Shown one piece after another: positions 1 through 35,877 of a DNA stretch of 35,877 nt. Below the pieces are notes generated by a model. That model was not told the DNA's origin, did not search any database, and was given only the letters and a program-made list of their open reading frames with translations. This stretch comes from Microcoleus sp. FACHB-DQ6. Lineage in GTDB: Bacteria; Cyanobacteriota; Cyanobacteriia; Cyanobacteriales; Microcoleaceae. The translations under genes and the position numbers were made by a program. The first letter of the stretch is position 1. The number at the start of each line of letters is the position of its first letter. Location of the stretch: assembly GCA_014695175.1 (NCBI GenBank), contig JACJNV010000131.1, positions 1 through 35,877 of the forward strand, read 5' to 3'.

Positions 1-400
1 GGGTGATGATGGGACGAATTGGTGGTAGTTCGATTTTTTCGTAGATGGATTGTAATTTTTGTGCAGTCGCGGTCACTTTCTCTCCACACTGGGGACAATT
101 TTTGAGTTGGGCGATGATTGTTTGGTCGGGATGAGGATGTAGTTCTCTTCCCCCTCCTACTCTTGCTAGGCTTCTTTGTCTTTTTATCCCCTCAATTTTC
201 GATGGCTGAATGTTGGGCTTGAATCCTGTGGAGGGTGGAGTGCTGGAATTTTTGCTAGTTTTTTTGGGAGACGGACTTAGTTTTGCTTGGTCTGTGGCTG
301 CTAACGCTGCGGTGAGTTTTTGGATTTTCTCCCATAGCTCTACTATCAAGGCTTCTTTTGCCTCGTTCGATAGTTGCTTTAAGTCGGGGAGTTTTTCCAT
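1..400 (-). CDS. IS66-family transposase, N-terminal part (runs off left edge)
   Basis: Read on the minus strand from ATG at 398-400, an open frame of about 133 codons continues past base 1 without a stop. It starts MEKLPDLKQLSNEAKEALI, then has a helical leucine-rich stretch (LWEKIQKLTAALAA), a Ser/Lys/Pro linker (SPSPKKTSKNSSTPPS, GFKPN) and a zinc-finger segment NCPQCGEKVTAT. This order of leucine-zipper-like helix, basic 'NSS.PPS' linker and CPxC zinc ribbon is the usual N-terminus of IS66 TnpC-type transposases in cyanobacteria. The catalytic DDE domain would lie beyond the edge, so intactness cannot be judged. The IS end should lie in about 400-490; I could not fix it without the other inverted repeat. 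The family call is fairly secure. Confidence 0.8.
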   Translation of the reverse strand, partial: MEKLPDLKQLSNEAKEALIVELWEKIQKLTAALAATDQAKLSPSPKKTSKNSSTPPSTGFKPNIQPSKIEGIKRQRSLARVGGGRELHPHPDQTIIAQLKNCPQCGEKVTATAQKLQSIYEKIELPPIRPIIT

Positions 401-491
401 TTCTCTATCTAATGTCTATCTCGTCTTCTTGTCAAGGGGGTTGAGCAATTACGTTTACTGTTTACATCTACTAATTTTGAGGTAACAAAGA

Positions 492-1415
492 ATGAAAGAC
501 TTAATAATGGGCTATGCAACAAACTGTAAATTCGATGATTTCTACAGATTCGTTGCATCAACTCGTCAGCATTGCGAACCAGATAAAGTTGATATTGTTG
601 TGTTTATTAATGCCTTAGGGGATGAGTTCGCAAAGGTAGCTCTAGAAAAAAATATCACCCTTATACCAGTTGAAAATGTGTGGAAGTGGGTTAATAGCTC
701 AAAAATCCTAAATCTCATCTATCACGCAAAGATGGTGGGACTGCAAGCTTTAATTCGACTAACTTCAGGCTCTAACCGTACCTACTTAGAGGAGGATTAT
801 AGGAGTACGGTTGCCAATTGGATTCATCCACTAGCAGGTCGGTGGATTACTTACCATACATTCCTTAAGGTTAACTCCAGTTATCGAATGGTTATGACTT
901 CAGATGTGCGGGATGTTGTTTTCCAAGCTTCTCCCTTCGATGACTTAGACTCTAGTAAGCTTCACGTTTTTGAAGAAGCAGGTATTTATTTTGGACCGCC
1001 CACTCCAGAAAATGTAGATAGTGAATGGGTGAATGCTGTTTAGGGAAAAACAACTCTTGAAAAACTGTTGGGAAAACCTATACTCTGTGCAGGGACAGTA
1101 TTAGGAGGAAACCCTCTCATGATGCAATTAATTGAATTAATGGTGGTGGAGGCTCAACGCCATCGTCGTAAGCCTCTAGATCAAGCAATGTTCAATAAGG
1201 TGATTAACTATGAATTTCCCAGTAACCAAACGGTGAAACATAATTTGAAGAGTGGTGCCGTCCTCACACTGTGTGGAGATCATGAGAGATGTTGGGATAT
1301 TCAGGATGACAAAGTGATGGTTGACGATCGCCTTGTTCCTGTTATACATATGTACGATCGCGATTCTCGGACTAAGGAATTATTTCTCAGCAAGATTCCA
1401 AGTCCGCAGAAGTAA
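492..1415 (+). pseudogene. Glycosyltransferase-like gene broken by one in-frame TAG
   Basis: Two open stretches, 492-1040 and 1044-1415, lie in the same frame, separated only by TAG at 1041-1043, and read as one protein of about 307 codons. A good ribosome site (GAGGT, 479-483) precedes ATG 492. The first part begins MKDLIMGYATNCKFDDFYRF and contains TSDVRDVVFQASPFDD, a DxD-like metal/nucleotide-sugar motif as in GT-A fold transferases. The second part contains AGTVLGGNPLMMQLIE, PLDQAMFNKVI and a His/Asp-rich end (VIHMYDRDSR), which suits the acceptor half. The intact flanks suggest a recent nonsense mutation, a sequencing error, or less likely readthrough. The product could be a GT8- or DUF616-like sugar transferase; the subfamily is unsure. 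It sits 92 bp from an IS66 gene. Confidence 0.65.
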
Positions 1416-1563
1416 CCTGTAACCGGATTTGTTTAGGAATTATGTAACTGGCTTACCTTAATCGGACTCTGCGATTTTCTCAAGTCTGGGTTTAAACCCC
1501 GTGAACGGTTACATCCGTGGTGTTCTAGTCGATGAAATTCTGTAATCGCTTCGGAAGTGGAGT

Positions 1564-1589
1564 TAAACTTCCCCCTAGGGGGAAGTTTA
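1564..1589. repeat. Perfect 26-bp palindrome
   Basis: The 13-base arm TAAACTTCCCCCT is followed directly by its exact reverse complement, with no loop. It lies between the glycosyltransferase pseudogene and the PAN remnant. As RNA it would form a strong hairpin, but no clear T-run follows on either strand, so it may be a small intergenic repeat rather than a terminator. Confidence 0.6.
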
Positions 1590-1633
1590 GCTTAAAAAGG
1601 GAAACGTTAAGAACATTCCGCTTCCGTTTTTCT

Positions 1634-1876
1634 TTAACGCCTTGGTTTTACACTAGAAATCCTGCCTTCTCTCAGACTTGGCGACGGCACACCATTCTTG
1701 AAATAACACCAAGCTCGATCGCCCTCCACTCCCGGCCTCACGAAAGTAAAAGCCTGACATTGTTCATCAAACGCACGGATTTGTTGGCAAATATCCGGGT
1801 CGGGTTGGCTAATGTACATATTGCTATAATCAGCGCCGATTCTGTCAGTATTTAACTCTAAATTCCACCTTGTCAA
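1634..1876 (-). pseudogene. PAN/Apple domain remnant, frameshifted off the HEAT gene
   Basis: The minus-strand frame reads NTDRIGADYSNMYISQPD, then DICQQIRAFDEQCQAF, TFVRPGVEGDRAWCYFKN, GVPSPS and finally ISSVK. This is the pattern of secreted PAN/Apple domains in bacteria: Cys-rich, with CxAxTFV-PG and CYFKN-VP blocks. Two positions where I expect cysteine are arginine (IRA and GRIS), so disulphides would be lost. There is no signal peptide and no good start (the frame opens with TTG inside the HEAT repeat tail). It is one frame away from the HEAT remnant that runs into it. I infer that it was the C-terminal domain of a secreted HEAT-PAN protein. The PAN assignment rests on motif recognition only. 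Confidence 0.6.
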
Positions 1877-2000
1877 CAGCCACTAGCTGCGGCACAACAG
1901 TTTTAGCTTCTGCACCAATCATCCCCAAAGCAGAGGCTGCACTACTAGGCACATTTGGATTGAAGTCTTTAAGTAAAAGAATTAGCTGCGGCAGTGCAGT
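1845..2000 (-). pseudogene. HEAT-repeat tail cut off by a nonsense codon
   Basis: Directly after the stop TAA at 2001-2003 the same minus-strand frame continues as TALPQLILLLKDFNPNV, then PSSAASALGMIGAEAKTV, then VPQLVAVDKVEF, ending at TGA 1845-1847. This is one further HEAT unit plus the start of another, clearly homologous to the repeats upstream. The stop replaces the AAA lysine codon found at the same repeat position in other units (GCT AAA ACT becomes GCT TAA ACT), so one base change shortened the protein. The frame then runs into the PAN remnant with a shift of one. Confidence 0.7.
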
Positions 2001-2515
2001 TTAAGCTTTTGCACGGATTTTATTCAAAGCAGAGGCTGCACTACTACGCACATTTACATGGGAGTCTTTAAGCAGGGAAATTAGCTGTGACTGTGCAGTT
2101 TTAGCTTCTGCACCGAAACTTCCCAAAGCAGAGGCTGCACTGCTACGCACAGTTACATCTGAGTCTTGAAGCAGGGGAATTAGCTGTGGCACAGCAGTTT
2201 TAGCTTCTGCACGCATCCTTGCCAAAGCATAGTCTGCACGGCTACGCACATTTGCATCGGAGTCTTTCAGCAACAGAATTAGCTGCGGCAGTGCAGTTTT
2301 AGCTTCTGCACCGATACTTCCCAAAGCATTGGCTGCACGGCTACGCACATTTGCATCGGAGTCTTTCAGCAACAGAATTAGGTGTGGCACAGCAGTTTTA
2401 GCTTCTGCACCCATCCTTCCCAAAGCATAGTCTGCACGGCTACGCACATTTGCATCGGAGTCTTTCAGCAAGAGAATTAGCTGCGGCAGTGCAGTTTTAG
2501 CTTCTGCACCAACCG
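1900..2515 (-). repeat. 99-bp tandem coding repeats (HEAT units)
   Basis: A 99-bp unit repeats head to tail; identical GAGTCTTTCAG blocks lie near 2259, 2358 and 2457. The units encode 33-residue HEAT repeats and extend past the stop at 2001-2003 into the remnant. The near identity at DNA level implies recent expansion or gene conversion. Confidence 0.8.
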
Positions 2516-2867
2516 ACACATCTGAGTCTTTCAAGGTTTTGACAAAGGCAGGAATAGCAGGAAGAGCAATTTGTCTTAGAACCTCAGCAGCACTCTGGCG
2601 GACTGACAAATTCTGATCCTGCAAAGCTTCCATCCAATCAGGGATGGCTGGTTCACCTATTTTTCGTAACAGCTTAATAGCTGGATCAAGTGCCGTTTCA
2701 TCGTTACTCTTTAACTTCTCGGTGAGGGAGGGAATCTCTTTGGGATTAGCTGTGGGTTCGTCCTTAATTCCAGCCGCAGCATTGCGAGTCAACAGCAAAG
2801 GGGATGTGAAAGATAGGAACGACAGGGCAATTACGGCAACTAATCTTTGTCGGTAGTGCTTCGTCAT
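2001..2867 (-). CDS. Secreted HEAT-repeat protein, truncated
   Basis: The start is taken at ATG 2865-2867 (MTKHYRQRLVAVIALS), giving a normal signal peptide: basic N-terminus, hydrophobic core, then NAAAG as a likely cleavage region. An upstream in-frame start at 2906 only adds 13 residues before the signal. The mature part is built of HEAT/PBS-lyase-type helical repeats. Two diverged units come first (LRKIGEPAIPDWMEALQDQN and a similar one), then five near-identical 33-residue units of the type GAEAKTALPQLILLLKDSD followed by NVRSRADYALGRM. One unit has lost about 11 residues (KDSDVSV runs straight into GAEAK), probably by slippage between repeats. The C-terminus stops inside a repeat. The role is unknown; HEAT arrays usually bind proteins, here outside the cytoplasmic membrane. 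The truncated product may or may not be functional. Confidence 0.7.
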   Translation of the reverse strand: MTKHYRQRLVAVIALSFLSFTSPLLLTRNAAAGIKDEPTANPKEIPSLTEKLKSNDETALDPAIKLLRKIGEPAIPDWMEALQDQNLSVRQSAAEVLRQIALPAIPAFVKTLKDSDVSVGAEAKTALPQLILLLKDSDANVRSRADYALGRMGAEAKTAVPHLILLLKDSDANVRSRAANALGSIGAEAKTALPQLILLLKDSDANVRSRADYALARMRAEAKTAVPQLIPLLQDSDVTVRSSAASALGSFGAEAKTAQSQLISLLKDSHVNVRSSAASALNKIRAKA

Positions 2868-3050
2868 GGGCCAGAATCCTTGTATTTGATGAGCCGTCTC
2901 AGCCATTTGAATAATTGTGTATACATTCTCATCAAACTGTTTCAGGACTCCGGACGATCTAAATTTGTGCTTGTCTGTGGTGAAATCGATCGCCCTAAAT
3001 ACTGCTTACAAAGCGCCACTTTAAGGACATTCCGCCGTCTCAGGCATAAT

Positions 3051-3156
3051 TATAGGAATCCTTGCAGGAGTCGTAAATTTTTTACCCCACCCCAACCCTC
3101 CCCGAACCCCCTCGCTCGGGAGTAAGAAATTTACAAATGATGCGAGGATTGCTATA
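3051..3156. repeat. MITE-like element with about 30-bp imperfect terminal inverted repeats
   Basis: The left arm 3051-3080 begins TATAGGAATCCTTGCAGGAG. The right arm 3127-3156, reverse complemented, begins TATAGCAATCCTCGCATCAT. Both arms end GTAAATTT, with about two thirds or more of positions matching. Between them is a C-rich core (CCCCACCCCAACCCTCCCCG). No coding capacity is visible. The element ends 30 bp before the livG start. The rest of the 2868-3186 gap shows no gene; a short motif, ACATTCCGC preceded by TTAAG, occurs both here (about 3020-3034) and near 1607-1622. Confidence 0.65.
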
Positions 3157-3186
3157 GATATCTTATATTCGTTCTATGATGTGTTT

Positions 3187-3999
3187 ATGATTTCCGAACC
3201 CCTTACCCTCTCAACAAGCAATCCTGTTTTAGCAGCCAAAGGATTAACTCGTCGTTTTGGTGGTTTAATTGCTGTAAACAACGTATCTTTTACAGTTGAA
3301 AAACACGAAATATTTGGATTAATCGGCCCTAACGGCGCGGGCAAGACAACTTTATTTAATCTAATGACTGGACTGATACCTGCTTCTAGCGGCAACCTGA
3401 TTTATCAAAATGAAAATATTTCCCAATTGAAGCCTTATCAAATTGCTAATAAAGGTATTGCCAGAACTTTTCAAAATATCCGGTTGTTTGGGGAACTTTC
3501 TGCTGTGGAAAATGTGGCGATCGCCCGACACATCCACAGTCGATCGGGCAATCCAGTTTTATCGGTGCTGGCGGGGATTCTCGGCTTGCCAGCGTCTAAG
3601 GCAATGGAACGCCAAACCCAGCGAAAAGCCTTAGAATTGTTGGATTTGGTCGGATTGGGCGATCGCGCGGGCGAACAAGCGAAAAACTTGCCCTACGGCG
3701 ACCAGAGGCGCTTAGAAATTGCCCGCGCTTTAGCCTTAGAACCGCAAATACTCTTGTTAGATGAACCTGCAGCAGGGATGAATCCCAGTGAAAAGCACAA
3801 ATTAAGCGAATTTATCCGAGAAGTACGCCAACAATTCAATTTAACTGTAATATTGATCGAGCATCATGTACCGCTAGTTATGGGGTTGTGCGATCGAATT
3901 GCCGTCTTGCATTTCGGTCAGCTTATTGCTTTGGGAGAACCTGCTGTTGTGAGGAATGACCCGGCGGTGATTGAGGCTTATTTGGGAGATGAAACGTAG
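3187..3999 (+). CDS. livG: Branched-chain/neutral amino-acid ABC transporter ATPase (LivG/NatA type)
   Basis: This 270-residue cytoplasmic ATPase powers uptake of branched-chain or neutral amino acids. ATG 3187 (MISEPLTLS) is preferred over GTG 3181. Visible motifs are Walker [10 protein letters not shown] (residues 47-55), a Q-loop region ([16 protein letters not shown]), the signature [15 protein letters not shown] (degenerate LSGGQ, as usual for LivG), Walker [14 protein letters not shown] and the switch histidine in [11 protein letters not shown]. The end [14 protein letters not shown] and VIEAYLG is typical of LivG. The partner ATPase LivF follows after 281 bp. The permeases LivH/LivM and the binding protein are not next to it, as is common in cyanobacteria (Nat systems). 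A urea-transport UrtD role is possible but less likely, as no urt neighbours are present. Confidence 0.9.
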
Positions 4000-4009
4000 A
4001 AATTGTAAA

Positions 4010-4123
4010 TGTTTCCCCGGCTCTGGCAGGGAAGCGACATCTACAGGCTCCGCCTCGTTTGGTAACATAAAAAATCGAGGCCGAGCCTCTGGTTCTGCGT
4101 TACCAGACCGAGCGGGGAAACGA
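4010..4123. repeat. Palindromic intergenic element between livG and livF
   Basis: The outer arms ATGTTTCCCCGGCTC and GAGCGGGGAAACGA are inverted copies with one extra base. An inner pair GGCTCCGCCTC / GAGGCCGAGCC (one mismatch) encloses a 20-bp loop holding GGTAACAT. The block ACAGGCTCNGCCTCG recurs near 11797, so it belongs to a dispersed family. Confidence 0.6.
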
Positions 4124-4159
4124 GTAAGATTAATAGTTATTGTTAAATGTATCTCCCAG

Positions 4160-4206
4160 TCCTCTTAAGAGGAATTCAGCTCTGAGCCAGGGGTTGAAAC
4201 CTCTGG
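4160..4206. repeat. Two short hairpins upstream of livF
   Basis: TCCTCTTAAGAGGA (4160-4173) is a perfect 14-bp palindrome. CCAGGGGTT / AACCTCTGG (4187-4206) forms a 9-bp stem with one G-T pair and a 2-base loop. Together with the 4010-4123 element they fill most of the livG-livF gap; no gene is seen there. Confidence 0.5.
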
Positions 4207-4280
4207 CGGACTCGCGGACTAACCGACTAGCGAACTGCGGGAAAAGAGAGAAAATTTTATCAACAATCAAGTCACACAAA

Positions 4281-5018
4281 ATGCAACACAGCTCACCCAA
4301 AACCACCCAAAACATCCTCTTAGAACTCAAAAATGTTTCTGTAAGTTATGGCGGAATTCAAGCCATACAAAATATTAATCTCACGATTAATGCAGGCGAG
4401 GTTGTCAGTCTCATCGGTGCCAACGGTGCGGGCAAAAGTACCACCCTGAGAGCGATTTCTAAAATAGTTAATTTGCGGCAAGGACAAATTATTTATAGCG
4501 GGCGCGATATTAGCCGCCGCCAAGCTCACGAAGTTGTGAAATTGGGAATCGCCCACAGTCCAGAAGGGCGGCGGGTTTTGGCCAAGCAAACGGTGTTGAC
4601 TAACTTGGAATTGGGGGCCTATATTCGATCGGACTCGGCCGCAGTAAAAGCCGATTTAGAGCGCCAATTTGAGATATTTCCCCGCCTAGCAGAAAGGCGC
4701 CGCCAGCTAGCAGGAACTCTCAGCGGTGGGGAACAGCAAATGCTGGCGATCGCCCGCGCGTTGATGAGCCGCCCGAAACTGCTATTATTAGACGAGCCTA
4801 GTTTAGGCTTAGCACCTGCGATCGTCAAAGAAATTTTTGCAATTATTCAAAACCTCCGCTCAACAGGCGTTACAATCCTCTTAGTCGAACAAAACGCCAG
4901 TTTAGCACTGCAAATTGCCGATCGGGGTTACGTGCTAGAAGCTGGTAATATTACCCTCACAGGTATTGGAACGGATTTGCTAAACGACGAGCGAGTCAGG
5001 AGCGCATATTTAGGATGA
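4281..5018 (+). CDS. livF: Branched-chain/neutral amino-acid ABC transporter ATPase (LivF/NatE type)
   Basis: This is the second ATPase of the amino-acid importer, 245 residues. The start ATG 4281 (MQHSSPKTTQNILLELKN) is chosen because the open frame further upstream is only repeat DNA. Motifs: SVSYGGIQAIQNINL, Walker A GANGAGKST (residues 46-54), GIAHSPEGRRVLAKQTV (typical LivF 'PEGRR' block), signature LSGGEQQMLAIARAL, Walker B LLLLDEPSLGLAP and ILLVEQNASLAL. The end YVLEAGNITLTG and VRSAYLG fits the family. It would pair with LivG upstream as an ATPase heterodimer. Its stop overlaps the start of the EamA permease gene (ATGA), implying translational coupling. Confidence 0.9.
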   Translation: MQHSSPKTTQNILLELKNVSVSYGGIQAIQNINLTINAGEVVSLIGANGAGKSTTLRAISKIVNLRQGQIIYSGRDISRRQAHEVVKLGIAHSPEGRRVLAKQTVLTNLELGAYIRSDSAAVKADLERQFEIFPRLAERRRQLAGTLSGGEQQMLAIARALMSRPKLLLLDEPSLGLAPAIVKEIFAIIQNLRSTGVTILLVEQNASLALQIADRGYVLEAGNITLTGIGTDLLNDERVRSAYLG

Positions 5019-5875
5019 CTTGGTTAATTTTTGGAATTTTGAGCGCTTTCTTTGAAGCCGTCAAAGACGTTTTGGGCAAACAAAACCTCAAAAAAAGTGA
5101 CGAATATGTCGTCGCTTGGTCTTTCTCATTTTTTTCAGTCATCTTTTTGATTCCCTGGGTATTTTATACAGGAATTCCGACCTTAAACTCTCAATTTTGG
5201 CTCGCCCTATTAATCGGAGGTAGCATCAACGCTGTCACAGCCCTCCTCTACATCAAAGCCATCAAACTATCAGATTTATCCCTGACACTACCGATGGTAG
5301 CTTTGACACCATTATTCATGTTGGTAACTTCACCGTTAATTGTCGGTGAATATCCCAAATTATTTGATTATATTGGCATTTTACTAATCGTAGCAGGCTC
5401 TTATTTATTAAATATCAAAGAGAAATCCAAAGGATATTTAGCCCCATTCAAAGCACTGCTGGATGAACCAGGGCCCAAATTGATGTTAATCGTCGCATTA
5501 CTATGGAGTATTGCCGCAAATTGTGACAAAATAGGAGTTACCAATTCCTACCCTATTTTTTGGGTATTCTCTTTGTTTGGTACAATGAGTGTTTTGCTCC
5601 TGCCAGTTTTATTGCACAAAACCCCAAATCCAGGGCGACAAATTCTCAAACAATTACCAATGCTAGCTGCTATGGGGTTTATCAATGCTACTGGAATAAT
5701 TTTTCAAATGCAAGCTTTGACATTAACTTTCGTAGTGCGAGTGATCGCGATTAAGCGTACTAGCGTGTTAATGGGTGTATTGTTCGGTCATTTCATTTTT
5801 AAGGAAAAAGATATTCAAGAAAGATTATTAGGGGCCGGAATCATGATTTTGGGAGTTTTATTTATCAGTTTATAG
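5015..5875 (+). CDS. EamA/DMT-superfamily permease
   Basis: A 286-residue integral membrane protein with about ten hydrophobic helices in two homologous halves, as in EamA (RhaT/YdcZ-like) drug/metabolite transporters. It begins MTWLIFGILSAFFEAVKDVL, with the first-half EamA pattern INAVTALLYIKAIKLSDLSL, TLPMVALTPLFMLVTSPLIV and GEYPKLFDYIGILLIVAGSY. The second half has GFINATGIIFQMQALTL and VLFGHFIFKEKDIQERLLGA. The ATG overlaps the livF stop by 4 bp, so it is almost certainly co-translated with livF. The substrate is unknown; the operon suggests amino-acid export or exchange, but that is inference. Confidence 0.85.
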   Translation: MTWLIFGILSAFFEAVKDVLGKQNLKKSDEYVVAWSFSFFSVIFLIPWVFYTGIPTLNSQFWLALLIGGSINAVTALLYIKAIKLSDLSLTLPMVALTPLFMLVTSPLIVGEYPKLFDYIGILLIVAGSYLLNIKEKSKGYLAPFKALLDEPGPKLMLIVALLWSIAANCDKIGVTNSYPIFWVFSLFGTMSVLLLPVLLHKTPNPGRQILKQLPMLAAMGFINATGIIFQMQALTLTFVVRVIAIKRTSVLMGVLFGHFIFKEKDIQERLLGAGIMILGVLFISL

Positions 5876-5920
5876 GTTGAGACTTGCGGAACTTTGACGC
5901 TCATTCTCCCCCCGAATGTA

Positions 5921-5962
5921 GGGGCGGTGCCCCCGTGATCGCCCTCTCTCGGTTGGGCGGGG
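5921..5962. repeat. GC-rich hairpin repeat upstream of cobN
   Basis: GGGGC-GGT-GCCCC (5921-5933) is followed by a second weaker pair, GCCC...GGGC (5941-5958). Such 'aggggcggtgccccc' blocks look like a dispersed cyanobacterial intergenic repeat. The remaining sequence up to cobN (to 6066) is AT-rich, with no conserved riboswitch that I can recognise. Confidence 0.45.
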
Positions 5963-6066
5963 ATGTCTGGGTTGAAAACAAGCCCTAGCCTCTATTAATG
6001 TATAAGTCATGTTATACTCAAGGCGATCGCACTTTCTCTCACTATTTATTAAGATAAAAAAAATTA

Positions 6067-9000
6067 ATGCACAAAATAGCAGCCACACCCGGAGGTTGGA
6101 ACCCTCAAGCAGAAGGAGTAATTTTTATTCAGCAAACCCCAGCACCAATAGTATTTATTAGTGCTGCTGACACCGACATTCAAACTCTCGCAGCCGCCGC
6201 ATCCAAAATGCCGGCCAAATTTCCCAAAGTGCGGGCAGTAAACCTGCTTCAGTTGCAGCAACAACTAACAATTGATACTTATGCCGAGGAAGTTTTAGAA
6301 CGCGCCGAGGTGATAATCTTAAGACTGTTAGGAGGGCGTTCTTATTGGTCTTACGGGTTAGAAATCCTGCGAGAAACTGTGCAGAAAACTAACGCATCAC
6401 TGATTGTAATGCCGGGAGAAGACAGTCCCGACCCCGATTTAATCAGCCATTCCAATGTATCGCTGTCAGCAGTCAATCAACTGTGGCGCTACTTCACAGA
6501 AGGCGGAGTCCACAACTTTGTTAACGCACTAAAATTTGCCGCCGATACTTGCCTAAAAACTGCTTATAATCCGCCCCTACCTCAAACAGTTTCCCGCGTC
6601 GGAATTTATGATTGGAAAAAGCAAATTGAATCGTCCCCAACTTGCGGACACGGGGATATTACTTCTAAATCTAAAGTCGGAATTTTATTTTATCGCGCTC
6701 ATTACTTATCAGGAAACTTAGCACCTGTTGATGCACTTTGTCAAGCTCTCGCAGAGCGAAACTTAGTACCGGTTCCCGTCTTTGTGTCTTCTCTTCGGGA
6801 ACCGGATTTGCAAATAGAATTGCTGGAATATTTCCAGCCAAAAGAATCAGAACCCATTCAATTATTGCTAAACACCACAAGTTTTGCAGTCTCGGGTTTC
6901 AGCAGTCAAGAACCGGCACAAAACAGCTTAAAATCCTTAGACGTTCCTGTATTGCAAGCAATCTTCAGCGGTGGGGGTTTGGAACAGTGGGAAACGGAAC
7001 TTCAGGGACTTTCGCCCCGCGATGTGGCGATGAATGTAGCATTGCCGGAAGTAGACGGAAAAATCATTACTAGGGCGGTTTCTTTTAAAGCGGTACAGAC
7101 TTGGAACAGCGAATTAGAAACAGATGTAGTAGGCTATGTAGCAGCGGGCGATCGCATTTCATTTGTAGCAGATTTAACCGCGAATTGGGTGAAAATGAAA
7201 CAAACCCCAGCCGCCAACAGACGCATCGCCATAATTTTAGCAAATTACCCTACCCGCAACGCCCGCTTAGCCAACGGTGTCGGCTTAGATACGCCCGCTA
7301 GCTGTGTCGAAATCCTCAAAGCTATGCAGGAAGCTGGGTATCAAATTGAAAACCTACCCGCTAGCGGCAATGAGTTAATTGAACTGTTAACTTCTGGGGT
7401 GACAAATGACCCGGAAGGACGCGAATTGCGGCCTGTTCATCAATCATTGGATTTGGCAGAATATGAAGAATATTTTGCTAATTTGCCGCAGGAAGTGCAA
7501 GATGGGATTTGTAAAAGATGGGGGCTTCCGGGAAGCTATGCACAAGATTTTATAAGTAACAATACGTCTTTTCCGATTCCGGGGATTCAGTTCGGTAATG
7601 TATTTGTAGGAATTCAACCATCGCGGGGATACGAACTTGACCCCGCATTAAATTATCACGCACCCGACTTAGAACCAACTCACAATTATCTAGCTTACTA
7701 TTATTGGCTGCGAGAAAAGTTGGGAATTGACGCTATAATTCATGCTGGAAAACACGGCAATTTAGAATGGCTTCCCGGTAAAAGTATAGCATTGTCTAAC
7801 AAATGTTATCCAGAAGTAGCATTAGGCGCAATGCCGAATTTTTATCCCTTCATTGTCAACGATCCGGGGGAAGGTTCCCAAGCAAAAAGACGATCGCAAG
7901 CTGTGATAATCGACCACCTGACACCGCCGATGACTCGCGCCGAACTCTACGGGCCTTTGCAGCAGTTGGAAACCTTAATCGACGAGTATTGCGAAGCCCA
8001 AAGTTTAGATCCGTCCAGATTGCCCATGATTCGCGATCGCATTCTCGCCCTCACCAACAAAGAAAACTTAGATAAAGACTTAGGAATACAACTAAATAAA
8101 TCGGAATTTACAGAATTTATTACCCGCACAGACGGCTATCTTTGCGAACTCAAAGAATCCCAAATCCGCGACGGATTGCACATTTTTGGGCAGTGTCCCG
8201 AAGGTAGACAGTTGAGAGATTTGATAATTGCGATCGCCCGCCATCCCACCAACGGGCGATCGGGCATAACCCGCGCCCTAGCAGAAGACTCAGGCTACGA
8301 TTTCGACCCTTTAACCTGCGATCCAACGTCGATAATTCAGCACCGCACAGCAGGCGATTTAACAGCAGAACTCGAAGAAAAAGCCGCTGAATTAGTAGAT
8401 AACTTAATCGAAAAAATCCGCGTTCATCCGCGTTCATCTGCGGTTAAAAATATCCAAATCGGAGAAGGAACCCAACAAGAACTAAACTGGATAAACAACT
8501 ATCTTTTACCTTCACTCCTCCAAACAAACCAAGAAATTACCAACCTTTTGCGCGGACTAGATGGGCGGCACATACCCAGCGGCGCATCCGGCGCACCCAC
8601 TCGCGGCAGACCAGATGTATTGCCCACCGGTCGCAATTTTTACTCAGTAGATATCCGCGCCATTCCCACAGAAACCGCCTGGAGAGTTGGCCGAGTTGCT
8701 GCTGAAACTTTAATCGAAAGATACACCCAAGAAAACGGCGAATATCCGAAAACTTTGGGTTTGTCAGTGTGGGGAACATCCACGATGCGGACGGGGGGAG
8801 ACGACATCGCCGAAGCCTTGGCGCTGATAGGAGTTCAACCAGTTTGGGATGGCCCTTCGCGCCGGGTTGTAGATTTTGAAATCTTGCCAGTTTCTGTTTT
8901 GGGGCGGCCGCGCGTTGATGTTACTTTGCGAATTTCTGGCTTTTTCCGCGATGCTTTTTTTAATTTAATTGATTTGTTTGACAGTGCGGTAAAAGCTGTG

Positions 9001-9948
9001 GCGGATTTAGACGAATCGGCAGAAAACAACCCTTTAGCCGCACAAGTTCAAGCAGAGATTCAGTATTGGGAATCTACAGGTTTGAGTCAGGAAGAGGCGC
9101 AAAGGCGATCGCAATTTCGAGTCTTTGGCTCAAAACCGGGTGCTTACGGCGCAGGGCTTCAAGGCATAATTGAAGCTCAAAACTGGACAAACGACAGCGA
9201 TTTAGCAAAAGCTTACATTAATTGGAGCAGTTACGCCTATACAAGTACCCCCCCAACCCCCCCTTATCAAGGGGGGGCTAAATCTAATTCCTCTCCTTTA
9301 CAAGGGGGGGCTAATTCCAACTCTTGTCCCCCCCCTTTACAAGGGGGGGTTAGGGGGGGTGAATGGGGATGTTCTGCACCCGAAGCATTTGAAAAACGCC
9401 TCGGCCAAATGCAAATAGTTCTGCAAAACCAAGACAACCGCGAACACGACATCCTCGACTCCGACGATTATTATCAATTCCAAGGGGGAATGACGGCCGC
9501 AATTCGCAATTTGCAAGGCAAAAATCCTGAAACCTATTTCGGAGACAACTCGATTCCCGAAAATCCGAAAGTCCGGCAACTGCGAGAAGAAATTGCGCGG
9601 GTTTATCGCAGCAGGGCTGTGAATCCCAAATGGATAGAAGGTGCAATGCGACACGGTTATAAAGGTGCTTTTGAAATTGCAGCAACTGTTGATTTTTTGT
9701 TTGCTTATGATGCTACGGCAAATTGTGTAGAGGATTTTATGTATGAAGGAATCGCAGAGGCTTACATTTTTGATGAGAAAGTGCAGGCATTTATTCAAGA
9801 AAACAATCCTTGGGCGCTGCGAGATATGGCGGAAAGATTGCTAGAAGCTCGTCAGCGAGGGTTATGGCAGAGTGCCAAGCAGGATACATTGGATAAATTG
9901 AGGTCGATCGCCCTGCAAGCCGAAGCAGTCATCGAATCCCATACATAA
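6067..9948 (+). CDS. cobN: Cobaltochelatase large subunit CobN
   Basis: CobN is the large cytoplasmic subunit of the ATP-dependent cobalt chelatase that inserts Co2+ into the corrin ring in aerobic-type cobalamin synthesis; it is a homologue of magnesium chelatase ChlH/BchH. The frame gives 1293 residues, close to the family size. Family blocks include VIILRLLGGRSYWSYGLEIL, GILFYRAHYLSGN, the DAIIHAGKHGNLEWLPGK block (around residue 555), VGRVAAETLIERY, and near the end MRHGYKGAFEIAATVDFLFA. Absence of ChlH-type features supports CobN. No small subunits are adjacent; in cyanobacteria ChlI/ChlD may serve (inference). Two stretches are foreign: about residues 784-794 (tandem repeat-derived IRVHPRSSAV) and 1061-1098, a 38-codon insert made of a G/C-run palindrome that keeps the frame. 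Confidence 0.95.
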   Translation: MHKIAATPGGWNPQAEGVIFIQQTPAPIVFISAADTDIQTLAAAASKMPAKFPKVRAVNLLQLQQQLTIDTYAEEVLERAEVIILRLLGGRSYWSYGLEILRETVQKTNASLIVMPGEDSPDPDLISHSNVSLSAVNQLWRYFTEGGVHNFVNALKFAADTCLKTAYNPPLPQTVSRVGIYDWKKQIESSPTCGHGDITSKSKVGILFYRAHYLSGNLAPVDALCQALAERNLVPVPVFVSSLREPDLQIELLEYFQPKESEPIQLLLNTTSFAVSGFSSQEPAQNSLKSLDVPVLQAIFSGGGLEQWETELQGLSPRDVAMNVALPEVDGKIITRAVSFKAVQTWNSELETDVVGYVAAGDRISFVADLTANWVKMKQTPAANRRIAIILANYPTRNARLANGVGLDTPASCVEILKAMQEAGYQIENLPASGNELIELLTSGVTNDPEGRELRPVHQSLDLAEYEEYFANLPQEVQDGICKRWGLPGSYAQDFISNNTSFPIPGIQFGNVFVGIQPSRGYELDPALNYHAPDLEPTHNYLAYYYWLREKLGIDAIIHAGKHGNLEWLPGKSIALSNKCYPEVALGAMPNFYPFIVNDPGEGSQAKRRSQAVIIDHLTPPMTRAELYGPLQQLETLIDEYCEAQSLDPSRLPMIRDRILALTNKENLDKDLGIQLNKSEFTEFITRTDGYLCELKESQIRDGLHIFGQCPEGRQLRDLIIAIARHPTNGRSGITRALAEDSGYDFDPLTCDPTSIIQHRTAGDLTAELEEKAAELVDNLIEKIRVHPRSSAVKNIQIGEGTQQELNWINNYLLPSLLQTNQEITNLLRGLDGRHIPSGASGAPTRGRPDVLPTGRNFYSVDIRAIPTETAWRVGRVAAETLIERYTQENGEYPKTLGLSVWGTSTMRTGGDDIAEALALIGVQPVWDGPSRRVVDFEILPVSVLGRPRVDVTLRISGFFRDAFFNLIDLFDSAVKAVADLDESAENNPLAAQVQAEIQYWESTGLSQEEAQRRSQFRVFGSKPGAYGAGLQGIIEAQNWTNDSDLAKAYINWSSYAYTSTPPTPPYQGGAKSNSSPLQGGANSNSCPPPLQGGVRGGEWGCSAPEAFEKRLGQMQIVLQNQDNREHDILDSDDYYQFQGGMTAAIRNLQGKNPETYFGDNSIPENPKVRQLREEIARVYRSRAVNPKWIEGAMRHGYKGAFEIAATVDFLFAYDATANCVEDFMYEGIAEAYIFDEKVQAFIQENNPWALRDMAERLLEARQRGLWQSAKQDTLDKLRSIALQAEAVIESHT
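8417..8446 (+). repeat. 10-bp tandem repeat inside cobN
   Basis: TCCGCGTTCA occurs twice in tandem and a third variant, TCTGCGGTTA, follows. The motif family 'atccgcgttcatctgcggtt' is normally intergenic in cyanobacteria as far as I recall. Here it is translated as IRVHPRSSAV within CobN, between two ordinary family blocks. Confidence 0.5.
9247..9360. repeat. In-frame 114-bp palindromic G/C-run element inside cobN
   Basis: The arms are ACCCCCCCAACCCCCCCTT at the left and its near-perfect inverse, AAGGGGGGGTTAGGGGGGGT, at the right, with two further copies of the TACAAGGGGGG motif between. The length of 114 bp is exactly 38 codons. It is translated as Pro/Gly/Ser-rich peptide (PPTPPYQGG, SPLQGG, PPPLQGGVRGG) between WSSYAYTS and APEAFEKRLGQM, which would otherwise be near-adjacent. 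Confidence 0.75.
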
Positions 9949-10035
9949 ATACTCAATTAACGTCACGATCGCGGCTGCCGACGAATGGCCGCTTGCGGTA
10001 ATATCTAGTAATATTTCGCGATCGCTGAAAGCTTT

Positions 10036-11685
10036 ATGATTCGCCGCTACATTGCTAGCATCAGCACCAGCATCCTCAAACGTACCTGCGCCGCAGCCGC
10101 TGTATTAGCCGTAACTTTGGGATGTTCGTCAACGAAGCCGCCCAACACCGCAGCGCCATCGGGTTCGATCGAATCCGCAGTCCTAGCGCAGTCCCCAACG
10201 TCTCTGTTAGCCCGAAACCCCAACAAATCCAAAAAATCCGTCAGCGTTTCTTCATGCCCTCAAAACGATGGCTTCACCGAGGCAGTTAACTTTGCCACCC
10301 AAGCTTCTAATTTGGCTCAATCAGCCAATTCAAAACAAGAGTGGGACAAAGTAGCCGCCCTGTGGGTACAGGCCGTCGCCTGGATGCAAGCGGTTCCCGC
10401 CGGTAGTCCCAGACGGGCGTTTGCTGAGAAAAAAGTAATCGAGTACATGAGAAACCTGGTTTATTCCCAGCAGCAAGCGACCGCAACCCGATCGCAAGCC
10501 AGTACAGTCAGCTTCAGCAGCGATTTGCTAAACGAACAACTAGAACTTTACCTATCCTACGTTGCTGCGGTCGGCCCGCCAGATGTTTTGATTGTCGGCA
10601 GTTCCCGGGCATTGCAGGGCGTCGATCCCAAACAGCTAAAACAATCTTTGGCCCAAAGGGGCCGTCCGGGCTTAAAAGTATTTAACTTTTCAGTCAACGG
10701 CGCAACTGCACAAGTAGTTGACTTTCAACTGCGGCGGCTTTTGAAGCCAGGTCATTTGCCTCAAATGATTGTCTGGGCGGATGGTGTGCGGGGATTTAAC
10801 AGCGGCCGGGACGATCGCACTTTTAATTCGATCGTCGATTCTGAAGGCAGCCAACTTTTAGCAGCAGGCATTCGCCCCGAACTGCCGTCGGATGAACCCA
10901 ACGAGATTCCGCTGTGTTACAGATTCCCGCAGCCCTGCGCTAACAACACTTTCCGCAAAGCATTGGCATCTGTCGATCGACCTTTCAGGGGCGGACAAGA
11001 TGCCCACCCCACACTCAAATTCCTGTCCAGTGGAACGGGCATCTTGCCCGTTGCTGACACCCACCCCCCAATCAAATTCCTGTCTAGTGGAACGGGCATC
11101 TTGCCCGTTGCTGAGAATGCTGCAAGATATGAGTTAAAACCGATCGCAGCGAATGCAGCAACCCAAAAAGCACAATTGATTCCAGTCTCGCGACGCACAA
11201 CAGTAGCCATGAGACAACTCAACCAATTGGCAGATTCGATCGACTCTAACGGATTCATGGCTATATCGGGCACTTACAACCCCAACACTTATTATCGGGA
11301 ACGCGCTTACGTTTCAGGCCAGTACGATCGCGACTACGAAAACTTCAACCTCGGAGGCAAACAAGCAACAGCCTTTAATTCAGTTGTAGCATTTACCAAA
11401 GCTCGCAAAATTCCCCTAATTTTCGTTAATTTGCCCCTCACCAACGACTACTTAGACGGAACTCGCCTGTGGGCAGAACAGCAGTTCCGGCAGCGAATGC
11501 AGCAACTCTCGCGGCAAAAAGGCTTCGCTTTCCGCGACTTGTCGCAGCGCTGGCCGGGCCGTAACGACTATTTTTTTGACCCCAGCCACCTCAACCGCTT
11601 TGGGGCGATCGCAGTTTCTCGCCTACTCGCGGCCGATTCCAGCATTATCTGGCCGCGGCCCAAATCCAGCCGCAGCGACGGGTGA
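10036..11685 (+). CDS. DUF1574/SGNH-like lipoprotein
   Basis: A 549-residue protein starting MIRRYIASISTSILKRTCAA, with a lipobox ending in Cys30 (AVTLGC), so it is probably a lipid-anchored envelope protein. The SGNH-like core is seen as VLIVGSSRALQGVDP (about residues 183-197, nucleophile Ser in GSS), FNFSVNGATAQVVDFQLRRL, MIVWADGVRGFN and FFDPSHLNRFGA (about 512-523, the Asp-x-x-His block). This resembles DUF1574 and AlgJ/AlgX-type acyltransferase/esterase folds, suggesting acyl transfer to or from a surface glycan; the substrate is unknown. A foreign insert at about residues 317-360 holds two copies of KFLSSGTGILPVA. The 3' end runs into a GAAGGAA repeat starting at the stop codon. Confidence 0.75.
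   Translation: MIRRYIASISTSILKRTCAAAAVLAVTLGCSSTKPPNTAAPSGSIESAVLAQSPTSLLARNPNKSKKSVSVSSCPQNDGFTEAVNFATQASNLAQSANSKQEWDKVAALWVQAVAWMQAVPAGSPRRAFAEKKVIEYMRNLVYSQQQATATRSQASTVSFSSDLLNEQLELYLSYVAAVGPPDVLIVGSSRALQGVDPKQLKQSLAQRGRPGLKVFNFSVNGATAQVVDFQLRRLLKPGHLPQMIVWADGVRGFNSGRDDRTFNSIVDSEGSQLLAAGIRPELPSDEPNEIPLCYRFPQPCANNTFRKALASVDRPFRGGQDAHPTLKFLSSGTGILPVADTHPPIKFLSSGTGILPVAENAARYELKPIAANAATQKAQLIPVSRRTTVAMRQLNQLADSIDSNGFMAISGTYNPNTYYRERAYVSGQYDRDYENFNLGGKQATAFNSVVAFTKARKIPLIFVNLPLTNDYLDGTRLWAEQQFRQRMQQLSRQKGFAFRDLSQRWPGRNDYFFDPSHLNRFGAIAVSRLLAADSSIIWPRPKSSRSDG
10988..11109. repeat. In-frame intergenic-type repeat pair inside the DUF1574 gene
   Basis: Two 57-bp units (19 codons) each carry GGAACGGGCATCTTGCCCGT; the GGGCATCTTG blocks are at 11037-11046 and 11094-11103. 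An inverse copy, CAAGATGCCC, sits at 10996-11005, so the segment is palindromic. It is translated without a break as TLKFLSSGTGILPVA and IKFLSSGTGILPVA. Confidence 0.75.
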
Positions 11686-11718
11686 AGGAAGAAGGAAGAA
11701 GGAAGAAGGAAGAAGGAA
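11684..11718 (+). repeat. 7-bp tandem repeat (GAAGGAA)5
   Basis: Five exact copies of GAAGGAA begin inside the stop codon of the DUF1574 gene. This is a short tandemly repeated repetitive (STRR) sequence of the kind known from filamentous cyanobacteria. Two inverse copies (TTCCTTC) stand just before the SxtJ-like gene near 15896-15909. Confidence 0.85.
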
Positions 11719-11766
11719 GATGTAGAAATGCAGTCATAATAATATTTCTTATTCCCGGCTTTCTTT

Positions 11767-11787
11767 TTACCAGGCAGATCCTGGTAA
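11767..11787. terminator. Hairpin, possible terminator after the DUF1574 gene
   Basis: TTACCAGG - CAGAT - CCTGGTAA is a perfect 8-bp stem with a 5-base loop. It is followed by a second small hairpin, AGGCTCTGCCT. On the minus strand the stem is followed by AAAGAAAGC rather than T's, and on the plus strand there is no T-run, so termination is uncertain; it may simply be a repeat. Confidence 0.4.
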
Positions 11788-11894
11788 CGCAGATCCACAG
11801 GCTCTGCCTCGCAATGCTCAAAAATAGTTTAAAATCTAACCTGATGTCCAAAACCAATTTGTGCGATCGAACATTTTAAGATATTTCACTCAGC

Positions 11895-12040
11895 CTAAAA
11901 TCTCACAATCAAAAATCCCAAATCGATAGATTGTGAGGTCACTCTAAAATCTCACAATCAAAAATCCCAAATCGATAGATTGTGAGCTCACTCTAAAATC
12001 TAACAATCCCAAATCTAAAATCTAAAATCGATAGGTTGTG
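11895..12040 (+). repeat. 49-bp tandem hairpin units duplicating the nadK leader
   Basis: Units start at 11895, 11944 and 11993 (period 49 bp). Units 1 and 2 are almost identical and each contains CTCACAATC, an 18-base AT-rich loop, and GATTGTGAG, a perfect 9-bp stem. Unit 3 is diverged (TAACAATC ... GGTTGTG), and the last three bases of its right arm are the GTG start codon of nadK. Units 1 and 2 therefore carry copies of the gene's start region. No gene lies in the 11686-12037 gap. Confidence 0.8.
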
Positions 12041-12958
12041 CAACTAAAACAAGTAATTATCGCCCACAAAGCCAGAGATACCCTCAGCCAGCGGTGGGCA
12101 GAACAGTGTGCCCGCCAATTGGAAAGTCGCGGGTGTCAGGTTTTAATGGGGCCCAGTGGCCCGAAAGATAACCCGTATCCGGTGTTTTTAGCTTCTAGTA
12201 ACAGCCCAATTGATTTAGCGGTGGTGCTGGGGGGCGACGGTACGGCCCTAGCTGCGGCGCGGAATTTGGCGGCTGACGGCATCCCGATTTTGGCAGCGAA
12301 TGTGGGGGGACATCTGGGGTTTTTAACCGAGTCTTTTGAGGATTTCCAAAATACTGAGGAGATTTGGGACAGACTTTCGGAAGATAGGTATGCTGTGCAG
12401 AAGCGGATGATGTTGCAGGCAACAGTTTTTGAGGGAAACAGAAGCAATCTCGAACCCCAAAGCGATCGATTTTTGGCACTAAATGAAATGTGTGTCAAAC
12501 CTGCTTCAGCCGATCGAATGCCGAGCTGTATTCTAGAAATGGAAGTTGACGGCGAAGTAGTCGATCAATATCAAGGCGACGGTTTAATTGTGGCAACTCC
12601 CACCGGTTCGACTTGCTACACCGCATCTGCCAACGGGCCGATTATGCACTCGGGAATGGAGGCGATCGCAGTTACTCCGATTTGCCCTTTGAGTTTATCC
12701 AGTCGGGCGATCGTACTCCCGCCCGGTTCAGTCGTCAGCATTTGGCCTTTAGCAGATTACGAACTCAGTACCAAACTCTGGACAGACGGCATTTTAGGTA
12801 CTGCAATTTGGCCGGGACAGCGCGTAGACGTGCGGAGGGCAGACTGCGAAGCCCAGTTTATCATTTTGCGGAAAAACTATTCTTATTACAACACTTTGAG
12901 GGAAAAACTTCACTGGGCAGGAGCCAGAATTCGCTACAGCAACAATCACCGCAATTAA
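12038..12958 (+). CDS. nadK: NAD kinase (slr0400-type NadK)
   Basis: NadK phosphorylates NAD(H) to NADP(H) with ATP in the cytoplasm. The 306-residue product starts at GTG 12038 (QLKQVIIAHKARDTLSQRW). It has the nucleotide-binding GGDGT motif (LAVVLGGDGTALAAARNL), the NVGGHLGFL block, LNEMCVKPASADRMPSCILE, and the diagnostic DGLIVATPTGSTCYTASANG followed by PICPLSLSSRAIVLP. These are the catalytic Asp, the NE-like motif and the conserved Thr/Gly loop of the family. Cyanobacteria usually have two NadKs; the MGPSGPKDNPYPVFLAS stretch is typical of the slr0400 group. The leader is made of tandem 49-bp hairpins that include the start codon, which could affect translation. Confidence 0.93.
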   Translation: MQLKQVIIAHKARDTLSQRWAEQCARQLESRGCQVLMGPSGPKDNPYPVFLASSNSPIDLAVVLGGDGTALAAARNLAADGIPILAANVGGHLGFLTESFEDFQNTEEIWDRLSEDRYAVQKRMMLQATVFEGNRSNLEPQSDRFLALNEMCVKPASADRMPSCILEMEVDGEVVDQYQGDGLIVATPTGSTCYTASANGPIMHSGMEAIAVTPICPLSLSSRAIVLPPGSVVSIWPLADYELSTKLWTDGILGTAIWPGQRVDVRRADCEAQFIILRKNYSYYNTLREKLHWAGARIRYSNNHRN

Positions 12959-13119
12959 TCCGAATCATCCACCATGAAACTGCATTAACCCCTAGGACAC
13001 GTAAGCGTGAAAAAACCTGTTAAATCACCAACAATCTAGATACAAAAACCGCCCTCAGCCAACCCATAATCTCTGTACTTTGTTAAGATCTCTCAATATC
13101 TTGACAAACAGCCTGATCT

Positions 13120-13605
13120 ATGCAGATTTCCAAAAAATCAACCCGACCTTTCAACCCTCAAGATACATATCCCTGTCCCGTGTGCCGCACCGGTCAAATT
13201 TCCACCCTAGCGCTGATGGACGCCTTAGCTTGCAACTTCTGCCAGCACATTTATACCGCAAGCGTTGAAAGACAATCGCTCCAAATGGCCGATCGCCAAC
13301 CGCCCGTAACTTGGCACTGGAACGGCAAACAGTGGATAGGAGCCCACCTCGAAGGCGTAGAATTCGGATGGCCCTACCTTGCAGCGGCTATTGGTCTAAT
13401 TTTCCTTCCCACTACCTTGCTGGGACTTTCAGCTTACTATTTTCCCCCGGTTCCCGGCAGCCGGTTGTCGTGGGTGCCCGTAGCTTGGACAGGCTTAGCT
13501 TTTTTGTCGCATTTAGGCATTGTGCTGTGGTTGGTAGGTGAATTTTATCAATTCCCGCTGGTTACTTACTTCAGAGCTTGGGGGCGCAGGATAAGCCGGC
13601 GCTAG
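13120..13605 (+). CDS. Zinc-ribbon membrane protein, conserved hypothetical
   Basis: A 161-residue protein starting MQISKKSTRPFNPQDTYP. Residues about 19-41 form a treble-clef-like zinc ribbon with two CxxC pairs (CPVCRTGQ and CNFCQHIY). A soluble segment with WHWNGKQWIGAHLEGVEFGW follows, then two strong transmembrane helices (YLAAAIGLIFLPTTLLGLSA and WTGLAFLSHLGIVLWLVGEF) and a basic tail (RAWGRRISRR). I do not know a function; the layout resembles small conserved cyanobacterial membrane proteins. It is on the same strand as nadK, 161 bp downstream, and separated from the carbamoyltransferase gene by 169 bp. Confidence 0.75.
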   Translation: MQISKKSTRPFNPQDTYPCPVCRTGQISTLALMDALACNFCQHIYTASVERQSLQMADRQPPVTWHWNGKQWIGAHLEGVEFGWPYLAAAIGLIFLPTTLLGLSAYYFPPVPGSRLSWVPVAWTGLAFLSHLGIVLWLVGEFYQFPLVTYFRAWGRRISRR

Positions 13606-13713
13606 CTTAAATGCTCTCTAACAGCCGATCCCCGTCGGGCGGCCCACCGACATCGATCCAGATAAAATTAGAGGCGATCGCAAAACTCTCGCCCAAATCC
13701 GCACTTAAGCAGC

Positions 13714-13719
13714 TATAAT
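13714..13719 (+). promoter_or_regulatory. Candidate -10 box for the carbamoyltransferase cluster
   Basis: TATAAT lies 55 bp before the ATG at 13775, within a small inverted repeat AGCTAT-AATCG-ATAGCT. No good -35 hexamer is visible at the usual distance. It would drive the whole 13.8-20.4 kb cluster. Confidence 0.3.
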
Positions 13720-13774
13720 CGATAGCTATTCTAAATAGTCAGATACAAACGCATTGCGATTTGTGAGGAGACGA

Positions 13775-15751
13775 ATGAACATACTTGGAATCTCGGCGTA
13801 CTATCACGACAGCGCCGCAGCCTTAATTCGCGATGGAGAAATTATAGCCGCAGCGCAGGAAGAAAGATTTTCCCGCAAAAAGCACGACGCCAGATTTCCC
13901 AAGAATGCGATCGCTTATTGCTTGAAAGAAGCGAAAATAGATTTGCGGGAACTCGATCATATAGTCTTTTACGACAAACCTTTAGTCAAATTCGAGCGCC
14001 TTCTCGAAACCTATTTAGCCTACGCACCCCAAGGTTTTCGCTCTTTCCTAACAGCCATGCCGATATGGCTCAAAGAAAAGCTTTACCTCAAAACCATGCT
14101 CAAAAGAGATCTGGCAGCAATAGCAAACTGCAAAACGAATAAACTGCCATCTCTGCTATTTACCGAACACCACCAATCGCACGCAGCATCGGCATTTTTT
14201 CCCAGCCCCTTTGAAAAAGCAGCCGTTTTGTGCCTAGACGGCGTGGGCGAGTGGGCGACAACCTCAGTTTGGTTGGGAGACGGGAACGAACTTACACCTC
14301 AGTGGGAAATCGATTTTCCCCACTCCTTGGGTTTGCTTTATTCAGCTTTCACCTATTACACCGGCTTCAAAGTCAACTCTGGCGAATACAAACTCATGGG
14401 TTTAGCTCCTTACGGCGAACCCAAGTATGTAGACAAAATTCTCAACTATTTAATAGACCTCAAAGATGACGGAACTTTCCGTTTGAACATGGATTATTTC
14501 AACTATACAGTTGGCTTAACCATGACAAACAAGAAGTTTGACGAACTGTTTGAAGGACCGCCGCGTCAAGCTGAAGGAAAATTGACTCAGCGAGAAATGG
14601 ACATTGCAGCTTCCATTCAAGTTGTTACCGAAGAAGTTGTTTTGCGGCTTTGCAGAACAGTTAAAAAAGAATTGGATGTAGATTATCTTTGTCTTGCCGG
14701 CGGCGTTGCTCTCAACTGCGTTGCTAACGGTAGACTCTTGCGGGAAGGTATTTTCAAAGATATTTGGATTCAGCCGGCGGCGGGAGATGCTGGCGGTGCT
14801 TTGGGCGCGGCTTTGGCGATTTGGTACCAGTATTGCGAACAAACTCGCACTGTGAGCGCCAACTCGACAGCAAATAGTATAGAATCCCTCAAAACTGAAC
14901 TTGTCACTACAAACGCAGCGGTTGAGGAGAGGACTTCCGTTGTCACTACAAATCAAGCGGTGGCAACTGTGGCGAAATCAGTTGCTCATTTAACTTGTCA
15001 CGATCAAATGCGGGGCTCTTATTTGGGGCCGAGGTTTACTGACGCAGAAATTCTCGAATATTTGGATGCTGTCAAAGCCAGCTACCACCGATTGGACGAT
15101 GCCGAATTAATGCCGCAGTTGGCTGAGATTTTGGAACAGGGAAATGTGGTGGGATGGTTCCAAGGGCGGATGGAATTTGGGCCGCGGGCTCTGGGCGGTC
15201 GATCGATCGTGGGCGATCCCCGCAGTGCTAAAATGCAGTCCGTGATGAACCTGAAAATTAAATATCGGGAATCATTTCGACCTTTTGCTCCGTCAATCTT
15301 AGCCGAGCGAGTTGCGGATTATTTCGAGATTGACCATTCTAGCCCTTATATGCTATTAGTAGCACCTGTCAAAGCCAGTCTCCGCATTCCGATGACTCCC
15401 GAACAAGAGCAGTTGTTTGGCATTGAAAAGCTCAACATTCCGCGTTCCGAGATTCCCGCTGTCACCCACGTCGATTACTCGGCTCGCATTCAAACTGTTC
15501 ACAAAGAAACCAATCCTCGCTACTATGACTTAATCAGCCATTTTGAAAAGCGATCGGGCTGTTCTATTGTGGTAAATACTTCTTTCAACGTCCGAGGTGA
15601 ACCCATTGTTTGCACTCCCGAGGATGCTTACCGCTGTTTCATGCGAACAGAAATGGACTATCTGGTTTTGGAAAATTACTTGCTTCCCAAGTCCGAACAA
15701 ATTCCTTGGAAACAAGATGATGCTTGGAAAAATGAATTTGAACTAGATTAG
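13775..15751 (+). CDS. NodU/CmcH (SxtI-type) O-carbamoyltransferase
   Basis: Members of this family move the carbamoyl group of carbamoyl phosphate, through carbamoyl-AMP, to a hydroxyl of a sugar or metabolite. ATG 13775 follows a strong ribosome site (GAGGAG, 13764-13769), giving 658 residues. The N-terminal Kae1-like domain shows MNILGISAYYHDSAAALI, QEERFSRKKHDARFPKNAI, metal-site EHHQSHAASAFFPSPF and CLDGVGEWATTSVWLG, GEYKLMGLAPYGEP and LCLAGGVALNCVANG. The C-terminal domain shows VGWFQGRMEFGPRALGGRSI, KYRESFRPFAPSIL and VNTSFNVRGEPIVCTPEDA. All key blocks are intact. A linker of about 55 residues (about 355-410) is Ser/Thr/Val-rich and holds a 13-residue tandem duplication. It heads a cluster ordered like sxtI-J-K-L. 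The substrate is unknown. Confidence 0.9.
   Translation: MNILGISAYYHDSAAALIRDGEIIAAAQEERFSRKKHDARFPKNAIAYCLKEAKIDLRELDHIVFYDKPLVKFERLLETYLAYAPQGFRSFLTAMPIWLKEKLYLKTMLKRDLAAIANCKTNKLPSLLFTEHHQSHAASAFFPSPFEKAAVLCLDGVGEWATTSVWLGDGNELTPQWEIDFPHSLGLLYSAFTYYTGFKVNSGEYKLMGLAPYGEPKYVDKILNYLIDLKDDGTFRLNMDYFNYTVGLTMTNKKFDELFEGPPRQAEGKLTQREMDIAASIQVVTEEVVLRLCRTVKKELDVDYLCLAGGVALNCVANGRLLREGIFKDIWIQPAAGDAGGALGAALAIWYQYCEQTRTVSANSTANSIESLKTELVTTNAAVEERTSVVTTNQAVATVAKSVAHLTCHDQMRGSYLGPRFTDAEILEYLDAVKASYHRLDDAELMPQLAEILEQGNVVGWFQGRMEFGPRALGGRSIVGDPRSAKMQSVMNLKIKYRESFRPFAPSILAERVADYFEIDHSSPYMLLVAPVKASLRIPMTPEQEQLFGIEKLNIPRSEIPAVTHVDYSARIQTVHKETNPRYYDLISHFEKRSGCSIVVNTSFNVRGEPIVCTPEDAYRCFMRTEMDYLVLENYLLPKSEQIPWKQDDAWKNEFELD
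14901..14952 (+). repeat. 39-bp direct repeat in the carbamoyltransferase linker
   Basis: TTGTCACTACAAA occurs at 14901-14913 and 14940-14952, 39 bp (13 codons) apart, and is followed in each case by an AGCGG block. It is translated as LVTTNAAVEERTS and VVTTNQAVATVAK. A similar CTCACTACAAACT is in the intergenic DNA near 35637, so this may also be repeat DNA captured in a reading frame. Confidence 0.5.
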
Positions 15752-15757
15752 CAAGAA

Positions 15758-15810
15758 GGGCGGGTTTTTGAGTTTTTTCATAAGATAAAATATTTCCCTA
15801 AAACCCGCCC
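15758..15810. terminator. 11-bp stem palindrome after the carbamoyltransferase gene
   Basis: GGGCGGGTTTT (15758-15768) and AAAACCCGCCC (15800-15810) are perfect inverse copies around a 31-base AT-rich loop, 6 bp after the stop. The long loop and lack of a T-run make it more like a dispersed repeat or an attenuator than a full terminator, so the cluster may still be co-transcribed. Confidence 0.4.
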
Positions 15811-15850
15811 CTACAAGCCACTTTCTTTCTTCATTCTTTCCTCGACATTC

Positions 15851-15877
15851 ATCCGTTACATCCGTTACATCCGTTAC
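15851..15877 (+). repeat. 9-bp tandem repeat (ATCCGTTAC)3
   Basis: Three exact copies of ATCCGTTAC lie in the gap before the SxtJ-like gene. They are followed by two inverse copies of the GAAGGAA repeat unit next to its start codon. Confidence 0.8.
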
Positions 15878-15911
15878 ACAATCTGTTGCCGAACTTCCTT
15901 CTTCCTTCACA

Positions 15912-16319
15912 ATGAGCGACGAAATTAAAAAACTCGATAAAAAAGGCTTGCGCGATTTCGGGCTGCTAATTGGCGGCTTGATTGCAGTGCTGTTCGGTTT
16001 AGCAGTACCTTTACTGCGGCGGCATTCTCTACCTTGGTGGCCTTGGGCAGTAGGCGGAGTGCTAGTGCTGCTAGCATTGGTTGCGCCCAAATCGCTGAAT
16101 CCCGTTTATCACGCATGGATGCGCTTTGGACTTATTCTTAACAAAATCGAAACGCCGATCGTCCTAGGGATAGTTTTTTACCTGATAGTTTGGCCGATGG
16201 GAGTTATTAAACGCCTATTGGGCGAAGATGCAATGCGCCGAAAACTCAATCCGAAAATGGATACTTACCGCGTCCCAAGTAAAGCAAGAACCAAAGTTAG
16301 TATGGAGCGTCCTTTCTAA
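15912..16319 (+). CDS. SxtJ-family membrane protein
   Basis: A 135-residue protein from ATG 15912 (MSDEIKKLDKKGLRDFGLLI). There are three hydrophobic helices: LIGGLIAVLFGLAVPLL, WAVGGVLVLLALVAP and PIVLGIVFYLIVWPMGVIKR. Conserved SxtJ-type features are the N-terminal 'LRxFGLxxG' block, PKSLNPVYHAWMRFGLILN and the tail GEDAMRRKLNP. SxtJ is a membrane protein of unknown function named from the saxitoxin cluster, where it follows carbamoyltransferase sxtI, as here. It is 160 bp after the carbamoyltransferase stop and abuts the SxtK-like gene with no gap. I infer a membrane scaffold or transport partner of the carbamoyltransferase; the sequence gives no catalytic motif. Confidence 0.85.
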   Translation: MSDEIKKLDKKGLRDFGLLIGGLIAVLFGLAVPLLRRHSLPWWPWAVGGVLVLLALVAPKSLNPVYHAWMRFGLILNKIETPIVLGIVFYLIVWPMGVIKRLLGEDAMRRKLNPKMDTYRVPSKARTKVSMERPF

Positions 16320-16484
16320 GTGTTTGAATCTACATTAGACTTTCTCAAAGATTTGTGGGCGTTTATGAAAGAACGCCAAAAGTATTGGCTGTTGCCGTTA
16401 ATTGTGACTTTAGTCTTTTTGGGCGCTTTGATTGTATTGAGTCAGGGTTCTGTGATTGCTCCATTTATTTACACCCTGTTTTGA
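16320..16484 (+). CDS. SxtK-like small membrane protein (DUF5989)
   Basis: A 54-residue gene starting with GTG directly after the TAA of the SxtJ-like gene (zero spacing). It begins with FESTLDFLKDLWAFMKERQK, then WLLPLIVTLVFLGALIVLSQ, and ends with GSVIAPFIYTLF. An amphipathic N-terminal helix precedes one transmembrane helix of about 20 residues. This pattern, 'LxFLxDLWxFMKERKKYWLLPI', is the DUF5989/SxtK signature. The position after SxtJ and before a GDSL-type gene (whose ATG is 4 bases after this stop) matches sxtJ-K-L. Function is unknown; the tight packing suggests translational coupling and a complex with the SxtJ-like protein. Confidence 0.85.
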   Translation: MFESTLDFLKDLWAFMKERQKYWLLPLIVTLVFLGALIVLSQGSVIAPFIYTLF

Positions 16485-16488
16485 AAGA

Positions 16489-17721
16489 ATGAGCAAGTTG
16501 AAAGATTTGGGTGTCAATTTAGCTTTGACACTCGGCGGTTTATTGATGGGGGTGGTAATTGGTGAAGTTGGGTTGCGAGTTGCTAGAGTTGAGGGCTATC
16601 CAAAAATAGGAGATTTCGTAGACTCGGCGCCAACTCGTTTCCACACTTCCGATCCAAATTTGGGCTGGAAGCTGAAACCGGGTGCCTCGGGGGAGTGGAA
16701 TGGGGAAGGTGCGAGTCTTGTGCAGGTGAATAGCGAGGGTTTGCGCGATCGCGAACACACAAAAGCCAAACCTCCAAATACTTTGCGCGTGGCAGTTTTG
16801 GGCGATTCTTTCACCGAAGCAATTCAGGTACCTGTCGAACAAACTTTCTGGTCGAAATTGGAACGAAAGTTAGGCAACTGCGAAGCTGTTAAGGGACGCA
16901 AAAATGTTGAGGTCATGAATTTCGGGGTGCAGGGCTACGGTACTGCTCAACAATTGATAATGCTGCGAAAAAAAGTGTGGGATTACAATCCTGATATTGT
17001 AATTCTTGCCTTTTTTATTGGCAATGATATAATTAACAATTCGCCGCAATTGGAATACGATCGCTACCGACCATTTTTTGCTTATGATGCTAGCGGCAAG
17101 TTAGTACCGGATATGTCTTTTCGCAATCTGGCGCCGATCGACCGCAACGAAAGAGCAGTTTCTTTCGTTGACCGGATGCCCAGTTTGCTCGTCAACAATT
17201 CGCGCATTTTGCAGGTCATTAAAAAAGTAGACTTAGAGCGGAAAAAGCGGGAGTTATCGGCACACTTTACCACTTTAAGTACCCAAAACCTCAAGGAACC
17301 TCAGGATGCAGCTTGGCAAGAGGCTTGGAGGGTGACAGAGGGTTTGATTGTGACGATGCGGAATGAAGTCGTGCAGAAAAATGCTGATTTCTTGGTTGTG
17401 ACGATCGGCGATCCGATGCAAGTTAGGCCGGAGGCCGAGAGGCGAAAAAATTTTATGAGAAAGAACAACATTCAGGATTTGTTTTATCCCGATAGGCGGC
17501 TGGCAAAATTGGGCGCGCGCGAGGGTTTTCGGGTACTGAATTTATCCGAACAGATCCAAGGTTACACTGAAAAATATCAAGTCTGCGCCCACGGTTTTGA
17601 GAATTCTGTACCTTGTGGGGGTCACTGGAATGAACTAGGGCATCGGCTGGCTAGTATCTTGATTAACAGAAATTTGTGCGAAAATTTGAAGCAGTCTCAA
17701 GTCCCCAAAAAACAACCGTAA
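16489..17721 (+). CDS. SGNH/GDSL-family hydrolase, membrane anchored (SxtL position)
   Basis: A 410-residue protein from ATG 16489 (MSKLKDLGVNLALTLGGLLM). One N-terminal transmembrane helix (LALTLGGLLMGVVIGEVGL) anchors an extracytoplasmic SGNH domain. Blocks: LRVAVLGDSFTEAIQV (block I, nucleophile Ser), MNFGVQGYGTAQQLIML (block II Gly), ILAFFIGNDIINNS (block III GxND) and CGGHWNELGHRLASILI (block V His). The complete set implies an active esterase, deacylase or acyltransferase acting on an envelope or secreted substrate. It begins 4 bases after the SxtK-like stop and is in the place of sxtL (GDSL lipase) of the saxitoxin cluster. The substrate is unknown. Confidence 0.88.
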   Translation: MSKLKDLGVNLALTLGGLLMGVVIGEVGLRVARVEGYPKIGDFVDSAPTRFHTSDPNLGWKLKPGASGEWNGEGASLVQVNSEGLRDREHTKAKPPNTLRVAVLGDSFTEAIQVPVEQTFWSKLERKLGNCEAVKGRKNVEVMNFGVQGYGTAQQLIMLRKKVWDYNPDIVILAFFIGNDIINNSPQLEYDRYRPFFAYDASGKLVPDMSFRNLAPIDRNERAVSFVDRMPSLLVNNSRILQVIKKVDLERKKRELSAHFTTLSTQNLKEPQDAAWQEAWRVTEGLIVTMRNEVVQKNADFLVVTIGDPMQVRPEAERRKNFMRKNNIQDLFYPDRRLAKLGAREGFRVLNLSEQIQGYTEKYQVCAHGFENSVPCGGHWNELGHRLASILINRNLCENLKQSQVPKKQP

Positions 17722-17734
17722 GCCGTCAAATTTC

Positions 17735-19060
17735 ATGAAAGATTCAACGGTACTCGAAAAAAGCAAAAATATATTAATTATAATAGCGGTTAATTTGGCG
17801 ATCGCCTTTATTTGTCTGGAAGCTTTGTCGCTAGCTTTTTATTTTATCAACCAAAAGCAGTTTTTTTATACCAGAACTAAAGCCAAAGAACAAGTAGTAG
17901 AAGATATTGAACGGCTCGGAATTAGAGTAGATGAATCTATCGTAGAAAGACTGCACCCGTTTTTTGGCTACGTGCTCAAACAAGGTGCTTTTCCCAATGA
18001 AAAGTTAAAGTTAAAAGTCAACAAACACGGCTTTTTTTCCCTCTACGAATATCCGTTTATTAAAACCAATAACAAACAATTTATTATCGGAGTTTTTGGC
18101 GGTTCAGTTGCCAACAACTTTGCATTAGATGAATATATAAATAAAATATTGTCTAAAAAATTGCAGAGTTATCCAGAATTTGCCGATCGCGAAATTGTGG
18201 TTTTAAATTTTGGCAACGGCGGCTACAAACAGCCCCAACAATTACTAATTTTAAATTACTTTCTGGCTTTGGGCCAAGAGTTAGATTTAGTCATCAATAT
18301 TGACGGTTTTAACGAAGTAGCACTGTCAAATTTAAATAACAAAGCCCGAGTAGAAATAGGAATGCCCAGCGTTCAGCACATACAGCCGTTAACAGGTTTA
18401 GCGAGCAATAACGTGTCACCGGAAGTGATGAGTTCGATAGTACAAATTAACGAAAACAAAAAACAGTTGAAAGCAGGTATTGACAAGTTGCAAACTTGTC
18501 AGGTTGCTTTGTGTCACGCTGTTACCTCGCTACAGGTGAAACAATTAATCAACCATTATCAGCAAGCCGTGGTCAAGTACGATACGCAAGTCAAACAATC
18601 CAACTCAGACACGGCAAATAGCAGTATAGTGTACATTCCCAAAGCTGACTCTGTTTTCGAGGATGCCGCTGCTTTTGACAAAATGGCATCGATGTGGTAC
18701 GAATCGTCGATCGGGATGAATCAAATTTTATCAAGTAGAAAGATTAAGTATTTTCACTTTATCCAGCCCAACCAGTATTATCCTACTAAGCGAGCGTTTA
18801 CCGCCAAGGAAAACGAAATCGCGATTAACAAAGAGAGTCCTTACATTGAAGGGGTGAAAAAAGGTTATCCGGTGCTGTTGTCCAAAGTGGATGATTTGCA
18901 AAAAGCTGGGGTTAATATTTTTAGCGCAGTGAATATTTTAGACAATACAAAAGAGACGGTTTACAAAGATGCCTGCTGCCACTATAATTCAGTGGGAGAA
19001 GAAGTATTGGCAAATTATGTTTCCAGTTCTATTATTAAAGTAGTCAGGAAGTCGAAATAG
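17735..19060 (+). CDS. SGNH-like membrane protein, tandem paralogue 1
   Basis: A 441-residue protein from ATG 17735 with one N-terminal transmembrane helix (ILIIIAVNLAIAFICLEALS) followed by an extracytoplasmic domain. SGNH-like blocks are FIIGVFGGSVANNFAL (block I as GGS rather than GDS), VVLNFGNGGYKQPQQLLIL (block II), VINIDGFNEVALSNLNNK (block III, Asn present) and DACCHYNSVGEEVLANYV (block V, a His in CCHYN). The mid-region has a Cys pair (LQTCQVALCHA). It is 13 bp from the preceding SGNH gene and closely resembles the next gene, so it is a tandem duplication. Base composition is AT-richer than the rest of the window. Role: inferred esterase or acyltransferase partner of the cluster. Confidence 0.8.
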   Translation: MKDSTVLEKSKNILIIIAVNLAIAFICLEALSLAFYFINQKQFFYTRTKAKEQVVEDIERLGIRVDESIVERLHPFFGYVLKQGAFPNEKLKLKVNKHGFFSLYEYPFIKTNNKQFIIGVFGGSVANNFALDEYINKILSKKLQSYPEFADREIVVLNFGNGGYKQPQQLLILNYFLALGQELDLVINIDGFNEVALSNLNNKARVEIGMPSVQHIQPLTGLASNNVSPEVMSSIVQINENKKQLKAGIDKLQTCQVALCHAVTSLQVKQLINHYQQAVVKYDTQVKQSNSDTANSSIVYIPKADSVFEDAAAFDKMASMWYESSIGMNQILSSRKIKYFHFIQPNQYYPTKRAFTAKENEIAINKESPYIEGVKKGYPVLLSKVDDLQKAGVNIFSAVNILDNTKETVYKDACCHYNSVGEEVLANYVSSSIIKVVRKSK

Positions 19061-19066
19061 AGGTTT

Positions 19067-20401
19067 ATGAAAGATTTAAAAGTCCTCACAAAAGGACAAG
19101 AATTTCTAAAAATTGCTTTGATTAACTTAGCGTTTTTACTGGTTTTCCTGGAACTGGGTTCCTTGGGATGGTATTTTGTCAAGCACAAGCAATTTTTCTA
19201 TACTAGAGAAAAGACGCAAGATAAGTCGGCTTTAGGAATTAATTTAGAAGGAGTGCGGCTGAATCAGTCTATTGTCGAAAGGTTTCATCCTTTTTTTGGG
19301 TTTATTCAAAAACCCAGCGCTGATTTTCGGCCTGGTTTTAAAGTCAATAATTATGGGTTTATTTCTCCTTACGATTACCCTCTAAAAAAAACTAAAAATA
19401 ATCAGTTTTTTATCGGAGTTTTTGGCGGTTCTGTGGCTTCCGATTATGCAATCTTTCAAGTTCAGAATAAAATTTTACCTAAATACCTCAAACAGTTGCC
19501 AGGTTTAAAAGATAAAGAATTTGTAATTTTGTCTTTTGCGACGGGAGGCTACAAACAGCCGCAGCAATTATTAATTTTAAACTACTTTTTGGCTTTAGGT
19601 CAAGAACTAGATATGGTCGTCAATATAGATGGTTTTAATGAAGTAGCACTTTCTAATTTAAACAATAAAAATAAATTCGATTTGGCGATGCCAAGCATTC
19701 AGCATATTTCGCCGCTGGCTAACTTTGCAAATAATAGCCTTTCTACTAAGGCTATGGAAGCAACTCTCAGAATTCAAGAAAATAAAACTAGGATTAATCA
19801 GGCTTTGTCAAGTTTGCACAACTGCTCTTTAGCTGCGTGCAATGCTTTGACTTCTGTTTACGTTCAACATCTAGTAAATAACTATAAAACTGATGTTCTT
19901 AAGTTTGAAGAAGAACGGACTAAAAAACAAAAAGATGACAGTGGCAGCGTTATTTATATCAATACTAATAAGTCGGTTTTACAGGATTCAGTAGCTTTTG
20001 AAGAAATGGCAGGGAATTGGGCAAAAAGTTCAATTTTTATGCACAAAGTCCTGTCTGCTAGTAATGTACCTTATTTTCATGTTCTTCAGCCTAATCAATA
20101 TTATCAGACGAAAAGGGTGTTTGGTGAAGCAGAAAAGCAGATTGCTTTTAACAAGGAGACTCCTTATGCTAAATCTGTACAAATTGGATATCCGGCTCTT
20201 TTCAAAAAGTTTCCGAATTTGGAAAAAAATAATATTAATATATTGAATGCTGTCAATGTTTTTGACAAGAATAAAGAGGCTGTTTATGTAGATAGCTGCT
20301 GCCACTACAATAAAGCTGGAGAGGTGATTTTCAGCAATTATGTAGGTCGTTCTATTCTGGAATCTTTGCGGAAAGATGAGGCTAGAAGCAAAAAGAAGTA
20401 G
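19067..20401 (+). CDS. SGNH-like membrane protein, tandem paralogue 2
   Basis: A 444-residue paralogue of the previous gene, 6 bp downstream, with ribosome site AGAGG before ATG 19067. Shared blocks are FYTREK (FYTRTK in copy 1), SIVERFHPFFGF, FFIGVFGGSVASDYA, GYKQPQQLLILNYFLALG, NIDGFNEVALSNLNNK, LQPNQYYQTKRVFG and DSCCHYNKAGEVIFSNYVG. One N-terminal transmembrane helix (ALINLAFLLVFLELGSLGWY) is present. The Cys pair (CSLAACNA) is also kept. All SGNH-like positions match copy 1, so both copies are probably functional and possibly act as a heteromer. It is AT-rich relative to flanking housekeeping genes. It is the last gene of the cluster; a hairpin follows at 20441-20457. Confidence 0.8.
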   Translation: MKDLKVLTKGQEFLKIALINLAFLLVFLELGSLGWYFVKHKQFFYTREKTQDKSALGINLEGVRLNQSIVERFHPFFGFIQKPSADFRPGFKVNNYGFISPYDYPLKKTKNNQFFIGVFGGSVASDYAIFQVQNKILPKYLKQLPGLKDKEFVILSFATGGYKQPQQLLILNYFLALGQELDMVVNIDGFNEVALSNLNNKNKFDLAMPSIQHISPLANFANNSLSTKAMEATLRIQENKTRINQALSSLHNCSLAACNALTSVYVQHLVNNYKTDVLKFEEERTKKQKDDSGSVIYINTNKSVLQDSVAFEEMAGNWAKSSIFMHKVLSASNVPYFHVLQPNQYYQTKRVFGEAEKQIAFNKETPYAKSVQIGYPALFKKFPNLEKNNINILNAVNVFDKNKEAVYVDSCCHYNKAGEVIFSNYVGRSILESLRKDEARSKKK

Positions 20402-20440
20402 GCCTGAAATATCCGCTGAATGGTTGATGTAGGATTGTAG

Positions 20441-20457
20441 GGTGCGCCTAGCGCACC
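20441..20457. terminator. Hairpin between convergent genes, likely bidirectional terminator
   Basis: GGTGCGC - CTA - GCGCACC is a perfect 7-bp GC-rich stem with a 3-base loop, 40 bp after the SGNH paralogue stop and 20 bp from the end of the convergent CNNM-type gene. On the minus strand it is followed by C-T-A-C-A rather than a T-run, so efficiency is uncertain. Confidence 0.5.
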
Positions 20458-20476
20458 TTACCGCTGAGTTTAAATT

Positions 20477-21805
20477 TTAGGTGTTTGGTTGGGTTCTAGG
20501 TCGATCGCCCGCTGAGTCGATCGGCATTACCAATATCTTATCAACTCGGTTGCCGTCCATATCGACTACTTCCACGCGCAAACCGTTCCACTCAAAATGC
20601 TCGGCTGCTGTGGGAATTTTGCCCAAATTTGTAATCACAAAACCGCCCATTGTGTGATAACTTCCTTTGTGTTCTGCTGACTCTTCGATTCCAAACAGCT
20701 CAAAAAAATCTTCGACTGCTAGCATTCCGTCTAACAGCCAAGAACCGTCTTCGCGCTGCACGGCTTCCGGCTCGTCAGCATCTTCAATCGAGGGAAAGTC
20801 GCCAACGAGTTCCACTAAAATGTCGTTGACTGTAACCAATCCTTGAATCACCCCGTATTCGTCTACTACCAAGGCAATTTGATTGCTAGATTGTTTGAAA
20901 AGTTCTAATACTTTTAAACCCCGCGTGCTTTCCGGTACAAATAAAGGCCGCCGTAAAGAAGCGCTTAAATCGAGGGGTTGACCGGTTAAAGTCCTCGACA
21001 GCATATCTGTAACGTGTACTAAACCGAGCACGTTGTCGAGGCCTCCTTGACACACTGGAAACCGAGAATGACCGCTGCCGAGCATTTTTTGGCGGTTTTC
21101 TTCTACTGAGTCGTCGAGGTCGAGCCAGGTAAGATCGGGACGCGGGGTCATTAAGGCGCTGACTCGCCGATCGCCCAAACGAAAGACTCTTTCTACCATG
21201 TCTTGTTCGGCTTCTTCAAAGGTTCCGGCTTCTGTCCCTTGCTCTATTAAAACTTTAATTTCTTCCTCTGTAACTTGCGGTTCTGTTGAAGGCACAATCC
21301 CCATGATCCGCATCACTAAGTCAGTGGAATGACTTAACAGATAAACCGCAGGAGCGCCAATTTTTGAGAGCATTCGCATGGGAATTGCTACGCTAGAAGC
21401 GATCGGCTCCGGGTTGTTGAGCGCTAGCCGCTTCGGCACGAGTTCGCCGATAATTAAGGTCAGATAAGTGATGGTTAAAACTGCTACTACTGAGGCGATC
21501 GTCTTAGAGTAGGGCGCGAGGGCAGGAATCAGGTTCAACAAAGGCTCTACTCTTCTAGAAATCGTCGTTTCTCCAAAAGCGCCCGACAGAATGGCCAGCA
21601 TCGTAATCCCGATTTGAACTGTCGGCAAGAACTGATTGGGGGCATTAGCCAGATCCAAGGCTACGCGGGCATTGGCTGAACCTTGGTTGGCCATCTGTTG
21701 CAGTCTCACCTTCCGTACAGAGATGATGGCCATCTCTGACATCACAAACAAGCCATTGAGGAAAATTAGCAGGAGAACAATCAGAATATCGGTACTTGGG
21801 GACAT
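20477..21805 (-). CDS. CNNM/CorC-family membrane protein with CBS pair ('hemolysin C' type)
   Basis: A 442-residue protein taken from ATG 21803-21805 (MSPSTDILIVLLLIFLNGLF); an in-frame GTG at 21913 would add 36 polar residues and fits the family less well. The N-terminal CNNM (DUF21) domain has about four helices with FVMSEMAIISVRKVRLQQMA, FLPTVQIGITMLAILSGAFG and LIIGELVPKRLALNNPE. Then come a CBS pair (RVSALMTPRPDLTWLDLD, SHSTD region, ALVVDEYGVIQGLVTVNDIL) and a C-terminal CorC_HlyC domain (DGSWLLDGMLAVEDFFELFG, GGFVITNLGKIPTAAEHFEW). Homologues move Mg2+/Co2+ or other divalent cations; hemolysin naming is historical. It is convergent to the SGNH cluster and divergent from mfd. Confidence 0.9.
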   Translation of the reverse strand: MSPSTDILIVLLLIFLNGLFVMSEMAIISVRKVRLQQMANQGSANARVALDLANAPNQFLPTVQIGITMLAILSGAFGETTISRRVEPLLNLIPALAPYSKTIASVVAVLTITYLTLIIGELVPKRLALNNPEPIASSVAIPMRMLSKIGAPAVYLLSHSTDLVMRIMGIVPSTEPQVTEEEIKVLIEQGTEAGTFEEAEQDMVERVFRLGDRRVSALMTPRPDLTWLDLDDSVEENRQKMLGSGHSRFPVCQGGLDNVLGLVHVTDMLSRTLTGQPLDLSASLRRPLFVPESTRGLKVLELFKQSSNQIALVVDEYGVIQGLVTVNDILVELVGDFPSIEDADEPEAVQREDGSWLLDGMLAVEDFFELFGIEESAEHKGSYHTMGGFVITNLGKIPTAAEHFEWNGLRVEVVDMDGNRVDKILVMPIDSAGDRPRTQPNT

Positions 21806-22095
21806 TTCTAAAATTTTCGGTAGTAACGGCGAAGCGCTCTGCCCGGTTAAAGGAGAAGCCTGCAAGCTGCGAATCTCGATCGCAAAATCGAAATTTTTTT
21901 CTAAACCTGTCACTAGATTAACGGAACTGGCTCGATCGCGATCGCAGGATCGACATATTAAAGCAGAAATCTATCTCCAGTTAAGTTCCAAGGCGTCAAG
22001 AGCACAGCGGCACAATCATGGATGTTTGTCGTACAATCTCCTTAACAGGCAAAGGGAAAGAGCCTTCGCCGATCGGGGATTAAAATTAAAAGCGC

Positions 22096-25000
22096 ATGAC
22101 TTTCTCTTCAATAATTCGTACCCTGGGGCGATCGCCCCTAGCAACAGAACTCCTCAACAAGCTCAAGCGCCATCGCTGCTTGCAACTCAACGGCATCGCT
22201 CGCTTGCCCAAAGGTTTAGTAGCTTCCGCCCTCGCACAGCAAGAAGGGCGGAGTTTACTGGTAGTGACGGCCACTCTAGAAGAAGCGGGCCGCTGGGTGG
22301 CAGGGCTGGAGGCTATGGGCTGGCAGACTGTGCATTTTTACCCAACTTCGGAGGCTTCGCCCTACGAGCTATCTTACTCCGACGAGAACGAAATGACTTG
22401 GGGACAAATGCAGGTGCTGGCGGATTTGGTCGAGAAACGAGAAACAAACGCTAATTCTAAGCCGATAGCGATTGTAGCTACCGAAAGAGCTCTCCAGTCT
22501 CACTTGCCACCACCTGCTGTTTTTGAACCCTACTGTCTGACGCTGAAGCGAGGTGCGGTTCAAGACTCGAAGATACTTGACCGCCAACTGGTGTCGATGG
22601 GGTACGATCGGGTGGCTCTGGTGGAAATGGAGGGTCAGTGGAGCCGTCGCGGTGATATTGTCGATGTGTTTCCGGTGGCGGCTGAGTTGCCGGTGCGGCT
22701 GGAGTGGTTTGGGGATGATTTGGAGCAAATTCGGGAGTTCGATCCGTCTTCGCAGCGATCGCTCGATAAGGTCGAGCGATTAGTTTTAACTCCTACTAAT
22801 TTTAACACAATTATTAAAGCAGTTTTATCTGAAAAAAAGCTTGACGCAATCAACCACCTAGGCTCTTTCGACCCCGAAAATGAAGTGGAAAATGAAGGGG
22901 AAAAATTTGTCCGCAGGCTGTTGGGTTTAGCGTTCGAGCAACCTGCATCTTTGTTGGATTATTTGACAGAAAATACTTTAGTTGTTATTGACGAACCCCA
23001 AGGGTGCGAAGCTCACAGCGACCGCTGGTTTGAGAATGCACAGGAACAGTGGAATAATTGCAATCGGGAATCGGCAGTTGCTGGTGAGACAACAGAAAAA
23101 TTGCCAATTGCTAATTTGAAAGTTCCGAAAATTCACCGCAGTTTTGCTGAATCAATGGCAGATGTCGCAGCTTTCGATCGGCTAGAACTTTCAGAATTAG
23201 CAGAAGATGCTACTGCTAAAAAATTTCAAAGCTCTGCGGATATCGACCAGCTAGCGCCTGCGATTAATTTGGCGAGCAGGCCTGTGCCGGTGATGCCTCA
23301 CCAATTTGCGAAGCTGTCTCAAATGCTCAGGGAAGAGCGCGATCGGGGTTTTACCATTTTTCTGGTTTCTGCTCAACCGAGCCGATCGGTTTCTCTGCTT
23401 TCGGAACACGACTGTCCGGCTCAGTTTGTGGTGAATCCGCGCGATTATTTGGCGATCGACAAGTTGCAATTGCAGCACATTCCGGTGGCTTTGAAGTACA
23501 GCGGGCTGGCCGAATTGGAAGGGTTTATTCTGCCGACTTTTCGGATTGTTTTAATTACCGATCGGGAATTTTACGGTCAGCATTCTCTCGCTACTTTTAG
23601 CTACGTCCGCAAGCGCCGCCGCGCTGCTTCTAAGCAAGTAGACCCGAATAAATTAAGCCCTGGTGATTATGTGGTTCACCGCCAGCACGGAGTGGGTAAA
23701 TTTATCAAGTTGGAACGCTTGACGATCGATCGCGAAACTCGCGAGTATTTATTGATTCAATACGCTGACGGTACTCTGAGAGTGGCGGCAGATCAGTTGG
23801 GCGCTTTGTCGAGGTTTCGGACTGTAGGCGATAAAGTACCGGATCTAAACAAGCTGACAGGTCAAACTTGGGAAAAAACTAAAACAAAGGTTCGCAAAGC
23901 TGTTAAGAAATTGGCAGTGGATTTGCTGAATCTTTATGCTAAAAGAGCTAAACAAACAGGTTACGCTTTTCCTCCTGATATGCCTTGGCAACAAGAGTTG
24001 GAGGATTCTTTTCCTTACCAGCCAACCCCGGATCAGTTGAAGGCAACTCAGGATGTGAAACGCGACATGGAGGGCGATCGACCCATGGATCGCTTGGTCT
24101 GCGGGGATGTCGGTTTTGGCAAGACAGAAGTAGCTCTGAGAGCGATTTTTAAGGCGGTTACGGCGGGCAAGCAGGTGGCTTTGCTCGCGCCGACGACGAT
24201 TTTGACCCAACAGCACTATCACACGCTCTCGGAGCGTTTTTCCCCTTATCCGATCGAAGTTGGTTTGCTCAATCGCTTTCGCACTGAAACCGAGCGCCGG
24301 GAGATTCACAAGCGTTTGGCGACTGGGGAATTAGATGTGATTGTCGGTACTCAAGCTGTTTTGAGCAAAGCGATTAAATTTCGAGATTTGGGCTTGTTGG
24401 TAGTGGATGAAGAACAGCGGTTTGGAGTTAAGCAAAAGGAAGCAATTAAAGCTCTCAAAACAGAGGTAGATGTTTTGACTCTGACAGCAACGCCGATTCC
24501 CCGGACTTTGTATATGTCGCTGTCGGGGATTCGCGAGATGAGTTTGATTTCGACTCCCCCTCCCAGCAGGCGCCCGATTCAGACGCATTTGGCTCCCTAT
24601 AACCCGGAAGTGGTGCGATCGGCAATTCGTCAAGAATTGGACAGGGGCGGTCAGGTGTTTTATGTGGTGCCGCGGATTGAGGGGATTGATGAGTTGGCCG
24701 CTCAGTTGCAGGAGATGGTTCCGTCTGCCAGAATTGCGATCGCCCACGGTCAAATGGATGCTTCGGAATTAGAATCGGTCATGCTGACTTTCAGTGCGGC
24801 GGAGTTTGATATTTTGGTGTGCACGACGATTATTGAGTCGGGTTTGGATATTCCGCGAGTCAATACTATTTTAATTGAAGACGCGCAGCGCTTTGGTTTG
24901 GGTCAGCTTTACCAGTTGCGGGGACGGGTGGGACGCGCGGGGATTCAAGCTCATGCTTGGCTGTTTTATCCCAAGCAGAACAAGCTGTCTGATGCTGCAA

Positions 25001-25671
25001 GGCAGCGGCTGCGGGCAATTCAAGAGTTTGCCCAGTTGGGTTCGGGCTATCAGTTGGCTGTCCGAGATATGGAAATTCGCGGTTCGGGTGATGTTTTGGG
25101 TACTGAACAATCTGGTCAAATGGAGGCGATCGGTTTTGATTTGTATGCTGAAATGTTAGAGGAGGCTATTCGGGAAATTAAAGGTCAGGAAATTCCGAAA
25201 GTTGATGACGCGCAAATTGACCTAACTTTGACGGCGTTTATTCCTGCAGATTACATCGCAGATTTGGATCAAAAGATGAGCGCTTACCGATCTGTGGCTT
25301 CTGCTAATACCCCTGAAGAATTACAGCAGATTCAGGCTGATTGGTGCGATCGTTACGGGCCAATTCCTCTTCCAGCCCAGCAACTTATCCGTGTTGTCGA
25401 ACTCAAACAAATCGCTAAAAAAATCGGTTTTTCTCGGATCAAACCGGAGAATAAGCAGCACATAGTTTTGGAAACTGCGATGGAAGAGCCTGCTTGGAAT
25501 TTGCTCAAGGCTAATTTGCCGGAACATTTGCGCTCTCGTTTTGTCTACAGCAAGGGGAAGGTTACTATTCGGGGTATGGCGGTTTTGACGGCCCAAAAGC
25601 AATTGGATAATTTGATTGATTGGTTGGGTAAAATGCAGGGCGCTTTGCCGGAAGCAAATGTTTTATTTTAA
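22096..25671 (+). CDS. mfd: Transcription-repair coupling factor Mfd
   Basis: Mfd removes RNA polymerase stalled at DNA damage and recruits UvrA. The 1191-residue length is normal. From ATG 22096 the UvrB-homology module comes first ([60 protein letters not shown]). The RNA-polymerase-interacting CarD-like domain is at about 518-590 ([39 protein letters not shown]). The RecG-like translocase has Walker [16 protein letters not shown] (about 668), [22 protein letters not shown] box [14 protein letters not shown] (about 767), [20 protein letters not shown], and [20 protein letters not shown] with [13 protein letters not shown]. The C-terminal D7 domain follows. All key motifs are intact. It is divergent from the CNNM-type gene. 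Confidence 0.97.
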
Positions 25672-25749
25672 TATATAATCCCCAAATCTAGCGCACCGCC
25701 GAAATCACAGAATACCGATGGAACCAGAAAAAATATTACTGCTGTTTTC

Positions 25750-26448
25750 ATGATGGTTTTAGGGACAGGAATAATTAAAATCGTGAAAAGGTTAGTGAGT
25801 ATTTTTTTGGCGATCGCCCTACTGCAAGGAGTGTTTATGGCGGTTCAATCTCAAGAAATAATTGACCCGATCGACCGGGTTGTGAGTGCAGGATTGATGA
25901 ATAAAGATGCCAGTGGCAACTTTAATGCTGAGGGCCTTGTCAGTCGCGCCGATTTGGCGATGATTTTAGTGAAAACTTTTGGCTTGGAACGGCGAAAAAC
26001 AGCTCAGAAACCCGATATGGAATTGCCGGACGTACCGAAGAGTTATTGGGCTTACAGTGCGATTCAAACTGTTTTGAAAACGGGAACGATGAGTGGATAT
26101 CGCGACGGAATGTTTTTCCCAAATCAAAGGGTGACTCGCGCTGAAGCTTTGGCAATTTTTGCTCAAGCTTACGGGGTTTTTCAGTTTCCCGAACCCAGCA
26201 TTTCCGAAATTTTAGCTAAGTATCCAGATGCAGGCGACATTCCTAGTTGGGCTAGAAAGTCTATGGCTACTGCACTTTATGAAGGGTTTGTTAATGTCGA
26301 TATCGCAACTAATAAGATTAATCCTTTGAAGCCGATGACTCGCTGGGATATCGCTTACGCTTTGAGCAAGTATTTGGAGCGGCAAGTAAGGCCGACTTCT
26401 TTGCCTGTCCCCGCCGAGCAGCCTCCCGATCGCGGCGTGGGAAGGTGA
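25750..26448 (+). CDS. S-layer homology (SLH) domain protein
   Basis: A 232-residue protein from ATG 25750, with ATG 25753 as an equal alternative. A signal peptide (KIVKRLVSIFLAIALLQGVF, likely cut after MAVQSQ or nearby) precedes three SLH-type segments: about 37-75 (IDRVVSAGLMNKDASGNFNA, LVSRADLAMILVKTFGL), about 88-140 (PDVPKSYWAYSAIQTVLKTG, YRDGMFFPNQRVTRAEALAI) and about 150-215 (PDAGDIPSWARKSMATALYE, PMTRWDIAYALSKYLER). SLH domains bind secondary cell-wall polymers or peptidoglycan. There is no OprB porin domain, unlike most large cyanobacterial SLH proteins, so it may be a small periplasmic anchor. It lies 78 bp after mfd, with no sign of a shared role. Confidence 0.85.
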   Translation: MMVLGTGIIKIVKRLVSIFLAIALLQGVFMAVQSQEIIDPIDRVVSAGLMNKDASGNFNAEGLVSRADLAMILVKTFGLERRKTAQKPDMELPDVPKSYWAYSAIQTVLKTGTMSGYRDGMFFPNQRVTRAEALAIFAQAYGVFQFPEPSISEILAKYPDAGDIPSWARKSMATALYEGFVNVDIATNKINPLKPMTRWDIAYALSKYLERQVRPTSLPVPAEQPPDRGVGR

Positions 26449-26463
26449 TAGTGTTGACTTGTG

Positions 26464-26591
26464 ATATCCTTTCCGGTTACACCGGAATGATGTTGACGGT
26501 TGACTGTTGACTGTTGACTGTTCACGGCGTCAACTGTCAACCGTCAACAGTGAACTCGAATTTACTATTCCGATGCTAACGGATTTGATAT
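26464..26591. repeat. Dispersed element with 7-bp repeats, copy A
   Basis: The left end ATATCCTTTCCGGTTACAC and the right end GAATTTACTATTCCGATGC plus TAACGGATTTGATAT are shared with copy B at 35389-35501. The inside holds GTTGACG, (GTTGACT)3 and GTTCACG followed by inverse units (TCAACTGTCAACCGTCAAC), giving a long hairpin. The ends are imperfect inverse copies of each other (TTTCCGGTTA / TAACGGATTT). Confidence 0.75.
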
Positions 26592-26615
26592 GAGTGAAAA
26601 AGTCGATCGCCCGCC

Positions 26616-26720
26616 ATGCAAAATCCCGGAGATTTGGTGACTGTAAAAGCAGCCATCAAACCCCCAGGATTTAAAGTTTTCCTCTTAAACGAGGCTCAAA
26701 TTATCCCGAGTGAGCTTTAA
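26616..26720 (+). CDS. Possible 34-residue small protein next to ho1
   Basis: From ATG 26616 a short frame reads MQNPGDLVTVKAAIKPPGFK then VFLLNEAQIIPSEL and ends with TAA 26718-26720, one base from the convergent ho1 stop. The composition looks protein-like (GDLVTV, a KPPGF turn, a hydrophobic VFLL strand), and it fills the space between the repeat element and ho1. No Shine-Dalgarno site is clear and I do not recognise a family. It could be the end of an older, larger gene cut by the repeat at 26591. Confidence 0.35.
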   Translation: MQNPGDLVTVKAAIKPPGFKVFLLNEAQIIPSEL

Positions 26721-26721
26721 C

Positions 26722-27438
26722 TCAATCAGCAGTAGCCAATTCGGTACTGCCACCACCGCGCTTCCGCGTCAGGGTATTGAAAAGCATCTGACCGACTGCT
26801 TTAATCAAATTGCCTTCTAACTCCATGAACATCTTCATGTTCATGCCAAAAGCTGCATTAGCTTCGTCAACAATTCGCTCTGCTGTGGCTTCGTCAATCG
26901 GCAGTTCATTCATTGCCTGACGGTAGTTAGCCTTGAATTCTTTTTCATCAGGAATATCCTGGAATTCATAGAAAGCAGTGCCTTCTCCGTCGGAAAGATT
27001 CATCCCGCGCTGGGCAATTCCCTTCAGGATTTGTCCGCCGGATAAATCGCCAAGGTAGCGAGTGTAAGAGTGAGCTACTAACAGTTCCGGTGCAGTCGCC
27101 GAAATCTCGCGAATTCGCTCCACATAAGCTTTAGCTGCGGCTGACGGAGCTACTTGTTCGCGCCAATTCGCACCGTAGTAGTAAAATAAATCTTGCTCTA
27201 AGCTTTGTTTGCGATTCAATTCAGAAAAGTAAATTTTTGAAACAACCGGATGCTGCTTTTGGCGTTCCATTTCCTCTTCCATTGCCGAGTAGACAAAGTA
27301 GAGGTTTCCTACTAACTTCCGGTAAGAAGTTTTTTCTACAACGCCTTTTAAAAAACACTTGACAAAACCGACGTTTTCTGCCATTGTGTGGGACTTTTTC
27401 GTTCCCTCACGCAATTTGGTCGCTAAATTGATGCTCAT
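26722..27438 (-). CDS. ho1: Heme oxygenase HO1
   Basis: HO1 opens heme to biliverdin IXalpha, CO and iron with ferredoxin as electron donor, the first step to phycobilins and phytochrome chromophores. The 238-residue length matches cyanobacterial HO1. The proximal heme-ligand His17 is in REGTKKSHTMAENVGFVK. The distal-helix motif is YLGDLSGGQILKGIAQRGM (Gly-rich, near residue 130). YRKLVGNLYFVYSAMEEEME is also typical. Ribosome site AGAAGG stands about 14 bases before ATG 27436-27438. No pcyA, hemN or second HO gene is adjacent. It is convergent to the possible small gene at 26616-26720. Confidence 0.96.
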   Translation of the reverse strand: MSINLATKLREGTKKSHTMAENVGFVKCFLKGVVEKTSYRKLVGNLYFVYSAMEEEMERQKQHPVVSKIYFSELNRKQSLEQDLFYYYGANWREQVAPSAAAKAYVERIREISATAPELLVAHSYTRYLGDLSGGQILKGIAQRGMNLSDGEGTAFYEFQDIPDEKEFKANYRQAMNELPIDEATAERIVDEANAAFGMNMKMFMELEGNLIKAVGQMLFNTLTRKRGGGSTELATAD

Positions 27439-27575
27439 GCTATATTGTCCAACCTTCTATTTTTGTGGTAGCTGATGGATGCGCCAAAAATCTAAAATTT
27501 ACCTAAGCATTTACCTTAGATCGATTTGATGAGAGATTGTATTAATTTTTATAACAAAACCTAGATAAATCAAAC

Positions 27576-27620
27576 GGCCCTGATGCCCGATCGCCCGAAA
27601 GGGCAGAAGGCATCAGGGCC
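27576..27620 (-). terminator. Strong hairpin downstream of gyrB
   Basis: GGCCCTGATGCC (27576-27587) and GGCATCAGGGCC (27609-27620) form a perfect 12-bp stem, and a GCCC-GAAA-GGGC mini-hairpin sits in the loop. On the minus strand GTTTGATTTATC follows, a weak T-rich tract, 67 bp past the gyrB stop and just before the ho1 promoter region. It is the best terminator candidate in the window. Confidence 0.65.
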
Positions 27621-27633
27621 GCAAAAGTTTAGT

Positions 27634-27680
27634 CATTAGTCCTCAGCTATTAGCTGTTAGCTAACCACTGACGACTAATG
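27634..27680. repeat. Inverted repeat between gyrB stop and its terminator
   Basis: CATTAGTC (27634-27641) and GACTAATG (27673-27680) are perfect inverse copies around AGCTATTAGCTGTTAGCT, which itself has a 7-bp AGCTNTT-like repetition. It looks like a degenerate short tandem repeat. Confidence 0.5.
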
Positions 27681-27686
27681 GCTAAT

Positions 27687-29687
<2,001 letters not shown>

Positions 29688-29885
29688 CTAAAATTATAGC
29701 ACAAAACCGTTAAAGGCGATGCTAGGGCTTTCTGAAGGGAAATTTATTGGGGGGAGGGAGGGGAATAGTTTTGAGATTGCTTGAGGACTGCCCAGGTCGA
29801 TCGCGGTGAATCAGTGGATGGAGAGAGGCGAAAGCCTGGAGACGAGAAGATTTGAGAGTTTTTATAGGGAAATGTGCGACAGCTT

Positions 29886-30788
29886 ATGCCTAGATTAATT
29901 ACGATTTGCGGGGCGACAGCGACGGGGAAGTCTGGAGTGGCTTTGGCTTTGGCGGGGCGACTGCAATCCTCGATCCTGAGTGCGGACTCCCGTCAAGTGT
30001 ACCGCGAATTTGACATCGGAACCGCAAAACCGACGGCGGTCGATCGCACTTGTGTACCGCATCACTTAATTGACATCTGCGATCCGACAGAAACCATGAC
30101 ACTTGCAGATTACCAGCAACAAGCTCAAAAATTAATTGCTGCTGTCGATTTTCCGCTGTCTCCTCCTCTGTTGTTGGTTGGAGGGACGGGCTTATATATT
30201 AAATCGATCGTGCGCGGTTTAAAAATTCCGAGGGTAGCACCGATGCCGGAATTGCGATCGCAACTGGCGGAACTCGGACAATCTCAATGTTACGCCATGT
30301 TGCAGCAAGTCGATCGCTCTGCCGCTGAGAAAATTCACCTCAATGACCCAGTAAGAACTTTGAGGGCATTAGAAGTATTTTATGTCACGGGTCGCTCTAT
30401 TTCGGAACAGCAGGGCGAAAATCCTCCCAATTATCCTATTTTACAAATTGGGTTGGATTGCGCGATCGATGTTTTGGTCGATCGTATCAAACAGCGCACC
30501 GAACAAATGCTAGAACAGGGTTGGCTGGCTGAAGTAGAATATTTGTGTAAAAAATACGGCTGCGACTTGCCGCTGTTGAACACGCTGGGCTATCAGGAAA
30601 TGAAACAATATTTGGCGGGCGACATTAAGCTGGAAGAAGCCAAAGAATTAACAATTTTGCACACGCGGCAATTTGCGAAGAGACAGCGCACCTGGTTTCG
30701 GGCCTATCCTGAAATTGAATGGTTTGATGTTAGCGCACCAGATTTGCTAGAAAGAGTTTGGCAGAGAGTGCAGGAGTTTGTCAATTGA
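29886..30788 (+). CDS. miaA: tRNA dimethylallyltransferase MiaA
   Basis: MiaA transfers a dimethylallyl group to N6 of A37 in tRNAs that read UNN codons. ATG 29886 (MPRLITICGATATGKSGVAL) gives 300 residues; GTG 29874, preceded by AGGGA, is a close alternative adding four. Motifs: P-loop GATATGKS, SADSRQVYREFDIGTAKPT, HHLIDICDPTETMTLADYQQ, VGGTGLYIKSIVRGL, DPVRTLRALEVFYVTGRSIS and LNTLGYQEMKQYLAGDIKLE, ending with TRQFAKRQRTWFR. All belong to the DMAPP-transferase core and tRNA-binding parts. It is divergent from gyrB, with 258 bp between them that show no gene. Confidence 0.96.
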   Translation: MPRLITICGATATGKSGVALALAGRLQSSILSADSRQVYREFDIGTAKPTAVDRTCVPHHLIDICDPTETMTLADYQQQAQKLIAAVDFPLSPPLLLVGGTGLYIKSIVRGLKIPRVAPMPELRSQLAELGQSQCYAMLQQVDRSAAEKIHLNDPVRTLRALEVFYVTGRSISEQQGENPPNYPILQIGLDCAIDVLVDRIKQRTEQMLEQGWLAEVEYLCKKYGCDLPLLNTLGYQEMKQYLAGDIKLEEAKELTILHTRQFAKRQRTWFRAYPEIEWFDVSAPDLLERVWQRVQEFVN

Positions 30789-30886
30789 TTTTTGATCGGA
30801 ATTAGTTTTTTTAAACAGCAGAGGAACGCAGATGTAAGTTTAATGAATTTGCTAGTTTTTTAACTAAAGTAAGTGGGATTTTTACC

Positions 30887-31549
30887 TTAACTTTGACTCG
30901 GCAAAATTTCTCTAATTCTTTGCCGAAACAAACGCACAGCCGCACGCTGTCCGACTGTTCTGCTTTGTTCGATGAAACCGGGAATTTCGGCAACGGGTAA
31001 AAAGGGAAAAGCTAAACTGCGATCGCACATTTCATATTTCCCATCTACAAGTTGATAAACTTGCATAGATTCCCGGCGATACCTCCAAAGTTCGGGAACA
31101 CCAAGAGCAGCATATATGGAATCTTTATTAACAGAAGAATTCGTGTAATCGGACTCTATTGCTAAATCCGGCGGCAAATCCTCTGGGAGGTTGATATCTC
31201 TTTTACCTCTGACGCTGGCTTCATTTTGAATGTAGAAACAAGTATCAGGTTCGACAGCACGAGTTAAATCTTCCCGTTCGAGAGTCAGAGAACCAGCTTT
31301 CATCACTTCGATTTCTAGCTCGTCTGCTGTAGCTTCAATAAAGCTTTCTATCAGTCCTTTCGGAACTTCATGTTCTAGATGTGGCATCCTGATTTCTAAT
31401 ACTCCTCCCTCGTAAGCAATTCTCCAAGCTCTATCGTCCCCAACATCCGCCAGCAAGGCTTTAAAAGTTGACCAACTGACACCTTTTAAAATAACTCGGT
31501 TTTCTGGGGTAGTTTGCTGCTCTACGGGAGTTGATGTTGTTGTTACCAT
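30887..31549 (-). CDS. Uma2-family (DUF820) putative endonuclease
   Basis: A 220-residue protein from ATG 31547-31549. Uma2 proteins have a PD-(D/E)XK nuclease-like fold and are abundant in cyanobacteria; their biology is poorly known. The pattern is YEGGVLEIRMPHLEHEVPKG, VEPDTCFYIQNEASVRGK, LPPDLAIESDYTNSSVNKDS and YAALGVPELWRYRRESMQVY. The Asp (EPD), the Asp and Glu in PPDLAIES and Lys in VNKDS are in place for a PD-(D/E)XK site, so it may be active. Here 'IESDYTNSS' replaces the usual 'VEVLSPST', which is common in a subgroup. It lies alone between repeats. Confidence 0.85.
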   Translation of the reverse strand: MVTTTSTPVEQQTTPENRVILKGVSWSTFKALLADVGDDRAWRIAYEGGVLEIRMPHLEHEVPKGLIESFIEATADELEIEVMKAGSLTLEREDLTRAVEPDTCFYIQNEASVRGKRDINLPEDLPPDLAIESDYTNSSVNKDSIYAALGVPELWRYRRESMQVYQLVDGKYEMCDRSLAFPFLPVAEIPGFIEQSRTVGQRAAVRLFRQRIREILPSQS

Positions 31550-31644
31550 TTAACAATTCCTTGGTAGCTTCATCTATTTTTATTGTAGTCGAGCAACTTC
31601 AAATTTAAGGTAAAATTTACAAACATAGTGCAGGTATCGGGTAG

Positions 31645-31665
31645 GGACACGGCACTGCCGTGTCC
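31645..31665. repeat. 10-bp-stem hairpin repeat
   Basis: GGACACGGCA - C - TGCCGTGTCC is a perfect palindrome with a 1-base loop, about 95 bp upstream of the Uma2 gene. A second repeat-like block with GCAGAG units (AACGCAGAGGGCGCAGAG) is at about 31709-31740. The 31550-31812 gap holds no gene that I can see. Confidence 0.6.
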
Positions 31666-31812
31666 TGTATTTCATTTTGCTAAAGCGAACAAAAAAGATT
31701 TTTTTTAATTAACCGCAGAGAACGCAGAGGGCGCAGAGAAAGATAAAAGAGATAAATTAATAATTTGAGAAGCAGAAAAGCCTGTTCCTCAAATTACATC
31801 TCGCATACTTAA

Positions 31813-32796
31813 TTAACTGTACAAACTCGCCACGTATTCGCCGTAACCGTTATAGGGCAAAGTTGGGCGAGTTTCCCACGACCAACTGTTACCGGGGCCG
31901 ACTATCCGTTCGCTGGCCTGCGACCATCTGGGGTGCGGTTTGTCGGGTTCGACATTTGCTTCAAAGGCGTATTCGTTGGGGCCGATTGTATTCCAAAAAG
32001 TGGCGGGCTGTTGTTCGACAAATTCAATTTTGACGATCGACTTTGCGCCCTTAAAACCGTATTTCCAAGGAATCACTTGCCGCAGCGGCGCACCATTTTG
32101 TTTGGGTAGCCTTCGGCCATACAAGCCGGTGGCAAAAAATGCTAAATCGTTGGCCATTTCTTCAATTCGCAGACCTTCGGTATAAGGCCAAGGATAAAAT
32201 TGCGACATCAAACCGGGGCCGGGAGTAATTTTGGGGTCGTAAAATGAGGTGAAGCGAACGAATTTAGCCTTCGATTGCGGTTCGACATCAGCCATCAGTA
32301 ATTTCATGGGAAATCCGACCCAAGGAACTACCATCGCCCAGGCTTCTACGCAGCGAAATCTATAAACTCGTTCTTCGATAGGAAATTTTTTGTAGAGGTC
32401 GTCAATATCATAAGTGCGGGGAGTTTTTACTAAACCGCCTACTTCTACTTTCCAGTTTTCTGTTGGCAAAGCTTGAGCGGCTTGCCAAATAGATTTTGTG
32501 CCGCCGTATTCGTAAAAGTTGTTGTATTTTGTAGCTAACGCTTCGTCGGTAATTGCTCGATCGACTTTCGCAAAGGCGGGATTCCGGCTCAATTCCGAAT
32601 ATGCTTGGGTTGAGCTTTGATCCAGAGCAGTTTTTGAGCTAGCATTGCTTTGGCAGCCGGTCAGCGGCAGCAGCGAAGCAGTCACGCCGGCGCCAATTAA
32701 ATTTGTCATGAAGCGGCGGCGGTTGAGAAATGCTGTTTCTGGGGTAATTTGGGGTTCGATAATTTCCCAAGGTTTGGGAACGCGAATTAACGGCAT
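31813..32796 (-). CDS. msrP: Protein-methionine-sulfoxide reductase, catalytic subunit MsrP (YedY)
   Basis: MsrP is a periplasmic molybdopterin enzyme that repairs oxidised methionines in envelope proteins. The 327-residue frame opens MPLIRVPKPWEIIEPQITPE and has the usual twin-arginine signal (NRRRFMTNLIGAG, residues 25-37). The Mo-ligand cysteine is Cys149 in VYRFRCVEAWAMVVPWVGFP. Other blocks are LATKYNNFYEYGGTKSIW, FYPWPYTEGLRIEEMANDLA, NGAPLRQVIPWKYGFKGAKS and WSQASERIVGPGNSWSWET. The signal also ends in LTGC48, a possible lipobox, so the protein may be a Tat-exported lipoprotein; that is inference. Its usual heme partner MsrQ is not adjacent. Confidence 0.93.
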   Translation of the reverse strand: MPLIRVPKPWEIIEPQITPETAFLNRRRFMTNLIGAGVTASLLPLTGCQSNASSKTALDQSSTQAYSELSRNPAFAKVDRAITDEALATKYNNFYEYGGTKSIWQAAQALPTENWKVEVGGLVKTPRTYDIDDLYKKFPIEERVYRFRCVEAWAMVVPWVGFPMKLLMADVEPQSKAKFVRFTSFYDPKITPGPGLMSQFYPWPYTEGLRIEEMANDLAFFATGLYGRRLPKQNGAPLRQVIPWKYGFKGAKSIVKIEFVEQQPATFWNTIGPNEYAFEANVEPDKPHPRWSQASERIVGPGNSWSWETRPTLPYNGYGEYVASLYS

Positions 32797-32859
32797 AAGT
32801 AATAGTTAAAAGTTAGTAGTTAGTTTGGCAAAAGTTGCCTAAGTTTTAATCTGTTAGTC

Positions 32860-32890
32860 GATTTGAGATTTGAGATTTGAGATTTGAGAT
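32860..32890 (+). repeat. 7-bp tandem repeat (GATTTGA)4
   Basis: Four exact GATTTGA units plus a partial one follow another 7-bp-like stretch (AGTTAAAAGTTAGTAGTTAG, about 32806-32825). In the rest of the gap 32797-33248 there is a near-direct repeat TTTGGCAATGC (about 32920 and 32941) and a hairpin AGGAAGCGG / CCGCTTTCCT (about 33171-33200). No gene is seen in this stretch. Confidence 0.8.
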
Positions 32891-33248
32891 TGACTCCATA
32901 GAACAAACAATCGCGGATATTTGGCAATGCCTCGCGATTGCTTTGGCAATGCTTGCGATCGCACTGAAAGTATTCGCAATGACAGTATAACGTAATTCGG
33001 TAACAGCAAATCCCGCCGATCGCTCGAATGAACTCGGTACGATCGACCTATTAAACCTCGCTCGCAGGAAAGTCAGCAATACTTTACGCGCGATCAACCC
33101 AAGCAATTGTGGCGAAAATCTGGGAAACAATTATCATAAAGCAAAGATTCCAATTATTTAATTTGTCCACAGGAAGCGGCACGCACCGCCCCGCTTTCCT
33201 CCCCCACCAGCTTTGTATGTCGGACGGGGGTCTCCAGCGGAAAGACAA

Positions 33249-35294
33249 ATGAGTTACTGCACCAATCCCCATTGCCAGAATCCCCAAAATCTCGATCGCG
33301 CGACAGTATGCAAAAGTTGCGAGTCGAACTTGCTGCTAAAAGGCCGCTACCGAGTCTTTCACACCCTCGGTCAAAGTCTCACTTGCCGCACCTTCTTAGC
33401 AGTCGATGAAGACCAACCTTCGCAACCCCGCTGCGTTATTCAACAGTTCTGCGGCCCCGCAGCAGCCGCAGACGGTGGCACACACCAAAACCGGACATTT
33501 CGCGGCTCGGCCTCAGTTCTCGACGAGTTGGGGAAACATCCGCAAATACCGAAACTGCTGGCATCTTTTGAACTCGAAGGCTGCCAGTATTTAGTGCAAG
33601 AATACATCGAAGGCCGCAATTTAGCCGATCGGCTTTCAGAAAAAGGTGTTGTTAAAGAAATTCAAATTTGGTATCTGCTGAGCGAATTGTTGCCAGTCCT
33701 GCAATTTGTTCACGAACATCAACTGATTCACGGAGATATCAAACCGTCGAATATTATTCACCGGAAAACTCCCCAAGCATCCCCAGCTTTGGCAGGGAAA
33801 GAGGATTTACATTCCGTGTCCCAAGAAAGTGCCTCCGGGCTAGTTTTAGTCGATTTCGGCGCGGCAATTCCGGCAAACAGCGGGCCGCTGAAAATAGAAA
33901 CGGTGACAGGTTCTGCCGAATACGCGGCCCCGGAACAAATTAAAGGTCAAGCGATTAAGAGCAGCGACATCTACAGTTTGGGCCTCACTTGCATTCACTT
34001 GTTAACGGGAATGTCGCCCTTTGATTTGTTTGACATCAAAGCCGAAAGTTGGGCCTGGAGGCATTATTTGAAAGTACCAGTTTCGGGGCGACTCGGCCGC
34101 ATTCTGGATAAAATGGTGCAGCGAGAACCATCAAAACGCTATCGATCGACCGAGGCAATTCTCACAGACATGAAATACGGCCCGGCACCGGTAGACGTGA
34201 TTCTCAGCAAACCCAAGTGGACTTTAGCCATGTGGGGAGCAAGTGCGGTTGCCCTGCTGTCCGTAGTGCTGGGTATTCGCTTGCCATCTCCAGCACCGCA
34301 GGCTTTCACTTCTTCTGAACCTGTTTCTAGCATTCCCGAAATTCGGTTCAACCCGCCCCCGATGCAGGATTTCAACGGTGAGGCCTCGCAGTCCCTGCCT
34401 GCAGTGCGGACTCTGGCGGATCGAGACAAAAACCCGGTTTGGGCGGTAGCAGTCGCTCCCAACGGCCGCGTGATAGTCAGCGGGAATAACGACGGCACAA
34501 TTCACCTGCTGCACAAGCGTCGCGGCAAGCTACTCAAGGTTTTAGCAGGACATTTGGGGCCTGTGTGGTCGGTGGCCGTCAGTCCCGACGGCAGGACGAT
34601 CGCCAGCGGCAGCGCTGACGGTACGATTAAATTGTGGAATTTCTATTCTGGCAAGTTAATTCGGACTTTGGACGGACACACAGACGGCGTGTTCTCGGTG
34701 GTTTTCAGTCCAGACGGCGAAGCCATCGCCAGCGTCGGTAAGGATAATACTTTGAAGCTGTGGCAAGTGGAAGGTGGTGCCGAGTTGGAAACTCTCCAAG
34801 GGGTTTTTGACCAGGTGCATTCGGTGGCTTTCAGTCCCTATAAAGACACTCTCTTTACTGGCAACGGCGACGGTACTATCAAGCTGTGGAATTGGAAGAC
34901 TGGGGAATTCCAAGCGACTCTCACGGGTCATTTTGATGCTGTTTCGGCTCTTACTGTCAGCCCTGACGGTAAAATTTTGGGCAGTGGCGGCTGGGACAAT
35001 ACGGTGAGGATTTGGGATATCACCAAGGAACACTGGTCCGCACCCTCGGGTGAAGTGATTTTTAACGGTCATGCCGATCGAATTCAGTCTCTAGCTTTCA
35101 GTCCGGACGGAGACAAACTCGCTAGCGCCGATTTGAGCGGGACTATCAAGCTGTGGCACATGAGTTCGGGTGAAATCGCCGGCACGCTGAAGGGTCATTC
35201 TACTTGGGTGGAATTGGCTTTTAATCCTCAAGACAAAACTCTGATCAGCGGCAGTTTTGACGACACGATTAAGGTATGGCGGCTGTCTCCTTGA
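33249..35294 (+). CDS. Ser/Thr kinase-like protein with seven WD40 repeats, likely pseudokinase
   Basis: A 681-residue protein from ATG 33249 (MSYCTNPHCQNPQNLDRATV); the frame upstream of it has no family match. A four-cysteine zinc ribbon (C4, C9, C21, C24) is followed by a kinase-like domain (about 33-310), one transmembrane helix (WTLAMWGASAVALLSVVLGI) and seven WD40 blades (NPVWAVAVAPNGR to DDTIKVWRLSP). The kinase part keeps IHGDIKPSN (Asp present, HRD Arg changed to Gly), LVDFGAA and SAEYAAPEQIKGQ. The glycine loop reads LGQSLTCRT instead of GxGGFG. The beta-3 Lys is Gln65 (CVIQQF), and the helix-C Glu position is Ser87 (FRGSASVLDELG). The ATP-holding residues are therefore lost, suggesting a signalling scaffold. 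It is alone on this strand. Confidence 0.85.
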   Translation: MSYCTNPHCQNPQNLDRATVCKSCESNLLLKGRYRVFHTLGQSLTCRTFLAVDEDQPSQPRCVIQQFCGPAAAADGGTHQNRTFRGSASVLDELGKHPQIPKLLASFELEGCQYLVQEYIEGRNLADRLSEKGVVKEIQIWYLLSELLPVLQFVHEHQLIHGDIKPSNIIHRKTPQASPALAGKEDLHSVSQESASGLVLVDFGAAIPANSGPLKIETVTGSAEYAAPEQIKGQAIKSSDIYSLGLTCIHLLTGMSPFDLFDIKAESWAWRHYLKVPVSGRLGRILDKMVQREPSKRYRSTEAILTDMKYGPAPVDVILSKPKWTLAMWGASAVALLSVVLGIRLPSPAPQAFTSSEPVSSIPEIRFNPPPMQDFNGEASQSLPAVRTLADRDKNPVWAVAVAPNGRVIVSGNNDGTIHLLHKRRGKLLKVLAGHLGPVWSVAVSPDGRTIASGSADGTIKLWNFYSGKLIRTLDGHTDGVFSVVFSPDGEAIASVGKDNTLKLWQVEGGAELETLQGVFDQVHSVAFSPYKDTLFTGNGDGTIKLWNWKTGEFQATLTGHFDAVSALTVSPDGKILGSGGWDNTVRIWDITKEHWSAPSGEVIFNGHADRIQSLAFSPDGDKLASADLSGTIKLWHMSSGEIAGTLKGHSTWVELAFNPQDKTLISGSFDDTIKVWRLSP

Positions 35295-35332
35295 TTTTTG
35301 CGATCGCCCGGAGTTAGATATACACTTTTAAG

Positions 35333-35380
35333 AAAGGACAGTCTCAACAAACTCTGATTGGGTGGTGTGGCTGTCTTTTT
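35333..35380 (+). terminator. Weak terminator candidate after the kinase-WD40 gene
   Basis: AAAGGACAG (35333-35341) can pair with CTGTCTTTTT (35371-35380) with one bulge, giving an arm followed by a T-run (CTTTTTCTT), 39 bp after the stop. The loop is long (29 bases), so confidence is modest. Confidence 0.4.
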
Positions 35381-35388
35381 CTTAGGTC

Positions 35389-35501
35389 ATATCATTTCCG
35401 GTTACACTCCTTATGATGTTGACTGTTGACTGTTGACTGTTGACTGTTGACTGTTGACTGTTGACTGGAATTTACTATTCCGATGCTAACGGATTTGATA
35501 T
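35389..35501. repeat. Dispersed element with 7-bp repeats, copy B
   Basis: It has the same ends as copy A (ATATCATTTCCGGTTACAC at the left; GAATTTACTATTCCGATGC then TAACGGATTTGATAT at the right, 34 bp identical to A). The inside is (GTTGACT)7 at 35418-35466, without the inverse units of copy A. It lies in the gap 35295-35877, where no gene is seen. Confidence 0.8.
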
Positions 35502-35696
35502 CAACCTTCATATATAACCTTTCTCAGTTAGAAATAAAAAATAATATCATGTGCGGTAAATTACCCATAATAAAAGTCGTTTGTAGTAATGACTTTAGTC
35601 TTTATTAGCTAAAAGCTTTAACAAAGGATTCTTCGTCCTCACTACAAACTTATGATGCTTATATCGCCGGACATGATATAACCACTGACTCATAAC

Positions 35697-35781
35697 TAGG
35701 GCTTGCTGAATAATCGATCGCAAACCAATAACAGAAGCGATCGATATATTCAACCCGAGTTAAATAGGGCTTGCTGGATAA
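35697..35781. repeat. Two direct copies of a possible IS terminal repeat
   Basis: TAGGGCTTGCTGAATAA (35697-35713) and TAGGGCTTGCTGGATAA (35765-35781) differ at one base and stand 68 bp apart. The start 'GGGCTTGCTGA' resembles terminal repeats of cyanobacterial IS elements that I have seen, but I cannot name the family. The DNA after the second copy (to 35877) may be the left end of an IS whose transposase lies beyond the edge; no open frame is visible within the window. Confidence 0.35.
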
Positions 35782-35877
35782 GTGCAGAAAGGTTACACGG
35801 CTTGGTTATGCGATCGTCCGATCAAGGAAAGTGTGCAAGATAAACAGGTAAAATAGTACAAAAGCCTTGCATCACCC

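Follow-up and report, generated by a model that had tools for sequence, protein, structure and literature searches.

A saxitoxin-type carbamoyltransferase module outside saxitoxin clusters and its possible role as a membrane-crossing carbamoyl relay

Carbamoyltransferases such as TobZ and GdmN are soluble enzymes that activate carbamoyl phosphate with ATP, as known at the family level, and that are not known to have partners resembling SxtJ or SxtK. In the Dlt system, the activating enzyme DltA works through an adenylate. The same system includes the microprotein DltX, whose extracellular C-terminal FxYxxF motif carries the transferred group on its tyrosine, and an SGNH transferase (PMC12148441). 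That source describes the acyl-shuttle principle for MBOAT and AT3 systems; the same motif is found in Neisseria gonorrhoeae PatA, which ends in FIYANF. In the known shuttle systems, the serine of the SGNH protein receives the cargo of the tail. The sxtI, J, K and L genes of the saxitoxin cluster have been grouped with genes of other Oscillatoriales (Moustafa 2009, PMC2684587), and sxtJ-, K- and L-like genes have been published for the suomilide cluster and, by citation, for a similar one (PMC10157211), so that finding them away from a saxitoxin cluster has precedents. SxtJ and SxtK were called uncharacterised in 2010 (PMC2885083), and a later text, in the part that concerns them, repeats only that they act with SxtI (PMC12300590).

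The gene set in the Microcoleus window

The window analysed here is a stretch of 35,877 nucleotides from Microcoleus sp. FACHB-DQ6. Its positions 13775-20401 encode, all on the forward strand, a carbamoyltransferase (CT), SxtJ, the DUF5989/SxtK microprotein, a GDSL/SGNH protein and two tandem twin proteins. These calls and their order, already proposed in the initial annotation, were borne out: the first four genes each exceeded a Pfam cut-off and follow the I-J-K-L order of the published sxt table (PMC2679770). The CT (13775-15751; ORF 13754-15751, ATG at 13775) is an SxtI-like O-carbamoyltransferase of the NodU/TobZ type that matched Carbam_trans_N (PF02543) with 424.7 bits and Carbam_trans_C (PF16861) with 255.3 bits. 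Among solved enzymes the best E-value was 2.1e-87; the protein aligns with the novobiocin carbamoyltransferase and with 7xb6, and TobZ and GdmN match as well. It shares its two-domain family with TobZ, GdmN, the novobiocin enzyme and NodU but differs from them in its association with SxtJ and DUF5989 and in a C-terminal domain longer by ~20 residues, a feature that marks what we call the long type; the stretch around PMTPEQEQLFGIEKLNIPRSEI is mostly gapped in both alignments (novobiocin carbamoyltransferase and 7xb6). SxtJ (15912-16319; PF19588, 54.4 bits against a cut-off of 24.4) is a small membrane protein with, as judged by eye, about three hydrophobic segments. In 128 aligned homologues its conserved positions are F16, G17, W69, P95, D106, Y119 and a C-terminal aromatic residue, and it matched no MBOAT model at E 10. 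DUF5989 (16320-16484; PF19451, 90.3 bits, cut-off 27) has 54 amino acids with one hydrophobic helix, and its GTG start follows the SxtJ stop directly, with a gap of 0. Its last codons before the stop, at 16464-16481, spell FIYTLF, with the tyrosine codon at 16470-16472.

The GDSL/SGNH protein occupies the SxtL position (ORF 16456-17721), with its first ATG at 16489, 4 nt past the DUF5989 stop. It reached 26.2 bits with PF00657 (cut-off 23.6) and 24.5 bits with PF13472, below the cut-off of 32.9. In the family alignment (A6) the block residues Ser, Gly, Asn and His vary little or not at all. The window protein reads CGGH, with no Asp at the customary place three positions ahead of the catalytic His, and its hydrophobic N-terminal segment is likely a membrane anchor. 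Downstream lie twin 1 (17735-19060), also with a hydrophobic N-terminal segment, and twin 2 (19067-20401), ~50% identical to it. Neither Pfam nor NCBIfam recognises the twins at E 0.001, SGNH models do not match them at E 10, and their family profile alone found no solved SGNH structure in the PDB at E 10. Profile-profile comparison (hhalign) nevertheless places them in the SGNH family (97.8% probability, E 1.3e-12, 321 columns), and blocks I, II, III and V, which hold the Ser, Gly, Asn and His, line up. We therefore dropped the view that they are not SGNH proteins; on this profile evidence, the earlier description of them as SGNH-like is correct. GGS124, GGY164, GFN193 and DxCCH416 are invariant in 11 sequences, the usual Asp before the catalytic His being shifted (DxCCH). 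The window module thus contains three SGNH proteins with conserved Ser and His.

A Pfam scan of 20 window ORFs revealed no sxtA/B/D/G/H-like gene, and no biosynthetic cluster was recognised among them. PF02274, which may not cover SxtG, had 0 matches genome-wide. The module has its families in common with the saxitoxin sxtI-J-K-L genes, with which it also shares the order, and with the suomilide sxtJ-K-L-like genes; it differs from both clusters in having two extra SGNH paralogues and, among the ORFs scanned, no toxin or NRPS genes beside it. DUF5989, SxtJ and the CT match are each present once in the genome (98.26% complete).

The C-terminal tail of DUF5989

All 140 DUF5989 C-termini collected have the form F-x-Y-x-x-[F/I], usually PFIYTLF, after a single predicted membrane helix, with F(-6) and Y(-4) in 140/140, P(-7) in 139/140 and a last F in 132/140. 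Eighty of these sequences were retrieved by the pattern APFIYT[LI]F and are hence preselected for the tail. The other 60 (57 distinct) were found by profile or tblastn, independently of it, and have the F and the Y in 60/60 cases, a strict F.Y..F end in 52 and I as last residue in 8. The last residues, the tyrosine foremost, are the most conserved portion of the protein. The ending is also specific: F.Y..F terminates 33 of the 1134 gene calls from the window plus 55 cyanobacterial loci, namely 32 DUF5989 proteins and one MBOAT, and only 1 of 1154 non-module genes ends in [FY].Y..[FY] in 80 of at least 563 GTDB loci. Lys and Arg average 4.86 before the helix versus 0.03 in the last 14 residues, with 0 exceptions among the 140 proteins, which predicts an N-in/C-out topology and an extracytoplasmic tail.

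The tail is the FxYxxF acyl-shuttle tail published for DltX and PatA, an observation that we believe to be new; 29 of 31 readable cyanobacterial MBOATs have a like ending. DUF5989 and DltX models do not match at E 10, and the likeness lies in tail, size and charge bias. Like DltABCDX, the module combines an FxYxxF-tailed microprotein, an SGNH protein and a cytosolic activating enzyme; however, Dlt also relies on an MBOAT and a carrier protein, and nothing in it corresponds to SxtJ. The module has the CT in the place of DltA, and neither the Pfam scan of the 20 window ORFs nor a one-sequence MBOAT model revealed an MBOAT that could serve as loader. PatA/PatB and other MBOAT-SGNH O-acyltransferases share the style of the tail (FIYANF versus FIYTLF) and the SGNH partner, but carry that tail on the MBOAT itself, whereas in the module it belongs to a separate microprotein or, in one genome, to a fusion with SxtJ.

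Distribution and neighbourhood of the module

The neighbourhood survey suggested with the initial annotation showed that many genomes carry the module: surveys of 386 cyanobacterial genomes, of a second class and of GTDB refute its being unique to the Microcoleus genome, and the SxtJ and DUF5989 calls held in profile searches (PF19588, PF19451). Among the 386 cyanobacterial genomes, 43 have SxtJ by Pfam, all of them together with DUF5989; an intact long-type CT is encoded in 51 of the 54 DUF5989 genomes. Conversely, DUF5989 occurs in 51/52 intact long-CT genomes and in 0/23 genomes with short CT only (Fisher, 7.6e-59, kinship ignored), long and short being aligned lengths of 558-576 and 492-519 nt, assigned by hand in 75 of 76 CT genomes (excluding G225, with internal stops in its CT). 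Pfam undercounts SxtJ. A wider profile, built from alignment A3 without f31 and G338 members, found it in 10 of the 11 other DUF5989 genomes, nine of f31 (44-68 bits) and G338 (33 bits), so that 53 of 54 DUF5989 genomes have SxtJ by one or the other profile, the exception being G221. Natural fusions join CT to SxtJ (747 aa, G022) and SxtJ to DUF5989 (206 aa, G338).

In the second class, CT, SxtJ and DUF5989 occur together in 38 of 77 genomes (Fisher for DUF5989 versus SxtJ, 4.2e-11, kinship ignored). SxtJ and DUF5989 lie on the same contig in 12 of the 38 and on different contigs in 26, which in draft assemblies does not prove distance. CT is present in all 43 SxtJ genomes, five of which, all drafts, have no DUF5989. 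In three further drafts (G398, G399, G465) DUF5989 adjoins a CT, short-type where full length, and no SxtJ exceeds the cut-off genome-wide; a short-type CT also adjoins DUF5989 at locus L176. The species-representative genomes of GTDB hold at least 563 related stretches, Pelagibacteraceae accounting for 26 of the 80 loci kept, and Nitrospina, Omnitrophota and other lineages are among the matches listed. Together with the profile matches, this wide distribution supports the earlier proposal of a stand-alone membrane-associated CT system outside saxitoxin clusters, and makes the module family a plausible source of the sxt genes. We dropped the idea that DUF5989 functions alone, without CT and SxtJ: in 11 genomes with unlinked DUF5989, SxtJ was above cut-off in 9 and CT in 8 (the count omits a twelfth locus, L187, which lies at a contig edge). 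A viral scan matched two contigs; the viral contig L222 carries DUF5989 but no match to CT, SxtJ or SGNH in the 12 kb scanned. On pSymB of S. meliloti 1021, the genes of an unannotated stretch were read directly from the sequence and comprise SxtJ-DUF5989-CT, next to which lies an SGNH-like gene.

SGNH genes are concentrated around the module. Since module SGNHs supplied the SGNH model, and cyanobacterial, f31 and alphaproteobacterial members the other search models, the GTDB count of SGNH genes is independent but the cyanobacterial one is not. Of 68 contiguous GTDB loci, 23 have an SGNH gene at a distance of no more than 3 kb, with a density of 0.063/kb near the module versus 0.0034/kb further out (23 versus 2 matches, ~18x); no match was found within 3 kb in the remaining 45 GTDB loci and in 19 of 46 cyanobacterial ones. 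In L072, L079, L099 and L193 the SGNH gene sits between SxtJ and DUF5989. The 128 immediate neighbours at the 68 loci were scanned with Pfam in two parts, 87 hand-picked in a way that favoured SGNH and then the remaining 41 (SGNH-model matches in 16/87 and 0/41). In the full counts, GDSL_2 reached 10/128 and a TPP enzyme of Pelagibacteraceae at least 15, so SGNH is not the commonest neighbour. Apart from that enzyme the neighbours had no pathway in common, and we dropped the idea that the module is part of one glycan pathway.

A possible carbamoyl relay

We consider it somewhat probable that the module is a membrane-crossing O-carbamoylation relay, similar to Dlt and PatAB but MBOAT-less. The cytosolic CT would activate carbamoyl phosphate with ATP, like TobZ and GdmN, and may dock at the membrane via SxtJ, to which it is naturally fused in one genome. 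SxtJ and SxtK, of which a fusion also exists, would let the carbamoyl group reach the SxtK tail, predicted to be extracytoplasmic, whose invariant tyrosine, in the FxYxxF context and charge bias described above, might hold it as O-carbamoyl-tyrosine. Aryl carbamates carbamoylate serine hydrolases, and such an adduct would therefore be a chemically suitable donor. An SGNH protein of the kind associated with the module, its Ser and His conserved, would receive the group and hand it to a surface glycan or exported metabolite; the three SGNH genes of the window may serve different acceptors. The initial annotation had the module carbamoylate and then (de)acylate its substrate; the evidence instead favours a single relay on the Dlt and PatAB pattern, its SGNH proteins accepting what the SxtK tail carries and transferring it, over a second and opposite reaction. 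More tentatively, SxtJ and SxtK could constitute a minimal MBOAT-independent carbamoyl translocase acting through O-carbamoyl-tyrosine, and the SGNH proteins, including SxtL, could be terminal carbamoyltransferases instead of decarbamoylases, in which case the reaction begun by SxtI would be completed on the outer side of the membrane. Against the relay we count the SxtJ-less genomes with DUF5989 and CT, the five SxtJ genomes lacking DUF5989, the short-type CT at L176, the failure of DltX models to match DUF5989, the 45 of 68 GTDB and 19 of 46 cyanobacterial loci with no SGNH match nearby, the rank of SGNH below the TPP enzyme among the neighbours, the Asp-less CGGH and the shifted Asp of the twins, and the tails ending in I. 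In addition, the relay leaves the membrane crossing without an explanation, since the module has no MBOAT and SxtJ, a small protein, is not matched by MBOAT models.

Alternatively, SxtJ and SxtK might hold the CT at the membrane for cytosolic carbamoylation of a lipid-linked or membrane-near acceptor, which the SGNH would later trim or strip of the group, FIYTLF being a mere packing element. That TobZ and GdmN are soluble and have no such partners speaks for this arrangement, which we regard as unlikely. It also fits the published view of SxtI working with SxtJ and SxtK, with SxtL perhaps a decarbamoylase (PMC2679770, PMC12300590), but it leaves unaccounted for the conservation of the tail, of its tyrosine above all, the presence here of a tail otherwise typical of acyl-shuttle MBOATs, and the SGNH enrichment near the module. 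It seems to us very improbable that the cargo is another acyl group, such as acetyl, delivered by an MBOAT encoded elsewhere while the CT acts on something else in the pathway. The window genome does encode three MBOATs, and in G251 an MBOAT with the tail FVYFQF overlaps the CT start. However, 29 of 31 readable cyanobacterial MBOATs, including 3/3 of the window genome, bear their own [FY].Y..[FY] tail (sample of 33 loci: 3 own plus 30 of 77 matches); G014, G076, G080, G093 and G107, among the unmatched genomes listed, carry DUF5989 with no MBOAT match at E 0.001; and the one-sequence MBOAT model found an MBOAT adjoining the module once, at L094, in the window and 55 cyanobacterial loci, and 0 in the 87 loci L116-L202.

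The relay would be compatible with a small exported metabolite, instead of an envelope glycan, as acceptor. The sxtJ-, K- and L-like genes of the suomilide cluster (PMC10157211) point this way, as does the Planktothrix plasmid L119, with its order sterol desaturase-SxtJ-DUF5989-SGNH. This acceptor nevertheless seems improbable to us: the window ORFs scanned show no recognised biosynthetic cluster, the matches listed include Pelagibacteraceae, Nitrospina, Omnitrophota and others, and the 128 neighbours share no pathway except for the Pelagibacteraceae TPP enzyme.

The relay would give concrete roles to SxtJ and SxtK, neither of which has an experimentally settled function in the papers cited here, and, if true, would carry the acyl-shuttle principle over to a carbamoyl donor whose loader is much smaller. 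A gene set known mainly from the saxitoxin cluster looks, in this light, like a widespread bacterial carbamoyl machine. Since the module is common, including in Pelagibacteraceae, a carbamate that is surface-bound or exported may occur widely in the ocean. The module is also carried by small genomes (1.6-2.7 Mb) of f25, a cyanobacterial family that we infer to be picocyanobacteria.

Genes of the module and of its surroundings

The window is the entire contig C37 of a 6.7-Mb cyanobacterial genome. On its forward strand, an SxtI-like carbamoyltransferase gene (CT; ATG at 13775) is followed by SxtJ (15912–16319), DUF5989, that is, SxtK (16320–16484), a GDSL-type SGNH protein (16489–17721) and two paralogous genes, the twins (17735–19060 and 19067–20401), with successive gaps of 160, 0, 4, 13 and 6 nt. 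The CT, SxtJ, DUF5989 and GDSL assignments of the initial annotation each passed curated Pfam cut-offs. No model matched the twins; profile-profile comparison tied them to the SGNH family with all four blocks aligned, which bears out their earlier description as SGNH-like. Their invariant residues include GGS124, GGY164, GFN193 and DxCCH416. Since a Bacteroidales contig (L137) carries a twin homologue (188 bits) directly after CT-SxtJ-DUF5989, the twins are not peculiar to the window.

By sequence, the CT resembles enzymes of the TobZ/GdmN type; its C-terminal domain is ~20 residues longer, and this extension is a candidate site for the docking of SxtJ. In SxtJ, positions with F, G, W, P, D and Y are conserved, and the protein ends in an aromatic residue, which is F or Y in all 116 proteins with a residue at that column (128 aligned) and W in a few further proteins; this end is perhaps a docking tail. 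In excerpts of earlier work, SxtI, SxtJ and SxtK are proposed to act jointly and SxtL to be a decarbamoylase (PMC2679770, PMC12300590), sxtJ and sxtK are uncharacterised as of 2010 (PMC2885083), sxtI-L are grouped with other Oscillatoriales (PMC2684587), and the suomilide cluster contains sxtJ/K/L-like genes (PMC10157211).

A fourth SGNH-like protein (10036–11685; DUF1574 at 42.8 bits, weak DltD match) lies ~2 kb upstream of the module and contains two 55-nt direct repeats (11003–11057 and 11060–11114; 95% identical, 57 nt apart). Farther upstream, the CobN/magnesium chelatase ORF (6067–9948) holds three C/G-rich copies of a CCCCCTT..AAGGGGGG-type short repeat (9247–9352, spaced 33 and 39 nt). 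This type has 9 overlapping matches in the window versus 0.14 expected, and the element seems to have been inserted in frame into this core enzyme gene.

Distribution of the gene set

The initial annotation had named a neighbourhood unique to this genome as an outcome that would speak against it; the set was found in many genomes. Seven genomes of the same genus, this one included, were listed with CT, SxtJ and DUF5989, and none of the unmatched genomes listed, ordered by kinship, belonged to it. Among 386 cyanobacterial genomes, matches over cut-off were found for DUF5989 in 54, SxtJ in 43 and the CT domain in 76. All 43 genomes with SxtJ had DUF5989, and a wider SxtJ profile recovered SxtJ in 53 of the 54 DUF5989 genomes. 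When CTs were divided by length (long type, 558–576 nt over 170 model positions), 52 genomes had the long type and 23 only the short one; DUF5989 was present in 51 of the former versus none of the latter. Three DUF5989 genomes had no intact long CT: G223 (CT fragment), G225 (CT with stops) and G221, whose DUF5989 match is only partial. The association also holds without linkage, as CT is kept apart from SxtJ and DUF5989 in five genomes (G076, G080, G093, G106 and G320) and all three genes are kept at separate places in G014. Natural fusions join CT to SxtJ in G022 and SxtJ to DUF5989 in G338, the SxtJ half of the latter scoring 33–35 bits with a profile built without G338.

Beyond cyanobacteria, the 77 genomes of the class of G389 (source of locus L134, a Nitrospinaceae record) included 43 with DUF5989, 43 with SxtJ and 50 with CT; all three occurred together in 38, 12 of which had SxtJ and DUF5989 on one contig, while five genomes had SxtJ without DUF5989 and five the reverse. 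GTDB representatives yielded at least 563 confirmed relatives, of which 80 were kept. The trio was complete in 68 of these 80 loci, whose record names point to Omnitrophota, KSB1, Planctomycetales, Bacteroidales, Acidobacteria, Pelagibacteraceae, Magnetospirillum, Gemmatimonadetes and others, and its order varied (most commonly J-K-CT, 30, and CT-J-K, 17); for the other 12, searches of 11 genomes found SxtJ in nine and CT in eight. DUF5989 stands beside a short-type CT in L176, G398, G399 and G465 (a CT fragment in G465). No SxtJ over cut-off was found in the last three genomes, which suggests a possible two-part variant in which SxtJ may at times be dispensable for the CT-SxtK pair, or it may have been overlooked because of draft assemblies or the Pfam model.

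Several loci deserve separate mention. The module is frequent in Pelagibacteraceae, a lineage of small genomes (26 loci within L154–L202). In Methylosinus (L117, 4941–6700), the genes SGNH-SxtJ-DUF5989-CT come after those for an AMP-binding enzyme and for a protein of 79 aa. On a Planktothrix plasmid (L119, 7600–10433) lie genes for a sterol desaturase, SxtJ, DUF5989 and an SGNH protein; neither the annotation nor a profile search showed a CT in 18 kb. A viral contig (L222) encodes DUF5989 (5998–6150), with no CT, SxtJ or SGNH match in 12 kb.

SGNH neighbours

SGNH-model matches in the 68 GTDB loci were concentrated around the module, with 0.063 per kb within 3 kb versus 0.0034 per kb beyond (23 versus 2 matches; 23 loci have one). 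The corresponding 27 of 46 contiguous cyanobacterial loci, window included, are not an independent figure, since the model was built from cyanobacterial loci. Lipase_GDSL_2 made up only 10 of 128 immediate neighbours in GTDB loci (8 of 87 and 2 of 41), so most of these loci lack an adjacent SGNH gene; a Pelagibacteraceae TPP enzyme accounted for at least 15 (14 in one batch of 41, plus L156). The SGNH gene lies between SxtJ and DUF5989 in four loci (L072, L079, L099 and L193) and between DUF5989 and CT in L166.

The DUF5989 tail and a putative carbamoyl relay

DUF5989 ended three residues past an invariant Tyr in 140 of 140 proteins, with the tails FIYTLF (87), FIYTIF (34), FIYTII (8), FIYSIF (7), FIYALF (2), FIYSLF (1) and FVYPFF (1). 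This count leaves out G225 (interrupted DUF5989), G221 (partial) and relatives known only from listings, and 80 of the proteins had been picked by tail pattern; F and Y were kept in all 60 found without it. In a diverse alignment of 10 sequences, the invariant columns were P24, S42, P46, F47, I48 and Y49, and K/R counts predicted, with no exception, an inside N-terminus and an outside tail.

The original paper on DltX reportedly appeared in Nature Microbiology in 2023. Excerpts of a further paper describe FXYXXF as an 'acyl shuttle' tail borne by the microprotein DltX, which binds MBOAT and SGNH protein alike, and by MBOATs such as PatA, whose tail in N. gonorrhoeae, FIYANF, is acetylated on Tyr, the acetylated peptide being a donor to the SGNH protein PatB (PMC12148441). 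Searches of open-licence PMC papers, mostly at the level of hit listings, found no text connecting SxtK/DUF5989 with this motif. As a control, the three MBOATs of this genome end in FIYFNF, YIYFDF and FIYFQF, all fitting [FY].Y..[FY], as did, with these three counted, 29 of 31 readable MBOAT loci (33 loci, made up of these three and the best 30 of 77 places); the two exceptions were MBOAT-matching proteins of ~395 aa. The tail is otherwise rare among genes surrounding the modules: F.Y..F ends 33 of 1134 gene calls near cyanobacterial modules (32 DUF5989, one MBOAT), and [FY].Y..[FY] only one of 1154 other genes in GTDB loci.

We propose that CT would make an activated carbamoyl group, the presumed cargo, in the cytosol, that SxtJ and SxtK would carry it to the tail Tyr on the outside as a putative adduct, and that the Ser of an SGNH protein, a candidate transferase, would receive it and hand it on to an acceptor. 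The crossing is the weakest step: we looked for an MBOAT in the module and found none, and association suggests SxtJ as its possible substitute. Because an MBOAT belongs to the Dlt and PatAB systems, we place the module as similar to them in action, not as a member. Elsewhere, an MBOAT gene with the tail FVYFQF overlaps the CT gene start in genome G251 (locus L094, 6169–7668), so that one operon may hold both kinds of shuttle.
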